Shown here: positions 1-64,000 of the stretch, piece by piece
How positions within the stretch are numbered: the stretch's first letter is position 1
How the letters are laid out: each line of letters begins with the position of its first letter
Origin: Streptomyces sp. NBC_00523
GTDB lineage: Bacteria > Actinomycetota > Actinomycetes > Streptomycetales > Streptomycetaceae
Direction of reading: 5' to 3'
DNA: 64,000 nucleotides
Assembly (NCBI RefSeq): GCF_036346615.1
Contig: NZ_CP107836.1
Location: forward strand, 4,278,001 to 4,342,000
The notes under the pieces: model-generated
Database searches by the model: none
What the model was told of the DNA's origin: nothing
What the model saw: only the letters and a program-made list of their open reading frames with translations
Position numbers and translations under genes: made by a program

Positions 1-1737
1 CACCGGCGCGGCAAGGTCATGCGCCGCCTCGCGGCCAACGAGCCCGAGGTCAACGAGGAGTGGCTCTGCGACAAGGGCCGCTTCGGCTTCCGCTACGCCC
101 AGCAGCGCGACCGGCTCACCACCCCGCTGGTGCGCGGTGAGTCCGGCGAGCTGGAGCCGGCGAGCTGGCCCGAGGCCCTGGCCGCCGCGGCCGAGGGGCT
201 GTCCGCCGCGCGCGGCCGGACCGGCGTCCTCACCGGCGGCCGGCTGACCGTCGAGGACGCGTACGCGTACAGCAAGTTCGCCCGGGTCGCCCTGGACACC
301 AACGACATCGACTTCCGGGCCCGGGTGCACAGCGACGAGGAGGCCGACTTCCTGGCCTCGCGCGTCGCGGGGCGCGGCAAGGACCTGGACGGCTCCGGTG
401 TCACGTACACCTCGCTGGAGAAGGCGCCGGCCGTGCTGCTGGTCGGGTTCGAGTCGGAGGAGGAGGCCCCCGGGGTCTTCCTGCGGCTGCGCAAGGCCCA
501 CCGCAAGCACGGGCAGCGCACCTTCTCCGTCGCCTCGCACGCCACCCGGGGCCTGGCCAAGGCCGGGGGCGCGCTGCTCCCCGCCGCGCCCGGCACCGAG
601 ACCGAGTGGCTGGACGCCATCGCGGGCGGGGTCGGCCTGGAGGGCGAAGGCGCCGCCGCGGCCGAGGCGCTGCGCGGTGAGGGCGCGCTGATCGTGGTCG
701 GCGAGCGGCTGGCCGGGGTGCCCGGCGGGCTGACCGCCGCGGTCCGGGCCGCGACCGCGACCGGGGCCCGGCTGGTGTGGATCCCGCGCCGGGCGGGCGA
801 ACGCGGCGCGGTGGAGGCGGGCGCGCTCCCGTCGCTGCTGCCCGGCGGCCGCCCGGCCACCGACCCGCGTGCCCGGGACGAGGTCGCCTCCGTGTGGGGC
901 GTCGCCGAACTCCCGTCCCGCTTCGGCCGCGACACCGGCCAGATCATCGAGGCCGCGGCCACCGGTGAGCTGGGCGCGCTGGTCGTCGCCGGGGTCGGGA
1001 CCGAGGACCTGCCGGAACCGGCGCGGGCCCTGGAGGCCCTGGACCGGGCCGGCTTCCTGGTCTCCTTCGAGCTCCGCCCGAGCGAGGTCACCGACCGCGC
1101 CGACGTGGTGTTCCCGGTGGCCGCGGTCGCCGAGAAGTCCGGGACCTTCCTCAACTGGGAGGGCCGGGCGCGGATGTTCGAGGCCGCGCTGAAGCCCGAC
1201 CAGATGACGCGGAACCTCGCCCCGGGCGACGCCCGCGTCCTGCACATGCTGGCCGACGCCATGGACGTCCACTTCGCGCTGCCGGACCTGAAGTCCGCCC
1301 GCCGCGAGCTGGACCGCCTCGGCGGCTGGCAGGGCGGGTACGCGGACGAGCCGCGCGTCTCCGCGCAGCCGCTGCCCCGGCCCGGCGACGGCGAGGCGAT
1401 CCTGGCCGGCCACCGGATGCTGCTCGACCTGGGCCGCCTCCAGGAGGGCGACACCGCGCTCGCCGGGACCCGGCACGAGGCGGTGGCCCGGCTGTCGGCC
1501 GCCACGGCCGCGGAGACCGGGGTCAAGGACGGCGACCTGCTCGCGGTGTCCGGCCCGGCGGGCAGCGTCGAACTCCCGCTCCGGGTCACCGACATGCCGG
1601 ACCGCGTGGTCTGGGTGCCGCTGAACTCGGCCGGGCGGGGCGTGCCGGCCACGACCGGGGCCCTCCCCGGCGGCCTGGTCCGGATCGGCCCCGCCGCTGC
1701 CGGTACTCCCGACGTCACACCGGAGGTGCGGGCGTGA
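1..1737 (+). CDS. nuoG: NADH-quinone oxidoreductase subunit G, 3' part
   Basis: The frame is open from base 1, so the start lies outside the window; about 578 codons remain. The first residues include [15 protein letters not shown], typical of the point in NuoG where the Fe-S N-terminus passes into the molybdopterin-oxidoreductase-like domain. The rest is that low-conservation domain. NuoG belongs to the peripheral arm of complex I and carries electrons from NuoEF toward NuoB and NuoI. The stop overlaps the nuoH start in a GTGA arrangement, so translation is probably coupled. The ATG at 19 is internal, not a start. Confidence 0.93.
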
Positions 1738-3137
1738 CCGCCTTCGCTCAACTGGCCGCGGCACCGCACGGTTCGGTGCTCGCCGCCGAGGACCTGTCGA
1801 TGTTCGGCAACGACCCCTGGTGGCTCGTCGTCATCAAGGCCGTCTTCTGCTTCGCGTTCCTGATGGTGACCGTGCTCTTCTCCATCGTGTGGGAGCGCAA
1901 GGTCGTCGCCTGGATGCAGCTGCGTATCGGCCCCAACCGGCACGGTCCCTGGGGCATGCTCCAGTCGCTCGCCGACGGCATCAAGCTGATGCTGAAGGAA
2001 GACGTCATCGTCAAGCGGGCGGACAAGGTCGTCTACGTCCTCGCGCCGATCGTCGCCGCCATCCCCGCGTTCATGGCCATCGCGGTGATCCCCTTCGGGC
2101 CCTCGGACAACGAGGTCTCGATCTTCGGTCACCGTACGGCGATGCAGCTCACCGACCTGCCGATCGCGATGCTGTACATCCTCGCGGTCGCCTCGGTCGG
2201 GATCTACGGCATCGTGCTGGCCGGCTGGTCGTCCGGGTCGACGTACCCGCTGCTCGGCGGGCTCCGGTCCTGCGCGCAGATGATCTCGTACGAGATCGCG
2301 ATGGGTGCCGCGTTCGCCTCGGTGTTCCTCTACTCCGGGTCGATGTCGACATCGAAGATCGTGGAGGCGCAGCAGGACCGCTGGTTCATCATCCTGCTGC
2401 CGGTCTCGTTCATCATCTACATCGTCACGATGGTCGGCGAGACCAACCGCGCCCCGTTCGACATGCCGGAGTCCGAGGGCGACCTCGTCGGCGGCTTCAA
2501 CACCGAGTACTCGTCGATCAAGTTCGCGATGTTCATGCTCGCCGAGTACGTCAACATGGTGACCGTCTCCGCCGTCTCCACGACCCTGTTCCTGGGCGGC
2601 TGGCGGGCCCCGTGGCCGATCAGCACCTTCTGGGAGGGCGCGAACCACGGCTGGTGGCCGATGCTCTGGTTCGTCGTCAAGGTCCAGCTGCTGCTGTTCT
2701 TCTTCATCTGGCTGCGCGGCACGCTGCCCCGTGTCCGCTACGACCAGCTGATGAAGCTCGGCTGGAAGGTCCTGATCCCGGTCTCCGTCGTCTGGCTGAT
2801 GCTGGTCGCGACCGTACGGGCGCTGCGCAACGAGGGCTACGACTTCTCGAAGATCCTGCTCTACGTGGCGGGCGCCGTGATCGCGGTGCTGCTGATCTCC
2901 TTCGTCGCCGACATCTTCCGCGACAAGAAGGACAAGGCCGCCGCCGAACAGGCCGGGCCCGAGCCGGCGTTCGACCCGATGGCGGGCGGATTCCCGGTGC
3001 CGCCGCTGCCCGGACAGACCCTGCCGCCGGTGCCCCGGCGCAGGCCGCGACGCGAGCGGGAGCTCGTTGTCAGTGGCGGGGTGGATACTCAGAGTGACGG
3101 AAATCCGAGTGACGGAAAGGAGGCCGACGGTGTCTGA
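1734..3137 (+). CDS. nuoH: NADH-quinone oxidoreductase subunit H
   Basis: This is the 467-aa membrane subunit that joins the peripheral and membrane arms and helps form the quinone chamber. Diagnostic segments are visible: [20 protein letters not shown] near residue 55, the [19 protein letters not shown] loop near 240 and [20 protein letters not shown] near 330. Several strongly hydrophobic helices lie between them. After the last helix there is a Pro/Arg-rich cytoplasmic tail of about 60 residues, longer than in enterobacterial NuoH. The GTG start overlaps the nuoG stop and the end overlaps nuoI. Confidence 0.96.
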
Positions 3138-3825
3138 ACTGCCTGATGCGCCGGGGTCCAGGAGGCCGGCGACATCGACCGGCGCGACGGGGTCGACGGC
3201 GTCGCAGTCCTCCCAGTCCTCGGAGGACAAGTTCCTCAACCCGGTGGCCGGCTTCGGCGTGACCTTCAAGGCCATGTTCAAGAAGCGGCTCACCGAGCAG
3301 TATCCGGAGACGCCGAAGGTGACGGCGCCCCGCTTCCACGGCCGCCACCAGCTCAACCGCCATCCGGACGGGCTGGAGAAGTGCGTCGGCTGCGAGCTGT
3401 GCGCCTGGGCCTGTCCGGCCGACGCGATCTACGTGGAGGGCGCGGACAACACCGACGAGGAGCGCTACTCCCCGGGTGAGCGCTACGGCCGCGTCTACCA
3501 GATCAACTACGCGCGCTGCATCCTCTGCGGACTGTGCATCGAGGCGTGCCCGACCCGGGCGCTCACGATGACCAACGAGTTCGAGCTCGCCAACACCACC
3601 CGCGAGAGCCTCATCTACACCAAGGACGAGCTGCTCGCGGGCCTGGAGGAAGGCATGGTCGACAGCCCGCACGCGATCTTCCCGGGCACGGACGAGCAGG
3701 ACTACTACCGGGGCCTGGTCACCGAGGCCGCCCCCGGTACGGAGCGTCAGCTCGCCGTCTCCAAGGGCGAGAAGCCGGACGACGAGGCGCAGAGCAACGG
3801 CGCCTCACAGGAGGTGGACGCATGA
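3130..3825 (+). CDS. nuoI: NADH-quinone oxidoreductase subunit I
   Basis: A 231-aa ferredoxin-like subunit carrying two [4Fe-4S] clusters (N6a/N6b) that pass electrons to NuoB. The two motifs are [12 protein letters not shown] and [12 protein letters not shown], in the central third. I chose the GTG at 3130 because AAAGGAGG lies about 6 bases upstream and the start overlaps the nuoH stop; a longer frame reaching to 3067 lacks such a site. The first 40 residues are Ser/Thr/Pro-rich, and the C-terminal 50 are acidic, as in other actinobacterial NuoI. It is followed by an ATGA overlap with nuoJ. Confidence 0.96.
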
Positions 3826-4649
3826 CCGGCCTGGCCGCTGCGGCCTCGCAGACCTCGACCGGTGAGGCCGTCCAGTTCTGGGTGCTGGGCACGGTCGCCG
3901 TGATCGGCGCCCTGTCCACCGTGCTCATGAAGAAGGCCGTGCACAGCGCGCTGAGCCTCGCCGGGACGATGATCATCCTCGCGGTGTTCTACCTCGCCAA
4001 CGGCGCGTACTTCCTCGGCATCGTCCAGATCGTCGTCTACACCGGCGCGATCATGATGCTGTTCCTCTTCGTGGTCATGCTCGTCGGCGTCACGGCGGCG
4101 GACTCGCTGAAGGAGACCATCAAGGGCCAGCGCTTGCTGGCCGCCGGCTGCGGCATCGGCTTCGGCGTCCTGCTGATCGCCGGTATCGGCAACGCCTCGC
4201 TGAAGAGCTTCAACGGCCTGGGCACCGCGAACACCGTGCACGGCGGAAACGTGGAGGGGCTCGCCAGCCTCATCTTCACCAAGTACGTCTTCGCCTTCGA
4301 GATCACCGGCGCCCTGCTGATCACCGCGACCGTCGGCGCGATGGTGCTCACGCACCGCGAGCGCACCGAACGGGCCAAGACCCAGCGGGAGATGTCCGAG
4401 GAGCGCGTGCGGAGCAACCACCTCCCGCCGCTGCCCGCCCCCGGCGTCTACGCCCGGCACAACGCGGTGGACATCGCGGGCCTGCTCCCCGACGGCACCC
4501 CGTCCGAGCTGACCGTCATGAACACGCTGCGCAAGCGCGGCCAGATGCGCGACGTGTCCCAGGAATCACTGGCCGGCCTCAAGGCACTGGAGCAGCGCTC
4601 CGGTGAGCGGCTGGGCCGGGACACCGAAGAAGAGGAGGTCGCCAAGTGA
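3822..4649 (+). CDS. nuoJ: NADH-quinone oxidoreductase subunit J
   Basis: A 275-aa membrane subunit of the complex I proton-pumping arm. Five hydrophobic helices are seen in the first about 170 residues, including [20 protein letters not shown] with the characteristic pi-bulge helix of NuoJ. The C-terminus is a long charged cytoplasmic tail that E. coli NuoJ lacks. The ATG overlaps the nuoI stop (ATGA) and the TGA overlaps the GTG of nuoK. Place in the operon and length both fit an actinobacterial NuoJ. Confidence 0.95.
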
Positions 4650-4945
4650 ATCCGGTCAACTACCTCTATCTCGCAGCCCTGCTGTTCACCATCGGCGCGG
4701 CCGGGGTCCTGATCCGGCGGAACGCGATCGTGGTGTTCATGTGCGTGGAGCTGATGCTCAACGCCTGCAACCTCGCGTTCGTGACCTTCTCCCGGATGCA
4801 CGGCAATCTCGACGGCCAGATCATCGCCTTCTTCACGATGGTCGTCGCCGCCGCGGAGGTCGTGGTCGGGCTCGCGATCATCGTGTCGCTGTTCCGTTCC
4901 CGCCACTCGGCCTCGGTCGATGACGCCAGCCTGATGAAGCTGTAA
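4646..4945 (+). CDS. nuoK: NADH-quinone oxidoreductase subunit K
   Basis: A 99-aa three-helix membrane subunit related to MrpC. It has the expected buried glutamates in the [13 protein letters not shown] helix and in [13 protein letters not shown], residues used for proton transfer in the family. It starts at GTG 4646, overlapping the nuoJ stop, with AGAGGAGG just upstream. The length is the family norm, in contrast to the tailed paralogue at 60140-60556. Confidence 0.96.
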
Positions 4946-4959
4946 GGGGCGTTTGCACT

Positions 4960-6855
4960 GTGGAGAACCTGATTGCGCTGCTCGTCGCGGCGCCCCTGCT
5001 CGGAGCGGCGGTGCTGCTGTGCGGCGGCCGTCGCCTCGATCGCGCCGGGCACTGGCTCGGCACCCTGCTCGCCGCCGCCTCGTTCGTCGTGGCCGTCGTG
5101 CTCTTCACCGACATGCTCGGGAAGGGCGCCGAGGACCGGGCACTGCACCAGAAGCTGTTCAGCTGGATTCCGGTCGAGGGCTTCCAGGCCGATGTGGCCT
5201 TCCAGCTCGACCAGCTGTCGATGACCTTCGTCCTGCTGATCACCGGTGTGGGCACGCTGATCCACATCTACTCGATCGGCTACATGGAGCACGACGAGCG
5301 CCGGCGCCGCTTCTTCGGCTATCTGAACCTGTTCCTGGCGGCGATGCTGATCCTGGTCATCGCCGACAACTACCTGCTGCTGTACGTCGGCTGGGAGGGC
5401 GTCGGCCTCGCCTCGTACCTGCTCATCGGCTTCTGGCAGCACAAGCCCAGCGCGGCGACCGCCGCGAAGAAGGCGTTCCTGGTCAACCGCGTCGGCGACA
5501 TGGGTCTGTCGATCGCGATCATGCTGATGTTCACCACCTTCGGCACGTTCGCGTACGGACCCGTCCTGGAGGCGACCGGCGAGACCAGCGAGGGCAAGCT
5601 GACGGCGATCGGCCTGATGCTGCTGCTCGCCGCCTGCGGCAAGTCCGCCCAGGTGCCGCTGCAGTCCTGGCTCGGTGACGCGATGGAGGGCCCGACCCCG
5701 GTCTCCGCCCTCATCCACGCCGCGACCATGGTCACCGCCGGTGTCTATCTCATCGTCCGCTCCGGCGCGATCTTCAACGCCGCCCCGGACGCCCAGATGG
5801 TCGTCGTGGTGGTCGGCGCGGTCACGCTGCTGTTCGGTGCGATCGTCGGTTGCGCGAAGGACGACATCAAGAAGGCCCTCGCCGGCTCCACGATGTCGCA
5901 GATCGGCTACATGATCCTGGCCGCCGGGCTCGGCCCCATCGGCTACGTCTTCGCGATCATGCACCTGGTGACGCACGGCTTCTTCAAGGCCGGGCTCTTC
6001 CTCGGCGCCGGTTCGGTCATGCACGGCATGAACGACGAGGTGGACATGCGGAAGTTCGGCGGCCTGCGGAAGTACATGCCGGTCACCTTCATCACCTTCG
6101 GCCTCGGCTACCTCGCGATCATCGGCTTCCCCGGCCTCTCCGGCTTCTTCTCCAAGGACAAGATCATCGAGGCGGCGTTCGCCAAGGGCGGCACCGAGGG
6201 CTGGATCCTCGGCTCCGTGGCCCTGCTCGGCGCCGCGATCACCGCGTTCTACATGACGCGCGTGATGATCATGACCTTCTTCGGCGAGAAGCGCTGGCAG
6301 CCGGACGCCGAAGGCCACGAGCCGCACCCGCACGAGTCCCCGAAGTCCATGACGATCCCGATGATCGTGCTGGCCTTCGGCTCGGTCTTCGCCGGTGGCT
6401 TCTTCTCGATCGGCGACCGCTTCCTGCACTGGCTGGAGCCGGTGACCGGCCACGACCACGGCGACGCCCCGATCGGCGCGTCCACCGTCACCGCGGCCAC
6501 CATGGTGGCGCTCGTCATCGGGGTCGCCATCGCCTGGGCGATGTACGGCCGCAAGCCGGTTCCGGTGGCCGCCCCGCGCGGCTCGCTGCTCACCCGCGCC
6601 GCGCGCCGCGATCTCCTCCAGGACGACTTCAACCACGTGGTCCTGGTCCGGGGCGGCGAGCACCTGACCCGCTCCCTGGTCTACGTGGACCACACCCTGG
6701 TCGACGGCGTCGTCAACGGCACGGCCGCGTCCATGGGCGGGCTCTCCGGCCGGCTGCGCAAGCTGCAGAACGGCTACGCCCGCTCCTACGCGGTCTCGAT
6801 GTTCGGCGGTACGGCGGTTCTCATCGCCGCGACCCTGCTGATGAGGGCGGTCTGA
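4960..6855 (+). CDS. nuoL: NADH-quinone oxidoreductase subunit L
   Basis: The 631-aa antiporter-like proton-pumping subunit at the distal end of the membrane arm. Typical segments include [16 protein letters not shown], the lysine-bearing helix near [12 protein letters not shown], and the broken-helix stretch [20 protein letters not shown]. The C-terminus has the long lateral helix and a final transmembrane anchor ([18 protein letters not shown]). The GTG start comes 14 bases after the nuoK stop. Confidence 0.96.
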
Positions 6856-6859
6856 TCAC

Positions 6860-8431
6860 ATGTCCTTTCCCCTCCTGACAGCGACGGCGGCGCTTCCGGC
6901 GATCGGCGCGGTGGCGACCGCCGCCGTCCCGGCCGCCCGGCGCACCGCCGCCAAATGGCTGGCGCTGCTCTTCTCGCTGGCCACGCTCGTCCTGGCGGGC
7001 ATCGCGCTCGCCCGCTTCGAGCCCGGCGGCGACCGCTTCCAGCTCACCGAATCGCACGCCTGGATCAAGGACTTCGGTGTCCGCTACGAGCTGGGCGTCG
7101 ACGGCATCGGCGTGGCGCTCATGGCGCTCACCGCCCTGCTGATCCCGTTCGTCATCCTGGCCGGCTGGCACGACGCCGACCCCCTGGAGACGAACTCCTC
7201 GCGCTGGCGCCCCACTCAGGGCTTCTTCGCCCTGATCCTGATGGTCGAAGCGATGGTGATCCTCTCCTTCGAGGCCACCGACGTCTTCCTCTTCTACATC
7301 CTGTTCGAAGCCATGCTCATCCCGATGTACTTCCTCATCGGCGGCTTCGGGGACCGGGCGCACACCGGCAGCGACGAGAACGCGGCGGCGCAGCGCTCTT
7401 ACGCGGCGGTGAAGTTCCTCCTCTACAACCTGGTCGGCGGCCTCATCATGCTGGCCGCGGTGATCGGCCTGTACGTGGTGGCGGGCTCGTTCTCGCTCTC
7501 CGAGATCGCCGAGGCCCGGGCCAACGGCACGTTCTCCATGGCGACCGGCACCGAGCGGTGGCTGTTCCTCGGGTTCTTCTTCGCCTTCGCGGTGAAGGCC
7601 CCGCTGTGGCCGCTGCACACCTGGCTGCCCAACGCCATGGGTGAGGCGACCGCCCCGGTCGCCGTGCTGATCACCGCCGTGGTCGACAAGGTCGGCACCT
7701 TCGCGATGCTCCGCTTCTGCCTCCAGCTCTTCCCGGAGGCCAGCAAGTGGGCGACGCCGGTGATCCTGGTCCTGGCGCTGATCAGCATCGTGTACGGAGC
7801 GCTGCTCGCGGTCGGCCAGCGCGACATCAAGCGGCTGATCGCCTACGCGTCCATCTCGCACTTCGGCTTCATCATCCTGGGCATCTTCGCGATGACCAGC
7901 CAGGGCCAGTCGGGCGCGACGCTGTACATGGTCAACCACGGCATCTCGACGGCCGCGCTGATGCTGGTCGCGGGCTTCCTGATCAGCCGGCGCGGCTCGC
8001 GCCTCATCGCCGACTACGGCGGGGTGCAGAAGGTGGCCCCGGTCCTGGCCGGCACCTTCCTGATCGGCGGCCTGGCCACGCTGTCGCTGCCGGGGCTCGC
8101 CCCGTTCGTCAGCGAGTTCCTGGTCCTGGTCGGCGCGTTCGCCGCGTATCCGGCGGTCGGCATCATCGCCACCACCGGCATCGTGCTCGCCGCGATCTAC
8201 GTCCTGGTCCTCTACCAGCGCACCATGACCGGCCCGGTCAAGGCCGAGGTGCAGGGCATGGCGGACCTCAAGGCCCGTGAGCTCGTGGTGGTCGTCCCGC
8301 TGATCGCGCTGCTGCTCTTCCTCGGTGTCTACCCGAAGCCGCTGACGGACATCGTCAACCCGGCGGTGCAGCACACCATGTCGGACGTACAGAAGAAGGA
8401 CCCCCAGCCCGAGGTGGAGGCCGCCAAGTGA
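6860..8431 (+). CDS. nuoM: NADH-quinone oxidoreductase subunit M
   Basis: A 523-aa antiporter-like subunit of complex I. Diagnostic segments include FYILFEAMLIPMYFLIGGFG (catalytic glutamate in the fifth helix), FAVKAPLWPLHTWLPNAMGE, and RDIKRLIAYASISHFGFIIL. About 14 hydrophobic helices are apparent. It starts 4 bases after the nuoL stop and its TGA overlaps the GTG start of nuoN. Confidence 0.96.
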   Translation: MSFPLLTATAALPAIGAVATAAVPAARRTAAKWLALLFSLATLVLAGIALARFEPGGDRFQLTESHAWIKDFGVRYELGVDGIGVALMALTALLIPFVILAGWHDADPLETNSSRWRPTQGFFALILMVEAMVILSFEATDVFLFYILFEAMLIPMYFLIGGFGDRAHTGSDENAAAQRSYAAVKFLLYNLVGGLIMLAAVIGLYVVAGSFSLSEIAEARANGTFSMATGTERWLFLGFFFAFAVKAPLWPLHTWLPNAMGEATAPVAVLITAVVDKVGTFAMLRFCLQLFPEASKWATPVILVLALISIVYGALLAVGQRDIKRLIAYASISHFGFIILGIFAMTSQGQSGATLYMVNHGISTAALMLVAGFLISRRGSRLIADYGGVQKVAPVLAGTFLIGGLATLSLPGLAPFVSEFLVLVGAFAAYPAVGIIATTGIVLAAIYVLVLYQRTMTGPVKAEVQGMADLKARELVVVVPLIALLLFLGVYPKPLTDIVNPAVQHTMSDVQKKDPQPEVEAAK

Positions 8432-10092
8432 GCGCAACAGCTGTCCACAGCCTGTGGACGACGGCGGGCGGGGTGACATCCGCCGCACCGGACGAGAAGT
8501 TCACGGCCCCGGTCATCGAGTACACCCAGCTGACCCCGGTCCTGATCGTGATCGGCGTCGCCGTCATCGGCGTCCTGGTCGAGGCATTCGTGCCGCGCCG
8601 GGCCCGGTATCACACCCAGGTCTTCCTGACCGTCGTCGCGCTGGTCGCCGCGTTCGCCGCGGTGGTCGGCCTCGCGGCCGGCGGTTACGGGACGACCAAG
8701 GCGCACATCGCCGCGATGGGCGCCATCGCGGTCGACGGACCGGCCCTGTTCCTCCAGGGCGTCATCCTGCTGACGTCCCTGGTCGCGGTCTTCACGTTCG
8801 CCGAACGGCGGCTCGACCCCGAGTCGCACGGCAACCGCGTGGACTCCTTCGCGGCGCAGGCCGCGTCGGTGCCCGGCAGCGACAGCGAGAAGGCCGCGGT
8901 CAGGGCCGGGTTCACCACCACCGAGGTCTTCCCGCTCGTCCTCTTCTCGGTGGCGGGCATGCTGGTCTTCCCGGCGGCCAACGACCTGCTGACGCTGTTC
9001 GTGGCCCTGGAGGTCTTCTCCCTCCCGCTGTACCTCCTGTGCGCCGTCGCCCGCCGCAAGCGGCTGATGTCGCAGGAGTCGGCCGTGAAGTACTTCCTGC
9101 TCGGCGCGTTCTCCTCGGCGTTCCTGCTGTTCGGGATCGCCCTCCTCTACGGGTACGCGGGCTCCGTCTCGTACGCCCAGATCGCGACCGTGGTCGACGG
9201 GTCGATCCAGAAGATCGACCCGGCGCTCGCCGACACCATGGGCAACGACGCGCTGCTGCTCATCGGCGGCGCGATGATCCTGACCGGTCTGCTCTTCAAG
9301 GTCGGCGCCGTCCCGTTCCACATGTGGACCCCGGACGTCTACCAGGGCGCCCCGACGCCGGTCACCGGCTTCATGGCCGCCGCCACGAAGGTCGCCGCGT
9401 TCGGCGCGCTGCTCCGCCTGCTGTACGTGGTGCTGCCCGGGCTCACCTGGGACCTGCGGCCGGTCATGTGGGGCGTCGCGATCGTCACGATGGTGGGCGG
9501 CGCGGTCGTCGCGATCACGCAGACCGACATCAAGCGGCTGCTGGCCTACTCCTCGATCGCGCACGCCGGGTTCATCCTGGCCGGTGTGATCGCGGCCACC
9601 CCCGAGGGCATCTCGTCCGTCCTCTTCTACCTCGGCACGTACTCCTTCGTGACGGTCGGCGCCTTCGCCGTCGTCACGCTGGTGCGGGACGCGGGCGGCG
9701 AGGCGACGCACCTGTCGAAGTGGGCCGGGCTCGGCCGCCGCTCACCGCTGGTCGCCGCGGTCTTCGCGGTGTTCCTGCTGGCCTTCGCCGGTATCCCGCT
9801 GACCTCGGGCTTCTCCGGGAAGTTCGCGGTGTTCAAGGCGGCGGCGGACGGCGGCGCGGGCGGCCTGGTGGTGGTCGGTGTGATCTCCTCGGCGATCGCC
9901 GCGTTCTTCTACATCCGGGTCATCGTGCTGATGTTCTTCAGCGAGCCGAAGGCGGACGGCCCCACGGTCGCCGTCCCGTCCCCGCTGACGATGACCACCA
10001 TCGCGATCGGCGTGGCCGTGACCGTGGTCCTGGGTGTGGCCCCGCAGTACTTCCTGGACCTGGCGGGCCAGGCGGGGACGTTCGTGAGGTAG
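8428..10092 (+). CDS. nuoN: NADH-quinone oxidoreductase subunit N
   Basis: A 554-aa antiporter-like subunit, last gene of the main nuo operon. It shows the family landmarks [36 protein letters not shown] and [20 protein letters not shown]. The GTG start overlaps the nuoM stop. A short poorly conserved extramembrane stretch (about residues 125-160, near [17 protein letters not shown]) follows the fourth helix. Transcription probably ends at the strong hairpin 18 bases downstream. Confidence 0.96.
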
Positions 10093-10110
10093 CCGGAAAC
10101 GGCTGTACGG

Positions 10111-10163
10111 CAACGCCGGACGGGCTTGGCCTTCCCTCGGGAAGTCAAGCCCGTCCGGCGTTG
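10111..10163 (+). terminator. Perfect 18-bp hairpin ending the nuo operon
   Basis: Two perfect 18-base arms (10111-10128 and 10146-10163, beginning CAACGCCGGACGG) flank a 17-base centre that contains its own CTTCCC/GGGAAG stem. No T-run follows, which is usual for Streptomyces terminators. It lies between the nuoN stop and recQ on the same strand, so it should insulate recQ from nuo read-through. The arm resembles a hairpin sequence that recurs after many Streptomyces genes (from memory). Confidence 0.8.
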
Positions 10164-10234
10164 TCGGAGGGGGCGCCTATCGTGGCAGGGGAGAGCGCTG
10201 GGACGCAGCGGGACCGGTATCGGGGGACAGAGCG

Positions 10235-12292
10235 ATGAGCGGGACGGGCGTGACGGGCATGACCACGGATGTGAGCACGGGCGGGGCCGCCGCCACGGCC
10301 GAGAGCGAGGCGCGGCGCACCCTGCACCGCGTCTTCGGTTACGAGGCGTTCCGCGGCGAGCAGGAGGCGATCGTCGACCACGTGGTGGCCGGCGGGGACG
10401 CCGTCGTGCTCATGCCCACCGGTGGCGGCAAGTCCCTCTGCTACCAGATCCCGGCCCTGGTCCGCCGGGGCACCGGCGTCGTGATCTCCCCGCTGATCGC
10501 CCTCATGCAGGACCAGGTCGACGCGCTGCGGGCGCTCGGCGTGCGGGCCGGGTTCATCAACTCCACGCAGGACTTCGACGAGCGCCGCTCGATGGAGGCC
10601 CAGTTCGTCGCGGGCGAGCTGGACCTCCTCTACCTGGCCCCGGAGCGGCTGCGGCTGGACTCCACGCTGGCGCTGCTGGCCCGGGGCGAGGTCTCCGTCT
10701 TCGCCATCGACGAGGCGCACTGCGTCGCCCAGTGGGGCCACGACTTCCGTCCCGACTACCTGGCCCTGTCGGTGCTCGGCGAGCGCTGGCCGGACGTGCC
10801 GCGCATCGCCCTGACGGCCACCGCGACGGACGCCACGCACCGGGAGATCACCCAGCGGCTCGGCATGCCCGACGCCAAGCACTTCGTCGCCAGCTTCGAC
10901 CGGCCCAACATCCAGTACCGGATCGTGGGCAAGGCCGACCCGAAGAAGCAACTGCTCGCCTTCCTCAAGGAGGAGCATGCCGGGGACGCGGGCATCATCT
11001 ACTGCCTCTCCCGCGCGTCCACGGAGAAGACCGCCGAATTCCTCTGCCGCAACGGCATCGAGGCCGTCCCGTACCACGCGGGGCTCGACGCCGGGACGCG
11101 CGCGGCCCACCAGTCCCGCTTCCTGCGCGAGGAGGGCCTGGTCGTCGTCGCGACGATCGCCTTCGGCATGGGCATCGACAAGCCGGACGTCCGCTTCGTC
11201 GCCCACCTGGACCTCCCGAAGTCCGTCGAGGGCTACTACCAGGAGACCGGCCGGGCGGGCCGCGACGGCGCCCCGTCCACGGCATGGATGGCGTACGGCC
11301 TCCAGGACGTCGTCCAGCAGCGCAAGCTCATCCAGGGCGGCGAGGGCGACGAGGCGTTCCGCCGCCGGGCCGCCGCGCACCTGGGCTCGATGCTCGCCCT
11401 GTGCGAGACGGCCCAGTGCCGCCGCGCCCAGCTCCTCACGTACTTCGGCCAGGAGCCGGCGGCCACGTCCTGCGGCAACTGCGACACCTGCCTCACCCCG
11501 CCGGAGACCTGGGACGGCACGGTCTCCGCCCAGAAGCTGCTGTCCACGGTGGTACGGCTGAAGCGGGAGCGCGGCCAGAAGTTCGGCGCGGGCCAGATCA
11601 TCGACATCCTGCTCGGCCGCCGCACGGCCAAGGTCATCCAGTTCGACCACGACCAGCTGTCGGTCTTCGGCATCGGCGAGGACCTGTCCGAGGCGGAGTG
11701 GCGCGGCGTGGTCCGCCAGCTCCTGGCCCAGGGCCTGATCGCCGTCGAGGGCGAGTACGGCACGCTGGTCCTCACGGAGGCGAGCGGCGCGGTCCTCAAC
11801 CGGGAGCGCGAGGTCCAGCTCCGCAAGGAGCCGAAGAAGCCGACGGCCTCCCGGTCGTCCTCGTCCGCCCGCGGCGAGCGCAAGCCGAAGGCGGCCGCCG
11901 CCGATCTCCCCGAGACGGCCGTCCCCGTCTTCGAGGCCCTGCGCGCCTGGCGGGCCGCCCAGGCCAAGGAACTGGGCCTCCCCGCCTACGTGATCTTCCA
12001 CGACGCCACCCTCCGCGAGATCGCCACGATCCACCCGACGACCCTGGGTGAGCTGGGCGGCATCAGCGGCCTGGGCGAGAAGAAGCTCGCGACGTACGGC
12101 GAGGGGGTCCTGGAGGTCCTGGCCGGCCTCGAAACCACCGCCCCGACCCCGCCGGCTGCGGAATCCCCGTCCGCCCCGGCTCCGACCCCCGCCCAAAGGC
12201 CCGCCCCGGCCGCCCGGGCAATGCCCGCGCCCGCCGCCCCCCACGACGACGCCGAATTCGGCTGGGACGAGGAGCCCCCGGAGTTTGAGTGA
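10235..12292 (+). CDS. recQ: ATP-dependent DNA helicase RecQ
   Basis: A 685-aa 3'-5' superfamily 2 DNA helicase. Motifs in order are the N-terminal FRGEQ Q-motif-like region, Walker [17 protein letters not shown] (about residue 63), the DEAHC box, TATAT, and the motif VI region around [11 protein letters not shown] zinc-binding C...CGNCDTC cluster follows, then a winged-helix RQC domain. An HRDC domain covers about residues 545-630 ([17 protein letters not shown]...[10 protein letters not shown]), before a Pro/Ala-rich tail. The ATG at 10235 is used; ATG 10259 is an alternative. It is probably transcribed alone. Confidence 0.93.
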
Positions 12293-12313
12293 GCGGGGTC
12301 GGGTGCGGCGGGC

Positions 12314-12922
12314 CTACTGCGGGTCCGCCGCCCGGCGGCGCGGCGTGATGGCGCCGAGGTCGAGGTCGACCGGGAAGGGGACGGACACCTTCATCCGGTC
12401 GTGGAAGATCCCCGTCGAGGTGTAGGCGCCGGTGGCGGGCTCCAGCTCGAAGACATGGACCACGGCACGGCCGTCGTGGTTCTCCACCCGCCAGAAGTGC
12501 GGGATCTTCACCCGGGCGTACTTCACCGGCTTGGTCTCCCGGTCCCGCGACCTTGACTCCGGCGACACGACCTCGATGGCCAGCTGGACGGCTTCGGCGG
12601 GGAAGCGGGTCTGACTCGGGTCCTGGACGATCTCGCCGTCCACCACGATCACGTCGGGCTCGGGCCGGTTGTAGCGGTCGATGTCGATCGTGAACTCACG
12701 CACGACCTCCAGGTCGGGCGGCGCCAGCGACTGCAACTGCCAGTTGAAGAAGTCAACCGCCCGAGAATGGAACAGGCTCCGCGGACTCACGAAGACAAGG
12801 CTCCCGTCGATCAGCTCCGTATGCGGAGGCAGATTCGGAAGCGTGTCCAGGTCATCGGCGGTCCAGCCGCCCTCGGGCGGGACCGCCCACCGCGGTTCCG
12901 GGACCTCGGGTTCGACGCTCAT
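12314..12922 (-). CDS. Uma2 family (DUF820) restriction-endonuclease-fold protein
   Basis: A 202-aa protein of the Uma2/DUF820 type, a PD-(D/E)XK nuclease-fold family abundant in Streptomyces and of unknown role. The core is visible: PPHTELIDGSLVFVSP near residue 30, RPEPDVIVVDGE near 87 and LAIEVVSPESRSRDRETKPVKYA near 115, giving the D...E.K-like set. The ATG at 12922 has GGGAG about 6 bases upstream; a further upstream ATG (12934) is possible. It converges with recQ 21 bases away. No partner gene suggests a substrate. Confidence 0.8.
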   Translation of the reverse strand: MSVEPEVPEPRWAVPPEGGWTADDLDTLPNLPPHTELIDGSLVFVSPRSLFHSRAVDFFNWQLQSLAPPDLEVVREFTIDIDRYNRPEPDVIVVDGEIVQDPSQTRFPAEAVQLAIEVVSPESRSRDRETKPVKYARVKIPHFWRVENHDGRAVVHVFELEPATGAYTSTGIFHDRMKVSVPFPVDLDLGAITPRRRAADPQ

Positions 12923-13007
12923 CAGTGCTCCCATGGACGGAGTCTCGCGGGAGCTTTCAGCGTATCCGCCGGGAACCGGAAGCGGCTCCCCTGAACGTGT
13001 GGACGAC

Positions 13008-15722
13008 TCACGCGCCCTTGACCGCCACCCCCCGCCCCGCATACGCCCGCACGTCCGCGTCCGGGTCCGAAACCGCTCCCGCCAGCGCCTCCCCGGCCCC
13101 CGGGGCGTCCCGGTGACGGAGCAGCGCCAGGACCGCCGCCTTGCGGACGTCTGCGTTCGGGTCGTCCAGCGCCCCGGCCAGCGGGCCCACCGCGCGCCCC
13201 GGATCCGCCGAGGTCAGCCCCCTCGCCGCGCCCGCGCGGACCTGCCAGGCCGGGTCTGTCAGGGCGGCGGTCGCGCGGGCGGCGTACGCGCCCGGGCAGC
13301 CCGTGTCCGCCAGCGCGCCCAGGGCCGCCGCGCGGACCAGCGCGTCCGGGTCGTCCAGGAGCGGGGCGAGCGGGGCCGGGGCGGGGGAGTGGACGGCGGC
13401 CAGGCCCTTCGCCACCGCGACGCGGACCTCGCGGGCCGGGTCGTCCGCCGCGCGGGACAGGCCCTCCACCGCGTCCACCGAGACAAGCGCCCGCACGGTC
13501 TCCACCCGGACGCCGAGGTCCGGATCGCCCAGCGTGCCCGCGTACAGCTCCGCGTCGCCCAGCCGCAGCGCCCGCAGGGTGTCCAGGGCGGCGGCGCGGA
13601 CCACCGCGTCGGCCGAGGAGAGCGCGGCGACCAGCGGGGTGCGGAGCTCCAGGGACGGGGGCAGGACCTCGACCAGTTCGCGCAGGGACGCCGCGACGGC
13701 CGCGCGCACGGCGGCCGACGGGTCGCCCAGGGCCGTGGCCAGCGCCGGGCCCGCGCCCGGCGGGGTGGACTCCGTGAGCGCGGCGACGGCGGCCCGGCGG
13801 ACGGCGGGGTCCGGGTCGTCCAGGTACGGGGTCAGCGACGCCAGGTCCGGTGCGCCCTCGCTCAGTGCCAGCAGCTCCAGGATGCGCGGCGAGGTGGAGA
13901 CGGCCGGTTCGGAGGCCGTCTCCACGGGAGGACGCACCGACACCGGAGCCGCCTCCCGCGCCCCCGCCGTCCCCACCCCCACCGGCTCCACCGCGCCGAT
14001 CCGCCGCACCGGCCCCCCGGCCGGGGCGAACCCCTCCACCGGGACCAGGTACGGCGCCACCGGACGCGCGGTGAACTCCATCGCCCCGGACGCCGACTTG
14101 TACAGGTCCAGGTGGTGGAACCAGTCCGCGTCGTCCCGCTCCGGATGGTCCGTGCGCTCGTGGTAGAGCCCCCAGCGGGATTCCGTGCGGGCGAGCGAGG
14201 ATCGCGCGGCCATCTCCGCGCAGTCGCGGATGAACGACACCTCCGCGCACCGCATCAGCTCGTGCGGGGTCTTCGCGCCCATCTCCGCGAGGTCCGTCCG
14301 CATCCGCTCGAAGGATTCCAGGGCGATCGACAGCCGCGCCCCGGACTTCGGCGGAGCCACGTAGTCGTTCACGAAGCGGCGCAGCTTGTACTCGACCTGG
14401 GGCTGCGGCGGCCCGTCCGGGTTGCGCAGCGGCCGGTAGACCAGCTCGTGCGCCGCCCGCAGCTGGTCGGCCGGCAACTCGCCCTCGTACGCCGTGAAAC
14501 GGGCCGCGTCCGCGCCCGCCAGGTCGCCGAAGACGAACGCGCCGATCATGTAGTTGTGCGGGACGCAGGCCAGGTCACCGGCCGCGTAGAGGCGGTCCAC
14601 CGTGGTGCGGGCGTGGTCGTCCACGCGGACGCCGGACGCCGAGTGGCCGCCGCAGAGGCCGATCTCGGAGATGTGCATCTCGATGTCATGGGTGCGGTAG
14701 TCGTGACCGCGCCCCGCGTGGAACGTGCCGCGCGTCGGGCGCTCCGTGGAGTGCAGGATCGTCTCCAGCGCGCTGACGGACTCCTCCGGCAGATGGCTCA
14801 GCTTGAGGTAGACGGGGCCCCGGTCGGAGGCCACCTCCGCCGCGAACTCCGCCATCATCTGCCCCGACCAGTAGTCGGAGTCGACGAACCGCTCGCCGTG
14901 CCGGTTGACCTGGTAGCCGCCGAACGGATTGGCGACGTACGCGCAGGCCGGGCCGTTGTAGTCCTTGATCAGCGGGTTGATCTGGAAGCACTCGATGCCG
15001 GTCAGATCGGCGCCCGCGTGGTACGCCATGGCGTAGCCGTCGCCCGCGTTGGTCGGGTTCTCGTACGTACCGTAGAGATAGCCGGAGGCCGGCAGGCCGA
15101 GGCGGCCGCAGGCGCCCGTGGCGAGGATGACGGCGCCCGCGCGGACCGTGACGAACTGCCCGGTGCGGGTGTTGAAGCCGGCCGCGCCGATCGCCCGGCC
15201 GTCGTCACCGGTGAGCACGCGCACGGGCATGACCCGGTTCTCGATGCGGATGCGCTCCCGCATCTCGCGCCGCCGCAGCTGCCGGTAGAGGACCTTCTTC
15301 ACGTCCTTGCCCTCGGGCATCGGCAGGACGTACGAGCCGGAGCGGTGGACCTGCCGGACCGCGTACTCGCCGTGCTCGTCCTTCTCGAACTTCACCCCGT
15401 ACGACTCCAGGCGCCGCACCATGCCGAAGCCGCGCGTCGCGGTCTGCCGGACGGTCGACTGGTCCACGATGCCGTCGTTGGCGCGGGTGATCTCCGCGAC
15501 GTAGTCGTCGGGTTCGGCGCGGCCCGGGATCACCGCGTTGTTCACGCCGTCCATGCCCATGGCGAGCGCGCCGGAGTGGCGGACGTGCGCCTTCTCCAGG
15601 AGGAGGACGGAGGCGCCGTGCTCGGCGGCGGTGAGGGCCGCCATCGTGCCGGCCGTACCGCCGCCGACCACCAGCACGTCGCAGGAGAGTTCCTCGGCGT
15701 CCGCGAGGGCGGGGATCTGCAC
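13008..15722 (-). CDS. AprA-like FAD-binding reductase with C-terminal HEAT repeats
   Basis: A 904-aa fusion. Residues 1 to about 560 form a flavoprotein of the succinate dehydrogenase/fumarate reductase/adenylylsulfate reductase family: the FAD motif VVGGGTAGTMAAL is at about 18-30, and NAGDGYAMAYHAGADLTGIE, ECFQINPLIKDYNGPACAYV and YAAGDLACVPHN follow. These match adenylylsulfate reductase alpha (AprA) better than SdhA. After a Pro/Ala linker, residues about 612-904 hold some nine HEAT/PBS-lyase repeats of about 30 residues (DPDPAVRRAAVAAL type). The GTG start at 15722 lies 37 bases after the ATPase gene. Its electron partner is probably the small ferredoxin in the same operon. The substrate is unknown. 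Confidence 0.85.
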   Translation of the reverse strand: MQIPALADAEELSCDVLVVGGGTAGTMAALTAAEHGASVLLLEKAHVRHSGALAMGMDGVNNAVIPGRAEPDDYVAEITRANDGIVDQSTVRQTATRGFGMVRRLESYGVKFEKDEHGEYAVRQVHRSGSYVLPMPEGKDVKKVLYRQLRRREMRERIRIENRVMPVRVLTGDDGRAIGAAGFNTRTGQFVTVRAGAVILATGACGRLGLPASGYLYGTYENPTNAGDGYAMAYHAGADLTGIECFQINPLIKDYNGPACAYVANPFGGYQVNRHGERFVDSDYWSGQMMAEFAAEVASDRGPVYLKLSHLPEESVSALETILHSTERPTRGTFHAGRGHDYRTHDIEMHISEIGLCGGHSASGVRVDDHARTTVDRLYAAGDLACVPHNYMIGAFVFGDLAGADAARFTAYEGELPADQLRAAHELVYRPLRNPDGPPQPQVEYKLRRFVNDYVAPPKSGARLSIALESFERMRTDLAEMGAKTPHELMRCAEVSFIRDCAEMAARSSLARTESRWGLYHERTDHPERDDADWFHHLDLYKSASGAMEFTARPVAPYLVPVEGFAPAGGPVRRIGAVEPVGVGTAGAREAAPVSVRPPVETASEPAVSTSPRILELLALSEGAPDLASLTPYLDDPDPAVRRAAVAALTESTPPGAGPALATALGDPSAAVRAAVAASLRELVEVLPPSLELRTPLVAALSSADAVVRAAALDTLRALRLGDAELYAGTLGDPDLGVRVETVRALVSVDAVEGLSRAADDPAREVRVAVAKGLAAVHSPAPAPLAPLLDDPDALVRAAALGALADTGCPGAYAARATAALTDPAWQVRAGAARGLTSADPGRAVGPLAGALDDPNADVRKAAVLALLRHRDAPGAGEALAGAVSDPDADVRAYAGRGVAVKGA

Positions 15723-15758
15723 GGGAAAGCCTTTCGGGAAGGGAAGTTCGAGGAGAGT

Positions 15759-16502
15759 TCAGAGGGTGGTGAGGGATTCCAGGACCTCGCGGCGCAGCGC
15801 GACCGTCGCCGGATCGGTGTGCGCGGCCCGTTCGCGCGGACGCGGCACCGGCAGCACCCGGCCGCCCGGCAGCAGCGCCACCCGGTCGCCGAGGAACAGC
15901 GCCTCGTCCACGTCGTGCGTCACGAACACCACCGTGGCGCCGCTGCCCCGGAGCACTTCGACCAGGAGCTGCTGCATACCGGCCCTGGTCTGGGCGTCCA
16001 GCGCCCCGAACGGCTCGTCCATCAGGACCGCCCGGGGCCCCGCCGCGAGCGCCCGGGCCAGCTGGACGCGCTGGCGCTGCCCGCCGGAGATCCGGTGCGG
16101 CAGCTTTCCCGCGTGTTCGGCGAGCCCGACCCGGGACAGCCACTCCCCGGCGCGGGCCCGCCGCTCGGCGCGCCCCACGCCCCGGATGGCCAGGGGCAGT
16201 TCGACGTTGGCCCGGACGGTGCGCCAGGGCAGCAGCGCGTCGTCCTGGAAGACGAGGGCGCGTTCGGCGCGGGGCCCGGTGACGGGCGCGCCGTCCTCCG
16301 TGACCTCGCCGCCGAGCGGGGGCAGCAGCCCGGCCAGGGTCCGCAGCAGCGTGGACTTGCCGCAGCCGGAGGGGCCGACGACGGCCAGGATCTCGCCGGG
16401 CACGACGTCGAGGTCGATGCCGTCCAGGACGGGCGCGCCGGTCCGGCCGAGCGTGGCGCCGCGCAGCGTGAGGCGCAGCCCGTAAGTCGTGTCAGCCGTC
16501 AT
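15759..16502 (-). CDS. ABC transporter ATP-binding protein (SsuB/TauB-like)
   Basis: A 247-aa importer ATPase. Walker A is GPSGCGKSTLL (about residue 43), the signature is ISGGQRQRVQLARAL, Walker B is AVLMDEPFGALD, and the H-loop is VFVTHDVDEALFLGD. The Q-loop reads VFQDDALLPW, the form common in nitrate/sulfonate/taurine importers. The ATG start overlaps the permease stop (ATGA). It should energise uptake of the ligand bound by the lipoprotein at 17356-18723. Confidence 0.93.
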   Translation of the reverse strand: MTADTTYGLRLTLRGATLGRTGAPVLDGIDLDVVPGEILAVVGPSGCGKSTLLRTLAGLLPPLGGEVTEDGAPVTGPRAERALVFQDDALLPWRTVRANVELPLAIRGVGRAERRARAGEWLSRVGLAEHAGKLPHRISGGQRQRVQLARALAAGPRAVLMDEPFGALDAQTRAGMQQLLVEVLRGSGATVVFVTHDVDEALFLGDRVALLPGGRVLPVPRPRERAAHTDPATVALRREVLESLTTL

Positions 16503-17359
16503 GAGCGCACCCGTTCCTGTGCCGTACGGACCGAGGGGGCGGCGGGGGCCGCCGGGGCGGGGCGGCGGCGCGCGGGGGAGGCCGGGCGGCTCTCCGTGCG
16601 CGGCAGCCAGCGCGTCAGCCGGCGGCCAAGGAGCTCCACCGCCGTGGAGGTGAGCCAGCCGAGCAGGCCGATGGTGGCCATGCCGACGAAGACCCCGGGG
16701 TAGTCGACCACCGTGTAGTCCTGCCACGTCCGGTAGCCGACCCCGTACTCGCCGGAGATCATCTCGGCGGAGATCACGCAGATCCACGAGACGCCGATCC
16801 CGACGGACAGGCCGCCGAGGATGCCGGGGAGCGCGCCGGGCAGCACCACGGACCACAGCACGCGCCGCCGCCCGCCGCCCATGGTCAGGACGGCCTCCTC
16901 CCAGACCGGGGTCAGCGCGCGCACCGCGTGCCGGGTGGAGACCATGACCGGGAAGAACGCGGCCGTGCACGTGATGAAGACGATGCCCTGCTCGTTGCTC
17001 GGGAAGAGCAGGATCGCGACGGGGACCAGCGCGATCGCCGGGACGGGCCGCAGCACTTCGAGGACCGGGCCCAGCAGATCGGCGGCGATCCGGGAGCGGG
17101 CGACGGCGGTGCCGACGGTGACCCCGAGGACGGCGGCCAGCGCGAAGCCGGTGACGATCCGGGTCAGGCTGTCGGTCAGGTCCTGCCAGTACGTGTCGCC
17201 CGCGACCCGGTCCGCGAACGCGCGCGCGATCTCGCCGACCGTCGGGAACTGCTCGAAGCGCAGCCACAGATTGACGTCGTACGTGGTCAGCGCCTGCCAC
17301 AGTCCGAGCACCGCCGCCAGCGAGAGCACCCGCCGCACGGGCGACCACCGCCCGCTCAT
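16499..17359 (-). CDS. ABC transporter permease (SsuC/TauC-like)
   Basis: A 286-aa inner-membrane permease with about six helices and the ABC-coupling EAA-type loop (WEEAVLTMGGGRRRVLWSVVLPGALPGILGGL). It belongs to the BPD_transp_1 group found in aliphatic sulfonate, taurine and nitrate importers. The chosen ATG at 17359 overlaps the stop of the binding-protein gene (ATGA); the frame is open further upstream but only as a shadow of that gene. The C-terminal 40 residues are a low-complexity Pro/Ala/Arg tail. Confidence 0.92.
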   Translation of the reverse strand: MSGRWSPVRRVLSLAAVLGLWQALTTYDVNLWLRFEQFPTVGEIARAFADRVAGDTYWQDLTDSLTRIVTGFALAAVLGVTVGTAVARSRIAADLLGPVLEVLRPVPAIALVPVAILLFPSNEQGIVFITCTAAFFPVMVSTRHAVRALTPVWEEAVLTMGGGRRRVLWSVVLPGALPGILGGLSVGIGVSWICVISAEMISGEYGVGYRTWQDYTVVDYPGVFVGMATIGLLGWLTSTAVELLGRRLTRWLPRTESRPASPARRRPAPAAPAAPSVRTAQERVRS

Positions 17360-18723
17360 GACGCGGACCCGGCGCGTTTCAGCGCGTCGGCGTAGGAGAC
17401 GGTCCGGGCGCCGGGGTGCGCCGCCACATCGGCGCGGGCGGCCGACCCGGTGACGTACGGCCGCAGTTCCGGGCCGTCCGCGACCCACACCGCGCGGTCC
17501 GCGAACCACAGCGTCCCGGTCTTCGCGTCGGGGACGTACGCCGCCCGGACGGCGTCCCGGCGCGCGGCCACGTACCGCAGCACTTCGGCGGAGGTGGCGA
17601 AGGCCGTGGTGGCGTCCTTGCCCTTCAGCCACACCTCTCCGCCGCGCCGGGCGGGCGGTCCGGCGGCGAGGGCCTTCGCATAGCCGGAGCCGTACACCCG
17701 CTTGATGTAGCGGTCGTCCACGAAGGCGTCCACGTCGACGTCGCCGACGAGCTTCGCCGAGGCCAGCACCGGGACGTCCTTCTTCAGGGCGGCGATGAGC
17801 GCGGGCTTCAGCGTGGGGTCGAAGGTGGCGATGCCCTGGGCGCCGTTGTAGAGGTGGACGACCTCCGCCGGGAGGCCGGTGGCCTTCGCGACGGACTCCG
17901 AGGCGGTGACGGGGTGTTCGTGGAGATAGGCGGTTGCCCGGCCCTGGGCGCGCAAGAAGTCCTCCACCACGGCGGACCGCTTCTCCGCGAACTCCTCATT
18001 GACCGTGACGCCGTGGAAAGTCGGCAGGTTCAGCTCGGCGCCGTCGTACAGCGCCTTGGCCCGGCCCTGGAAGGCGAGCAGCCCCGGCCAGGCCACGAAC
18101 TGCGACAACGCGTCCGCGCTGCCCGCCTGAAGCGCCGAAGCCCCCACGGCAGGCTGCTGGTTGAGCTTGCGGATGTCCTTCTCCGGGTCGAGCCCGGCCT
18201 GTTGCAGAGCGCGTACGAGGGTGCCGTCGGCGGCGGAGCCGACGCTCGTGGACACCTTCTTGCCGCGCAGGTCGGTGAGCGTGCGGAGTGGCGAATCCGG
18301 CCCGGTGACGACGGTGTTGAGGCCGCCGGACAAGTTGTAGCCGGTGACCGAGACGAGCCGGGTGGGGCGCTTCAGCTGGACGCCCCGGGCCGCGTTGATC
18401 AGCAGCGGGAAGTCGCCCATCGAGCCGATGTCGATCTTCCCGGCGGTCATCTGGGCGGTGATCGGGGCCCCGGTGGCGTAGTCCTGCCACTCCACCTTGT
18501 ACGTGACACCGTCCCGCTCGCCGCGCTTGCGCAGCTCGTCCTCGAAGTAGCCGAGGGACCGCAGCAGGGTGCCGGCGGTGACGGTGTTGATGGTCCGGGA
18601 CTGGTAGCCGACGGTCACCGTGACCGTACCGCTGTCGTCCGCGCTCGCCCCGCCGCCGCAGCCCGTGGTGAGCGTGAGGAGCAGCGCGGCGCCGGCCAGG
18701 GCGCCGGGTGCTGTGCGTCGCAT
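17356..18723 (-). CDS. ABC transporter substrate-binding lipoprotein (SsuA-like)
   Basis: A 455-aa lipoprotein. The signal peptide ends in the lipobox LTTGC (Cys about residue 22). The mature part is of the NMT1/SsuA type: TVGYQSRTINTVTAGTL, APITAQMTAGKIDIGSMGDFPLL and LRGKKVSTSVGSAADGTL are characteristic. It is longer than SsuA (about 320 aa), with an extra C-terminal region of about 100 residues. It sits just after the ferredoxin gene and before the permease. The ligand cannot be read from sequence; sulfonate-like or other organosulfur compounds are guesses from family and neighbours. Confidence 0.9.
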   Translation of the reverse strand: MRRTAPGALAGAALLLTLTTGCGGGASADDSGTVTVTVGYQSRTINTVTAGTLLRSLGYFEDELRKRGERDGVTYKVEWQDYATGAPITAQMTAGKIDIGSMGDFPLLINAARGVQLKRPTRLVSVTGYNLSGGLNTVVTGPDSPLRTLTDLRGKKVSTSVGSAADGTLVRALQQAGLDPEKDIRKLNQQPAVGASALQAGSADALSQFVAWPGLLAFQGRAKALYDGAELNLPTFHGVTVNEEFAEKRSAVVEDFLRAQGRATAYLHEHPVTASESVAKATGLPAEVVHLYNGAQGIATFDPTLKPALIAALKKDVPVLASAKLVGDVDVDAFVDDRYIKRVYGSGYAKALAAGPPARRGGEVWLKGKDATTAFATSAEVLRYVAARRDAVRAAYVPDAKTGTLWFADRAVWVADGPELRPYVTGSAARADVAAHPGARTVSYADALKRAGSAS

Positions 18724-18738
18724 GGGAGTCGGGGCCTT

Positions 18739-18966
18739 TCAGCGCAGGAGATAGGGCATGTTGACGGTGACCGCCCCGGTGGGGCAGCGGGCGGCGCAGG
18801 GGCCGCAGTACCAGCACTCGTCCACGTGCATGTAGGCCTTGCCGCTGTCCTGGTGGATGGCCAGGGAGTCGAGCGGGCACATGTCGACGCACAGGGTGCA
18901 TCCGTCGATGCACTTCGACTCGTCGATGGTCACGGGCACGTCGGCCCGCTGGGGCGCCAGAGGCAT
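18739..18966 (-). CDS. Two-[4Fe-4S] ferredoxin, AprB-like
   Basis: A 75-aa ferredoxin with CIDGCTLCVDMCP and CWYCGPCAARCP, i.e. two cubane cluster motifs. The spacing between clusters and the sequence KAYMHVDECWYC recall the beta subunit of adenylylsulfate reductase (AprB), without its C-terminal tail. It is the first gene of the operon that ends with the AprA-like flavoprotein, so the two probably form an electron-transfer pair. ATG at 18966; the next gene starts 15 bases downstream. Confidence 0.87.
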   Translation of the reverse strand: MPLAPQRADVPVTIDESKCIDGCTLCVDMCPLDSLAIHQDSGKAYMHVDECWYCGPCAARCPTGAVTVNMPYLLR

Positions 18967-19008
18967 GGCGGGGCTCCAGGGAGGGTGTCGAAAGAAGGGG
19001 TATGGGGC

Positions 19009-19791
19009 TCAACAGGCGCGGTGCAGCACGCCGTTCATGCTGATGCGGTCGCCGCGGAAGCGGATGAACTCCAGGTCCACGGGCCGGCCGTCGGCGAGCC
19101 GGGTCAGCCGTTCCAGCATCAGGACCGCGGATCCGTGCGGGACCTCCAGGACGGCGGCGGAGTGCGCGTCGGCGTTGACGGCCTCCAGAGTGATGTCGGC
19201 GTCGCCGAGCCGCTGCCCGGTCAGGGACTCCAGCAGCCGGAAGACGTCGGTGTTCTCCAGGTCGGCGCCGAGCAGCCCGGTGCCGAGGTCCATCGGGACG
19301 TAGGTGAGGTCGAGGGAGAGCGGCAGCCCGTTCAGCAGGCGGCGGCGCTCGATGTAGAGCACGTCGGTGTGCTCGGCGAGCCCGAGCCGCCGGGCGACCG
19401 GGGCCGGGGCGGGGACGGGTCCGACGGTACGGACCTCGTTGGTGACCCGGCCGTGCTCGCGCAGGGTCTCCGCCAGGCCCTGGAGCCGGTCGAGCGCGTG
19501 CGGGTACTTCTCGGCGACGACGACCGTGCCGACGCCCGGCTGCCGCTCGACCACCCCCTCGCCGCGCAGCAGGTCGAGGGCCTGGCGGACGGTGTTGCGG
19601 GAGACGCGGTAGTCGCGCCCGATGGTGTCCTCGTACGGCAGGACGCCGCCGGGGAACGCACCCGTGCGCACCTGGTGGCGCAGCAGGTCGGCGAGGAGCC
19701 GGGCGCCGTCCGCACGCAGCCGGCGCCGGCGGGCGGCGGCGACGGGCACGGTGTGCTCGCGGGTGCGTTCGGCTGGCATGCGGTGGACCAT
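19009..19791 (-). CDS. GntR family regulator with UTRA effector domain
   Basis: About 260 aa. An N-terminal winged helix (LPYEDTIGRDYRVSRNTVRQALDLLRGEGVVERQPGVGTVV, given here as residues about 55-95) is followed by a UTRA ligand-binding domain (YIERRRLLNGLPLSLDLTYVP, then LMLERLTRLADGRPVDLEFI). This is the HutC subfamily, usually a repressor released by a small metabolite. It lies directly upstream of and co-oriented with the ferredoxin/transporter/flavoprotein operon (42-base gap), so it is the likely regulator. The start is uncertain: ATG 19791 or 19779, neither with a good ribosome site. Confidence 0.9.
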   Translation of the reverse strand: MVHRMPAERTREHTVPVAAARRRRLRADGARLLADLLRHQVRTGAFPGGVLPYEDTIGRDYRVSRNTVRQALDLLRGEGVVERQPGVGTVVVAEKYPHALDRLQGLAETLREHGRVTNEVRTVGPVPAPAPVARRLGLAEHTDVLYIERRRLLNGLPLSLDLTYVPMDLGTGLLGADLENTDVFRLLESLTGQRLGDADITLEAVNADAHSAAVLEVPHGSAVLMLERLTRLADGRPVDLEFIRFRGDRISMNGVLHRAC

Positions 19792-19813
19792 AGCGGCGGG
19801 GTGCGGGAGTTGG

Positions 19814-19830
19814 TGTTGCCGCAGTGTTGC
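19814..19830. promoter_or_regulatory. Tandem TGTTGC repeats before the GntR gene
   Basis: TGTTGC occurs at 19814-19819 and 19825-19830, one helical turn apart, followed by GCCATCAAC so that GTTG/CAAC can also pair as a short palindrome. The site is 23-39 bases upstream of the GntR start, where an autoregulatory operator would be expected. This is positional evidence only. Confidence 0.25.
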
Positions 19831-19944
19831 GCCATCAACGGACCCCGGCGGTACGCTTCTGACCTGCGGTGACGGGACCGGCCGGGGCGAGATCCGCCAC
19901 CCGCCGGTCCGGCATCCGGACCGTCCCCGCCCGGTCCGCCGCGC

Positions 19945-21177
19945 TCACTCCGCGGGCACGACCCGCCCCGAGACCTCGCCCAGGCCCACCCGGGTGCCGT
20001 CCGGCCCCGGGGCCCAGGCGGTGAGGGTCACCGTGTCGCCGTCCTCCAGGAACGTGCGCTTGCCGTCGGGCAGTTCCAGCGGGTCGCGGCCGTTCCAGGT
20101 CAGCTCCAGGAGGCAGCCGCGCTGGGACGGCTCGGGGCCGCTGACGGTGCCGGAGCCGAAGAGGTCGCCGGTGCGCAGCGAGGCGCCGTTGACCGTCATC
20201 TGGGCGAGCTGCTGGGCGGCCGTCCAGTACATCGTGGAGAACGGCGGCTCCGCGACGACGTGCCCGTTGACCGCGACGGAGATCCGCAGGTCGTAGCCGC
20301 CGGGCTCGTCCTCCTCCGCGTCCTCCAGATAGGGGAGCAGCGGGAGGTCGCGGGCGGGCGGTGCGGTGCGGGCGGCGTCCAGCGCCTCCAGCGGGGTGAC
20401 CCAGGCGGAGACGGAGGTCGCGAAGGACTTGCCGAGGAACGGGCCGAGCGGGACGTACTCCCAGGCCTGGATGTCGCGCGCCGACCAGTCGTTGAGCAGC
20501 GAGAGCCCGAAGACGTGCTCGCGGAAGTCCGTGAGGGCCACGGGCTTCCCCTGCTCGGACGGGGTGCCGACGACGAAGCCGACCTCCGCCTCGATGTCGA
20601 GCTTCACGGAGGGGCCGAAGACGGGCGCCGGGTCGGCCGGTGCCTTGCGCTGGCCCGCCGGGCGGACCACATCGGTGCCGGAGACCACGACGGTCCCGGC
20701 GCGGCCGTGGTAACCGATCGGCAGGTGCTTCCAGTTGGGCGTGAGCGGCGCGTCCGCGTCGGGCCGGAAGATCTGGCCCACGTTGGTGGCGTGGTGCTCG
20801 CTCGCGTAGAAGTCCACGTAGTCCGCGACCTGGTACGGCAGATGCAGCGTCACCGCGTCCAGCGGGTGCAGCAGCGGCTCCATGTCGGCGCGGTGCGCCG
20901 GGACCGTGACCCACGCGGTCAGCGCCCGGCGCACATCGCGCCAGGCGGTGCGCCCGGCCGCGAGCAGGGCCATCAGGTCCGGCTGGGCCAGGAGTTGGGC
21001 GTACGGCGAACCGAGGGCGAGCGCGGCGGCCCCGGCGTCCAGGACGTGGTCGCCGATGCGGACGCCGACGCGCCGCTCGCCCGGGCGGTCGGGGGTGGAG
21101 AACACGCCGTACGGCAGGTTGTGCGGGCCGAAGGGGTCGCCCTCGGGCACATCGAGCGGACTGCTCTGCTCGGGCAT
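19945..21177 (-). CDS. fahA: Fumarylacetoacetase
   Basis: A 410-aa enzyme that hydrolyses fumarylacetoacetate to fumarate and acetoacetate, the last step of tyrosine/homogentisate degradation. The family N-terminal domain begins with FGPHNLPYGVFST, and the catalytic domain has the metal-binding and active-site stretches VDFYASEHHATNVG, PIGYHGRAGTVVVSG, LDIEAEVGFVVG, LLNDWSARDIQAWEYVPLGP and QRGCLLELTWNG. Length matches eukaryotic and bacterial Fah. No hmgA or hppD lies nearby. It is upstream of the GntR gene but separated by 153 bases. Confidence 0.95.
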   Translation of the reverse strand: MPEQSSPLDVPEGDPFGPHNLPYGVFSTPDRPGERRVGVRIGDHVLDAGAAALALGSPYAQLLAQPDLMALLAAGRTAWRDVRRALTAWVTVPAHRADMEPLLHPLDAVTLHLPYQVADYVDFYASEHHATNVGQIFRPDADAPLTPNWKHLPIGYHGRAGTVVVSGTDVVRPAGQRKAPADPAPVFGPSVKLDIEAEVGFVVGTPSEQGKPVALTDFREHVFGLSLLNDWSARDIQAWEYVPLGPFLGKSFATSVSAWVTPLEALDAARTAPPARDLPLLPYLEDAEEDEPGGYDLRISVAVNGHVVAEPPFSTMYWTAAQQLAQMTVNGASLRTGDLFGSGTVSGPEPSQRGCLLELTWNGRDPLELPDGKRTFLEDGDTVTLTAWAPGPDGTRVGLGEVSGRVVPAE

Positions 21178-21220
21178 CGTTCGCTGCCTCGCTTTCCGGG
21201 TCGCTTAGGAACAACGTTAC

Positions 21221-21377
21221 GACCTCACCCGCGATTGTCAGCGGCGTCGCGGCGCCTGGGACCTCCGCCTCCGGCGTTGTCGTCGGTCGCGATGGCTCCG
21301 CCATCACTCCCTCCTCCGCCTTGGATTCGAAGGCCCCAGGCGCCGCTCCTTCTCCCGCTGACAATCGCGGGTGAGGT
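21221..21377. mobile_element. MITE-like element with 24-bp inverted termini
   Basis: A 157-bp intergenic element bounded by perfect 24-base inverted repeats (21221-21244 and 21354-21377, each end starting GACCTCACCCG). It is flanked by a direct repeat CGTTAC at 21215-21220 and 21378-21383, which looks like a target duplication. Inside there is a nested GGCGCCTGGG/CCCAGGCGCC pair (21251-21260, 21335-21344) and a small hairpin GATGGC/GCCATC at 21291-21305. It has no coding capacity. It could instead be a large terminator/leader structure between the two minus-strand genes around it. Confidence 0.6.
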
Positions 21378-21455
21378 CGTTACGTCGGGACGACTGCCGT
21401 ACGGCAGCTCCCCAACCATCCCCAATGCCCCGGAAAGTACGCCTCACATGCGACG

Positions 21456-23450
21456 TCACCCGGACGTGCGCGGGATGCTCTTCTCCCAGGTCCGGTGGAA
21501 GACGACCTCGCCGCCCTCGGTGCAGACGACCTCGTTGACGGTGTGGAAGTCGTCCGCGTCGGCGGTGATCTCGGAGCGGGTGTCGATCTGCACGTCCCAG
21601 GCCATTTCGGGCCGGTGCAGCCGGATCGTCCAGTCGGACCGGGTCCGTGCGGAGAGCGGGTCGCCCTCCTGGATGGTGTACTTCTCCACCGCGTTCTCGG
21701 TGAACTCCAGCCCGTCCGGGTAGACCCGCGTGCCGCCGTAGCGGGGGTCCACCTCCATCCGCCACTCGCCCTTGGCGACATCGCGGACGACGAGCCGTTC
21801 GGGGCGCGGCTCGTCCAGTGTCTCCGGGTAGACCACGCCCAGCGGCTCGGACTGCTCGGGCTCCTCGAAGCGGATGGCGGGGTCCTCGGTGTGCCGCCGC
21901 ACCGGGAGCTCGACCAGGCTGCCGTCCGCCTCCAGGGTGAAGCCCGCCGAGCCCGCCTGCGGCCAGATCCAGGGCCAGTACGAGGACGAGACGGCGAGCC
22001 GGATGCGGTGGCCGGGTGGGAAGGTGTGCCCGATGCCGTTCAGCTCGAAGGTGACGTCCTCGGTGGCGCCGGGCGTCCAGTCCTCGGTGCGGTCCCGGCC
22101 CTTCCGGGCGGCGAGGTTGAGCGCGCCGCGGGTGACGAGGGTGGAGGAGCCGTCGGGGGCGACGTCGCAGAGCCGGGCGACGGCCTGGCCGCGCGGCGCG
22201 TCCATTGTGATGCGGAGGCTCACCCGGGGGCGGCCCAGGATCTCGATCGGCGCCTCGGCCACCGGGAATTCGAAGCAGACCGACTTGGCGTCCTCGTCGC
22301 GCTGGTCCGGCGGCAGGTCGGCGTCGTTGCCGAAGGGGAAGAACCGCCCGGCGTCCAGCCCGGTCTGCTGCGGCGAGTGGACGATCTGCGGCCCGCCCTG
22401 GAGGGCGTACGCCACCGGGGTGACGTTCTCCGAGGGCCAGCTGGTCTCGCCGACCCAGCGGCCGGGCAGCGTCTCGTACACCGTGGCGGGCGGGTGCGAC
22501 TCGCTGATCCAGGACCGCAGCAGCGGCTCCTCCATCACCCCGGTGTCCTCGTCCTTCAGGTGCTGGTCCCACCAGCGCAGGGTCTCCTGGAGGAAGCCGA
22601 TACCCGGTCCGGGCGGCAGCCCCCGGTCGGGGTACTGGTGCGACCAGGGGCCGATGATCCCGCGCACCTTCGCCGGGTCCAGGTGCTCGACCAGCCGCAG
22701 GACGGTGTCGCGGTACGGGTCGTGCCAGCCGCCGACCGCGAGGACGTTCGCCTTGATCGCGGAGTAGTCCTCGCAGACGCTGCCGTGCTTCCAGTAGGCG
22801 TCCCGGGTCTGGTGCGAGAGCCAGGTGTGGATGAAGGGGTCCACCGCTTCGAGCCGGTCCAGCCACATCTGCCGCCAGTCGTCGCCGACGTCCGCCGGGT
22901 CGGGCGGGCGGCAGACGAAGGCCAGCATGGTGGCTGCCCAGGCGTGCATGTCCACGGCGAGGACCGAGCCGCCCATGTAGTGGACGTCGTTGTCGTAGCG
23001 GTCGTCCGCCGAGCACACCGTGACGATCGCCTTCAGCGGTTCCGGGGCCAGCGCGGCGATCTGGAGCGAGTTGAAGCCGCCCCAGGAGATCCCGAACATG
23101 CCGACCCGGCCCGAGCACCACTCCTGCCGGGCCAGCCAGTGGACGACCGCGACCCCGTCGGCCAGCTCCGTCGCGTCGTACTCGTCGCCCGGCATGCCCT
23201 CGCTGTTGCCGTGCCCGCGCACGTCCACCCGGACGGAGGCGTAGCCGTGTCCGGCGTACCAGGGGTGGCGCTGCCAGTCGCGCGGCGCGGTCCAGTCGCT
23301 CAGCCGGTACGGCAGGTACTCCAGCAGCGCGGGCACGGGTTCGTCCGTGACCGGCCGCCAGATCCGGGCGTACAGCTGGGTGCCGTCCGGCAGCGGGATG
23401 TAGAGGTCCTCGTGGGTCGTCTCGTACGGGAACGCGGTCTGGATGTGCAT
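21456..23450 (-). CDS. CocE/NonD family hydrolase (X-Pro dipeptidyl-peptidase S15 type)
   Basis: A 664-aa alpha/beta hydrolase. The nucleophile elbow is MFGISWGG (Ser122), preceded by VDVRGHGNSEG; the histidine is likely in GIIGPWSHQYPDRG. The C-terminal half is the jelly-roll domain of the X-Pro dipeptidyl peptidase/cocaine esterase group (FEFPVAEAPIEILGRPRVSLRI, FPPGHRIRLAVSSSYWPWIWP). It has no signal peptide. The gene begins 9 bases after the POT transporter stop, so the pair probably imports and cleaves small peptides or related acyl compounds. The exact substrate is open. Confidence 0.9.
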   Translation of the reverse strand: MHIQTAFPYETTHEDLYIPLPDGTQLYARIWRPVTDEPVPALLEYLPYRLSDWTAPRDWQRHPWYAGHGYASVRVDVRGHGNSEGMPGDEYDATELADGVAVVHWLARQEWCSGRVGMFGISWGGFNSLQIAALAPEPLKAIVTVCSADDRYDNDVHYMGGSVLAVDMHAWAATMLAFVCRPPDPADVGDDWRQMWLDRLEAVDPFIHTWLSHQTRDAYWKHGSVCEDYSAIKANVLAVGGWHDPYRDTVLRLVEHLDPAKVRGIIGPWSHQYPDRGLPPGPGIGFLQETLRWWDQHLKDEDTGVMEEPLLRSWISESHPPATVYETLPGRWVGETSWPSENVTPVAYALQGGPQIVHSPQQTGLDAGRFFPFGNDADLPPDQRDEDAKSVCFEFPVAEAPIEILGRPRVSLRITMDAPRGQAVARLCDVAPDGSSTLVTRGALNLAARKGRDRTEDWTPGATEDVTFELNGIGHTFPPGHRIRLAVSSSYWPWIWPQAGSAGFTLEADGSLVELPVRRHTEDPAIRFEEPEQSEPLGVVYPETLDEPRPERLVVRDVAKGEWRMEVDPRYGGTRVYPDGLEFTENAVEKYTIQEGDPLSARTRSDWTIRLHRPEMAWDVQIDTRSEITADADDFHTVNEVVCTEGGEVVFHRTWEKSIPRTSG

Positions 23451-23459
23451 GGGCGTACC

Positions 23460-24959
23460 TCAGTGGACGGGGTGCATCGTGCGCCTGAGCCAGGGTGCGG
23501 CGGCGATGACGGCCACGCCGGCCACCACCGCGACGGCGCCGTTGACACCGAAGTAGGCGGGGTTGGACACCTCGCCGTACAGCTTCACGATCTGGGCCTG
23601 GATGCCGTTGGCGAGGGCCAGCGAGAGGAACCAGAGGGCCATGGTCTGGCTGGCGAACGCCTTCGGGGCGAGCTTGGTGGTCGCCGACATGCCGGAGGTC
23701 TCCAGCAGGATGTCGCCGAGCCCGAGCAGCAGATAGGAGCCGACGATCCACCAGGCGGCCATCTTGTAGGTGTCGCCGGAGTGCCCGGAGGTGGGCAGGA
23801 CCATCAGCAGAAAGGAGAGACCGCCGAGGATGACCCCGATCGCGATCTTGTTGGACGCGTGCGGCTGGCGCGGCCCCATCCTCGCCCAGACGGCCGCGAC
23901 CACCGGGGCGAGCAGCACCTCGAAGGCGCCGAGCGCGGAGGCGTACCAGCTCGCCGGGAAGTGGAAGCCGAAGATCTCCGTACGGGCGTTGGTCGACGCG
24001 AGCAGCATCATCGTCGAGTACGCCTGGAAGAGGATGAAGTTGAACACCACGGACGCCAGGAACAGCACCACGTACGGGCGCAGCCTGCCGCGCTCCTCGG
24101 CGGTGACCCGGGGGCTGCGGAACATCACCACGAAGTAGACGACGGGTGCGATCACGGAGATCAGGGTGAGCAGGTCCACGAAGCGGTCCATGGTCAGCCA
24201 GCCCGCCAGGGCCAGCGCGGTCGCCACGGCCGCCACCACGACCGCCCCGACGGCGATGAGCAGGACCGCCCGGCGCATGGGTCCGGGGGCCAGCGCGTAT
24301 TCGGCGGCGTGCTTTCGCCCGGCCAGGTGACGGCGGCCCGCCACGTACTGGATGAGGCCCAGCGTCATGCCGAAGGCGGCGGCCGAGAAGCCCCAGTGCC
24401 AGCTGGCGTGGTCACCGAGCCAGCCGGTGATCAGCGGACCGAGGAGCGCGCCGATGTTGATGCCCATGTAATAGAGGGCGAAGCCCGCGTCCCGGCGCTC
24501 GTCGTCCGTGCGGTAGAGCTTGCCGACCATCGTCGCCACATTGGGCTTCAGCAGCCCCGTACCGGCGCTGATCAGGCCGAGGCCGACCCAGGTCATCGCG
24601 TCGGTGGGCACCGCCATGGCGTAGTGCCCGCAGGCGATCAGGATGCCGCCGTACAGCACCGCCCGGTACGAGCCGAGGATGCGGTCGGCCAGCCAGCCGC
24701 CCGCCACCGAGACCAGATAGACGAGCGTGCCGTACGCGGCCGAGACGGAGGCGGCGGTACCGGCCTCCATGCCCATGCCGCCGTTGGCGACCGTGTCCGC
24801 GAAGTAGAGGACCAGGATCGCCTGCATGCCGAGGAACGAGAACCGCTCCCATACCTCCAGGCCGGACAGGGTCATCAGACCCCGTGGCTGGCCGAAGAAG
24901 GCGTGGTCGTCGGCCGGGGGCGGCTGCGCCGGTTCGGTGTCTGCTGCTGTGTGGGACAA
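23460..24959 (-). CDS. POT/PTR2 family proton-coupled oligopeptide transporter
   Basis: A 499-aa, 12-14 helix major facilitator of the POT family, which imports di- and tripeptides with protons. Signature regions are GLEVWERFSFLGMQAILVLYF (the ExxERF-type helix 1 motif), GGWLADRILGSYRAVLYGG, GLLKPNVATMVGKLY and FALYYMGINIGALLGPLI. I place the start at TTG 24957-24959 because AGGAG lies 8 bases upstream; no ATG or GTG is found before the first helix in this frame. It is co-transcribed with the CocE-like hydrolase. Confidence 0.9.
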   Translation of the reverse strand: MSHTAADTEPAQPPPADDHAFFGQPRGLMTLSGLEVWERFSFLGMQAILVLYFADTVANGGMGMEAGTAASVSAAYGTLVYLVSVAGGWLADRILGSYRAVLYGGILIACGHYAMAVPTDAMTWVGLGLISAGTGLLKPNVATMVGKLYRTDDERRDAGFALYYMGINIGALLGPLITGWLGDHASWHWGFSAAAFGMTLGLIQYVAGRRHLAGRKHAAEYALAPGPMRRAVLLIAVGAVVVAAVATALALAGWLTMDRFVDLLTLISVIAPVVYFVVMFRSPRVTAEERGRLRPYVVLFLASVVFNFILFQAYSTMMLLASTNARTEIFGFHFPASWYASALGAFEVLLAPVVAAVWARMGPRQPHASNKIAIGVILGGLSFLLMVLPTSGHSGDTYKMAAWWIVGSYLLLGLGDILLETSGMSATTKLAPKAFASQTMALWFLSLALANGIQAQIVKLYGEVSNPAYFGVNGAVAVVAGVAVIAAAPWLRRTMHPVH

Positions 24960-25115
24960 AGCGGCAACTCCTGATCGTATGAGCTGATCCCGAACATACC
25001 GGCGGTGGCGGGAAGGCGCCCACGGTGATCCAAAGGGGACCGGATACGCTGACTTGAGTGGTGACAACGACACATCGACATTCCGTGTGATCGTCAGCAG
25101 ACAGGAGATCCCCTC

Positions 25116-26126
25116 GTGACCGTCGTCGGGCCGTTCGGACTGAGCGTGCGGGACCAGGCTCTTGAAGCCGGTGTCCAGGCCGGTTTGGCTGCTGTCGAGT
25201 CGGGCCTGCTCGATGCCACCAAGAGCGACGTGCCCTTCATCACCGAAGCCGCCCAGCACCTGGTGCGCGCGGGCGGCAAGCGGTTCCGGCCGCTCCTCGC
25301 GATGCTCGCCGCCCAGTTCGGCGACGCCGAGGCGCCGGGCGTGGTGCCCGCGGCCGTCGTGGTCGAGCTGACCCACCTCGCGACGCTGTACCACGACGAC
25401 GTCATGGACGAGGCAGATGTACGGCGCGGGGTCGACAGCGCCAATTCCCGCTGGGGCAACTCGGTCGCCGTGCTGACCGGCGACTTCCTCTTCGCCCGCG
25501 CCTCGCACATCCTGGCCGACCTCGGCCCGGAGGCCGTCCGCATCCAGGCGGAGGCGTTCGAGCGCCTGGTCACCGGCCAGATCCTGGAGACCGCGGGCCC
25601 GCGCGACGGCCGCGACCCGGTCGACCACTACCTCGAAGTGATGCGCGGCAAGACCGGCTCCCTGATCGCCGTCGCCTGCCGCTTCGGCGCGCTGATGTCC
25701 GGCGCCGACGACTCCGCGGTGGACATCCTCACCCAGTACGGTGAACGGCTCGGCGTGGCCTTCCAGCTCGCCGACGACGTCCTGGACATCGCGTCGGACT
25801 CCCACGAGTCCGGCAAGACCCCCGGCACGGACCTCCTGGAGGGCATTCCGACCCTCCCCGTCCTCCACCTCCGGGCGCAGGCCGCGGCGGACGGCAAGCC
25901 CGACGACCTGGCCCTCGTGGAGCTGCTCGACGGCGACCTCGGCGACCCGGACCGGCTCGCGGAGGCGCTGCGCCTGCTGCGCGCCCACCCGGCGCTGGCC
26001 CGGGCCCGGCAGGACACCGTCCGGTACGCCCAGGAGGCGCGGGCCGCGCTGAAGCCGCTGCCCGAGTGCTACGCGAAGCTCGCCCTGGAAGAGATGTGCG
26101 ACGCGGTGGTCCACCGCGCCGGCTGA
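25116..26126 (+). CDS. Long-chain polyprenyl diphosphate synthase
   Basis: A 336-aa trans-prenyltransferase that builds the isoprenoid tail, most likely of menaquinone. The two aspartate-rich motifs are HDDVMDEADVRRG (about residue 90) and QLADDVLDIASD (about 220), with GGKRFRPLL near 50. In Streptomyces this family member supplies the octa/nonaprenyl chain of the respiratory quinone reduced by complex I. GTG start with AGGAG upstream. It is divergent from the peptide transporter. Confidence 0.92.
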   Translation: MTVVGPFGLSVRDQALEAGVQAGLAAVESGLLDATKSDVPFITEAAQHLVRAGGKRFRPLLAMLAAQFGDAEAPGVVPAAVVVELTHLATLYHDDVMDEADVRRGVDSANSRWGNSVAVLTGDFLFARASHILADLGPEAVRIQAEAFERLVTGQILETAGPRDGRDPVDHYLEVMRGKTGSLIAVACRFGALMSGADDSAVDILTQYGERLGVAFQLADDVLDIASDSHESGKTPGTDLLEGIPTLPVLHLRAQAAADGKPDDLALVELLDGDLGDPDRLAEALRLLRAHPALARARQDTVRYAQEARAALKPLPECYAKLALEEMCDAVVHRAG

Positions 26127-26244
26127 CGGACCCGGAGCCGGTGACCGCCCAACCCCTACTGGACGGCGGAGAAATGGCCCTCCACCGTCATACCGAAGAG
26201 GTACGCGAGGTTGCTCCCGGGGGCTGACGCTTCGGGCCGCCCGA

Positions 26245-26279
26245 TTTGGTCAGATGGAGAACAACCACTCCTGACCAAA
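26245..26279. promoter_or_regulatory. Inverted repeat TTTGGTCAG...CTGACCAAA
   Basis: Perfect 9-base arms at 26245-26253 and 26271-26279 with a 17-base spacer lie 75-109 bases upstream of the LolA-like gene. The spacing suits a dimeric regulator bound on one DNA face, or a leader hairpin. No T-run follows and no -10/-35 pair is obvious. Confidence 0.35.
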
Positions 26280-26353
26280 ACGGGTGAGAATGGCGGCACG
26301 GAGTGGACGAGTGCATCCCGACGGAAGCCGCCGACCACGGAGGTAGGGCACAC

Positions 26354-27607
26354 ATGGCACCGAACGACAGCGCGGAGACCAACGGCACGGCCGCCCGGAG
26401 GCCCGCCGGCCGCCGCAAGGCCGCGCGTTACATCGTCCCCGTAGCGGTGGCGGGGGTGGCGGCCGCGACGATCGGCCTGGTCCCGGCGCTCGCCAGCTCG
26501 GGCGACCCCGATCTGCCGAAGATCACCGCTCAGGAACTCATCGAGAAGATCGCCGCCTCGGACACCGAGCGGTTCTCCGGCACGGTGAAGATCAGCACGG
26601 ACCTGGGCATCCCCTCCATGGGCGGCCTGGCCGGCTCCTTCCTGTCCGGCGCGGCCGAGGGCGGCGACGGCGGCAAGGGCGGATCGAGCGCCGACCCGCA
26701 GTCCAAGCTCACCGAGCTGGCCTCCGGTACGCACACCCTCCGGGTGGCCGCCGACGGCCCCGACAAGCAGCGCCTGTCCGTCCTGGACCAGGCGTCCGAG
26801 TACAGCCTCATCCACAACGGCGACGACGTCTGGGCCTACGACAGCGGCTCCAACGAGGTCTACCACGCGGACGGCAAGGGCAAGGGCAAGGCGCCGCACG
26901 GCAAGGAGCAGGCCGCCCCCGAGGGCGTCCCGACCACCCCGAAGGCGCTCGCCGAGGAGGCGCTGAAGGCCGCCGACGGCACCACGTCCGTCTCGGTCGA
27001 CGGCACCGCGCGGGTCGCCGGGCGCGACGCGTACCGCCTGGTCCTCAAGCCCGAGCAGAAGGGCTCCACGGTCGGCTCCATCACCGTCGCAGTGGATGCG
27101 GAGAACGGCGTGCCGCTGAAGTTCACGCTGCAGCCCAGCAGCGGCGGCAAGGCGGTCGTGGACGCCGGGTTCACCTCCGTCGACTTCGGGAAGCCCGCCG
27201 CGTCCTCGTTCGCCTTCACCCCGCCCAAGGGCGCGAAGGTCACCGAGGCCGACGACGCCAAGGCCGAGGGCCACCAGAAGGAGGCCCGCAAGGCCGCCGA
27301 GAAGGCCCAGGGCGACCTGGGCAAGTTCGAGGGCGAGGGCGCCCCGAAGATCATCGGCAAGGGCTGGAACAGCATCGCCGAGTTCAAGACGCCCGGCGGC
27401 GCGGCGCTGCCGTCCAAGGCGTCGAAGGGCGTCCCGGCCGAGGCCCAGCAGTTCCTGGACGCGTTCGGCGACAAGGTCAGCGGGAAGTTCGGCTCGGGCA
27501 CGGTCTTCAAGACCCGCCTGATCAACGCGCTGATGACGGACGACGGCCGCGTCTACGTGGGCGCGGTCACCAAGGACGCGCTGGTCGCCGCCGCCAACGC
27601 GGGCTGA
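26354..27607 (+). CDS. Exported LolA-like (DUF2092-type) protein
   Basis: A 417-aa protein with a signal-anchor (RRKAARYIVPVAVAGVAAATIGLVPALA, given as residues about 17-45). The exported part is a beta-rich domain like the LolA/LppX lipoprotein-carrier fold: ITAQELIEKIAASDTERFSGTVKI at the start and GRDAYRLVLKPEQKGSTVGSITVAVDAENGVPLKFTL in the second half. Low-complexity Gly/Lys stretches interrupt it. In this family such proteins handle lipids or sense the envelope; the role here is unproven. ATG 26354 follows GGAGGTAGGG. An ABC exporter pair follows. Confidence 0.82.
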   Translation: MAPNDSAETNGTAARRPAGRRKAARYIVPVAVAGVAAATIGLVPALASSGDPDLPKITAQELIEKIAASDTERFSGTVKISTDLGIPSMGGLAGSFLSGAAEGGDGGKGGSSADPQSKLTELASGTHTLRVAADGPDKQRLSVLDQASEYSLIHNGDDVWAYDSGSNEVYHADGKGKGKAPHGKEQAAPEGVPTTPKALAEEALKAADGTTSVSVDGTARVAGRDAYRLVLKPEQKGSTVGSITVAVDAENGVPLKFTLQPSSGGKAVVDAGFTSVDFGKPAASSFAFTPPKGAKVTEADDAKAEGHQKEARKAAEKAQGDLGKFEGEGAPKIIGKGWNSIAEFKTPGGAALPSKASKGVPAEAQQFLDAFGDKVSGKFGSGTVFKTRLINALMTDDGRVYVGAVTKDALVAAANAG

Positions 27608-27614
27608 CGCTCCT

Positions 27615-27655
27615 GCGCCCGCCCCGCCGTGCGTGCCGCGCGGCGGGGCGGGCGC
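27615..27655 (+). terminator. 15-bp perfect GC hairpin after the LolA-like gene
   Basis: Arms 27615-27629 and 27641-27655 are perfect inverted copies (starting GCGCCCGCCCC) around an 11-base loop, 8 bases after the stop codon. It probably separates the exported protein from the ABC exporter genes. Confidence 0.75.
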
Positions 27656-27681
27656 GACCGTACGACCAGTGGGGAGCACGC

Positions 27682-28662
27682 ATGGCAGGGTCCGACGCCG
27701 AGCCCCTCGGGCAGCCCGGGGCGCCCGGCACCGCACCCGTCATCGAGACGCGCGGCCTGACCAAGCGCTACCGGGGCGGCCAGCTCGCCGTGGACGGGCT
27801 GGACCTCACCGTGCCCGGCGGCAGCGTCTTCGGCTTCCTCGGGCCCAACGGCTCCGGCAAGACCACCACCATCCGGATACTCATGGGCCTGATCGCCCCG
27901 ACCTCCGGCACCGCGAGCGTCCTCGGCCGCCCCATGCCGGCCGCCGCGCGCACCGTGCTCCCCGAGGTCGGCGCGCTGATCGAGGGCCCGGCGCTGTACG
28001 GGTTCCTGAGCGGCCGGGACAACCTCCTGCGGTTCGACCGGGCCGACCCCACCGCCGACCCGCGCACCCGCGCCGCCCGGGTCGGGGACGCGCTGGACCG
28101 GGTCGGGCTCGCCCCGGCGGCCGGCAAGAAGGCGCGCGCGTACTCGCTGGGCATGAAGCAGCGCCTCGGCCTCGCCGCCGCCCTGCTCCGGCCGCGCCGG
28201 CTCCTCGTGCTGGACGAGCCGACCAACGGCCTGGACCCGCAGGGCATGCGCGAGATCCGCGCCCTGGTCCGGGAGCTGGCGGCGGACGGCACCACGGTCT
28301 TCCTGTCCTCCCATCTCCTGGACGAGATCGAGCAGGTCTGCACGCACGCGGCGGTGATGGCCCGGGGCCGCCTCCTCACGCAGGGGCCGGTCGCGGGCCT
28401 GGCCACGGGCGGCCGCCTGGCGGTCACCACGCCGGACCCGGCGGACGCGGCGCGGGTGCTGAAGGAGCAGGGCGTCACGGGCATCACGGTGGACGGCGAC
28501 CGGATCCGCGCCGACGCCCCGCCGGGCACGGTCGATCCGGCCGATCTCAACGCGGCGCTGGTGCGGGCGGGCGTCCGGGTGCGCGCGTTCGGCGTGGAGC
28601 GGGCTTCGCTGGAGGACGCGTTCGTGGCCCTGACGGGAGAGGGATTCGATGTCGCAAGCTGA
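27682..28662 (+). CDS. ABC exporter ATP-binding protein (DrrA/CcmA type)
   Basis: A 326-aa ATPase with Walker A GPNGSGKTTTI, signature YSLGMKQRLGLAAALL, Walker B LLVLDEPTNGLDPQGM and H-loop FLSSHLLDEIEQVC. The C-terminal about 90 residues form the DUF4162-like domain seen in drug- and lipid-export ATPases. ATG 27682 is used. The stop lies inside the start of the permease gene, whose ATG is at 28649, giving a 14-base overlap. The two proteins form one half-exporter set; the cargo is unknown. Confidence 0.92.
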   Translation: MAGSDAEPLGQPGAPGTAPVIETRGLTKRYRGGQLAVDGLDLTVPGGSVFGFLGPNGSGKTTTIRILMGLIAPTSGTASVLGRPMPAAARTVLPEVGALIEGPALYGFLSGRDNLLRFDRADPTADPRTRAARVGDALDRVGLAPAAGKKARAYSLGMKQRLGLAAALLRPRRLLVLDEPTNGLDPQGMREIRALVRELAADGTTVFLSSHLLDEIEQVCTHAAVMARGRLLTQGPVAGLATGGRLAVTTPDPADAARVLKEQGVTGITVDGDRIRADAPPGTVDPADLNAALVRAGVRVRAFGVERASLEDAFVALTGEGFDVAS

Positions 28663-29575
28663 GGGGGCGGCCGGGGCTGCCGAGGAGCCGGACGCGGAGG
28701 CCGAGAGCCCCGTCCGCGCGGACGCCGCCCGAAACCCCCTCCGGACCCTCGGCATCCTCCGCTCCGAGCTGGTCACCACCCTGCGCCGCTGGCGCACCCT
28801 CGCGCTGGTCGGTGTGCTGGCGGCCGTTCCCGTCCTGATCGGGATCGCCGTGCGCATCGAGACGGCGGACGGCTCATCGGCGGGGGCCGGGGGAGGCGGC
28901 GGCGGACCGGCTTTCCTGTCCCAGGTGACCAACAACGGGCTCTTCCTGGTCTTCGCCGCGCTCGCCGCGACGCTCCCCGTCTTCCTGCCGATGGCGGTCG
29001 GCGTCATCGCGGGCGACGCGATCGCGGGCGAGGCCAACGCGGGGACCCTGCGCTATCTGCTGGTCGCCCCGGCCGGCCGGACACGGCTGCTGCTCGCGAA
29101 GTACGCCGCGACACTCGGCTTCTGCCTGGTCGCGACCCTCGTGGTGGCCGCGTCGGCGCTGGCGGTGGGCGCGCTGCTGTTCCCGGTGGGCGACGTCACG
29201 ACGATCTCGGGGACGACGATCGGCTTCGGTGAGGGCCTGGTGCGGGCGGGGGTCGTCGCGGTTTTCGTGGCGGCGTCCCTGACCGGCTTCGCGGCGCTCG
29301 GACTGTTCGTCTCGACGCTCACGAACAGTGGCATCGCGGCGATGGCGGCGACGGTCGGCGTGCTGATCACCGTCCAGATCGTGGACACCATCCCCCAGCT
29401 GAGCGGGGTGCACCCCTACCTCTTCCCGCACTACTGGCTGTCCTTCGCGGACCTGCTGCGGGAGCCCGTCTACTGGGACGAGCTGCTGAAGAACCTCGAA
29501 CTCCAGGGCCTGTACGTGGCGGTGTTCGGCTCTGCGGCCTGGGCCCGGTTCACCACGAAGGACATCACGGCGTGA
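28649..29575 (+). CDS. ABC-2 type exporter permease
   Basis: A 308-aa membrane protein of the ABC-2 family with six hydrophobic segments after an acidic N-terminus. The conserved stretch VIAGDAIAGEANAGTLRYLLVAPAGRTRLLLAKY is the typical ABC-2 coupling region (the first 20 residues of it lie near residue 120). A Gly-rich loop (AGAGGGGGGPAFL) is in the first extracytoplasmic part. It is translationally coupled to the ATPase. Confidence 0.9.
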   Translation: MSQAEGAAGAAEEPDAEAESPVRADAARNPLRTLGILRSELVTTLRRWRTLALVGVLAAVPVLIGIAVRIETADGSSAGAGGGGGGPAFLSQVTNNGLFLVFAALAATLPVFLPMAVGVIAGDAIAGEANAGTLRYLLVAPAGRTRLLLAKYAATLGFCLVATLVVAASALAVGALLFPVGDVTTISGTTIGFGEGLVRAGVVAVFVAASLTGFAALGLFVSTLTNSGIAAMAATVGVLITVQIVDTIPQLSGVHPYLFPHYWLSFADLLREPVYWDELLKNLELQGLYVAVFGSAAWARFTTKDITA

Positions 29576-29768
29576 CGGGGACCGGCGCCCGTACCGTCGG
29601 CCGGCGAGCCGTCCCCCGATCGGCTCGTCGCGGCACGAACGGCACGAACGGCGCGGAAAACAGAGGGAACGAGCCGACACGGTACGTTCCGTTTCCGCCA
29701 GAGCATTGTTCGACTTGTAGCGACGCACTGTCAATAAGGTTTGGCTCAAACAGTCCTATGCTCACCGA

Positions 29769-30359
29769 ATGAACACATCGCCGAGTTCACTGCGCAGGAG
29801 CGAGAGCTCACGCAGGGCGACCCTGCAAGCCGCCCTCGACCTCTGTACGGAGAGGGGCTACGGGCGGGTCACGGTCGAGGCGATCGCGGCGCGGGCGGGC
29901 GTGAGCAAGAAGACGATCTACCGCTGGTGGCCGTCGAAGAGCGCGGTCCTGTTGGAAGCCTTTACGGAGATGCTGGTCTCGGCGACCCCGTTCGTGGACA
30001 CCGGCGACATCGCGAAGGACCTGCGCACCCACCTCACGGGCGCGGTGAACGTCCTCGCCGTACCCCCCTTCGGCCCGGCCTACGCGGGCATCCTCTCGGA
30101 GCTCCACCACGACGACCAGCTGGCCGAAACGGTTCGCACGCAGCTCATCGACCCCCGCTTCCAGGAGGCGGTCGGCCGGCTGCGGAGCGCCCAGGAACGG
30201 GGCCAGATCCCCCCGGACGCGGACCTGGATCTCGCGGTCGAGATGCTCTACGGCCCGCTGTACTACCGCCATGTGCTCCGCAAGCCGATGCAGGACGCGG
30301 AGGACGTGGGGAAGCTGGTGGACCACGTGCTGCGGGCGCTGGGGGCGACGGCGGACTGA
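29769..30359 (+). CDS. TetR family transcriptional regulator
   Basis: A 196-aa regulator. The helix-turn-helix is VEAIAARAGVSKKTIYRWWP at about residues 38-57. The C-terminal half (FGPAYAGILSELHHDDQLAE...LYGPLYYRHV) is the TetR_C_16/AcrR-like ligand domain. It follows the ABC exporter by 193 bases in the same direction and may control it. There is no clear ribosome site before ATG 29769, so a leaderless message is possible. Confidence 0.92.
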   Translation: MNTSPSSLRRSESSRRATLQAALDLCTERGYGRVTVEAIAARAGVSKKTIYRWWPSKSAVLLEAFTEMLVSATPFVDTGDIAKDLRTHLTGAVNVLAVPPFGPAYAGILSELHHDDQLAETVRTQLIDPRFQEAVGRLRSAQERGQIPPDADLDLAVEMLYGPLYYRHVLRKPMQDAEDVGKLVDHVLRALGATAD

Positions 30360-30375
30360 GGCGGGCGGCGGTTCC

Positions 30376-31197
30376 TCAGGAGGCTCCGGGCAGGCGAAGG
30401 TTCTCGTACTTCGGGTTGGGCTCCCCGCGCACCGCGCCCGTGACCTCGCCCGGGCACCCCTGCGGCGGGTGGCCGGGGACGTCGCGGACCTTGTAGTAGA
30501 CGCAGACCAGCCGGGGCTCCTCCGTACCGTCGCCGTAGGGGAGCATCCGGGTCTCGCCGCAGGCCGGGCAGCGGGCGTCCGTGTGGAGGAGGGTCCTGGG
30601 CTCCGTGAAGACGTGAGGCAGGCGGTTCCGCGTCACGGCGGCCCGGGGCAGGGACAGGCCGTAGTGGTCGCCCAGGATGCGGTAGACGTCCGGCATTCCG
30701 GTGTCCTCGGACGCGTCGTCCCGGAAGACGCCGTGCGGGTGGGCGAGGAAACCGGCCTCCGCGACCAGGCGCCGGCTCACCGGATGATCGATGTCGTCCG
30801 TGCCGTACTCCCGCATCATCCACTCGGTCTCGCCGTTCACGGTCACCGTGACGGCCGGGGGGTCCATGGTGGTGTCCAGGATGTCCACGACCGTGTGGCG
30901 GGCCCTGAGGTCCCGGCCGGGGGCCAGCCGGTCGTCGCGGTGCCCCGCCTCGGGTGTCTCCAGGGCGAACGACCAGGCGCCCGCCGCCTCGCCCACCATC
31001 GCCCAGTCCGGCAGCTTCGAGGACCCGGCTCCGTGGAAGAACTCCAGGACCCCCGGGGTGGAGTCCGGATCGAGGAGCGTGCCCGGCCGTGCGCCCAGGT
31101 ACCCCGCGAGAGTTTCGGGGGTGACACCCTTCACCAGGGTGAGGGAGTAGCCGTCCCGGCCCAGTTCGTCGTCCAGCCACGCGATTCCATCGTCCAT
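30376..31197 (-). CDS. DUF6461-like protein with cysteine-rich C-terminus
   Basis: A 273-aa protein of no known function. The N-terminus (DDGIAWLDDELGRDGYSLTL, then VKGVTPETLAGYLGA) resembles actinobacterial DUF6461 proteins. The last 70 residues carry CPACGETRMLPYGDG, VCVYY and QGCPGE, four cysteines that could bind zinc. Start ATG 31197 follows AGGG; an ATG at 31230 is less likely. It is insulated from the giant secreted protein gene by a terminator hairpin and is convergent with the TetR gene. Confidence 0.65.
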   Translation of the reverse strand: MDDGIAWLDDELGRDGYSLTLVKGVTPETLAGYLGARPGTLLDPDSTPGVLEFFHGAGSSKLPDWAMVGEAAGAWSFALETPEAGHRDDRLAPGRDLRARHTVVDILDTTMDPPAVTVTVNGETEWMMREYGTDDIDHPVSRRLVAEAGFLAHPHGVFRDDASEDTGMPDVYRILGDHYGLSLPRAAVTRNRLPHVFTEPRTLLHTDARCPACGETRMLPYGDGTEEPRLVCVYYKVRDVPGHPPQGCPGEVTGAVRGEPNPKYENLRLPGAS

Positions 31198-31229
31198 GGC
31201 TGGCACCCTAGCCTGGCGTTCGTACGCCA

Positions 31230-31260
31230 CAGGGGCCCGGCCATGGCGGCCGGGCCCCTG
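31230..31260 (-). terminator. 13-bp perfect hairpin after the giant secreted protein
   Basis: CAGGGGCCCGGCC at 31230-31242 pairs perfectly with GGCCGGGCCCCTG at 31248-31260 around a 5-base loop. It lies 21 bases past the stop of the gene at 31281-35741 (minus strand). Confidence 0.8.
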
Positions 31261-31280
31261 CTTCGGTCCGGGTCAAGCGG

Positions 31281-34200
31281 TCACGAGGGGCGCTTGGCCT
31301 CCAGCCAGTAGTTGTCTCCTTCGAGGACTCGGTTCTGCTTGCGCCAGCCCGGCATGTAGCTCATGGACTGGGTGTTCTGGTTGTTCGACATGCTGGAACG
31401 TCCACAGGGCTCGGTCCAGGTCGGCACGTGGGACCGCGGGTCGGGCTGGAGCCTCCACCGTCCGTCCGTACCGCGGATGGCGATCGTGTTCAGGCACTCC
31501 TCGCCCGAGGTGACCTGCTTCAGGTTCTTCCCGCCCCAGTTCTTCGGTGTCGCGGCGCTCTGCCAGCTCGCCGCGAAGGGGAACTCGTCGCAACTGGGCT
31601 TGTCGTTCGCGCCGAGTTCGGGTGACAGCGTCGCCAGTTTGTTGCGCTCCCATGCCGTCGGGCAGATCACGTCGCGGTTGTGGCTGACGATGCTCTTCTT
31701 GCTCGTCGGCGGATCGGGCACGAGGACGTCGTCGGTCAGGAAGGTCAACGGGTTGTTGCCCCGCAGCCCGTAGTGGCCGGGCAGCTTGTTCTGGATCAGC
31801 CAGGCGTGCGCGGCCGCCGCCGGGAACTTCTTCTCGTTCATGACGTACGTCGGCTTGTACGCGCTGAAGACGCAGCCCGGAGTGGCCTTCACGTCACGGT
31901 CGCACCGGACGTCCAGCTCCGACTTCTCAGCCGTCATCGGGTTGCTGGTGTCACCGGCCGCGGTTCCCTTGACCGTCAGGTACGGGCTGATCCGGCCCTG
32001 GTCATCGGTGGTGTTGTTCCACTTGATCTTCTGGGTGACCGTGGCCGTGTGGAGGTCGCCCGCGACGAAGGTGGGCGAACCGCTCCACACCGGAGACTGC
32101 TTCTCGCAGTAGCCGCGGCAGCCGAAGTCGATGTCCAGGGTCAGCGTGGGAATGGACATCGACGTCAGCTTGACCGACACGGTCTGGGTGAAGGTGTCGC
32201 TGTCCGGGTCGAGCGTGAACTCGTGCCGGAGGTCGAAGCTCGCCTTCGGCGTGCCGGTCGTGGTCCCCCTGAACTGCAGGTCGTCCCCGAGGCACGCGTC
32301 GGTGCGGGTGTAGTCCAGGGACCTCGTACCGATGGAGCAGCTCAGAGCGGACAGGGTGGACGCCGAACCGCTCGACGTCTTGGCGGACTTGAGGTCCGTC
32401 GCCGGCGTGGACGACAGGTGCAGCCCCTCCGAGCCGGTCACGGAGCGCGCCGCGCCGGGGAGACCGGAGACGGTGGGAAGCACACTGAAGTAGTCGCCCG
32501 AGATGCTCTGGGGCGGCTCGACCGGGGCCGGGTCCGGGGCCGTGATGTCCGGGTCGCCGAAGGTCAGGTCCTCGGGGATGCCGGAGTAGTCGCCGGGCAC
32601 GAACGCGAGGGCGTCGAAGGCGATGTCCGCGGAACCGTCACCCCCGTTGAAGTTGTGCAGGCTGACCTCGGGGGTCATGTCGTTGAAGAAGTACGCGCCG
32701 AGATCCACCCACTTGTTGGACTGGTTGGAGCTCTGGTCGATCGCCTTCACGGTCTCGCCGGCGGAGTGCTTGATGCGGTACTCGGCCTTGGAGGTCTGCG
32801 CCCCGTGGTCGGGGATGAAGGCATAGACCTTGGCCTGGCCGCTGTAGGCGGTGATCTTCTTGCCCAGTTTCCAGGTCCCGGTCACCTTCATCCGGTCGCC
32901 CGGCGGCGGGTACGACTCGGGGGACCGGGTGTGGGTGAACCAGAAGTGGTTGCCGTAGCCCGCGCCGATCTGGTGGGTGTCGATCTTGCCGGGGTAGGTG
33001 GTGACGGTCTGCCCGGTCTCCGAGTCGATGATGTCGGAGCCCTGGTACGTGAGCGTGAAGGTGCCGTCCGATTGCGCGGCTCCGCAGCCGCGTGAGGCCG
33101 AGCCCGCCGGCGTGGTGCCGTTCGGGATGTCGTCCACCACCAGTGCGTTCGACGGCAGGCCGCTACTGCACTTCGGCGGGTACGAGGCGGCGTCGGGCTG
33201 CTCCGGGTAGCTGGTGTTGAACCGGTGCACCTGGTGGCCGCACTCGGCCTGCTTGTCGCAGTCCTTCCACTCGGCGGACTTGGCCCACCAGCAGTGCAGC
33301 CAGTGCGGGTTGGTGTCGCTGTCACCGGCGTCCAGAGAGCAGGCGCCCATGCCGGGGTCGTTGGAGTCGCCGTCGGAGATCTTCGACGGATCGCAGGAGT
33401 TGGACGCGTCGCAGAAGGTGTCCAGCGGCGGCTTCACGGCCGCGCGCTGGAGGTCGCTGTTCCACCAGGCGGCCAGATAGCCGGGCTTGAAGTCACCGGG
33501 TCCGAACATCGCGGAGATCGGACGCGCGGCCCAGCCGAGCACCTTCTCCTCGTACGGCCAGTCCTGCGGGTGCGCGGCGTGGGAGTAGTCGTCCAGGTGC
33601 GGGTCCACCGCGTGCTGGAGGAAGGGGACCCGGTTGGCCTTCCACAGCGGGTTGGCGGGGTTGTTGGTCCAGCCGAGGCCCTTGTGGCCGCCGGAGTCGG
33701 CGGCCGGGTAGAAGCCGGAGTTGTACGCCCACAGCGCGAAGAACCAGTTCTCGATCCACTGCGGGTGGCCGTCGTTGACCGCCATCTCCTGGCCGTGGAG
33801 ATCGTTCCACTTGCGGGAGAGGATGGTCACGCCGTAGGCGATGTTCGCGGCGTAGTCCAGAGCGACCGCTTCCTGCGTGGCCGGCGGCAGGGCGGTCTCG
33901 CCCTCCTTGGTCTTGCCCGCGAGCCGCATGCCGTCGGTGGCCTGGGTGATGCCGTAACCGCAGTCCGCCTCGGAGAAGTTGATGCGCCAGGGGTCGGCCT
34001 GGTCGCCGTCGGCGGTGTACTGGGTGCCGTAGTAGTTGCCGATGAGGCTGTTGGAGGTGACGCCGGGGACGGCGAAGCGGGTCGCCTGCCACATGTTGGA
34101 TTCCTGCGCGGTGACGCCGAGCATCACCTGCGAGGGTATGTGCCACCGGTCGGTGACGTCCGGGTCCTCGTTGTCGAGGGTGCCGTTGGGGTCGCCGGCC

Positions 34201-35741
34201 AGGGTGATCGGCGGGAACAGCCCCTGCGGGGTGTAGCTGTCCATGCCGGTGTTCTTCCAGTTCGCCGGCCGGTTCACGTGCAGCTCACCGACGACGGCCT
34301 GGTCCACGGCCCATTCCACCTGGCGCGGGGTCGGCTGGAACGCCTGCTTGCGTACGTCGTTGCGGGCCACCGCGCAGTAGCGCTCATCGGTGCCCTCGCT
34401 GGGCCCGGTCGGCGACGCGGCCAGTGCTTGCGTACGGAAGCTCTGGGCGGACATGCCGTCGTTGCCGGGACCGGCCGACGGCTTCTTCCCGGAGGGGACG
34501 CCGAGGGCCGGGGAGGGCTCGGCGCCGGCCGCTGCCTTCTCCGCCGATAGCCGGGGGGTGGCGTCCAGTTCGGTGTGCTTGCCGGTGGCGACGACGTCCA
34601 GGGTGATGCGCGCGTCGCGGGCCTGCTGGGCCTCGTCGGGCGTGATCATGCTGGTTCTGCCGTCGGCCCAGGACGTGGAGACGCCCGCGTGGCCGAGGCT
34701 CGACATGCGGGCGCCCTTGGCGAGTTGCCCCGGGTTCCGCACCGAGCGGGGGAGCTTCCCCTTGCTCTTGGCCTTCCCGGTGAGGAAGACCGTGCCGCCG
34801 GGGGTGGCCGACAGGTCCCAGTCGGCCAGCTTTCCTTCGGCCACCGTCCTGGGGCTGGTCCGGCCGCCCTTGACCTGTCCGGAGTCCAGGTGCTTGGCCC
34901 AGGACTTCGCCGTCGCCTTCTTCCCGGCGTCGGCTTCCCGGTCGATGAAGGTCACGCCGTCGCCGCTGTCGGCCGCGATCTGGAACGGCACGTGCTTCGT
35001 CGTGGCGAGGACGGTTTCCTTCCGCCCGTTGATCCGGACGAGCTTGTTTCCGTGACCCGCCACGATGCCGTGCCGGGTCGGGACGGCGGAGGTGACCTGC
35101 CCCGGGAAGGCCACCGGCGCGGACTGCTTGCCGGTCGCCGCGTCCACGGTGATCAGGCGGGTCCGCTGCGCGGTGTCCCCGTCGTGGCTCAGCTGGGTGA
35201 ACACCACGTCGTCCCCCGTACCGCAGCCCGGGGAGAAGTAGGCGAGCGACGCCGTGAACGGCAGCTTGGTGACCTTGCCGCTGCCCAGGTCGACGACGGC
35301 GGTGAACGCGCCGCGCACCATCAGTTCCGGGTTGTTCGTGAACGTCCGGGGCGCGTAGGCGACGGCCGCGTACGCACCGGACCCGGTGACACACGTGTTG
35401 CCTATCCAGGTGTCCGAATCGAATCCGGTCTCACGCAGCGTGGCCACCGTGGTGAACGCGTAGCCGTCCTTCTCCTTTCCGGCCAGGAGATGGAAGCCGG
35501 TGCCGTCACCGGAGGTGGACAGGGCCACGTCCTTGGAGGAGGCGTAGGCGTCGCCCAGGACCGCGGCACGGTCCTTCCCGCTCACCTCGCGGGGCTGATG
35601 ACCGGCCTTCGGCAGGCTCTCACCCCCCTGTACGGCGTCGGCGGGGACCTTGGGCCCCTGGGCCTGCGCGGAGGCGGACAGCAACGAGCCGAACATCGCC
35701 GTCGCCGCCGCTATCACCACCACGCTTTTTCGGCGTTTCAT
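31281..35741 (-). CDS. Giant secreted multidomain protein: transglycosylase-like, golvesin-like and NucA/NucB-like parts
   Basis: A 1486-aa exported protein. A Sec signal peptide (MKRRKSVVVIAAATAMFGSL...AQA) is at residues 1-27. Residues about 40-450 are beta-rich and may form a propeller. Residues about 530-720 look like a lytic-transglycosylase fold: catalytic-type glutamate in GVTAQESNMWQ, then CGYGITQ and FALWAYNSG. Residues about 910-1050 match the golvesin/xly carbohydrate-binding-like domain. The C-terminal about 200 residues include CDEFPFAASWQSA, the hallmark of NucA/NucB-type nucleases. The start may instead be GTG 35747, closer to AGGA. This architecture suggests a secreted wall-degrading nuclease or a polymorphic toxin; no immunity gene is evident. 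Confidence 0.78.
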   Translation of the reverse strand: MKRRKSVVVIAAATAMFGSLLSASAQAQGPKVPADAVQGGESLPKAGHQPREVSGKDRAAVLGDAYASSKDVALSTSGDGTGFHLLAGKEKDGYAFTTVATLRETGFDSDTWIGNTCVTGSGAYAAVAYAPRTFTNNPELMVRGAFTAVVDLGSGKVTKLPFTASLAYFSPGCGTGDDVVFTQLSHDGDTAQRTRLITVDAATGKQSAPVAFPGQVTSAVPTRHGIVAGHGNKLVRINGRKETVLATTKHVPFQIAADSGDGVTFIDREADAGKKATAKSWAKHLDSGQVKGGRTSPRTVAEGKLADWDLSATPGGTVFLTGKAKSKGKLPRSVRNPGQLAKGARMSSLGHAGVSTSWADGRTSMITPDEAQQARDARITLDVVATGKHTELDATPRLSAEKAAAGAEPSPALGVPSGKKPSAGPGNDGMSAQSFRTQALAASPTGPSEGTDERYCAVARNDVRKQAFQPTPRQVEWAVDQAVVGELHVNRPANWKNTGMDSYTPQGLFPPITLAGDPNGTLDNEDPDVTDRWHIPSQVMLGVTAQESNMWQATRFAVPGVTSNSLIGNYYGTQYTADGDQADPWRINFSEADCGYGITQATDGMRLAGKTKEGETALPPATQEAVALDYAANIAYGVTILSRKWNDLHGQEMAVNDGHPQWIENWFFALWAYNSGFYPAADSGGHKGLGWTNNPANPLWKANRVPFLQHAVDPHLDDYSHAAHPQDWPYEEKVLGWAARPISAMFGPGDFKPGYLAAWWNSDLQRAAVKPPLDTFCDASNSCDPSKISDGDSNDPGMGACSLDAGDSDTNPHWLHCWWAKSAEWKDCDKQAECGHQVHRFNTSYPEQPDAASYPPKCSSGLPSNALVVDDIPNGTTPAGSASRGCGAAQSDGTFTLTYQGSDIIDSETGQTVTTYPGKIDTHQIGAGYGNHFWFTHTRSPESYPPPGDRMKVTGTWKLGKKITAYSGQAKVYAFIPDHGAQTSKAEYRIKHSAGETVKAIDQSSNQSNKWVDLGAYFFNDMTPEVSLHNFNGGDGSADIAFDALAFVPGDYSGIPEDLTFGDPDITAPDPAPVEPPQSISGDYFSVLPTVSGLPGAARSVTGSEGLHLSSTPATDLKSAKTSSGSASTLSALSCSIGTRSLDYTRTDACLGDDLQFRGTTTGTPKASFDLRHEFTLDPDSDTFTQTVSVKLTSMSIPTLTLDIDFGCRGYCEKQSPVWSGSPTFVAGDLHTATVTQKIKWNNTTDDQGRISPYLTVKGTAAGDTSNPMTAEKSELDVRCDRDVKATPGCVFSAYKPTYVMNEKKFPAAAAHAWLIQNKLPGHYGLRGNNPLTFLTDDVLVPDPPTSKKSIVSHNRDVICPTAWERNKLATLSPELGANDKPSCDEFPFAASWQSAATPKNWGGKNLKQVTSGEECLNTIAIRGTDGRWRLQPDPRSHVPTWTEPCGRSSMSNNQNTQSMSYMPGWRKQNRVLEGDNYWLEAKRPS

Positions 35742-35813
35742 GCGCACCGTCAAGGATTCCTCATCACTGATTCTGCGCGACGACCTCAGTGACACCGCCG
35801 GGCCGTCGCGCTC

Positions 35814-35838
35814 GCGGGGCCCCGAATGGGGTCCCCGC
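35814..35838 (-). terminator. Hairpin between the lipoprotein and giant secreted protein genes
   Basis: GCGGGGCCCC at 35814-35823 pairs with GGGGTCCCCGC at 35828-35838 with one bulged base and a GAAT loop. It lies 124 bases past the lipoprotein stop and 73 bases before the next start on the same strand. It could end the upstream message or act in the leader of the giant gene. Confidence 0.5.
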
Positions 35839-35961
35839 ACCGACCCGGCCGGTTATCCGACCAGGGATTCTCATATCTCCATCGCGAAAAGGAGCGGCGC
35901 GTGCACTGGGCAACGCGTATCTGCTCCGCATAGAAATCCGGCCGACTCCGCGTGGGCAGGG

Positions 35962-36504
35962 TCAGTACCCTATGACCGAATCGATGTAAATCTTTGGGTC
36001 GTCCGGAGATTCGCCGTCAGGGAAATCGCCCATGACGGTCGTGGTTTCTCTTCCCGTCCGGCCGGGGGCCAGGTTCGGGAAGTCGAAATTCGTGGTCCTC
36101 ACCCACTCCTTGCCATCGCCTATGCTGACGGTGACCTTGAGATTGAGTGTCGAACTTCGATGATTGGTGATGTTGCAGGCGACGTTGAATCCGAGTTCGC
36201 TGCGAGTGGCCCGGACCTCCACGTCGCCAACGGTGACGACCTTCGTCCTCCCCGCATGACTGATAACCGGCGACGGCTCCGGGCTTTCCCGCGGGTCCTG
36301 CTCCGGATCGTCCTCCGGACCCGCCTCCGCGACTGGGGCGCTCTGCGCGTCGCTCGGCCCGGCGGAAACCGGCGGGCTCATGGAGGGCGGCGGGGCAGAG
36401 GGGGGACTGGAATTCGAGCACCCCGTGGTCAGCGCGGCAACGAGCGCTGCTGCGCCCCAGACTGCGGGGCGCAGCAGATCCCGGCGCAATGGCGTCAGTT
36501 GCAC
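35962..36504 (-). CDS. Small lipoprotein with FxLYD-like domain
   Basis: A 180-aa lipoprotein: an RR-containing signal peptide ends in the lipobox LTTGC (Cys about residue 29), followed by a Ser/Pro/Glu-rich linker. A beta-sandwich-like domain covers about 85-180 (VEVRATRSELGFNVACNITNHRSS, KEWVRTTNFDFPNLAPGRTG are in it), which resembles FxLYD/DUF4352-type extracellular domains. The GTG start at 36504 overlaps the stop of the preceding secreted-protein gene by 10 bases, so they are coupled. Function unknown. Confidence 0.72.
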   Translation of the reverse strand: MQLTPLRRDLLRPAVWGAAALVAALTTGCSNSSPPSAPPPSMSPPVSAGPSDAQSAPVAEAGPEDDPEQDPRESPEPSPVISHAGRTKVVTVGDVEVRATRSELGFNVACNITNHRSSTLNLKVTVSIGDGKEWVRTTNFDFPNLAPGRTGRETTTVMGDFPDGESPDDPKIYIDSVIGY

Positions 36505-37049
36505 GCGCCGATGCCGAGGTAGTTGTCAACCACTACCTTGGTGCCGACCTTCATGTAGGAGTACGTCTGCCCGCAGTATCCACGGTCCTGATAGAGGGGA
36601 CCGGCGTAGCTGCTGAAGGTTCCCGAGTCCTCGACGTCCGGAGTGGCGGTGTAGTTGTCCGACAGCTTGAGCCGCATCGAGTGCGCGACCCCGGTGTCGT
36701 TGAAGAACACGGCACAGATCGGCTTGTCGTAGTAGCTGCTCCCCGTGGTCTTCCCGTTCGTCCACGTGTACGTCGTGCCGTACGTTCCGTAGCGGGCCGC
36801 GCTGACGGAGATGGTGTAGCCCGCTCCGCACACATTGGCGGAAGCCGCGGCAACCTTTGCGTCGGCCGCAATGATTTCCTTTGTCGCGTCGTTCGCCTGC
36901 TTGTCGACCGTGACCCCCTGAATGTTCACGGTCGCGACCGGCGCACTGCCTGCCGAAGCGGTTCCTTCGCTCGCCGATGCCGTGGGCGCAGCCACGGTTG
37001 CGACGAGAAGGGCGGCGCTGACGCCGACAAGTCCTATGGAAATCTTCAT
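36495..37049 (-). CDS. Small secreted protein with four cysteines
   Basis: A 184-aa exported protein. The signal peptide is MKISIGLVGVSAALLVATVA followed by APTASAS. The mature part has four cysteines (VCGAGYTISV, PICAVFF, YCGQTYS, IGACN), enough for two disulfides, and is rich in Tyr, Gly and Thr. I do not recognise the family. ATG 37049 is chosen because a run GGGGGGGGA ends at the codon and the signal peptide starts here; the upstream extension is not signal-like. It is co-transcribed with the lipoprotein downstream. Confidence 0.72.
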   Translation of the reverse strand: MKISIGLVGVSAALLVATVAAPTASASEGTASAGSAPVATVNIQGVTVDKQANDATKEIIAADAKVAAASANVCGAGYTISVSAARYGTYGTTYTWTNGKTTGSSYYDKPICAVFFNDTGVAHSMRLKLSDNYTATPDVEDSGTFSSYAGPLYQDRGYCGQTYSYMKVGTKVVVDNYLGIGACN

Positions 37050-37273
37050 TCCCCCCCCTAGGTGTAAGCACCAAGTGACCTTGGCGTGTGGAGAGTATCC
37101 CAACCCGTACACACTTTGCCAGGCCTTTCCTTTCGGCCACTGCGCAGGAATGGGTATTTGGCATTGCATTTGACATTCCGTTGGATATCAATTGCAAGAT
37201 GCCATATGGGAGGACAAAGGGGACGTTGGTCACCACGAAGGCGACGGGGTCGCCGCCGGGGCCGGCCGGCGCT

Positions 37274-38080
37274 TCAGCCGAAGAGGCGTTCCAGGACGAC
37301 CGCTATCCCGTCCTCCTCGTTGGAGAGCGTCACCTCGTCGGCCGCCGCGCGGAGCTCCGGGTGGGCGTTGCCCATGGCGACGCCGTAGCCGCAGCTGCGG
37401 AACATCGGCAGGTCGTTGGGCATGTCGCCGAAGGCGATGGCGGTGCGCGGGTCGACGCCCAGCTCCTCGGCGGCGAGCGCGATTCCGGCGCCCTTGTCGA
37501 TGCCGTACGGCTGGAGCTCGACGGTTCCGGGGCCCGAGTGCGTCACCGTGGCGAGGTCTCCGACGACCGCGCGGGCCTCGGCGGTCAGCGCCTCGTCGCT
37601 CAGCTCGGGGTGCCGGATGAGCACCTTGATGACGGGCTCGGCCCACAGCTCGTCCCGGTGCCGGGTGCGCTGTGCGGGGAGCGTGGCGTGCGGCAGCCGG
37701 TAGCCGGGCTCGATGAGCGTGCGCCCCGCGGCCCCGTCCTGGTCGACGGCGGCGAAGACCTGTCCCACCTGGGCCTCGATCTTCCCGAGCGCGGCCCCGG
37801 CCGCCTCCCGGTCGAGCGTGACGGCCCGCACGGTGCGCCGCGCCCCGGCGTCGTACACCTGCGTCCCCTGACCGCAGACGGCCAGCCCCTCGTACCCGAG
37901 TCCGTCCAGCAGCTCCCGCACGCCGGGCACGGGCCGCCCGGTGACGACGAGGTGGCGGGCGCCCGCAGCGCGGGCCAGGGCGAGCGAGGCGCGGGTGCGA
38001 GGGCTGACGGTGTCGTCGCCGCGCAGCAGGGTGCCGTCCAGGTCGGTCGCGACGAGGGCATATGCGGGTGGGATGGGCAT
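37274..38080 (-). CDS. HAD superfamily Cof-type phosphatase
   Basis: A 268-aa HAD hydrolase of subfamily IIB (Cof/YbiV-like). Motif I is VATDLDGTLLRGDD, motif II VVTGRP, and motif IV AIAFGDMPNDLPMF with the following GVAMGNAHPELRAAA. These enzymes dephosphorylate sugar phosphates or cofactors; the substrate here is unknown. It follows the quinone oxidoreductase gene by 73 bases in the same direction. Confidence 0.92.
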   Translation of the reverse strand: MPIPPAYALVATDLDGTLLRGDDTVSPRTRASLALARAAGARHLVVTGRPVPGVRELLDGLGYEGLAVCGQGTQVYDAGARRTVRAVTLDREAAGAALGKIEAQVGQVFAAVDQDGAAGRTLIEPGYRLPHATLPAQRTRHRDELWAEPVIKVLIRHPELSDEALTAEARAVVGDLATVTHSGPGTVELQPYGIDKGAGIALAAEELGVDPRTAIAFGDMPNDLPMFRSCGYGVAMGNAHPELRAAADEVTLSNEEDGIAVVLERLFG

Positions 38081-38153
38081 GGCAGCAAGCGTAGGCGCCC
38101 GCTTCCGGAGCCCCGGCGGAGTTGTGGCGGGGCGGGGGCGTGGGGTAGAGCGG

Positions 38154-39080
38154 CTACGGGACCGTCAGGACGACCTTGCCGCGGTTGAGGCGGTTCTCGA
38201 TCGTCGCGTGGGCGAGGGCCGCGTCCGCCAGCGGGTGGGCCGCGTGAACGGCGGGGCGCAGGGTGCCCTCCGCGTGCAGCGCCCACAGCTCGGCGATCCA
38301 GGCGGCGTAGCGCGCGGGCCGGGTCCGGGCGATGTGGGCCACCTGGAAGCCGATGACCGACTTGCCGCCGACGAGGAGGTCGTACGCGTCGATCGTGCCG
38401 CCGCCCGAGCTGTACGCGACGAGGCGGCCGCCGGGGGTGAGTGCGAGGACGGCGCGGGGGAGGAGGTCGCCGCCGACCGCGTCCAGCACGATGTCGCAGG
38501 GCTCGCCCCAGCTCTCGTCCTTGTACGTCACCACCTCGTCGGCCCCGAGCGACCGCACGAAGTCCGCCTTCGCCGGATCGCCCACGGCCGCGACGACCCG
38601 GGGCGCGCCCCGGATCCGGGCGAGCTGGAGGGCCAGGTGCCCGACGCCGCTCGCGGCTGCTGTGACGAGGACCGACTCGCCCTTCTCCGGCCGCGCGGAC
38701 TCCAGCGCCCCCAGCGCGACGACCCCGCTGCGGACGAGCGCGACGGCGTCCTGGGCGGTGGCCCCGGCGGGGACGGCCGACGCCATGGCCTGGTGGAGCA
38801 CGGCGTATTCGGCGTACCCGTGCCCGAAGCAGAGACCGGTGACCCGGTCGCCGACGGCGTGCGCGTCCACCCCGTCCCCGAGCGCGACCACCTCCCCGGC
38901 GACCTCGCCGCCGAGTGGGACGGGCTCCCGGTTCTCGCGCACCTTCCGCACCACCGGGAGGGTGACGCCGACCGCCTCCACCTTGACGAGGAGTTCGCCG
39001 GGGCCGGGCGTGGGAACGGGCACGTCCTCCTCGAACAACACCTCGGGCCCGCCGCTGTGTTCGTACCGAATGCGCCGCAT
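38154..39080 (-). CDS. NADPH:quinone oxidoreductase-like medium-chain dehydrogenase
   Basis: A 308-aa zinc-independent MDR protein. The GroES-like N-terminal domain has GPGELLVKVEAVGV, and the nucleotide-binding fold has VLVTAAASGVGHLALQLA (about residue 135), the AASGVG form of the QOR subgroup; no structural-zinc cysteines are present. The family reduces quinones or enones with NADPH. It is divergent from a MarR gene, a common oxidative or electrophile stress arrangement. Confidence 0.9.
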   Translation of the reverse strand: MRRIRYEHSGGPEVLFEEDVPVPTPGPGELLVKVEAVGVTLPVVRKVRENREPVPLGGEVAGEVVALGDGVDAHAVGDRVTGLCFGHGYAEYAVLHQAMASAVPAGATAQDAVALVRSGVVALGALESARPEKGESVLVTAAASGVGHLALQLARIRGAPRVVAAVGDPAKADFVRSLGADEVVTYKDESWGEPCDIVLDAVGGDLLPRAVLALTPGGRLVAYSSGGGTIDAYDLLVGGKSVIGFQVAHIARTRPARYAAWIAELWALHAEGTLRPAVHAAHPLADAALAHATIENRLNRGKVVLTVP

Positions 39081-39119
39081 GGCGAGGACCTCCGACCGAG
39101 AGGGCTTTCATTGGGAGCA

Positions 39120-39157
39120 CCAACGATAGGAGGAAAGTCGTAGGGAAGTCCAACGAT
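39120..39157 (-). promoter_or_regulatory. Candidate promoter/operator for the quinone oxidoreductase
   Basis: On the minus strand TTGGAC (39153-39148) and TATCGT (39128-39123) form a -35/-10-like pair with a 19-base spacer. Two exact CCAACGAT repeats (39120-39127 and 39150-39157) are 30 bases apart, three helical turns, and cover both elements. This is where the divergent MarR protein would be expected to bind. Confidence 0.4.
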
Positions 39158-39177
39158 TACTCGCTACGATGCGAGGC

Positions 39178-39633
39178 ATGGCAGACAAGGCAGCAGCGAC
39201 GACGGCCCCGAGCCGCATCCGCCCGCTCCCGAGCTGGCTCCTGGGCCGGGCGGCGGCGCGGGGCCGGTCCCTGGTGGCGGATGCGCTGGCCGCGCACGGC
39301 ATGAAGATGTGGCACCACGTGGTGCTCGCGGCGGCCGAGGACCTGGAACCGGTCGCCCAGGCCGACCTGGGCCGCGCGGTCGCGCTCGACCCGAAGGACC
39401 TGGTCGGCATCCTGAACGACCTTCAGGAAGAGTCCCTGATCGTCCGCGCCCCGGACCCGAACGACCGCCGCAAGAACGCGGTGAGCGTGACGGCGGCGGG
39501 GCGCCGCCGCCTGGAGGAGTGCACGGCGGCGGGCGACCGCGCCAACGCGGAACTGCTGGCCCGCCTGGGCCCCGACGAGCGGGTCCGGTTCCTGGACATG
39601 CTGCGCCGGATCAGCGGGGCCGGGCTCGACTAG
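39178..39633 (+). CDS. MarR family transcriptional regulator
   Basis: A 151-aa regulator with the MarR winged helix: VAQADLGRAVALDPKDLVGI (recognition region), then LIVRAPDPNDRRKNAVSVTA, the wing with the conserved DPNDRR, and dimerisation helices at both ends. The ATG at 39178 is preferred to 39169. Divergent from the quinone oxidoreductase, 97 bases between starts, so it probably represses both. The stop overlaps the end of the convergent DUF397 gene by 4 bases. Confidence 0.92.
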   Translation: MADKAAATTAPSRIRPLPSWLLGRAAARGRSLVADALAAHGMKMWHHVVLAAAEDLEPVAQADLGRAVALDPKDLVGILNDLQEESLIVRAPDPNDRRKNAVSVTAAGRRRLEECTAAGDRANAELLARLGPDERVRFLDMLRRISGAGLD

Positions 39634-39839
39634 GCCGTGCCGAACGCGTCGCGCTTGACGCCCGCGACGAAGGCGGCGAAGACGTCGGCCCGGGGCCCGA
39701 GGGCGGGCCCGTCCGGGAGTTTGGAGTCCCGGACGGGGACGGTGCCGGTGGAGGCGACGAGGTTGGTGGCGACCGCGACGCACGCGCCGCCGTTGTCGCT
39801 GTACGAGGAGGTGTACCAGCGGGGGGTTTCGGCGGCCAC
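39630..39839 (-). CDS. DUF397 protein (first copy)
   Basis: A 69-aa protein with the DUF397 pattern WYTSSYSDNGGACVAVA, then VPVRDSKLPDGPALG and AFVAGVK. DUF397 proteins accompany WhiJ-type helix-turn-helix regulators in Streptomyces and act with them in development or antibiotic control. It lies 23 bases after a second DUF397 gene in the same direction. Confidence 0.88.
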   Translation of the reverse strand: MAAETPRWYTSSYSDNGGACVAVATNLVASTGTVPVRDSKLPDGPALGPRADVFAAFVAGVKRDAFGTA

Positions 39840-39862
39840 GGGGCTTCCCTTCGTAGGGCGGA

Positions 39863-40072
39863 TCAGAGGGTGTTGAACCCGCCGTCCTTGATGCCCGTAA
39901 CGAAGGCCGCGTATGCGTCGGCGCTGAGGCCGAGGGCGGGGCCGGTCGGGTTCTTGGAGTCCCGGACCGGGACGGTGCCGGTGGCCGGAACCAGGTTGGT
40001 GGCGACCTGGACGCAGGCGCCGCCGTTGTTGCTGTGCGAGGAGGTGTGCCAGCGGGGTGATTCGGTCGTCAC
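39863..40072 (-). CDS. DUF397 protein (second copy)
   Basis: A 69-aa paralogue of the neighbouring gene (WHTSSHSNNGGACVQVATNL, VPVRDSKNPTGPALG); the two are roughly two-thirds identical by eye and look like a tandem duplication. The GTG start overlaps the regulator stop (GTGA), so translation is coupled to that of the regulator. Confidence 0.88.
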   Translation of the reverse strand: MTTESPRWHTSSHSNNGGACVQVATNLVPATGTVPVRDSKNPTGPALGLSADAYAAFVTGIKDGGFNTL

Positions 40073-40896
40073 GGAGTGCCCTTTCGCAACTGCTCGATCA
40101 TGGCCACGGACGCTGACTGAGAGTCCGACTCGGCCTGAAGTTGATGGTAGGCCGTCAGCAGCGGTAGCACTAACGTGCTTTCCCGCTCAAGGTGGCCCTG
40201 CTGCGCCGACTCGGCGTAGGACACCAGTGACCGATCAGGCATCGTCAGTATGTAGAGCGGCAGGTCGAACGGGCGGCGGACCCCCATGGTGAACGGGGCG
40301 ATCTGGAAGACGGTGTTCGGCAGCTCCGCGAACTCCAGAAGGCGGTCCAGCTGGGCGTTCATGGTGTCTGGTCCGCCGACGGGGCGTCGGAGGCAGCTCT
40401 CGTCGAGAACCACCAGCACCAGTGGCGGATTTGGGCGCAGCAAGGATGCCTGCCTCTGCGCCACGAGCTCCACTCGCTGAAGCGCCTGGTCGGGTGTGAT
40501 CGTGCCTCGCTTTACGGCGCTCTCCGCCAGGGCCGTCGCATACTCCGGGGTCTGAAGCAGGCCGGGCATGACGCCCACCTCGTAGAGCCGGATCTCGGCG
40601 GCCCGGGCCTCGTGCCCCATGTACTCCGGGAAGCCCTCCAGAAGGGCTGTGTCCCGTGCCGTGCGCGCGTGGCGCTCGAACATGTCTCCGGTCCCGAAGG
40701 CCCTGTCAGCTCTGTTCGCGAAGCGGGGAGTTGGGGATCGGCGACCAGTTTCGGCGGCGGAAATATGGGTCCCCGAGTACCCCATGATCTCCCCCAGTTC
40801 ATCCTGGGTCCACCCGCGCTCGTCTCGTAACCTGCGAAGACGCTCGCCGAAGGCGGCGACCGGTGAATCCTCGGGATTCAGCTGCTTGCGGTTCAT
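40069..40896 (-). CDS. WhiJ-type XRE regulator (HTH plus DUF5753), contains a TTA codon
   Basis: A 275-aa regulator. The N-terminal helix-turn-helix is LRRLRDERGWTQDELGEIMG, followed by SGTHISAAETGRRSPTP. The DUF5753 domain has RLYEVGVMPGLLQTPEYATA and ALQRVELVAQRQASLL. ATG 40896 follows GGTGGG. The leucine in RESTLVLPLL is encoded by TTA at 40171-40173, the rare codon read by the bldA tRNA in Streptomyces, so the protein may be made only late in development. The DUF397 pair follows. Family members control sporulation and antibiotic timing. Confidence 0.9.
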   Translation of the reverse strand: MNRKQLNPEDSPVAAFGERLRRLRDERGWTQDELGEIMGYSGTHISAAETGRRSPTPRFANRADRAFGTGDMFERHARTARDTALLEGFPEYMGHEARAAEIRLYEVGVMPGLLQTPEYATALAESAVKRGTITPDQALQRVELVAQRQASLLRPNPPLVLVVLDESCLRRPVGGPDTMNAQLDRLLEFAELPNTVFQIAPFTMGVRRPFDLPLYILTMPDRSLVSYAESAQQGHLERESTLVLPLLTAYHQLQAESDSQSASVAMIEQLRKGTP

Positions 40897-41002
40897 GACC
40901 CACCGCCCAACTCTCCGTGCGAATCGTGCAAGTTGAGGACATCCGCACTCTAGGTCACGCTGAGTCCGCTTGGTAGTGGAACGACTACGGAGAGGCACTG
41001 CT

Positions 41003-41242
41003 GTGTCCGCAGAGGAACAGGTTCCGGCCATCGGGACGATCATCGTGGACGTCGGGCGCTGGGATCAGCCGCTGGTGGGGGAGTTCCGAGGGGTCGCCGG
41101 CCCCTACTGGACGCTCCGGTCGCCGAAGGGCGGCACGGAGTGGGAGGTGCGGCCCGAGCACACCCGGGACGCGACCCCCGCCGAACGGCTCGCCGCACGC
41201 ACCGCCAGGGAGAACGCCCGCAGCCGGGGCGAGGTCGCGTGA
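41003..41242 (+). CDS. Small hypothetical protein beside the WhiJ-type regulator
   Basis: A 79-aa protein (SAEEQVPAIGTIIVDVGRWD, then WTLRSPKGGTEWEVRPEHTR and an Arg-rich helix). Similar small proteins are often found divergent from DUF5753 regulators; I know no function. GTG 41003 is chosen because GGAGAGG lies 8 bases upstream. Its TGA overlaps the next gene start. Confidence 0.75.
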   Translation: MSAEEQVPAIGTIIVDVGRWDQPLVGEFRGVAGPYWTLRSPKGGTEWEVRPEHTRDATPAERLAARTARENARSRGEVA

Positions 41243-41424
41243 GCGCCCCGGCCCCGGAGGAACCCGAACCGTGCCGCACGTGCCAGGAGTTCGACCTCGA
41301 AGAGGCCGTCGCCCGGAGCGAGCGGGACGGGAGCCGGGAGACGGACGCCCGGGTGCTGCGCAGGCGCCACGTGGAGGCGGAGCACGCGGGCCTCAGCCCC
41401 ACGTCTTTCCGGCGGGTTCCTTGA
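41239..41424 (+). CDS. Small hypothetical protein, 61 aa
   Basis: A 61-aa frame starting at GTG 41239 in a GTGA overlap with the previous gene. It has one CxxC (EPCRTCQEFD) and a charged helical remainder, and ends RRVP. Coupling and typical GC3 codon use support it. Its last 32 bases overlap the end of the convergent CMD gene. Confidence 0.6.
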   Translation: MSAPAPEEPEPCRTCQEFDLEEAVARSERDGSRETDARVLRRRHVEAEHAGLSPTSFRRVP

Positions 41425-41851
41425 TCGTGCGGTTGATGCGGTTGAAGAAGTTGGTCAGGGCGATTTCGAGGTTGAGGGCACCGATCTGCTGCTCCGTGAA
41501 CTGGGCGCAGACCTCGTCCCAGATTTCGTCGGTGACGCCTGGGGCGCCGTCCTGGAGGCGGGTGGCTCCCTCGGCGAGGGCCAGCGCGGCGCGCTCGGCG
41601 TCCGTATAGAAGGGCGCTTCGCGCCAGGCCGCGACGGTGTGAAGTCGCTCGTCGGTGTCACCGGCCTTCTTGCCTGCGGCGACGGCGGCGAAGACGCAGG
41701 CCGAGCAGCCGTTGATCTGGCTGACGCGCAGGTGGACGAGGGCGAGGATCCTGGGGCCGACGCCGCCGGAGGCAATCGCCTGGTGGAGGTGGCGGACGGC
41801 GGTCCAGACATCGGGGTCGGCGGCGTTCTTGTCCTTGAGGCGGTTTTCCAC
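41393..41851 (-). CDS. Carboxymuconolactone decarboxylase family protein
   Basis: A 152-aa CMD/AhpD-like protein. The redox or catalytic CxxC is in LRVSQINGCSACVFAA, followed by the family histidine region and LALAEGATRL. The C-terminal NLEIALTNFFNRINRTIKEP is typical of the alkylhydroperoxidase subgroup. GTG start with AAGGAG 9 bases upstream. It is divergent from the SigJ/ECF41-like sigma factor, an association known for ECF41 sigma factors. Confidence 0.9.
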   Translation of the reverse strand: MENRLKDKNAADPDVWTAVRHLHQAIASGGVGPRILALVHLRVSQINGCSACVFAAVAAGKKAGDTDERLHTVAAWREAPFYTDAERAALALAEGATRLQDGAPGVTDEIWDEVCAQFTEQQIGALNLEIALTNFFNRINRTIKEPAGKTWG

Positions 41852-41893
41852 GGGGATGGCTCCTTCGGAGGGTTACGTTGCCGCGCCGGTGCG

Positions 41894-41909
41894 CGTCATC
41901 CCTATGACG
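41894..41909. promoter_or_regulatory. Inverted repeat CGTCAT-CCCT-ATGACG
   Basis: A perfect 6-base inverted repeat in the 84-base gap between the divergent CMD and sigma-factor starts. Both strands therefore present a TGACG motif, which resembles the -35 part of ECF41-type promoters (TGTCA-like). It may serve autoregulation. Confidence 0.35.
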
Positions 41910-41935
41910 GAGCCGCTTCCAGGGAGGTAACAACC

Positions 41936-42787
41936 ATGACGTTGGCCGAGGCGTTCGAGGCCCACCGCGACCGGCTGAGGGCGGTCGCGTACCGGATGCT
42001 CGGGTCGCACGCGGACGCGGAGGACGCGGTGCAGGAGGCGTGGCTGCGGCTGTCGCGGCAGGACGTGGGGGAGATCGACAACCTGGGCGGCTGGCTGACG
42101 ACGGTGGTGGGCCGGATCAGCCTGGACGTGCTGCGGTCGGGGCGGCGGCGCCCGGAGGTGTCGTACGACGACGGGCCGGAGTACGTGGTGACGCCGGACG
42201 GCACCGCCGCGCCGGAGGAGCTGGCGGCGATCGGGGACTCCGTGGGGGTCGCGCTGCTCACGGTGCTGGACACGCTGCGGCCGGACGAACGGCTGGCGTT
42301 CGTGCTGCACGATGTGTTCGCGGTGCCGTTCGCGGAGGTGGGCCCGATCCTGGGCAAGTCGGCGGACGCGACGAAGATGCTGGCGAGCCGGGCGCGGCGG
42401 AAGGTCCAGGGGGCCCAGCAGCCGGCGAGGCCGGACCGGCGGCAGCGCGAGGTGGTCCAGGCGTTCCTGGCGGCGGCGCGCGAGGGCCGGTTCGAGCGAT
42501 TGCTGGAGGTCCTGCACCCCGAGGTGAAGCTGACCGCGCACACCCCGGACGGCACGCACGTGGTGCTCGGCGCGACGGAGGTGGCCACGAGGGCCCGCGT
42601 GGCGGCTGCCGCGGCCCACGGCCACCCGACCACGTACAACGGCCTCCCCGCGATCCTCGCCCGCACCCCGGAAGGCACCCCGCAGTCCCTCCTCACCTTC
42701 ACGGTCACGGGCGACCGCATCACGGACATCACGGCGGTGGCGGACCCGGCGCGACTGGCGCGGATGGACTTGCCGGACGTGGGGTGA
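41936..42787 (+). CDS. SigJ/ECF41-like RNA polymerase sigma factor with SnoaL-type C-terminus
   Basis: A 283-aa sigma-70 family protein. Region 2 is at the start (FEAHRDRLRAVAYRMLGSHA, AEDAVQEAWLRLS), region 4 around residues 105-160 (LRPDERLAFVLHDVFAVPFAEV...), and a SnoaL-like domain of about 110 residues follows (VVQAFLAAAREGRFERLLEV). In this group the extra domain replaces a separate anti-sigma factor. The strict ECF41 signatures are only partly present (VADPARL resembles NPDKL; no clear DGGGR). ATG 41936 follows GGGAGG. Confidence 0.9.
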   Translation: MTLAEAFEAHRDRLRAVAYRMLGSHADAEDAVQEAWLRLSRQDVGEIDNLGGWLTTVVGRISLDVLRSGRRRPEVSYDDGPEYVVTPDGTAAPEELAAIGDSVGVALLTVLDTLRPDERLAFVLHDVFAVPFAEVGPILGKSADATKMLASRARRKVQGAQQPARPDRRQREVVQAFLAAAREGRFERLLEVLHPEVKLTAHTPDGTHVVLGATEVATRARVAAAAAHGHPTTYNGLPAILARTPEGTPQSLLTFTVTGDRITDITAVADPARLARMDLPDVG

Positions 42788-42806
42788 CGCGGCCGGGCGC
42801 GGAAAC

Positions 42807-43148
42807 TTGGTCGCCGAGGGGCGCTCGCAGGGGCGTGTGCACATCGTGACCCGGCCGCTCTCGGCGCATCTGCGCTTCGAGTTCTCCCAGTACTACGTGC
42901 CCCACGCGCTGGCGGGGGAGGAGATCAGGATCCTGGACGTGACCGACCGGGCGAACCCTCTGGAAGGCGTGCAGGACTTCTGGATCTTCGACCGGTCCGA
43001 GGTGGTCCTCATGAACTACGACCCCGACGGCCGGCAGATCAGCCGTGAAGTCCACGACGGGGACCCGGCGTTGTTCGTCGAGCACCAACGCGTGGCGCTG
43101 GCCGGTTCCGTGCCGTTCGACGAGTACGTGCGGAGCCTCGGCATGTGA
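42807..43148 (+). pseudogene. 5'-truncated DUF6879 gene
   Basis: The 113-codon frame begins inside the family: LVAEGRSQGRVHIVTRPLSA, LRFEFSQYYVPHALAGEEIR and DFWIFDRSEVVLMNYDPDG are the middle and C-terminal parts of DUF6879, while the usual N-terminal about 65 residues are absent. The only starts are TTG 42807 or a later GTG with a weak ribosome site. It begins 19 bases after the sigma gene stop. DUF6879 genes usually neighbour XRE regulators, so this looks like debris from such a pair; a short functional version cannot be excluded. Confidence 0.6.
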
Positions 43149-43188
43149 TGCCGTGTATGTGAACTCCCAGCCTGGGTAGGCGAGTTGG

Positions 43189-43857
43189 GTGAAGTCTGCG
43201 ACGGGGGCCGGGATGGGTGCGGTTGCGCGGGTGGTTGACCGGGTGCGGGGGGAGTTCCGGGCGCCCCGGTGGCCTCGGGCCCTCGGGGCGGTGTGCGGGT
43301 TCGGTGCGGGGGTCGCGCTGACGGGGGCCGGGGTCGGGTACGACCTGCTGCACAACGGGCCGCTCTACTACGCGCCCGGCTACCTGGTGGTCCTCTTCGG
43401 TTCCCTGGCCGTCCTGGTCGCGCTCGCGATCCCCTCCGTGGCGCGCGTCGTGTCGTTGTTCCTGCTGGCGATGGTCCTGGTCATCGGAGTCCCGTACGGC
43501 TTCCGCAGCGCGGTCCTGGACCTGCGGGGCGAGCGGGTGATGGCCACGGTCGTAGAGGTGAAGCACGGGCACCCCGCGTACACCGGCAGCGACAACGACG
43601 CCTGCAAGCTCGAAGCGCGGGGGGACACCTTCTGGGTCAAGGGGCTCAGGAAATGCGGCCCGGCCACCCGCCCCGGCGACCGCTTCGAGGTCCTGCGCGA
43701 CCCCGAGGACCTGGTCGCCGCGTTCGGCGGCCACAAGCCGGTCACCTTCCCGATCCTCATCCCGGCCGTAGCCGTCGTCGTGCTCCTGCTCACCGTCCTC
43801 GGCGCCCGGGGGCTGCGCCTGCGCGCGATCGAGGACCGGGCACCCTCGGCGGCCTGA
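43189..43857 (+). CDS. Integral membrane protein, unknown function
   Basis: A protein of about 222 aa with three or four helices in the first 110 residues (LGAVCGFGAGVALTGAGVGY, YLVVLFGSLAVLVALAIPSV, VSLFLLAMVLVIGVPYGF), an extracytoplasmic domain with two cysteines (DACKLEARG, RKCGPATRPG), and a C-terminal helix. The family is not recognised. The start is either GTG 43189 or ATG 43213; neither has a strong ribosome site. Confidence 0.72.
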   Translation: MKSATGAGMGAVARVVDRVRGEFRAPRWPRALGAVCGFGAGVALTGAGVGYDLLHNGPLYYAPGYLVVLFGSLAVLVALAIPSVARVVSLFLLAMVLVIGVPYGFRSAVLDLRGERVMATVVEVKHGHPAYTGSDNDACKLEARGDTFWVKGLRKCGPATRPGDRFEVLRDPEDLVAAFGGHKPVTFPILIPAVAVVVLLLTVLGARGLRLRAIEDRAPSAA

Positions 43858-43884
43858 GCGCCCGGCGGCCCGCAGCGGCCCCGT

Positions 43885-43902
43885 CCCGCCGTCCCGGGCG
43901 GG
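43885..43902 (+). terminator. GC hairpin after the membrane protein gene
   Basis: CCCGCC (43885-43890) pairs with GGCGGG (43897-43902); imperfect pairing extends the stem outward. It lies 28 bases past the stop codon. Confidence 0.45.
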
Positions 43903-44012
43903 GGGCCCGCGCGTCGACCCCGTACGCCCCTGTCACCGCAGGTCAGCGCATGTGCGGCCGCGTCCCACGCGCATCCCGGACCGCCCCTCCGGGCTCCCGG
44001 GACGGGAAAGCG

Positions 44013-44042
44013 TGGAGGGACGGGGGCACGGCTTCCTAGGTT
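44013..44042 (+). promoter_or_regulatory. Candidate promoter for the peptidoglycan-binding gene set
   Basis: TAGGTT at 44037-44042 is a good Streptomyces -10 element; TGGAGG 18 bases upstream is a weak -35. The first ATG of the three secreted-protein genes is 49 bases downstream. The rest of the 233-base gap shows only GC-rich hairpin potential. Confidence 0.35.
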
Positions 44043-44090
44043 CGTCGGTGTCGGCCCCGTCCGGGGCGTCGCACCCCTCAGGAGAGCCCC

Positions 44091-44492
44091 ATGCCCACGC
44101 TGCCCCAGGCCGTCCGCGCCGCCGCCGTCACCGGAGCCGCGCTGGCCGCCGTCGCCCTCGCCGGACCGGCCCAGGCGTCCACGAGCGCCGGTTACGTCGC
44201 GTACGGCGACACCGGAACCGCCGTCAGGTGCGTCCAGACCGCCGTCAACGTGTCGAACGTGCAGGGCGACATCACGGTCGACGGCATCTGGGGGGCTCGC
44301 ACGGAGACCGCCGTGAAGACGTTCCAGCTGATCAACATCTGGGGCGTGGACCCGGTCCACGGGGACCCGGTCTTCCTCACCGCGGACGGTGTCGTCGGGC
44401 CCTACACGGGCGACGTGATGCTCCGTTACATCGCCGACAACGCACCCGGCATGAAGAGCGTCTGCTCCGCCGCCCTGCCCACCACCCACTGA
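44091..44492 (+). CDS. Small secreted peptidoglycan-binding protein
   Basis: A 133-aa exported protein: signal peptide to about residue 31 (AGPAQAS), then one PG_binding_1-like repeat (YGDTGTAVRCVQTAVN, ITVDGIWGARTETAVKTFQ) with two cysteines that could pair. There is no catalytic domain. AGGAG precedes the ATG. It is followed 16 bases later by the amidase gene and may assist wall targeting. Confidence 0.82.
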   Translation: MPTLPQAVRAAAVTGAALAAVALAGPAQASTSAGYVAYGDTGTAVRCVQTAVNVSNVQGDITVDGIWGARTETAVKTFQLINIWGVDPVHGDPVFLTADGVVGPYTGDVMLRYIADNAPGMKSVCSAALPTTH

Positions 44493-44508
44493 CGCCGAAG
44501 GACCTCGT

Positions 44509-45588
44509 ATGACCGCGCTCGACCGACCCCACCCGCACCCGCGCCGCCGGGCCGTACTCACCGGAACACTCGCGCTCGGCGCCGCCGCGCTGCTGCCGCT
44601 CGCCGCGCCGGGGCGGGCGCGGGCCGCGACCGGGCCCGTGATCTCCGACTGCGCGGCCTGGGGCGCCCGGCAGCCCAGCAGCCCGGTGAAGACCCTGGCC
44701 ACACCGCCGCAGAAGATCATCGTCCACCACACCGCGACCCCCAACAGCACGGACTACTCGCAGAACCAGGCGTTCTCGCTGGCCCGGATCATGCAGAACG
44801 ACCAGATGGACGAGCGGGGGTGGATCGACACCGGGCAGCACTTCACGATCAGCCGGGGCGCGTACGTGACGGAGGGCCGGCACGGCAGCCTCGCCGCGCT
44901 CCAGGGCGGGACGCGGCAGGTGGAGTCGGCGCACTGCACCGGGCAGAACACCGTGGCCGTCGGCATCGAGAACGAGGGCACGTACATGACGGTCGACCCA
45001 CGCGGCGAGCAGTACGCCCGCCTCGTGGAGCTGTGCGCGCACATCTGCCGCCAGTACGGGATTCCCGCGTACCAGATCTACGGCCACCGCGACTTCAACA
45101 GCACCGACTGCCCCGGCGACCGCCTCTACGCACTCCTGCCGCAGCTGCGCCAGGACGTCGCGGCCCGCGTCGGCGGCGACCCGGCCCCGGCGGTGTGGCC
45201 CGTGCTCTCGACCGGGAACACCGGCGAGCGCGTCCGTACGCTCCAGCTCCTGCTGAACGGGCGCGGCGCCGCGCTCACGGCTGATGGCGACTACGGCCCC
45301 GCGACCCAGGCCGCGGTGCTCGCCTTCCAGAAGAAGGAGACCGCGACCCCGGACGGCGTGGCGGGCCTCCAGACCTGGAACCAACTGGCCTCGCCCGCCC
45401 GGCAGGGCGACTCCGGCACGGCGGTGGAGGCCGCCCAGCGCCAGCTCGCGGCGCACGGCATCGCGACGGACGTCGACGGCGCCTTCGGACCCGGGACCGC
45501 GGCGAGCGTGGCGCGGTTCCAGACGACCCGGTCGCTGCCCGCCGACGGCGTCGTGGACGCCCGCACGTGGAGCCGGCTCGTCGCGTAA
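44509..45588 (+). CDS. Tat-exported N-acetylmuramoyl-L-alanine amidase with two PG-binding repeats
   Basis: A 359-aa enzyme that cuts the amide between MurNAc and the stem peptide. The signal has the twin-arginine form RRRAVLTGTLALGAAALLPL. The amidase_2/PGRP domain covers residues about 40-215, with the zinc ligand histidine in KIIVHHTAT, VGIENEGTYM, and GHRDFNSTDCPGD (second histidine and the conserved cysteine). Two PG_binding_1 repeats follow (LSTGNTGERVRTLQLLLNGR and QGDSGTAVEAAQRQLAAHGI). Confidence 0.92.
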   Translation: MTALDRPHPHPRRRAVLTGTLALGAAALLPLAAPGRARAATGPVISDCAAWGARQPSSPVKTLATPPQKIIVHHTATPNSTDYSQNQAFSLARIMQNDQMDERGWIDTGQHFTISRGAYVTEGRHGSLAALQGGTRQVESAHCTGQNTVAVGIENEGTYMTVDPRGEQYARLVELCAHICRQYGIPAYQIYGHRDFNSTDCPGDRLYALLPQLRQDVAARVGGDPAPAVWPVLSTGNTGERVRTLQLLLNGRGAALTADGDYGPATQAAVLAFQKKETATPDGVAGLQTWNQLASPARQGDSGTAVEAAQRQLAAHGIATDVDGAFGPGTAASVARFQTTRSLPADGVVDARTWSRLVA

Positions 45589-45628
45589 TCCCGCCCTTCC
45601 CGCACCTCATCCCACAGGAGAAACGTTC

Positions 45629-46537
45629 ATGAGACGCGCAGCGTCCGTCCTCACCGCGGTGTTCGCCGCACTCCTCGCCACCCTGCTCATCGTCCCGGCC
45701 GCCCAGGCCGCCGGCTGGCCCGTCGTGCAGAGCGGCGACAAGGGCGCCGACGTCACGACCGTCCAGCACCTGCTGACCGCGCGCGGCTACAGCACCACCG
45801 CCGACGGGGACTTCGGCCCCTCCACCGTGAGCAGCGTCCGCGGCTTCCAGAGCGCCAACGGCCTGTCCGCCGACGGCGCGGTCGGCCCCGCCTCCTGGCC
45901 GAAGCTCATCGTGACCGTCAGCAACGGCAGCAACGGCTCGGCCGTCAAGGCCCTTCAGGTCCAGCTCAACAAGTACGGCGGCGGGCTCACGGTGGACGGG
46001 GCCTTCGGCGCCGGGACCGAGGCGAAGGTGCGCGCGTTCCAGCAGTCCAAGGGCCTGAGCCCGGTCGACGGCATCGCCGGCCCGGCCACCTGGGAGGCGC
46101 TGCTCTCCGGCTCCGGGTCCGGGTCCGGCGGCGGCAGCGGCACCCTGACGCACGCCCAGGCCGCCGCCCAGTTCAACGCGGCCGGTATCGGCTGGGTCTC
46201 CTCCGGCAACTGCTCGGACCGCACCAAGAGCACCTGCACCTCGTTCGACGGGCTGCGTGCCACCACGGCCAACGGGGCGGTCGCGCTGAAGCAGGCGGTG
46301 GGCGGCTGCACGCTCACCATCACCGGCGGCACCGAGACCGGGCACGCCTCGGGCACGTACAGCCACGGCAACGGCTACAAGCTGGACTTCCAGCGGGTGG
46401 CGTGCCTGACCAGCCACATCACCGGCACCTTCACGCACACCGGCACCCGCAGCGACGGCGCCGCGCTCTACACCGCCCCGTCCGGCAACATCTACGCGGA
46501 CGAGGGCAGCCACTGGGACGTGACCTTCGTCGGCTGA
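45629..46537 (+). CDS. Secreted PG-binding protein with M15-like peptidase domain
   Basis: A 302-aa exported protein: signal peptide to about residue 30 (VPAAQAAG), two PG_binding_1 repeats (SGDKGADVTTVQHLLTARGY and NGSAVKALQVQLNKYGGGLT), a Ser/Gly linker, then a C-terminal domain of about 140 residues. That domain has SHGNGYKLDF, fitting HxxGxxxD, and a final EGSHWDVTF, which together match the zinc ligands of M15 D-Ala-D-Ala carboxypeptidase-like enzymes. The ATG follows CAGGAG. Confidence 0.85.
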   Translation: MRRAASVLTAVFAALLATLLIVPAAQAAGWPVVQSGDKGADVTTVQHLLTARGYSTTADGDFGPSTVSSVRGFQSANGLSADGAVGPASWPKLIVTVSNGSNGSAVKALQVQLNKYGGGLTVDGAFGAGTEAKVRAFQQSKGLSPVDGIAGPATWEALLSGSGSGSGGGSGTLTHAQAAAQFNAAGIGWVSSGNCSDRTKSTCTSFDGLRATTANGAVALKQAVGGCTLTITGGTETGHASGTYSHGNGYKLDFQRVACLTSHITGTFTHTGTRSDGAALYTAPSGNIYADEGSHWDVTFVG

Positions 46538-46544
46538 GAGCGAC

Positions 46545-46574
46545 GGGGTGCCGGGGCACGGGGCCCGGCACCCC
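46545..46574. terminator. Bidirectional hairpin between convergent genes
   Basis: GGGGTGCCGGG (46545-46555) and CCCGGCACCCC (46564-46574) are perfect arms around an 8-base loop, 8 bases from either stop codon. It can serve both the peptidase gene and the convergent VOC gene. Confidence 0.8.
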
Positions 46575-46582
46575 TTCCACGT

Positions 46583-47032
46583 CTACTGCACGCAGAATTC
46601 GTTGCCCTCGGGGTCCGTGAGCACCGTCCACCGGCCCCCCGGCTCCTCGACCTCGCGCTCGACCTTCGCGCCCAGGCCGACCACCCGCGCCACCTCGGCC
46701 TCGCGGCGCTCCGGGCCCGCGTGCAGGTCGAGGTGGAGGCGGTTCTTGACGGTCTTCGGCTCGGGGACGCGCTGAAAGAGCAGGCGGCGGCCGTGCCCGG
46801 CGCCGCTCTCCTCGTCGTACGGGTCGTCGGGGTGCCGTACCGCCGCCAGGTCGAGCCAGGCGCGGCGGCCGTGCGCGGTGGTGGTGAGCGCTTCGGGTAC
46901 GGCCCCGACGCCCAGGAGCTTTTCGATCAGGGGACTGTTGTCCTCGATCTCGTAGCCGAGGGCCTGAGCCCAGAAGCCGGCCTGCGCGTGCGGGTCGACG
47001 GCGTCGATGACGACTTTCCACTCAAAGGTCAT
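46583..47032 (-). CDS. VOC (glyoxalase/dioxygenase superfamily) protein
   Basis: A 149-aa protein of the Glyoxalase_6 type with a paired beta-alpha-beta-beta-beta fold: FEWKVVIDAVDPHAQAGFWA at the start, KNRLHLDLHAG in the middle and WTVLTDPEGNEFCVQ at the end, carrying the usual His and Glu positions. The ATG at 47032 overlaps the rarD stop (ATGA); an ATG at 47041 is possible. The substrate is unknown. Confidence 0.88.
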   Translation of the reverse strand: MTFEWKVVIDAVDPHAQAGFWAQALGYEIEDNSPLIEKLLGVGAVPEALTTTAHGRRAWLDLAAVRHPDDPYDEESGAGHGRRLLFQRVPEPKTVKNRLHLDLHAGPERREAEVARVVGLGAKVEREVEEPGGRWTVLTDPEGNEFCVQ

Positions 47033-48033
47033 GACCGGCATTCTGTCCCGGCGCCCGGGGTTGTGCCGGGTGCGGCCTCGATCCGCTCGGCGCTCGCCGG
47101 AGCGGCCGTCGCCGTCGCGGCCAGCCGTGCCGCCTGCGCCTGGGCCCGGTTGCGGCGGGCGGTCCGCAGCGCGTCCCAGGTGAGGACGATCAGCGCCACC
47201 CACACCAGGGCGAACCCGGCCCACCGCTCCGGCGGCATCTCCTCGTGGAAGTAGGCGACGCCCAGCAGGAACTGGGCGATCGGGGTCATGTACTGGAGCA
47301 GCCCGATGGTCGAGAGCGGGATGCGGATCGCGGCGGCCCCGAACAGGATCAGCGGCACCGCCGTGACCACACCGGTCGAAGCGAGGAGCGCGGTGTGCCC
47401 GGCGCCCTCGGAGGTCAGGGTCGAGGTGCCCTGCGCGCCCAGCCAGATCAGATAGCCGAGCGCGGGCAGGAAGAGCACGGCGGTCTCGACGGTGAGCGAT
47501 TCCAGGCCGCCCATGGCGACCTTCTTCTTGACCAGGCCGTACGTCGCGAAGGAGAACGCCAGGATCAGCGAGATCCACGGCGGCTTCCCGTAACCGACGG
47601 CCAGCACGAGCACCGCCACGACGCCGGTGGCGACCGCCGCCCACTGCGCGGGGCGCAGCCGCTCGCCCAGGAGCAGGACGCCCATGGCGATGGTGACCAG
47701 CGGGTTGATGAAGTAGCCGAGGGATGCCTCGACCACATGGCCGCTGTTCACGGCCCAGATGTACAGGCCCCAGTTGACGGTGATCGTGGAGGCCGCGATG
47801 GCGAGCATCCCCAGCTTGTGCGGCTGCCGCAGCAGCGGGCCGATCCAGGACCACCGGCGCAGCACCAGCAGCAGGACCGCCACCACACCGAGCGACCACA
47901 CCATGCGGTGGGCCAGGATCTCGACCGCCCCGGCCGGTTTCAGCAGCGGCCAGTACAGCGGGACGAGGCCCCACATCCCGTACGCGGCGAAGCCGGAGAG
48001 GAGTCCGGCCCGTTGCTCATTCGTCCCCTGCAC
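47029..48033 (-). CDS. rarD: RarD-type EamA transporter
   Basis: A 334-aa ten-helix drug/metabolite transporter of the RarD family: GLLSGFAAYGMWGLVPLYWP at the start, HRMVWSLGVVAVLLL and the middle YGKPPWISLILAFSFATYGL are characteristic. Family members export small metabolites; the E. coli gene is linked to chloramphenicol sensitivity. The stop overlaps the VOC gene start. The charged C-terminal tail of about 45 residues is not conserved. Confidence 0.9.
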   Translation of the reverse strand: MQGTNEQRAGLLSGFAAYGMWGLVPLYWPLLKPAGAVEILAHRMVWSLGVVAVLLLVLRRWSWIGPLLRQPHKLGMLAIAASTITVNWGLYIWAVNSGHVVEASLGYFINPLVTIAMGVLLLGERLRPAQWAAVATGVVAVLVLAVGYGKPPWISLILAFSFATYGLVKKKVAMGGLESLTVETAVLFLPALGYLIWLGAQGTSTLTSEGAGHTALLASTGVVTAVPLILFGAAAIRIPLSTIGLLQYMTPIAQFLLGVAYFHEEMPPERWAGFALVWVALIVLTWDALRTARRNRAQAQAARLAATATAAPASAERIEAAPGTTPGAGTECRS

Positions 48034-48096
48034 GGGCCCCTCCTGGTGGGTGTGGTCGTACGACCGTCAACCAGATGAAGGTAGCGCCGCCGGGGG

Positions 48097-48138
48097 CCCG
48101 GTGTCATGCCCGTATCGCCAGACGGTCATGACACCGGG
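48097..48138 (-). terminator. Hairpin after the NmrA-type reductase
   Basis: CCCGGTGTCATG (48097-48108) and CATGACACCGGG (48127-48138) are perfect 12-base arms, with an inner CCGT/ACGG stem. It lies 12 bases after the reductase stop and before rarD on the same strand. Confidence 0.75.
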
Positions 48139-48149
48139 TGGCGTACGGG

Positions 48150-49010
48150 TCAGAGCGCGGCGACCGCGGCGGCGACCGTGTCGGACACCGGGGTCGTCGG
48201 GCGGCCGATCAGACGGGCCAGGTCGCCACTGGTGCCCGCCAGGCGCCCGCGCCGGACGGCCTGGTCCACATCGACCAGGATTGCCGCGAAGCCCTCGGGC
48301 AGCCCGGCGCCGGTCAGGATCTCCTGGTGGACGGCGGCCGGGACGTCGTTGTGGACGATCTCCTTGCCGGTGACCTTCGCGACCACGGCCGCGTAGTCGG
48401 CGTAGGACAGGGCGGTGTCGCCGCTCAGCTCGTACGCGCGGTTGAGGTGGCCCTCGCCGGTCAGGACGGCGGCAGCGGCGGCCGCGTAGTCGTCGCGGGA
48501 GGCGTACGCGATACGGCCCTCGCCCGCGCTGCCGACGACCGCGCCGTGCGCCAGGACCGGGGCCAGGTTCTCGGTCTGGTTCTCCGTGTACCAGCCGTTG
48601 CGCAGGAAGGTGTACGGCAGGCCGGAGTCCAGGATCAGCTGCTCGGTCGCGCGGTGCTCGTCGGCCAGCGTGAAGTCCGCCTCGGGTCCGCCGAGGATCC
48701 CGGTGTACGCGAGCTGGGCGACGCCCGCCGCCTTGGCTGCGTCGATGACCGCGGTGTGCTGGGCGACGCGGCTGCCGACCTGGTTGCCGGAGATGAGGAG
48801 GACCCGGTCACCGGCGTGGAAGGCGTCCTTCAGGGTCTCGGGGCGGTCGTAGTCGGCGATGCGCAGCTCGACGCCCCGGGCGGCGAGGCCGGCGGCCTTC
48901 TCCTTGTCGCGGACCACGGCGGCGACCTCGGAGGCGGGGACGGCGGTCAGCAGGTGCTCGACGACGAGACGGCCGAGTGCTCCGGTGGCTCCGGTGACGA
49001 CGATGCTCAT
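48150..49010 (-). CDS. NmrA/QOR2-type NAD(P)-binding oxidoreductase
   Basis: A 286-aa atypical short-chain dehydrogenase. The nucleotide motif is VVTGATGALGRLVVEHLL at the N-terminus; VELRIADYDRPETLKDAF and VAQLAYTGILG follow. The catalytic tyrosine of classical SDRs is absent, as in NmrA and E. coli QorB (quinone reductase 2), which this resembles most. It ends at a hairpin and starts about 100 bases from the korB terminator. Confidence 0.88.
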   Translation of the reverse strand: MSIVVTGATGALGRLVVEHLLTAVPASEVAAVVRDKEKAAGLAARGVELRIADYDRPETLKDAFHAGDRVLLISGNQVGSRVAQHTAVIDAAKAAGVAQLAYTGILGGPEADFTLADEHRATEQLILDSGLPYTFLRNGWYTENQTENLAPVLAHGAVVGSAGEGRIAYASRDDYAAAAAAVLTGEGHLNRAYELSGDTALSYADYAAVVAKVTGKEIVHNDVPAAVHQEILTGAGLPEGFAAILVDVDQAVRRGRLAGTSGDLARLIGRPTTPVSDTVAAAVAAL

Positions 49011-49100
49011 GGGGGGTTCCTCCTCGTTTGTTCGCTTCGTTCTCGCGCACCACCTTACGGAATGCGCTAACTAAAAGAAAGTGCACTGGTCAGGGCATGC

Positions 49101-49143
49101 AAAAGCGCGCCGGACCCGCCCCTCGCGGGCAGGTCCGGCGCGC
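49101..49143 (-). terminator. Intrinsic terminator of the korAB operon
   Basis: GCGCGCCGGACC (49105-49116) and GGTCCGGCGCGC (49132-49143) are perfect arms; read on the minus strand the stem is followed by TTTT (49104-49101). This is a canonical Rho-independent terminator 14 bases past the korB stop. Confidence 0.9.
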
Positions 49144-49157
49144 TCCGGAGCTAGGCG

Positions 49158-50208
<1,051 letters not shown>

Positions 50209-50216
<8 letters not shown>

Positions 50217-52164
50217 CGATGGCCTCCTCAAGAGCGGTGGCGAGCTGCTCGGCCTTGAACGGCATGCCGTTGACCTGGTTGTAGCTGTGGGCGTCGACCA
50301 GGTACTTGGCGCGGATGAGGGTGGCCAGCTGGCCGAGGTTCATCTCGGGGACGACCACCTTGTCGTAACGCGCCAGCACCTCGCCCAGATTCCTGGGGAA
50401 CGGGTTGAGGTGACGCAGATGCGCCTGCGCGATACTCCGTCCGGAGGCCCGCAGGCGTCGCACGGCCGCCGTGATCGGGCCGTAGGTGGAGCCCCAGCCG
50501 AGGACCAGCGTCCGCGCCTCGGCGGGGTCGTCGACGTCCAGGTCGGGGACCTGGATGCCGTCCACCTTGGCTTGGCGGGTGCGGACCATGAAGTCGTGGT
50601 TGGCGGGGTCGTAGGAGATGTTGCCGGTGCCGTCCTGCTTCTCGATCCCCCCGATCCGGTGCTCCAACCCCGGCGTGCCCGGGACCGCCCACGGGCGGGC
50701 CAGGGTCTGCGGGTCGCGTTTGTAGGGCCAGAAGACTTCGGTGCCGTCGGCGAGTTCGTGGTTGGGGCCGTGTGCGAACTGGACGCGTAGGTCGGGGAGT
50801 TGGTCGAGTTCGGGGATGCGCCAGGGTTCGGAGCCGTTGGCGAGGTAGCCGTCGGAGAGCAGGAAGACCGGGGTGCGGTAGGTCAGGGCGATGCGGGCTG
50901 CGTCCATGGCGGCGTCGAAGCAGTCGGCCGGGGTGCGCGGGGCCACGATCGGGACCGGTGCCTCACCGTTGCGCCCGTACATCGCCTGGAGCAGGTCGGC
51001 CTGCTCGGTCTTGGTCGGCAGCCCGGTCGAGGGGCCGCCGCGCTGGATGTCCACGATCAGCAACGGCAGTTCCAGCGACACCGCGAGCCCGATGGTCTCC
51101 GACTTCAACGCCACCCCGGGCCCGGACGTCGTCGTCACGGCGAGGGAACCGCCGAAGGCTGCGCCGAGTGCGGCGCCGATGCCCGCGATCTCGTCCTCGG
51201 CCTGGAAGGTGCGCACGCCGAAGTTCTTGTGCCGGCTCAGTTCATGCAGGATGTCCGAGGCCGGGGTGATCGGGTAGGAGCCGAGGTAGACCGGCAGGTC
51301 GGCCTGGCGGCCGGCGGCGATCAGCCCGTAGGACAGGGCCAGGTTCCCGGAGATGTTGCGGTACGTGCCGGTCGGGAAGGCTTGTGAGGCGGGGGCGACT
51401 TCGTAGCTGACGGCGAAGTCCTCCGTCGTCTCGCCGAAGTTCCAGCCGGCCCGGTAGGCGGCCACGTTCGCCTCGGCGATCTGTGGCTTCTTCGCGAACT
51501 TCGCCCGCAGGAATGTCTCGGTGCCCTCGGTCGGGCGGTGATACATCCACGACAGCAGCCCGAGCGCGAACATGTTCTTCGAGCGCTCGGCCTCCTTGCG
51601 GGAGAGCCCGAACTCCTTCAGCGCCTCGATCGTCAGGGTGGTCAGCGGCACCGGATGGACGTTGTAGGCCTCCAGCGAGCCGTCCTCCAGCGGGTTGGTC
51701 TCGTAGCCGACCTTCGCCATCGGCCGCTTGGTGAACTCGTCGGTGTTCACGATGATTTCGGCCCCGCGCGGCACATCGGCGATGTTCGCCTTCAGCGCGG
51801 CCGGGTTCATCGCGACCAGCACGTTCGGCGCGTCGCCCGGAGTCAGGATGTCGTGATCGGCGAAATGCAGCTGGAACGACGAAACCCCCGGCAGGGTCCC
51901 TGCGGGGGCACGGATCTCGGCCGGAAAGTTCGGCAGCGTGGACAGATCATTCCCGAAGGACGCCGTCTCCGAGGTGAACCGGTCACCCGTGAGCTGCATA
52001 CCGTCACCCGAGTCACCCGCGAAGCGGATGATGACCCGGTCCAGACGGCGGACTTCCTTCTCGCCGCTTCCTGCGGCTGCGGACTGGGGGGCACGCTGTC
52101 CCCCTACGGTCGCCTCGCTGGCATCGTCGGCCTGCTCGGCTGGGCTACTGACCTGGCTGGTCAC
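50209..52164 (-). CDS. korA: 2-oxoacid:ferredoxin oxidoreductase gamma-alpha fusion subunit
   Basis: A 651-aa fused subunit. The gamma domain begins after a 40-residue acidic leader (VIIRFAGDSGDGMQLTGDRF), and the alpha domain starts near residue 240 (YLGSYPITPASDILHELSRH, FQAEDEIAGIGAALGAAFGG). This fused form with a separate KorB is the actinobacterial and mycobacterial KorAB type, an alternative or supplement to 2-oxoglutarate dehydrogenase. The GTG start at 52164 has GGAGG 8 bases upstream. The product ferredoxin could feed the nearby second nuo cluster. Confidence 0.95.
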
Positions 52165-52227
52165 TTACTGGACCTCCCTCGGCACGGCGGCTCGGAACCG
52201 TCCGGCCCGCCGGAGGTCCCCCGCCCA

Positions 52228-52243
52228 CCCTACGTCCGTAGGG
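52228..52243. promoter_or_regulatory. Palindrome CCCTACG-TC-CGTAGGG before korA
   Basis: A perfect 7+7 palindrome with a 2-base centre lies 64-79 bases upstream of the korA start. On the minus strand TTGCCG (52278-52273) with AGAGGT 18 bases later is a possible promoter just before it, so a protein bound here would sit near the transcription start. Confidence 0.4.
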
Positions 52244-52358
52244 GTCGCCTACCTCTGGCAGATCACATGATGGACGGCAATTTGAGACGCGATTCGGCAC
52301 GTTGGCGTATGGCCTGCGGAGCCCTTTTCCGGCACCGCCCGGTCATGATCCATCAGCC

Positions 52359-52379
52359 GCCCGGCTCTCCTGGCCGGGC
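52359..52379 (-). terminator. Hairpin in the gap after the response regulator
   Basis: GCCCGGC (52359-52365) and GCCGGGC (52373-52379) pair around a 7-base loop, 38 bases past the response-regulator stop. The remainder of the 252-base gap between this stop and korA holds the palindrome and presumed korA promoter. Confidence 0.5.
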
Positions 52380-52416
52380 GCGCCGGGGGGAGCCGGACCA
52401 GGGGGCCGGAGCCCCG

Positions 52417-53091
52417 TCAGGAGTTCAGATACGTCAGCACCGCGAGCACCCGGCGGTGGTCGCCCTCGCTCGGGGCCAGGCCCAGCTTCTGGAAGATGTT
52501 GCTGACGTGCTTCTCGACCGCCCCGTCGCTCACCACCAGCTGCTTGGCCACCGCGGAGTTCGTACGCCCCTCCGCCATCAGGCCCAGCACCTCGCGCTCA
52601 CGCGGCGTCAGCCCGGCCAGCACGTCCTGCTTCCGGCTGCGGCCCAGCAGCTGCGCCACCACCTCCGGGTCCAGCGCGGTCCCGCCCTGCGCCACCCGGA
52701 CCACCGCGTCCACGAACTCCCGGACCTCGGCGACCCGGTCCTTCAGCAGATACCCGACGCCCCGGCTGGACCCGGCCAGCAGCTCGGTGGCGTACTGCTC
52801 CTCCACGTACTGCGAGAGGACCAGCACCCCGATCCCCGGGTAGTCCCGGCGCAGCCGCACCGCCGCCCGGACGCCCTCGTCGGTGTGGGTCGGGGGCATC
52901 CGCACATCCGCGACCACCACGTCCGGCAGCGCGTCCTGCCCGGCGAGGTCGCCGATCGTCTTGATCAGCGCCTCCGCGTCCCCGACGCCCGCGACGACGT
53001 CGTGTCCGAGATCGGTCAGCAACCGGGTCAGTCCCTCCCGGAGCAGTACCGAATCCTCGGCGATGACCACGCGCACCCTGTCCTCCACCAC
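52417..53091 (-). CDS. NarL/LuxR-type response regulator
   Basis: A 224-aa two-component regulator. The receiver domain has the acidic pocket in VVIAEDSVLLREGL, the phospho-acceptor aspartate in PDVVVADVRMPP, and the lysine in GYLLKDRVAEVREF. The LuxR-type helix-turn-helix is LTPREREVLGLMAEGRTNSA followed by VSDGAVEKHVSNIFQKLGL. The start is GTG 53091 (or 53088) after GGGGGAAAC. It lies 126 bases downstream of a histidine kinase on the same strand; its targets are unknown. Confidence 0.92.
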   Translation of the reverse strand: MVEDRVRVVIAEDSVLLREGLTRLLTDLGHDVVAGVGDAEALIKTIGDLAGQDALPDVVVADVRMPPTHTDEGVRAAVRLRRDYPGIGVLVLSQYVEEQYATELLAGSSRGVGYLLKDRVAEVREFVDAVVRVAQGGTALDPEVVAQLLGRSRKQDVLAGLTPREREVLGLMAEGRTNSAVAKQLVVSDGAVEKHVSNIFQKLGLAPSEGDHRRVLAVLTYLNS

Positions 53092-53217
53092 GACGCTGTT
53101 TCCCCCACTGCTCGCTCGCCGGTACGGCCCGTACGCCGTCCAGCATCCCAGTAACGGCATTGACGTCGCGAGCGTTCGCGGGGTTGACCCCAGTGGTGCC
53201 GTGCTGTGGATGCGCGG

Positions 53218-54573
53218 TCAGCCGCGCCAGGGCAGCTCCGCGGTGACCTTCGTCGGGCCGCCCGCCGGCGAGTCGACCACGAGGACGCCGTCCACGGCGT
53301 CCAGCCGCTCGGTGAGCCCGGCGAGCCCGCTGCCCGACGCCAGGTCGGCGCCGCCGCGCCCGTCGTCGGTCACCTGGAGCAGGAGGCGGTCCTCGGTGCG
53401 CCACACGTCGACCGAGGCGCGGGTGGCCCCGGAGTGCTTGCTGATGTTCTGGAGGAGCTCGGAGACGGTGAAGTACGCGATGCCCTCGATGGCCTGCGCG
53501 GGCCGGGACGGGAGGTCCACCTCCACGGTGACCGGCACGGTGCAGCGCGAGGCGACGGCGGAGAGGGCGGCGTCGAGGCCGCGGTCGGTGAGGACGGCGG
53601 GGTGGATGCCGCGGGCGAGGTCGCGCAGTTCCTGGAGGGCGACCTTCACCTCGCCGTGCGCCTCGTCCACCATGCGCGCGGCCGCCTCCGGGTCATCCGT
53701 CAGCTTCTCCTTGGCGAGGCCCAGGTCCATGGCGAGGGCGACGAGGCGGGCCTGGGCGCCGTCGTGGAGGTCGCGCTCGATGCGGCGCAGGTCGGCGGCC
53801 GCGGTGTCCACGACGACACCCCGGTCCGACTCCAGCTCCGTGACGCGCTCCGCCAGCCGGGACGGGCTCAGCAGGCCCGCGACCATCAGCCGGTCGACGG
53901 TCGCCAGGCCCCGGATCACCCAGGGGGTGACGAGGACGATGCCGAGGCCGAGCCCGGCGGTCAGCGCGAGATCGACGCCCGAGTCGAGGTAGACCTCGTG
54001 CTGGGTGTCCCCGTACAGCTGGATGCCCGAAACGCCGGTGTGCGAGGGCACGAACCAGTGCCACAGCGGGTAGGTGAGCGCCGCCCAGCCCCACGCCTGG
54101 AGCGTCAGCGCGACGCAGAACGCGAAGACCGCCCACGGGAAGTGCAGCAGCGCGTACAGCAGGTGCCGCCAGGACACCCCGCTCTTCAGGACCGCGCCGG
54201 TCCAGGACAGCAGCCCGCCCTTGCGGCCGCGCACCGGCGCCGGATCGGCCACGTCCAGCCGCAGCAGGGTCCGCGCCCGGGTCCGCTCCAGCATCCCGAA
54301 GCCCCGGCACATCGCCAGGCCGCCCGCCAGCACCGGAATGCCGAGGAAGGTGACGAGGAGCCCGGCGCCCAGCGAGACCATGGTGATCGCGAAGGTGAAG
54401 AGCACGATGCTGATCGGCAGGCTCAGCAGGAGGTAGAGGAACTCGCGCCAGGTCCTGCCCTCCAGCGGCGCACGCAGCGCGGCCGGCAGGACGTGCCGCC
54501 GCGAGGGACGGTTCCCGAGGCCGCTTCCCGACCGCTGAGGGTCCCGTGTGTCCGGTCCGTATGCCGTGGCCAT
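53218..54573 (-). CDS. NarX/DegS-type sensor histidine kinase, first copy
   Basis: A 451-aa membrane kinase. The sensor part (residues about 35-245) has about six helices of the actinobacterial sensor-domain type (WREFLYLLLSLPISIVLFTF, WRHLLYALLHFPWAVFAFCV). The HisKA_3 domain has RIERDLHDGAQARLVALAMD with the phospho-histidine near residue 285. The ATPase has SELLQNISKHSG (N box) and LQVTDDGRGGADLASGSGLAGL (the D and G boxes; first 20 residues shown in part). It probably signals to the adjacent response regulator. Confidence 0.92.
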   Translation of the reverse strand: MATAYGPDTRDPQRSGSGLGNRPSRRHVLPAALRAPLEGRTWREFLYLLLSLPISIVLFTFAITMVSLGAGLLVTFLGIPVLAGGLAMCRGFGMLERTRARTLLRLDVADPAPVRGRKGGLLSWTGAVLKSGVSWRHLLYALLHFPWAVFAFCVALTLQAWGWAALTYPLWHWFVPSHTGVSGIQLYGDTQHEVYLDSGVDLALTAGLGLGIVLVTPWVIRGLATVDRLMVAGLLSPSRLAERVTELESDRGVVVDTAAADLRRIERDLHDGAQARLVALAMDLGLAKEKLTDDPEAAARMVDEAHGEVKVALQELRDLARGIHPAVLTDRGLDAALSAVASRCTVPVTVEVDLPSRPAQAIEGIAYFTVSELLQNISKHSGATRASVDVWRTEDRLLLQVTDDGRGGADLASGSGLAGLTERLDAVDGVLVVDSPAGGPTKVTAELPWRG

Positions 54574-54709
54574 GGGGTTCCGTCCGTTTCTTCTGCGTCC
54601 GTGAAGGTGCGTGCGTCTGTGGAGGTGCGTGCGTTCTGTACTTCAAGAGTGCTGGGCGGGGCGCCGCCGCACCATGAGGGCGGTATCCGTCTCGGAGCGG
54701 GGGTTTTCC

Positions 54710-55906
54710 CTACCCCTTCACGCGCTGGGCGCTCTTCTCGGCTCCACGGTCGCGCCACGGCAGCTCCGCCGTGACGGTCGTCGGGCCGCCGGCGGGCGAT
54801 TCGAGTACGAAGACCCCGTCCACGGCGTCCAGCCGCTCCGCGAGCCCCGCCATGCCCGTACCGCCGTCCATCGAGGCCCCGCCCCGCCCGTCGTCGCCGA
54901 CCTGGATCAGCAGCCGGTCGCCCGAGCGCCACACGTCGACGGACGCCGTACGGGCCCCGCTGTGCTTGCTGACGTTCTGGAGGAGCTCGGAGACGGTGAA
55001 GTACGCGATGCCCTCGATGGCCTGCGCCGGGCGCCCCGGAAGATCCACCCGTACGGAGACGGGCACGGTGCAGCGCGAGGCGATCGCGGAGAGGGCGGCG
55101 TCGAGGCCGCGGTCGGTGAGGACGGCGGGGTGGATGCCCCGGGCGAGGTCGCGGAGCTCCTGGAGGGCGACCTTCACCTCGCCGTGCGCCTCGTCCACCA
55201 TGCGCGCGGCCGCCTCCGGATCGTCCGTCAGCTTTTCCTTGGCCAGGCCGAGCCCCATCGCGAGGGCGACGAGGCGGGCCTGCGCCCCGTCGTGGAGGTC
55301 GCGCTCGATGCGGCGCAGGTCCGCGGCGGCCGTGTCGACCACCACGCCCCGGTCCGACTCCAGCTCCGCGATGCGGCGTTCCAGGTCGTCGGAGGGCGAG
55401 AGCAGCCCGCGCACCATGGCCCGGTCCGCGTTGCCCATCAGCCGTGCCGCATAGGGGAGCGCCGGCCACACGATGAGGCAGACGAGGGTCACGACGAAGG
55501 TGAGGATGCCCCACGGCAGCCGTACGAACGAGTACAGGGCCGCCCGCCAGGCGACCGGGTCGCGCAGGCTGGTCCACAGCCACACGAAGAACCCGTCGTC
55601 CTCGCGGCCCCGGGCCGGCGGGCTCGGCTCCTCGACCACGACTCCCAGCAACTTGCGGGCGCGGGCGCGCTCGGCGCGGCCGATCAGCCGGGACCCCTGG
55701 AGTCCGGCGGCCAGCAGCGGCAGACCGACGACGGTGACCGCGAGGCCCACGCCGATCGCGATCATCACCACCGTGTAGACGAAACCGGCGATCGCCGTCG
55801 GCAGGTTGGAAAGAAGGTGCGCGACCTCCTTCCACGTCCACCGGCCGAAGGCGAAGCGGACGGGAGGCGGCCCGTCGTGGGCGGGCACCTGGGGGCTCAT
55901 GGTCAT
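54710..55906 (-). CDS. NarX/DegS-type sensor histidine kinase, second copy
   Basis: A 398-aa paralogue of the neighbouring kinase. The sensor domain is shorter (WKEVAHLLSNLPTAIAGFVY, WRAALYSFVRLPWGILTFVV), but from LESDRGVVVDTAAADLRRIE to the end of the ATPase domain the protein is almost identical to the first copy, including the phospho-histidine segment and N box SELLQNVSKHSG. The start is ATG 55906 or 55900. It is divergent from the second nuo cluster (210 bases) and may share the single response regulator with its twin. Confidence 0.9.
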   Translation of the reverse strand: MTMSPQVPAHDGPPPVRFAFGRWTWKEVAHLLSNLPTAIAGFVYTVVMIAIGVGLAVTVVGLPLLAAGLQGSRLIGRAERARARKLLGVVVEEPSPPARGREDDGFFVWLWTSLRDPVAWRAALYSFVRLPWGILTFVVTLVCLIVWPALPYAARLMGNADRAMVRGLLSPSDDLERRIAELESDRGVVVDTAAADLRRIERDLHDGAQARLVALAMGLGLAKEKLTDDPEAAARMVDEAHGEVKVALQELRDLARGIHPAVLTDRGLDAALSAIASRCTVPVSVRVDLPGRPAQAIEGIAYFTVSELLQNVSKHSGARTASVDVWRSGDRLLIQVGDDGRGGASMDGGTGMAGLAERLDAVDGVFVLESPAGGPTTVTAELPWRDRGAEKSAQRVKG

Positions 55907-56040
55907 ACGACCAGCCTGCCGGGCGCGCGAGGCGGATGCCATGGGGCTCGTGGGTGAGGTGAAGTAGGGATATCCCCACCCGCGCCCCCCTCGTGCCCCA
56001 CCCGTCCCGCTCCCGTTCCCCGTTCGTTGCCCGACGCAAC

Positions 56041-56070
56041 TGCTTACCCGTCCTTTACAGGGCCTAGACT
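56041..56070 (+). promoter_or_regulatory. Candidate promoter of the second nuo cluster
   Basis: TAGACT at 56065-56070 is a good -10 element; TGCTTA 18 bases upstream is a weak -35. The nuoA2 start is 47 bases further on. The other half of the 210-base gap should hold the divergent kinase promoter, which I could not define. Confidence 0.4.
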
Positions 56071-56116
56071 CCCGTGCGTACAGATCGTGGACGGGGCTAG
56101 GGAGCGAGGGGCGGAC

Positions 56117-56529
56117 GTGACGGGTCTTCCCGGTGCGGCATCGACACCGGCGCGGACGGTGCTCGCGTCGTCGGACTACTTCCACAGCTACTCGGTGGTC
56201 GGACTCCTCGCCCTGGTGGGCGTCCTGTTCGTCGCCGTCGCCTTCGGCGCGGGCCGGCTGCTGCGGCCGGTGGTCCCGACGCCGGAGAAGCTGCTCACGT
56301 ACGAGTGCGGCGTGGACCCGGTGGGGGAGGGCTGGGCGCACACCCAGGTCCGCTACTACGTGTACGCCTTCCTGTACGTGATCTTCGCCGTCGACTCGAT
56401 CTTCCTGTTCCCCTGGGCGACGGTCTTCGCGGCGCCGGGCTACGGCGCGACCACGCTGGTGGAAATGTTCATCTTCCTCGGTTTCCTGGCCGTGGGACTG
56501 CTCTACGCATGGAAGAAGGGCGTCCTCGA

Positions 56530-56539
<10 letters not shown>
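56117..56539 (+). CDS. nuoA2: NADH-quinone oxidoreductase subunit A, second cluster
   Basis: A 140-aa three-helix subunit. The conserved loop is [20 protein letters not shown] with the family cysteine, followed by [20 protein letters not shown] and [23 protein letters not shown] 56117 follows GAGGGG; an upstream GTG-type extension to 56027 lacks support. The last 10 bases overlap nuoB2. It is the first gene of a second complex I-like operon. Confidence 0.93.
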
Positions 56540-57161
<622 letters not shown>

Positions 57162-57165
<4 letters not shown>

Positions 57166-58031
57166 CCCTCTTCGACCGGCTCCCGGACGCGGTGACGGAA
57201 ATCTTCGGCGAGGACGCGACGGCCGAGCAGGCGTACGACCTCCTTACGGTCGACGTCCCGCCCGCCTCCTGGCTCCCCGCCCTCGAAACCGCCCGGGACA
57301 CCCTCGGCTGCACGTACTTCGACTGGCTGAGCGCGGTGGACGAACCGGGCACGGGCTTCCGGGTGTGCGCGCACGTGGCGGCCCTGCCCGGCTCCGGGGT
57401 CCGCCGCCTGCTCGTCCGTACGACGGTGCCGCACGAGGCCCCGTCGCTGCCGACGGCGATCGGTGTGTACGCGGGGGCCGCCTGGCACGAACGCGAGACG
57501 CACGAGATGTTCGGCGTCGTCTTCGAGGACCACCCGAATCTCGTCCCGCTCCTCCTCCCCGAGAACTTCGAGGGCCACCCCCTCCGCAAGGACTTCGTGC
57601 TGGCCGCCCGCGTGGCGAAGGCATGGCCGGGCGCGAAGGAACCGGGCGAGTCGGACCACGGCGGCCCGAAGCGCCGCACGATGCTCCCCCCGGGCGTCCC
57701 GGACCCGAACGAGTGGGGCCCGCTGAAGGGCCAGCTGCCGCCGGCTCCGGCGCGCCCGGCGCGGGGCGCGCGGGCCGCGGGGGACCGCCCGGCGCGACGT
57801 GCCCGCACGGCGGGCGAGGCCACGCCGAGCACGCCCGAAGCGGCGGCTCCGCCGGAGGCGCCGGCTACCCGCCCGCGCCGCAGCCGCAGCGCGTCCCAGG
57901 GCTCGGCGAGCCAGCAGGGGGCGGGGTCGCCTCCGGCGACGGACGCGCCGTGGCGCAACCCGCAGGAGACCAAGCCCCCGGTTCGACCCGACAACGACCC
58001 CACCCCCGACAACGGAGGCGATCAAGAGTGA
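57162..58031 (+). CDS. nuoC2: NADH-quinone oxidoreductase subunit C, second cluster, with long disordered tail
   Basis: A 289-aa protein. Residues 1 to about 160 are NuoC-like: [40 protein letters not shown] and [18 protein letters not shown] are the family blocks. The remaining about 130 residues are a Pro/Ala/Arg/Ser-rich tail with no recognisable fold. There is no NuoD part: the stop overlaps the nuoH2 start at once. In ordinary complex I nuoD follows here, so this cluster lacks the quinone-site 49-kDa subunit. Confidence 0.88.
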
Positions 58032-58996
58032 ACGACGCCCTGGACGTCGCCCTCCGCATTGTCATCGTCTTCGCCGTCTTCATGGTCCTTCCGCTCGTCG
58101 TCGGCCAGACCGAGCACAAGGTCATGGCCCACATGCAGGGCCGCCTCGGCCCCATGTACGCGGGCGGCTTCCACGGCTGGGCCCAGCTCGTCGCCGACGG
58201 CGTGAAGTTCGCGCAGAAGGAGGACATCGTCCCCGCCGGCGCCGACCGCAAGGTCTTCCGCCTGGCGCCGGCCGTGGCCCTCCTCCCGTATCTGCTCGTG
58301 CTGGTCGCGATCCCGATCGGCCCGGGCGAGGGCGCGGTCGGCCAGGTCGTCGACGCGGGCATCTTCTTCGTACTCGCCGTGATGGGCGTGGGCGTACTCG
58401 GCTCGCTGATGGCCGGCTGGGCGTCGGCCAACAAGTTCTCCCTGCTCGGCGGCCTCCGCACCGCCGCGCAACTCCTCGCGTACGAGCTCCCGATGCTGCT
58501 CGCCGCCGCCTCGGTGGCGATGGCGGCGGGCACGGTCTCGCTGCCCGGCATCCTGGACGCGTTCGCGTGGTGGTGGCTGCCCTGGCAGATCACCGGAGCC
58601 CTGGTCTTCTTCGTGGCCGGACTCGCCGAACTCCAGCGCCCCCCGTTCGACATGCCGGTCGCCGACTCGGAGATCATCTTCGGCGCGTACACCGAGTACA
58701 CCGGCCTCCGCTTCGCGCTGTTCCTGCTCGCCGAGTACGCCGGCATCGTCGTGCTGTGCGGGCTGACCACCGTGCTGTTCCTCGGCGGCTGGCACGGCCC
58801 GATGGGCGCCGACGGACTCGGCTGGGTCTGGACCCTGCTGAAGACCGGCATCCTCGCGTTCATCGTGATCTGGCTGCGCGTGACCTACCCGCGCCTGCGC
58901 GAGGACCAGCTGCAGAAGCTCGCCTGGACGACCCTCATCCCGCTCGCTCTCGCGCAGATCGCGCTCACCGGCATCGTGAAGGTGGCGATCAACTAG
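58028..58996 (+). CDS. nuoH2: NADH-quinone oxidoreductase subunit H, second cluster
   Basis: A 322-aa membrane subunit. The first helix loop reads [20 protein letters not shown], where canonical NuoH has ERK...RIGPNR; the acidic loop [20 protein letters not shown] and [19 protein letters not shown] are present. It has no C-terminal tail, unlike the first copy. GTG 58028 overlaps the nuoC2 stop. Confidence 0.95.
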
Positions 58997-59559
58997 TGCC
59001 CCCGATCCCCGGCTCAGGTCTGGCCAAGGGCCTCGCCGTCACCCTGCGGACGATGACGAAGAAGACCGTCACCGCCCAGTACCCGGACGTGCAGCCCGAA
59101 CTGCCGCCCCGCTCGCGCGGCGTCATCGCGCTGTTCGAGGAGAACTGCACGGTCTGCATGCTGTGCGCCCGCGAGTGCCCCGACTGGTGCATCTACATCG
59201 ACTCCCACAAGGAGACGGTGCCCGCCGCGGCCCCGGGCGGCCGCGAACGCAGCCGCAACGTCCTCGACCGCTTCGCGATCGACTTCTCGCTCTGCATGTA
59301 CTGCGGCATCTGCATCGAGGTCTGCCCGTTCGACGCGCTGTTCTGGTCGCCGGAGTTCGAGTACGCGGAGACGGACATCCTGGACCTCACCCATGAGCGC
59401 GACAAGCTGCGCGACTGGATGTGGACGGTCCCGGAACCGCCCGCGCTCGACCCGCTCGCCGAGGAACCGAAGGAACTCGCCGCGGCCCGCAAGACGGCCG
59501 ACAAGCTCCGCGCCCAGCAGGAGCAGGAGCAGGACACGGCGCAGGAGGGCAACGCATGA
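58996..59559 (+). CDS. nuoI2: NADH-quinone oxidoreductase subunit I, second cluster
   Basis: A 187-aa two-cluster ferredoxin subunit. Motifs are [12 protein letters not shown] (followed by the unusual DWCIYID) and [12 protein letters not shown]. It starts at GTG 58996, sharing one base with the nuoH2 TAG stop. The C-terminus is a charged Gln/Glu-rich helix. It should pass electrons to NuoB2. Confidence 0.94.
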
Positions 59560-60140
59560 TCACCGCCCTCGCGGCCGCCGAGGCGGCCCCCGGCTTCCTC
59601 TCCCCGGCAGGCGTCGAGATCGCCTTCGTCCTCGTCGGCATCGCCACCCTCGGCGCGGCCCTCGTGACCGTCACGACCAGGCAGCTGGTGCACGCCGCCC
59701 TCTGGCTGATCGTGGCGCTCGGCGGTCTCGCCGTCGAGTACCTCCTGCTCACGGCGGAGTTCATCGCCTGGGTGCAGGTACTGATCTACGTGGGCTCCGT
59801 CGTCGTCCTCCTCCTGTTCGGGCTGATGCTCACCAGGGCCCCGATCGGCCGCTCCCCGGACGCCGACTCGGAGAACCGCCTGCCCGCCCTCGCGGTCGCC
59901 GTCGCCTCCGCCGGCGCCCTCGTCTGGGTCGTCGTGGACGCCTTCCGTACGACGTGGATCGAGCTGGACGGGCCCGCCCAGGGCTCCACCGAGGTCACCG
60001 GCGCCTTCCTCTTCCGCAACTGGGTGCTCCCCTTCGAAGCGCTCTCCGTCCTTCTGCTCGCCGCCCTGGTCGGCGCGATCGTCCTCTCCCGCAAGGGCGG
60101 CCGGGCCGACGCCACCCCGCCCCGAGAGGACAAGCGCTGA
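59556..60140 (+). CDS. nuoJ2: NADH-quinone oxidoreductase subunit J, second cluster
   Basis: A 194-aa five-helix membrane subunit with the NuoJ middle helix [20 protein letters not shown]. It lacks the long cytoplasmic tail of the first copy. The ATG overlaps the nuoI2 stop (ATGA). Confidence 0.93.
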
Positions 60141-60556
60141 TGCACCTCGCCTATCCCGCGGTGCTCGCCGCCCTCCTCTTCTGCACCGGGCTGTACGGAG
60201 TTCTCGCCCGCCGCAACGCGATCCTCGTCCTGATGTCCGTCGAGCTGATGCTCAACGCCGTCAACCTCAACCTGGTCGCGTTCGACGTATGGCTCCGCGA
60301 CCGCCTGCACTCCGGCCAGGCCCTCACCCTGTTCACCATCGCCATCGCGGCGGCGGAGATCGGCATCGGCCTGGCGATCGTCCTCGCCGTCCACCGCAAC
60401 CGGGGCAGCTCCGACGTCGACCGCCTCCGCGACACCGCCGAGACCGACGAGGCCGAGACCGTCCCGGCCGGCGACGACGAGGACGACGCCCCCGACCCCG
60501 AAGACCAGGCCACTGCTGCGGCAGGGAAGGCAAAGAAGGCAGAGGCCACCCCGTGA
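60140..60556 (+). CDS. nuoK2: NADH-quinone oxidoreductase subunit K, second cluster, with acidic tail
   Basis: A 138-aa protein. Residues 1 to about 95 are a normal NuoK with the glutamates in [17 protein letters not shown] and [15 protein letters not shown]. About 40 extra residues follow, very acidic ([11 protein letters not shown]), then Ala/Lys-rich. The ATG shares one base with the nuoJ2 stop; the TGA overlaps nuoL2. Confidence 0.93.
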
Positions 60557-62553
60557 CCACCACGACCCTCGCCGTCCTCGTCCCCCTCCTCCCGTTCCTG
60601 GGCGCGGCCGCCGGGCTGCTCCTCGGCCGCACCGCACCCGAGTACGTGCGCCCGCTCGCCGTCCTGCCCTCCCTCGTTTCGCTCGTCCTCGCGGCCACCG
60701 TGGCCGCGCGCCAGGGCGGTGGCCGGGCCATCGACGCGGCGACCCAGCTCACCCCCACCGGCTCCGTCCCCATCGACCTCGCGCTGCACCTCGACGGCTT
60801 CGCCGTCCTCGTCGCCGTGCTGGTCGCCCTGGTCGCGAGCTGCGTGCAGATCTACTCGACCGCGTACCTCCGCGACGACCCCCGCTACCCCTCGTACGCG
60901 GCGCTGGTCTCCCTCTTCACCTCCGCGATGCTGCTCGTCGTCTACTCCGGCGACCTGATGGTGCTGCTGGTCGGCTGGGAGGTCATGGGCATCTGCTCGT
61001 ACTTCCTGGTCGGCCACTACTGGGAGACGCCCGAGGCACGCGCCGCCTCCCTGAAGGCGTTCCTGGTCACCAAGCTGGGCGACGTCCCCTTCCTCATCGG
61101 CCTGTTCGCGCTCGCCGCCGACACCGGCTCCTTCCGCATCACCCGCGTCCTGGGCGCCGTCGCCCACGGCGGCCTCGATCACCCCACCCTCATCGCGCTC
61201 CTCCTCCTGGCCGGGGTCGCGGGCAAGTCCGCGCAGTTCCCCCTGCACACCTGGCTCCCCGACGCCATGGCCGGCCCCACCCCCGTCTCGGCGCTGATCC
61301 ACGCGGCGACGATGGTCGCCGCCGGCATCTACTTCGTCGCCCGGCTCCTCCCCGTCTTCGCGGCCTCCGGCGCGGCCCTGGTCGTCCTCGCCGTGATGGC
61401 GGCCGTCACGATGATCGGGTCCGGGCTCGCCGCGCTCGCCCAGGACGACATCAAGCGCGTCCTCGCCTACTCGACCATCGGGCAGCTCGGCTACATGTCG
61501 GGCGCCCTGGCCGTCGGCGACCGGGGGGCCGCCGTCTTCCACCTCGTCTCGCACGGTGCCTTCAAGGCGGTCCTCTTCCTCGCGGCCGGCGTCGTCATCC
61601 ACGCCGCCGGCACCAACTCACTGGCCGCCATGTCCCGGATGAGCGGCCTCGCCCGCCGCATCCCGGACGCCTACTGGACGATGACCGTCGCGCTGCTCGC
61701 GCTCGCCGCCATCCCCCCGTTCGCCGGCTTCTTCTCCAAGGAAGCCGTCCTCGTCGCCGCCGAGCACACCGCGCTCGGCGACCGGCACGTCGCCCCGGCC
61801 GCCGCCGGCTGGACGGTCCTCGTCGCCGGGCTGCTGGCCGCCGTGCTCACCGCCGCCTACGCCACCCGGCTCTGGCTCCTCGCCTTCCGGGGCCGGGGCG
61901 CCGAGGCCCCCGACCACGGCAGGCAGCCCGCCGCCATGACCGCCGTCCTGTGGGTCCTGGCCGTCCCGACCATCGCCCTCGGGCTGAGCGTCGGCGTCAT
62001 CGGCGACTGGTTCGACGGCCACCGCCTCGTCCCCTCGCTGACCACCGCGGTCCTGTCCACCGGCGTCGGCCTCGTCGGCGGCCTGGTCACCTACGCGGCC
62101 TGGCGCCACACCACCGCGCTCGCCGCCCGCGTCCCCATGGGCTCGGTCGTCGCCCACCCGGACGCGGAACCGGCCCTCGTGGAGATCGAGGCGATCGAGG
62201 CCCGCACCGCCGCCTACGGCCCGGCCGGGGACGCCCCCGACCCCGCCGACCCCGGACGCCTGCTGCTCGGCCCGCTCCACCGCCACGCGGCCACCGGCTT
62301 CCACCTCGACGCCCTGTACGTGGCGCTGTTCGTCCGCCCCGTCCAGGCCGCCGCCCGCCTCGTCCGCTTCCTGGACCGCGAGGTCGTGGAGACCTACGTA
62401 CGCGGCTCCGCCACCGGCGCACGCTGGCTCGGCACGGCCGTCCGCCGCGCCCAGACCGGCAACGTGCAGACCTACCTCAGCGCACTGCTGGCCGGTTCCC
62501 TGGTCCTGGCGGTCGCCGCCGTCGTCTTCGCCAACGTCAACGCGGGGTCCTGA
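60553..62553 (+). CDS. nuoL2: NADH-quinone oxidoreductase subunit L, second cluster
   Basis: A 666-aa antiporter-like pump subunit: [60 protein letters not shown] and [15 protein letters not shown] are the family blocks. The C-terminal lateral helix region and final anchor are present. GTG 60553 overlaps the nuoK2 stop. Confidence 0.95.
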
Positions 62554-62556
62554 GCC

Positions 62557-64000
62557 GTGATCGATATCAGCGCATCCGTGATGCAGTTCCTTCTGGCGTT
62601 CGTCGTCGTCGGCCCGCTCATCGGCGCCGTCGCCGCCCTGCTCCCCGCCCCGCCCGGGCTGAAGGGCCGCAGCCCCGACCAGGCCGTGCTCCGCCACGGC
62701 GTGACCGTCACCGGCGTCATCCTCCTGGCGACCCTGGTGCTGGCCGCCGGCTTCGACCACGACCACCCGTCGAAGATGCAGGCCACCACCGACATCAGCT
62801 GGATCCCGGCGCTCGACGTGCGCATCCACCTCGGCATCGACGGCATCTCGCTCCCCCTGCTCGTCCTGACCGCGCTGCTGACCTTCCTCTGCGCGCTCTA
62901 CAGCTACTTCAAGCTGCCCGAAGGCCCCTCCCCGAAGGCGTTCGTCGCGCTGGTCCTCCTCCTGGAGTCCGGCACCCTCGCCACCTTCGCCGTCCTCGAC
63001 CTGATCCTGTTCTTCCTGGCGTTCGAGATGGTGCTCATCCCGATGTACTTCCTGATCGCCCGATGGGGCGGTGCGGGGAGGCAGGCGGCCGCCTGGAAGT
63101 TCATCCTCTACACACTGCTCGGCTCGGTCGTCATGCTGCTGGGCCTGCTCCTCATCGGACTGAAGAGCGGCACCTTCGACACGGTGGCACTCGCCACTGA
63201 CAACGGTCGCGGGCTCACCTCGTCCGTGCAGGTCACCGCCGTTCTGGCGATCGGGATCGGGCTCGCCGTGAAGACCCCGATGTGGCCGCTCCACAGCTGG
63301 CTGCCCGACGCCCACACCGCCGCCCCGACCGTCGGCTCCGTGCTCCTCGCGGGCGTCCTGCTGAAGATGGGCACGTACGGCTTCGTCCGCATCCTGCTCC
63401 CGGTCGCCCCCGACGGGATGCACACCTTCGCCCCGTACCTCGCGGCCTTCGCCGTCGCCGGGATCGTCTACGGATCGCTCGCCTGCCTGGCCCTCGCCCG
63501 GCCCGGCGCCAAGGGCGACCTGAAGCGGCTCATCGCGTACTCCTCCGTCGGCCACATGGGCTTCGTGCTCCTCGGCATCGCGAGCATGACCCCCACCGGC
63601 GTCAACGGCGCGCTCTTCGCCAACATCGCCCACGGGCTCATCACCGGCCTGCTGTTCTTCCTGGTCGGCGCCGTCAAGGACCGGTACGGCACCGCCGACC
63701 TGGACACCCTCGCCGGAGCCACCGGCGCCGCGCTCTACGGCCGCGCGCCCCGCCTCGGCGGCCTCCTCGCGTTCGCCGCGGTCGCCTCCCTCGGGCTGCC
63801 GGGACTCGCCGGGTTCTGGGGCGAGATGCTGGCCCTGTTCGGCGCGTTCGACCCGGCCGAGGGGCTGAGCCGGCCCGCCTTCCTGACGTTCATGTCGATC
63901 GCCGCCTTCGGCACCCTGCTCACCGCCGCGTACCTGCTGATCGTGGTCCGCCGCGTCTGCATGGGCGCCCAGCGCGACGAACCGCGGCCGATCGCCGACG
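62557..64000 (+). CDS. nuoM2: NADH-quinone oxidoreductase subunit M, second cluster, 5' part
   Basis: The frame runs off the window end with 481 codons present. Segments FFLAFEMVLIPMYFLIARWG, GLAVKTPMWPLHSWLPDAHT, KGDLKRLIAYSSVGHMGFVL and SLGLPGLAGFWGEMLALFG identify NuoM. GTG 62557 lies 3 bases after the nuoL2 stop. A nuoN2 gene would be expected next, outside the window. Confidence 0.94.
   Translation, partial: MIDISASVMQFLLAFVVVGPLIGAVAALLPAPPGLKGRSPDQAVLRHGVTVTGVILLATLVLAAGFDHDHPSKMQATTDISWIPALDVRIHLGIDGISLPLLVLTALLTFLCALYSYFKLPEGPSPKAFVALVLLLESGTLATFAVLDLILFFLAFEMVLIPMYFLIARWGGAGRQAAAWKFILYTLLGSVVMLLGLLLIGLKSGTFDTVALATDNGRGLTSSVQVTAVLAIGIGLAVKTPMWPLHSWLPDAHTAAPTVGSVLLAGVLLKMGTYGFVRILLPVAPDGMHTFAPYLAAFAVAGIVYGSLACLALARPGAKGDLKRLIAYSSVGHMGFVLLGIASMTPTGVNGALFANIAHGLITGLLFFLVGAVKDRYGTADLDTLAGATGAALYGRAPRLGGLLAFAAVASLGLPGLAGFWGEMLALFGAFDPAEGLSRPAFLTFMSIAAFGTLLTAAYLLIVVRRVCMGAQRDEPRPIAD

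Follow-up and report, generated by a model that had tools for sequence, protein, structure and literature searches.

Gene context of a predicted secreted polymorphic nuclease toxin in Streptomyces and of its DUF6461-like neighbour

The analysis of a 64,000-nucleotide stretch of Streptomyces sp. NBC_00523 (contig NZ_CP107836.1, positions 4,278,001 to 4,342,000; hereafter the window), belonging to a genome of 7.5 Mb in two contigs, makes it quite probable that the gene of a 1486-aa protein encodes a secreted polymorphic nuclease toxin with a wall-opening head, and that its neighbour encodes a DUF6461-like immunity protein. This reading fits the combination of immunity-type partners that adjoin the C-terminal tail specifically, the replacement of one partner family by another, the exchange of heads and a conserved nuclease site. 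With less assurance, and as a proposal on which opinion could still divide, these proteins might form a separate class of toxins exported by Gram-positive bacteria, combining a wall-opening carrier, interchangeable warheads (a NucA/NucB nuclease, an SGNH hydrolase or Rhs) and either of two unrelated immunity families.

Architecture of the exported protein

An open reading frame was found exactly where the original prediction had placed a 1486-aa exported protein, on the minus strand, no strand having been given before. Full-length orthologues are present in other genomes of the genus Streptomyces, one of them 85% identical and several 60-63% identical, which supports the reality of this gene. 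From the N-terminus (MKRRKSVVVIAAATAMFGSLLSASAQA) onwards, the protein successively displays a beta-propeller, an SLT-like (lytic-transglycosylase-like) region, a golvesin-like domain and a NucA/NucB-like tail, with the following features:

31281 to 35741, minus strand: gene of the predicted multidomain exported toxin (1486 aa; the coordinates include the stop codon)
35658 to 35741, minus strand: signal-peptide-like N-terminus, about residues 1-28 (read by eye from the sequence)
34554 to 35561, minus strand: beta-propeller, about residues 61-396 (AF2 head model and structure comparison)
33642 to 34385, minus strand: SLT-like region, about residues 453-700 (motifs and borderline PF01464)
34101 to 34103, minus strand: candidate catalytic Glu547 of the SLT-like region
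32634 to 32849, minus strand: Golvesin_C domain, residues 965-1036 (PF25275, E=1.7e-10, 41.5 bits for a cut-off of 31.6)
31872 to 32264, minus strand: beta-sandwich leading the tail, about residues 1160-1290 (AF2 tail model)
31284 to 31871, minus strand: NucA/NucB-like nuclease part, about residues 1291-1486 (PF14040 and conserved residues)
31584 to 31592, minus strand: Cys-Asp-Glu motif, residues 1384-1386 (homology to Asp93/Glu94 of Bacillus licheniformis NucB)
31374 to 31376, minus strand: Asn1456, corresponding in motif order to Asn117, a metal-binding residue of NucB

When the 1486-aa protein was searched alone, Golvesin_C was the sole firm Pfam match, in agreement with the golvesin-like domain claimed earlier, while NucA/NucB (E=0.12) and SLT (E=0.18) both remained below cut-off; NCBIfam and PDB searches with this single sequence returned nothing solid. 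The first 400 residues, absent from the earlier description, form the beta-propeller. Only this part of the AF2 head model is usable, with a pLDDT of about 85 compared to 64 for the head overall, the SLT-like region being modelled at low confidence. Using the propeller, VIA-align gave Z scores up to 16.0 (rmsd 4.2, 277 aligned) and Foldseek matched the TolB and BtuG propellers.

SLT transglycosylases are characterized by a Glu-Ser, a Gly-x-x-Gln-like and a Tyr-Asn-x-Gly motif, in this order. The head presents them in the expected succession, E547-S548, then G597..Q600, then Y673-N674-x-G676, and conservation is nearly complete: E547, S548, G595, G597, Q600 and N633 are kept in all 58 heads and Y673, N674 and G676 in 57 of them. 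The PF01464 (SLT) profile gave 11.8-15.0 bits on the window protein for a cut-off of 21.3, E-values of 0.1 or less in 23 of 28 heads (best 2.6e-4), and a score above cut-off in one head paralogue (23.4 vs 21.3 bits). Alignment of the SLT-like core with true Streptomyces SLT domains by hhalign did not detect a relationship with either the shallow or the broader head sets, and a PDB profile search with the SLT-region alignment gave nothing meaningful. Region 453-700 is considered here as a probable SLT-like transglycosylase part; the earlier claim of such a part holds for the motifs, which are invariant in the heads, whereas the profile match stays borderline in the window protein.

The nuclease-like tail

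The AF2 model of the tail is confident (pLDDT 94.8). Its leading beta-sandwich is adaptin-ear-like (Z 9.5, rmsd 3.1, 108 aligned), and the matches of fold searches with the tail model cover this sandwich only; NucB is missing from these lists, which constitutes no evidence against a likeness to NucB. A PDB profile search with the tail alignment gave nothing meaningful. On the window tail PF14040 scored 15.6 bits for a cut-off of 23.8, but it was matched by 33 of 51 tail members (best E 1.1e-10), several of them above cut-off, and with these matches among relatives the sequence-based prediction of a NucA/NucB (ComI)-type nuclease becomes firmer than the weak score of the window protein would make it.

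The window protein carries CDEFPFAASWQSA at residue 1384, and the aligned tail relatives have in common this C-D-E, an asparagine about 70 residues further on and several cysteines. All 69 tails possess D1385 and E1386, and 68 of them N1456; all seven tail cysteines tested are invariant. By homology, the D-E pair would provide a metal ligand and the general base. In NucB, Asp93, Glu94 and Asn117 are each essential, and their mutation abolishes activity (PMC5758888). In the tail model, the DE pair belongs to a strand and N1456 to a helix, which matches expectation. Both the similarity of the C-terminus to NucA/NucB and the presence of the catalytic residues, on which the original prediction of this domain depended, were recovered at the sequence level.

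Exchange of heads and tails

Of the 81 Streptomyces genomes sampled, 29 contain a match to the protein, and some contain at least seven. Two paralogues in the genome of the window match residues 8-1059 and not the C-terminus; these (L004, 5784-9833, and L005, 5290-9330, both on the plus strand) bear an SGNH/GDSL tail on the same head and have neither a SUKH nor a DUF6461-like neighbour. An SGNH/GDSL hydrolase, recognized by eye from its GDS and SFHP motifs, is the commonest tail on the shared head, and the plasmid-borne proteins with this tail are labelled "SGNH/GDSL hydrolase family protein" by NCBI. Two head proteins continue into Rhs repeats (L010 and L029, with open frames of 2442 and 2269 aa), connecting the head family to classical Rhs toxins, and two others stop after the head.

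The nuclease-like tail is found on full-length orthologues, in shorter exported proteins deprived of the head, and also on DNRLRE, CBM96 and LGFP proteins; its closest named relative, from Streptomyces sp. CB01249, is 98% identical. In a quick tree of 69 tails, with long branches present, the head type changes at least seven times. The variation of the C-terminus among strains, proposed earlier as a check, turned out to depend on the relatives considered, close orthologues keeping the tail (98% identity over the tail in L071, 86% in L056) and same-head paralogues bearing SGNH-hydrolase or Rhs tails. A constant N-terminus combined with exchangeable C-terminal domains, by which polymorphic toxins are recognized, was therefore found.

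Immunity-type partner genes

When 84,980 species genomes were searched with the tail as sole query, 80 loci were obtained, chosen without reference to their neighbours and located in Streptomyces, Actinomadura and other actinobacteria. Immediately 3' of the tail lies a gene of the SUKH (SMI1/KNR4) family in 50 loci and a DUF6461-like one in 29, never both, and a single locus (L147) has neither. The 29 include L095 and L145, in which stop-to-stop frames overlap and the partner genes start 41 and 96 bases beyond the tail match. The median gap between tail and partner gene is 58-69 bp; SUKH partners are mostly convergent (43/50), and 16 of 27 DUF6461-like partners run in the direction of the tail gene. 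Among representatives, Pfam retrieved SUKH (PF09346) with E-values from 1.4e-12 to 7.8e-5, and one relative exceeded the cut-off for DUF6461 (3.5e-10). The pairing is independent of the head carried by the tail. An independent sample of ten plasmid tail loci displays a partner in every case (five SUKH, five DUF6461-like), with concordant NCBI names ("SMI1/KNR4 family protein" in five, "DUF6461 domain-containing protein" in one).

As a control, none of 22 same-head SGNH-tailed paralogues has a SUKH or DUF6461-like neighbour. These counts (79/80 and 10/10 vs 0/22) indicate that the immunity-type partner follows the tail and not the head. The genomic background amounts to 0-9 SUKH and 0-3 DUF6461-like matches per genome, from which chance adjacency is estimated at roughly one in a thousand per locus, assuming some thousands of genes. 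An immunity-type gene adjoining the toxin module and specific to it, another hallmark of polymorphic toxins, was thus found by gene context. Exported enzymes of Streptomyces without immunity exist, such as alarmone synthetases (PMC12691689), which renders the near-universal partner more telling. No signal peptide was apparent by eye in the SUKH or DUF6461-like partners, suggesting that they probably act in the cytoplasm. Kinship between the two families was considered and set aside (hhalign probability of 3.6%), and they are treated as unrelated.

In the window, the partner position is occupied as follows:

30376 to 31197, minus strand: DUF6461-like gene of 273 aa, predicted to confer immunity (profile of the tail-adjacent genes)
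31229 to 31261, no strand assigned: GC-rich, terminator-like hairpin without U run (-40.3 kcal/mol, z -3.86 vs shuffles)

The 273-aa protein matches the profile built from the tail-adjacent DUF6461-like set with E=1.1e-46 and reaches 15.4 bits with PF20062 (DUF6461), below the cut-off of 23.2; the SMI1_KNR4 profile PF09346 did not match it. Its sequence marks it as a divergent relative of DUF6461, hence the term "DUF6461-like", with an extra cysteine-containing, zinc-ribbon-like C-terminal part. The ATG at 31197 agrees with the family alignment as gene start, a GTG at 31230 being possible. The original prediction had seen no obvious immunity gene and had left this protein uncharacterised; it belongs in fact to one of the two families adjoining the tail in 79 of 80 loci. 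Since the strong hairpin lies between the stop of the toxin gene and the 273-aa gene, the latter may have its own promoter.

The genome of the window gave no match to PF20062; the tail-adjacent profile does match in it. A second DUF6461-like gene was retrieved away from any nuclease tail (L191, 2733-3338, minus strand; C1:4073256) and is possibly an orphan immunity gene, or has another function. More generally, DUF6461-like genes away from tails are often located in unrelated neighbourhoods, and an immunity role is therefore not claimed for every member.

Partner switching among related tails

On the quick tree of 69 tails mentioned above, long branches included, the immunity family changes at least eight times, five of these changes being forced by well-supported branches, and the window tail sits among SUKH-guarded tails. 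Tails that are 80-86% identical can have unrelated immunity families, as exemplified by L101 (DUF6461-like partner) and L098 (SUKH partner), 86% identical; the tails of L097 and L098 are 82% identical.

Proposed mechanism and alternative explanations

The toxin would leave the producer through its signal peptide, presumably by the Sec route. The constant head would serve as a carrier, probably attaching to the peptidoglycan of a neighbour and opening it. The C-terminal nuclease, which conserved disulphides probably hold together, would then reach its target and cut DNA there, as the residues of a NucA/NucB (ComI) family metal-dependent D-E ... N site suggest. The product of 30376-31197, predicted to be cytoplasmic, would bind the nuclease and protect the producer and its kin, a pairing suggested by genomics. 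In relatives, an unrelated SUKH-family protein would guard the same tail instead.

The original prediction had hesitated between a toxin and a scavenging or autolytic enzyme for a chain joining wall-cutting and nuclease parts. The toxin reading is retained and the enzyme readings fit less well, the partners looking cytoplasmic, being specific to the tail and being swapped between families. The main rival, ranked second and rather improbable, is a secreted scavenging or developmental DNase that digests extracellular DNA, or the DNA of lysed mycelium released by the wall-cutting part, and that is accompanied by a barstar-like cytoplasmic guard against enzyme folding before export. A purely extracellular enzyme needs a cytoplasmic inhibitor only if it folds before export, as in a guard of the barnase-barstar type. 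Such a lifestyle is known from Bacillus relatives of NucA/NucB, which are secreted nucleases (NucB, PMC5758888; ComI with its inhibitor ComJ, PMC3482391), and it would suit the wall- or sugar-binding modules (LGFP, CBM96) of some tail proteins. Guards that have repeatedly given way to an unrelated family, together with repeated head swaps, nevertheless fit conflict better than housekeeping, as do fused SUKH-DUF6461 proteins and tandem SUKH genes. Moreover, the invariant cysteines suggest that the unexported protein would be inactive and would have little need of a cis guard.

It is much less probable that this presumed toxin ends in a degenerate relative of NucA/NucB that binds DNA or the wall without catalysis. 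The weak PF14040 score of the window protein would agree with it, as would the lack of conservation across the family of the equivalent of NucB His53, the residue that supports the Asp (the window protein has H1312, as do 40 of 69 tails, and most of the others have Tyr or Phe). The retention of D1385, E1386 and N1456 in 68-69 of 69 tails argues against decay, and a tail-specific partner in 79 of 80 loci would be superfluous if the tail were inactive. Least probable of all is an ordinary autolysin or wall-remodelling enzyme with an incidental C-terminal domain, for which the invariant SLT-like motifs and the SGNH tails, without immunity-type neighbours, of most paralogues could be invoked, and against which stand the patchy occurrence (29/81 genomes), the expansion to at least seven matches in some genomes, the tail swapping and the tail-specific partners.

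Comparison with known systems

The ComI nuclease is already listed as a toxin domain, and SUKH among the immunities, by Zhang et al. 2012 (PMC3482391). The present system resembles their Tox-ComI with Imm-SUKH or Imm-ComJ by its predicted C-terminal NucA/NucB nuclease with a DE dyad, its actinobacterial occurrence and its presumed export, given there as T2SS; it differs by its propeller/SLT-like/golvesin head, the repeats and protease listed for Tox-ComI being RHS and HINT. Golvesin, SGNH and the combined propeller, SLT-like and golvesin head were not found in the part of this publication available (PMC3482391). The tail shares with NucB of B. licheniformis and B. subtilis (PMC5758888) the order DE then N and, judging from the matches of its relatives, the PF14040 family. 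Unlike NucB, a stand-alone enzyme of 110 aa, it spans about 325 aa, includes an added beta-sandwich as well as conserved cysteines, is joined to a large head, and has a partner gene from different families.

The Streptomyces umbrella toxins UmbA/B/C (PMC11062931) are, like the toxin predicted here, exported and polymorphic with adjacent immunity genes, and both systems contain beta-propeller folds, those of UmbA being lectins; conversely, umbrella particles are multi-protein, and transglycosylase, golvesin, NucA/NucB and SUKH are not mentioned in PMC11062931. In Tde5 with Tdi5a/Tdi5b (PMC13392607), a beta-beta-alpha-metal DNase toxin is neutralised by two structurally unrelated immunity proteins, as two unrelated families would counter the predicted nuclease here; there both act on one T6SS toxin, whereas here a given locus has either SUKH or DUF6461. 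Finally, Neisseria MafB (PMC3482391) also combines a constant N-terminal domain with variable C-terminal toxins and has an upstream lipoprotein, MafA; its domains are unrelated to those described here, where a lipoprotein-like gene accompanies only a minority of loci.

Neither "DUF6461" nor "golvesin" joined with "Streptomyces" was found in the literature searched, outside which most subscription journals lie. As far as this literature shows, the head, the exchange of SGNH and nuclease tails on it, and DUF6461 as an alternative immunity are new. DUF6461 would gain a predicted function, immunity to NucA/NucB toxins, and if it does protect, many unannotated Streptomyces genes could be read as toxin-immunity pairs. 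One toxin domain with at least eight switches of immunity family also provides a natural series useful for the study of toxin-antidote co-evolution, and the architecture suggests how a Gram-positive bacterium might pass a nuclease through the wall of another cell without an injection machine.

Upstream genes and additional observations

Two genes upstream of the toxin gene could be accessory to it:

35962 to 36504, minus strand: lipoprotein-like gene, 180 aa, possible accessory (relatives upstream of nuclease-tailed heads)
36495 to 37049, minus strand: small exported protein, 184 aa, possible accessory (relatives upstream in some loci)

Relatives of the 180-aa protein were retrieved at about 10 nuclease-tailed head loci vs none of 22 SGNH-tailed loci; they lie upstream of L071, L076-L079, L084, L118 and L142. 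An unrelated lipoprotein of about 338 aa is present upstream in other nuclease-tailed loci (e.g. L076, 788-1801), and these lipoprotein genes occur upstream in 0-1 of 22 SGNH-tailed loci. The upstream lipoprotein-like protein may serve for anchoring or as a second protector. Relatives of the 184-aa protein are less discriminating: they lie upstream at 8 of the 29 loci with a nuclease tail and at 4 of the 22 with an SGNH tail.

Several loci depart from the simple arrangement of one tail and one partner. L188 (750-2735) and L189 (1780-3720), both on the minus strand, are single ORFs fusing SUKH (weak in L189) and DUF6461-like domains, resembling the polyimmunity proteins that occur in known systems (PMC3482391). 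Tandem SUKH genes or domains adjoin one nuclease tail in L256 (plasmid NZ_CP107824.1, 3588-4259 and 4753-5433) and in L117 (8003-9136). In L073, a SUKH gene (8103 onward) is located between a nuclease-tailed protein and an opposite-strand head-family protein of about 1325 aa. The short or headless tail frames of L128, L129, L139, L141 and L144 still adjoin a SUKH or DUF6461-like gene and look like orphan toxin-immunity cassettes.

Follow-up and report, generated by a model that had tools for sequence, protein, structure and literature searches.

What holds the cores of two adjacent histidine kinases alike when their membrane sensors have drifted apart? The question is raised by a locus in Streptomyces sp. 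NBC_00523, within the 64,000-nucleotide stretch of DNA analyzed here (hereafter the window), for which the original prediction had proposed tandem kinases with near-identical cores and diverged sensors, kept matched to one response regulator by gene conversion or selection. Three genes on the minus strand are transcribed in the order HK-B, HK-A and a NarL-type response regulator, with 136 bp between HK-A and HK-B:

54710..55906, minus strand: HK-B, a predicted AbrC1-type sensor kinase of 398 residues with a PF13796 sensor without the extra loop, HisKA_3, and a HATPase_c-like domain (ORF, Pfam).
53218..54573, minus strand: HK-A, a predicted AbrC2-type sensor kinase of 451 residues with a PF13796 sensor carrying an extra loop, HisKA_3, and HATPase_c (ORF, Pfam).
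52417..53091, minus strand: a predicted AbrC3-type response regulator of the NarL type (Pfam Response_reg and GerE/LuxR), 3' of the two kinases; the position of its GTG start is approximate.

Both kinases matched the PF13796 "Sensor" and HisKA_3 families in Pfam; HATPase_c scored 28.4 bits in HK-A, over the cut-off of 26.4, and 24.8 bits in HK-B, slightly under it. The ATG previously assigned as the start of HK-B (55906) falls within a longer, GTG-started ORF (54710-56341). HK-A carries ∼50 additional residues ahead of the last membrane helix that are missing from HK-B (alignment and AF2 models), and its extra loop, approximately residues 175 to 198, lies outside the predicted helices by hydropathy and in the AF2 model; mean pLDDT values of 68.5 (HK-A) and 66.4 (HK-B) reflect moderate confidence, and the models were used for topology only. 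The phospho-acceptor of HK-A, His270 (codon 53764..53766, minus strand), lies in an HDGAQA motif common to both kinases and was placed by the HisKA_3 match and by alignment, ungapped there, with His188 of Bacillus subtilis DesK; His205 is the HK-B counterpart.

The layout, two HisKA_3 kinases with PF13796 sensors followed by one NarL-type regulator on one strand, matches by its sequence features an AbrC1/AbrC2/AbrC3-type system, with HK-B corresponding to AbrC1 and HK-A to AbrC2 as judged by gene order in Streptomyces coelicolor. By eye, a 2-oxoacid oxidoreductase-like gene flanks the locus on one side and nuo genes on the other, an arrangement that recurs, by similarity, in several loci of the family and that may also surround S. 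coelicolor abrC. In S. coelicolor, the similarly co-located two kinases and NarL-type regulator AbrC1/AbrC2/AbrC3 (SCO4598/97/96) promote antibiotic production and development (PMC3098853, PMC9739842). AbrC1 and AbrC2 of that species, from which the phenotypes derive, are 57% identical in amino acids and 83% in nucleotides (PMC4428217), and the published passages on AbrC considered here describe the pair by overall identity rather than by a core/sensor split or by conversion.

Sliding comparison of 53218-54573 with 54710-55906 showed that divergence along the pair is far from uniform. In 30-residue windows, the sensors up to HK-A residue ∼165 shared 30 to 50% of amino acids, with third-position identity of 0.36 to 0.63; windows starting at HK-A residues 253 to 358 rose to 87 to 100% and 0.70 to 0.90, while those starting at 373 to 403 dropped to 67 to 77% and 0.53 to 0.70, and the final two windows of the alignment rose again to 83% amino acid identity. 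The diverged sensors and the sharp onset of similarity thus stand as originally described, whereas the near-identity of the cores is uneven and fails in the C-terminal ATPase part. The DHp domains of HK-A and HK-B are 97.5% identical over 40 residues, as compared to 72.5% for the next best kinase pair of the genome, among 19 readable motifs from 34 HisKA_3 matches (30 as loci), one of which (L166) was apparently read on the wrong strand. HK-B aside, the next best match to HK-A in the 7.53 Mb genome is 43% identical.

Conversion was examined by a codon test, scoring the use of the same codon where both proteins share a residue, within a genome versus between genomes. The sample of 136 loci comprised the window, 80 named loci and 55 more; 130 contained both kinases, and 6 showed HK-A alone within the DNA examined, with HK-B further upstream in two of these (L134 and L140). 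Removal of 8 loci with identical HK-A ends left 122 genomes. The named loci were the top 80 among at least 550 relatives, with Streptomyces sp. CB01249 as the nearest named match (99% over HK-A), and so lean toward the kin of the window, although we see no reason why this should favor similarity between the A and B copies. A genome with a broken HK-B (L018) was kept in all 122-genome sets (codon, sliding, species-pair, conservation and residue 283).

Across residues 245 to 372, codon match was 0.804 within genomes, as compared to 0.631 between HK-A and foreign HK-B copies, 0.632 among HK-A copies and 0.646 among HK-B copies, such that synonymous codons of the two paralogs agree within a genome beyond the level of orthologs, as in concerted evolution. 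All 122 genomes lay above their own mean against foreign HK-B copies (101 in the top 5%), and 10,000 random pairings gave at most 0.6562, as compared to the observed 0.8043. The window itself scored 0.79 (mean 0.67), and none of 121 foreign HK-B copies matched its HK-A equally well. Outside this segment the effect was slight, in the sensor (0.593 within versus 0.579 between; 77/122 genomes above the mean) and at residues 373 to 449 (0.644 versus 0.597; 94/122). Codon use in Streptomyces is strongly skewed and chance third-position matches are frequent, but that genome-wide bias or a recent duplication of the cores underlies the match has negligible probability and is rejected, since in the same genes the within-minus-between excess was 0.173 in the tract as against 0.014 in the sensor and 0.047 at residues 373 to 449, and since the sensor and C-terminal trees described below show an old split.

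Sliding the codon test in 20-residue windows across the 122 genomes located the homogenized tract, which occupies the same alignment columns in both genes:

53401..53838, minus strand: homogenized tract in HK-A, residues 246 to 391 (sliding codon test, trees).
53539-53838, minus strand: strongest part of the HK-A tract, residues 246 to 345 (sliding codon test).
54929..55366, minus strand: homogenized tract in HK-B, residues 181 to 326.
55067-55366, minus strand: strongest part of the HK-B tract, residues 181 to 280.

The codon excess begins sharply at residue 246 (ELESDRG), rising from +0.01 in window 231-250 to +0.17 in 241-260, remains at +0.15 to +0.24 through 331-350, and fades over residues ∼345 to 392, with +0.07 to +0.13 in the 341-400 windows and +0.02 to +0.04 beyond, starting with 391-410. 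In the sensor, windows with data ranged from −0.03 to +0.05, except for one with sparse data that reached +0.10; codon data were lacking for three windows that fall in the extra HK-A loop. From the signaling helix, the tract runs through DHp α1 and α2 into the ATPase domain, as far as the N box. Near-identity of the entire kinase core is not supported: homogenization takes in the DHp and the beginning of the ATPase domain, with one DHp residue (283, below) usually excepted. The longest identical nucleotide run had a median length of 71 nt for the two copies of one genome, as compared to 27 nt for copies from different genomes (10 random partners each); the within-genome maximum, in L017, was 406 nt, and the window reached 62 nt.

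Phylogenies of 77 genomes (IQ-TREE) gave the same picture; L018 was left out because its broken HK-B formed a very long branch in a 30-genome tree. Sensor and C-terminal trees each separated the A and B copies by one branch (SH-aLRT 100 and 99), so the duplication is old. In contrast, the tree of residues 246 to 345 mixes the paralogs, requiring 29 A/B changes, 14 of them forced by well-supported branches, and a single A clade for the tract was rejected (AU p = 0.0055). An earlier FastTree of 78 genomes, L018 included, required 31 changes, and the 30-genome IQ-TREE of residues 246 to 390 required 6, 4 of them forced (AU p = 0.0046). Across 61 disjoint pairs of species, concerted third positions outnumbered kinase-specific ones in the tract (548:426), in contrast to the sensor (130:2466) and C terminus (79:735). 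No donor bias between the two kinase genes was seen in these 61 species pairs, with 538 homogenized sites of A type versus 591 of B type. Gene conversion, one of the two causes originally suggested, is thus borne out: the codon excess is concentrated in the tract, and the tract tree changes 29 times against once in each flanking part, so conversion was recurrent, ran in both directions and covered part of the core only.

Signs of fresh conversion are scant in the recent line of the window itself. Its two copies each group with the matching copy of L009 in the 30-genome tree, and the ratio of kinase-specific to concerted sites is 21:7 against L010, 17:8 against L012 and 21:17 against L013, with a reversed 10:21 against L016.

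That purifying selection alone, without conversion, keeps both cores alike in the service of AbrC3 is scarcely credible: amino acid conservation of the tract is indeed high between orthologs (A-A identity of 0.94 to 0.99 in conserved blocks) and persists where codon match is low, but selection on protein cannot raise the within-genome synonymous match (0.80) over that of orthologs (0.63), which refutes it as a sole cause, nor can it yield near-identical stretches of 300 to 435 nt or 29 A/B switches. Selection keeping the cores matched, the other cause originally suggested, is supported as an additional factor. Where tract codon match was lowest (ten genomes, 0.56–0.66), the tract retained 88 to 93% amino acid identity, as compared to 60 to 69% for the C-terminal part. 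Over the sample, codon match and amino acid match of the tract correlated positively (Spearman 0.61).

The analysis also covered 22 further family loci, 9 with a kinase pair and 13 with one kinase bearing the motif. Five of the pairs belong to other genus codes (L158, L159, L160, L161 and L196) and four to the genus code of the window. Their DHp codon match ranged from 0.76 to 1.00, and the pairs of L158, L160 and L164 were identical across the 300 nt DHp stretch compared; between genomes these pairs matched at a mean of 0.62 with a 95th percentile of 0.84, so that three of the nine (0.76, 0.81 and 0.82) are not singly outstanding. A lone kinase is accompanied by the regulator and the neighboring oxidoreductase-like gene in L153, L154 and L155 (genus codes g2, g5 and g15) and, with an AbrC1-type sensor, in L156 (g8); at four g14 loci, four g3 loci and L157, an AbrC3-like regulator was not found in the DNA examined. 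Reading L156, with its AbrC1-type sensor and AbrC2-length C terminus, as a natural chimera resembling the laboratory fusion LinR is not secure because single-kinase loci, too, carry mostly AbrC2-like C-terminal diagnostics.

Columns in which the A and B consensus residues differ, each at 70% or more, were taken as diagnostic. Of 28 such columns, 22 lie in the sensor, 5 in the C terminus and a single one within residues 246 to 391:

53725..53727, minus strand: HK-A codon 283, GAC (Asp), the sole A/B-diagnostic column of the tract.
55253..55255, minus strand: HK-B codon 218, GGG (Gly), in the matched alignment column.

Residue 283 is usually kinase-specific. Of the 122 genomes, 97 carry the A/B pair Asp/Gly, 16 have Asp/Asp, 6 Gly/Gly and 2 Glu/Gly, and in the remaining one the B residue is unreadable. 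Among 31 genomes with strong local homogenization, which form 17 clusters and are therefore not 31 independent cases, residue 283 differed in 52%, as compared to 19% for column 339, 16% for 292, 296, 300 and 311, and a mean of 1.8% for other columns. In L031 and L025, codon 283 (GAT versus GGC) is the only difference between the two kinase genes over stretches of 435 and 410 nt; these genomes are related, yet their tracts differ by 6%, so conversion probably continued after their split. Gly283 of AbrC1 looks derived, because Asp occupies the position in 12 of 13 single-kinase loci (Gly in L155) and both copies of several pairs beyond the 122-genome set carry Asp or Glu. The difference is not essential, given the Asp/Asp and Gly/Gly pairs in 22 of 122 genomes, and could be a marker of broken conversion tracts rather than of selection.

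By sequence profile, the closest solved structure to the core is DesK (3ehf, E 6.5e-15), a HisKA_3 kinase that serves as a model for regulator docking. DesK is a single kinase. In the ungapped part of the alignment, residues 282 and 283 correspond to DesK Leu200 and Lys201, so that Lys201 stands where the AbrC kinases have Asp or Gly; published passages on DesK identify Leu200 as the docking residue, inserted into the regulator, and Gln193, at H+5, as the phosphatase residue (PMC5231405). The Gln at H+5 typical of bifunctional DesK/NarX-type kinases is replaced by Ala in both AbrC kinases (Ala275 in HK-A).

Published genetics in S. coelicolor, as given in sections of one report (PMC4428217), bear on how such a pair may function. 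AbrC1 and AbrC2 are cotranscribed at similar levels; deletion of AbrC1 raises antibiotic output while loss of AbrC2 does not; and overproduction of AbrC3 is toxic when just one of the kinases is present and harmless when both are missing, although clear phosphotransfer to AbrC3 in vitro was not obtained. The proposed convergence of two inputs on one output agrees with this activation of AbrC3 by both kinases and with the presence of a sole regulator at the locus of the window. A search of the genome for a second cognate regulator gave four next best matches (53–57%), each directly adjoining another kinase of the same kind. The authors of that report proposed a phosphatase activity for AbrC1 (PMC4428217), a proposal that lacks the usual catalytic residue because of the Ala at H+5 in both kinases; another residue, e.g., Gln at H+4, could substitute. 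Damping by AbrC1 through heterodimers is a testable alternative to phosphatase activity.

Heterodimers of AbrC1 and AbrC2 are a plausible possibility. It is quite unlikely that the two kinases are interchangeable subunits, their dimerization helices held identical by gene conversion to let them combine at will into homo- and heterodimers, with one selected difference at residue 283 setting the output of each subunit and AbrC1 tuning AbrC2 by pairing rather than as a phosphatase. Also unlikely, if less so, is that the tract is kept identical for obligatory heterodimers integrating two signals. The dimerization helices do lie within the tract, the cotranscription at similar levels and the antibiotic overproduction upon AbrC1 deletion would fit, and Ala at H+5 weakens the phosphatase interpretation; yet another residue could stand in for Gln, residue 283 is often kept kinase-specific, single-kinase loci exist, and the toxicity assay (PMC4428217), in which AbrC3 is activated in vivo by each kinase in the absence of the other, implies that heterodimers are not obligatory.

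Possible, though on the doubtful side, is that conversion is real but neutral, adjacent conserved direct repeats recombining without functional advantage. The two genes lie close together and the homogenized part is the most conserved part; codon match is 0.82 and 0.86 in two pairs whose His codons are separated by 2.9 and 3.9 kb; and the in-frame laboratory deletion LinR, which fuses AbrC1 and AbrC2, shows, according to a review describing it, that the two genes can recombine (PMC9739842). Such recombination leaves unexplained the differing codon 283 inside the identical stretches of L031 and L025, although abutting tracts could produce it. As conversion needs local identity, it may merely ride on a selected segment with no benefit of its own.

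The evidence is very probably best explained by an AbrC-type system in which recurrent conversion of the DHp region acts together with purifying selection, probably for shared docking of AbrC3. The two membrane sensors diverged after an old duplication, but conversion between the neighbors has overwritten the middle segment with the DHp repeatedly, in either direction and in many lineages, and purifying selection also holds the DHp alike in genomes whose codon match is low. What drives this is probably the need of both kinases to dock AbrC3, as suggested by the S. coelicolor genetics and presumably through the same surface; perhaps, at close to even confidence, the kinases can also pair with each other, since their dimerization helices are almost identical. 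More tentatively, Gly283 may make AbrC1 a weaker or differently biased kinase, because the residue adjoins the position that inserts into the regulator in DesK; AbrC1 would then damp AbrC2.

Among the matches listed, the closest parallel is the Tlp2/Tlp3/Tlp4 family of Campylobacter jejuni, in which, according to the sections on these receptors, signaling domains are identical and sensors ∼30% identical, the signaling-domain tree largely mirroring the genome tree and the sensor tree differing in topology (PMC9769880). These are chemoreceptors rather than kinases, and "gene conversion" in those sections denotes change into a pseudogene (PMC9769880). LinR resembles conversion in joining AbrC1 to AbrC2 but leaves one chimeric kinase, whereas conversion keeps both. 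The AbrC system is already known; no report of conversion between its kinases, of the limits of that conversion or of the resisting residue 283 appeared among the matches listed from the open-access literature.

After duplication of a histidine kinase, DHp residues are usually expected to diverge, insulating the pathways. The AbrC pair represents the opposite, maintained across many Streptomyces species in the regulation of antibiotic production, and thereby a natural experiment on what stays equal between two kinases with one common regulator. Residue 283 is one candidate that explains, or fails to explain, the different strengths of the kinases, and phylogenies of kinases that rely solely on the core can mislabel AbrC1 and AbrC2.

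The single kinase of locus L156 may be chimeric: its sensor is AbrC1-type at 19 of 22 diagnostic columns (alignment positions at which the consensus residues of the two kinases differ), despite an AbrC2-like C-terminal length. This kinase is a possible, though not secure, natural counterpart of LinR, the laboratory in-frame deletion fusing AbrC1 and AbrC2. HK-B, the AbrC1-type kinase, was not found at the loci of S. flavidovirens (L042) or S. californicus (L044), where at most ∼1.5 kb separates HK-A, the AbrC2-type kinase, from the upstream nuoB, leaving too little space for HK-B; these are perhaps natural AbrC1-less strains. Two further loci contain split ORFs, the regulator match being divided between two ORFs in L017 and HK-B likewise in L018, consistent with either decay or sequencing error. 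In the window, nuo-like genes for complex I occupy 56027-62553 in a series that begins next to HK-B; judged by eye, they appear to be nuoA, B, C, H, I, J, K, and L, with nuoD-G absent from this stretch.

In the single-kinase loci of genus code g3 (L145-L148), the kinase is adjoined by a PF13796 “Sensor” protein lacking a kinase core, as detected by Pfam in the two of four loci run:

L147:2655-3458, PF13796 “Sensor” protein without kinase core
L146:4826-5569, PF13796 “Sensor” protein without kinase core

This core-less protein is a possible partner of the neighboring kinase. No AbrC3-like regulator was found in L145-L148 within the 6.8-8.5 kb of DNA examined.

Among HisKA_3 kinases of the NBC_00523 genome, 5 of 19 readable motifs (L181, L188, L190, L191, and L192) carry Ala, rather than Gln or His, at H+5, five positions after the phospho-acceptor His. 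Judged from these motifs, the loss of the usual phosphatase residue may therefore be characteristic of a subfamily.
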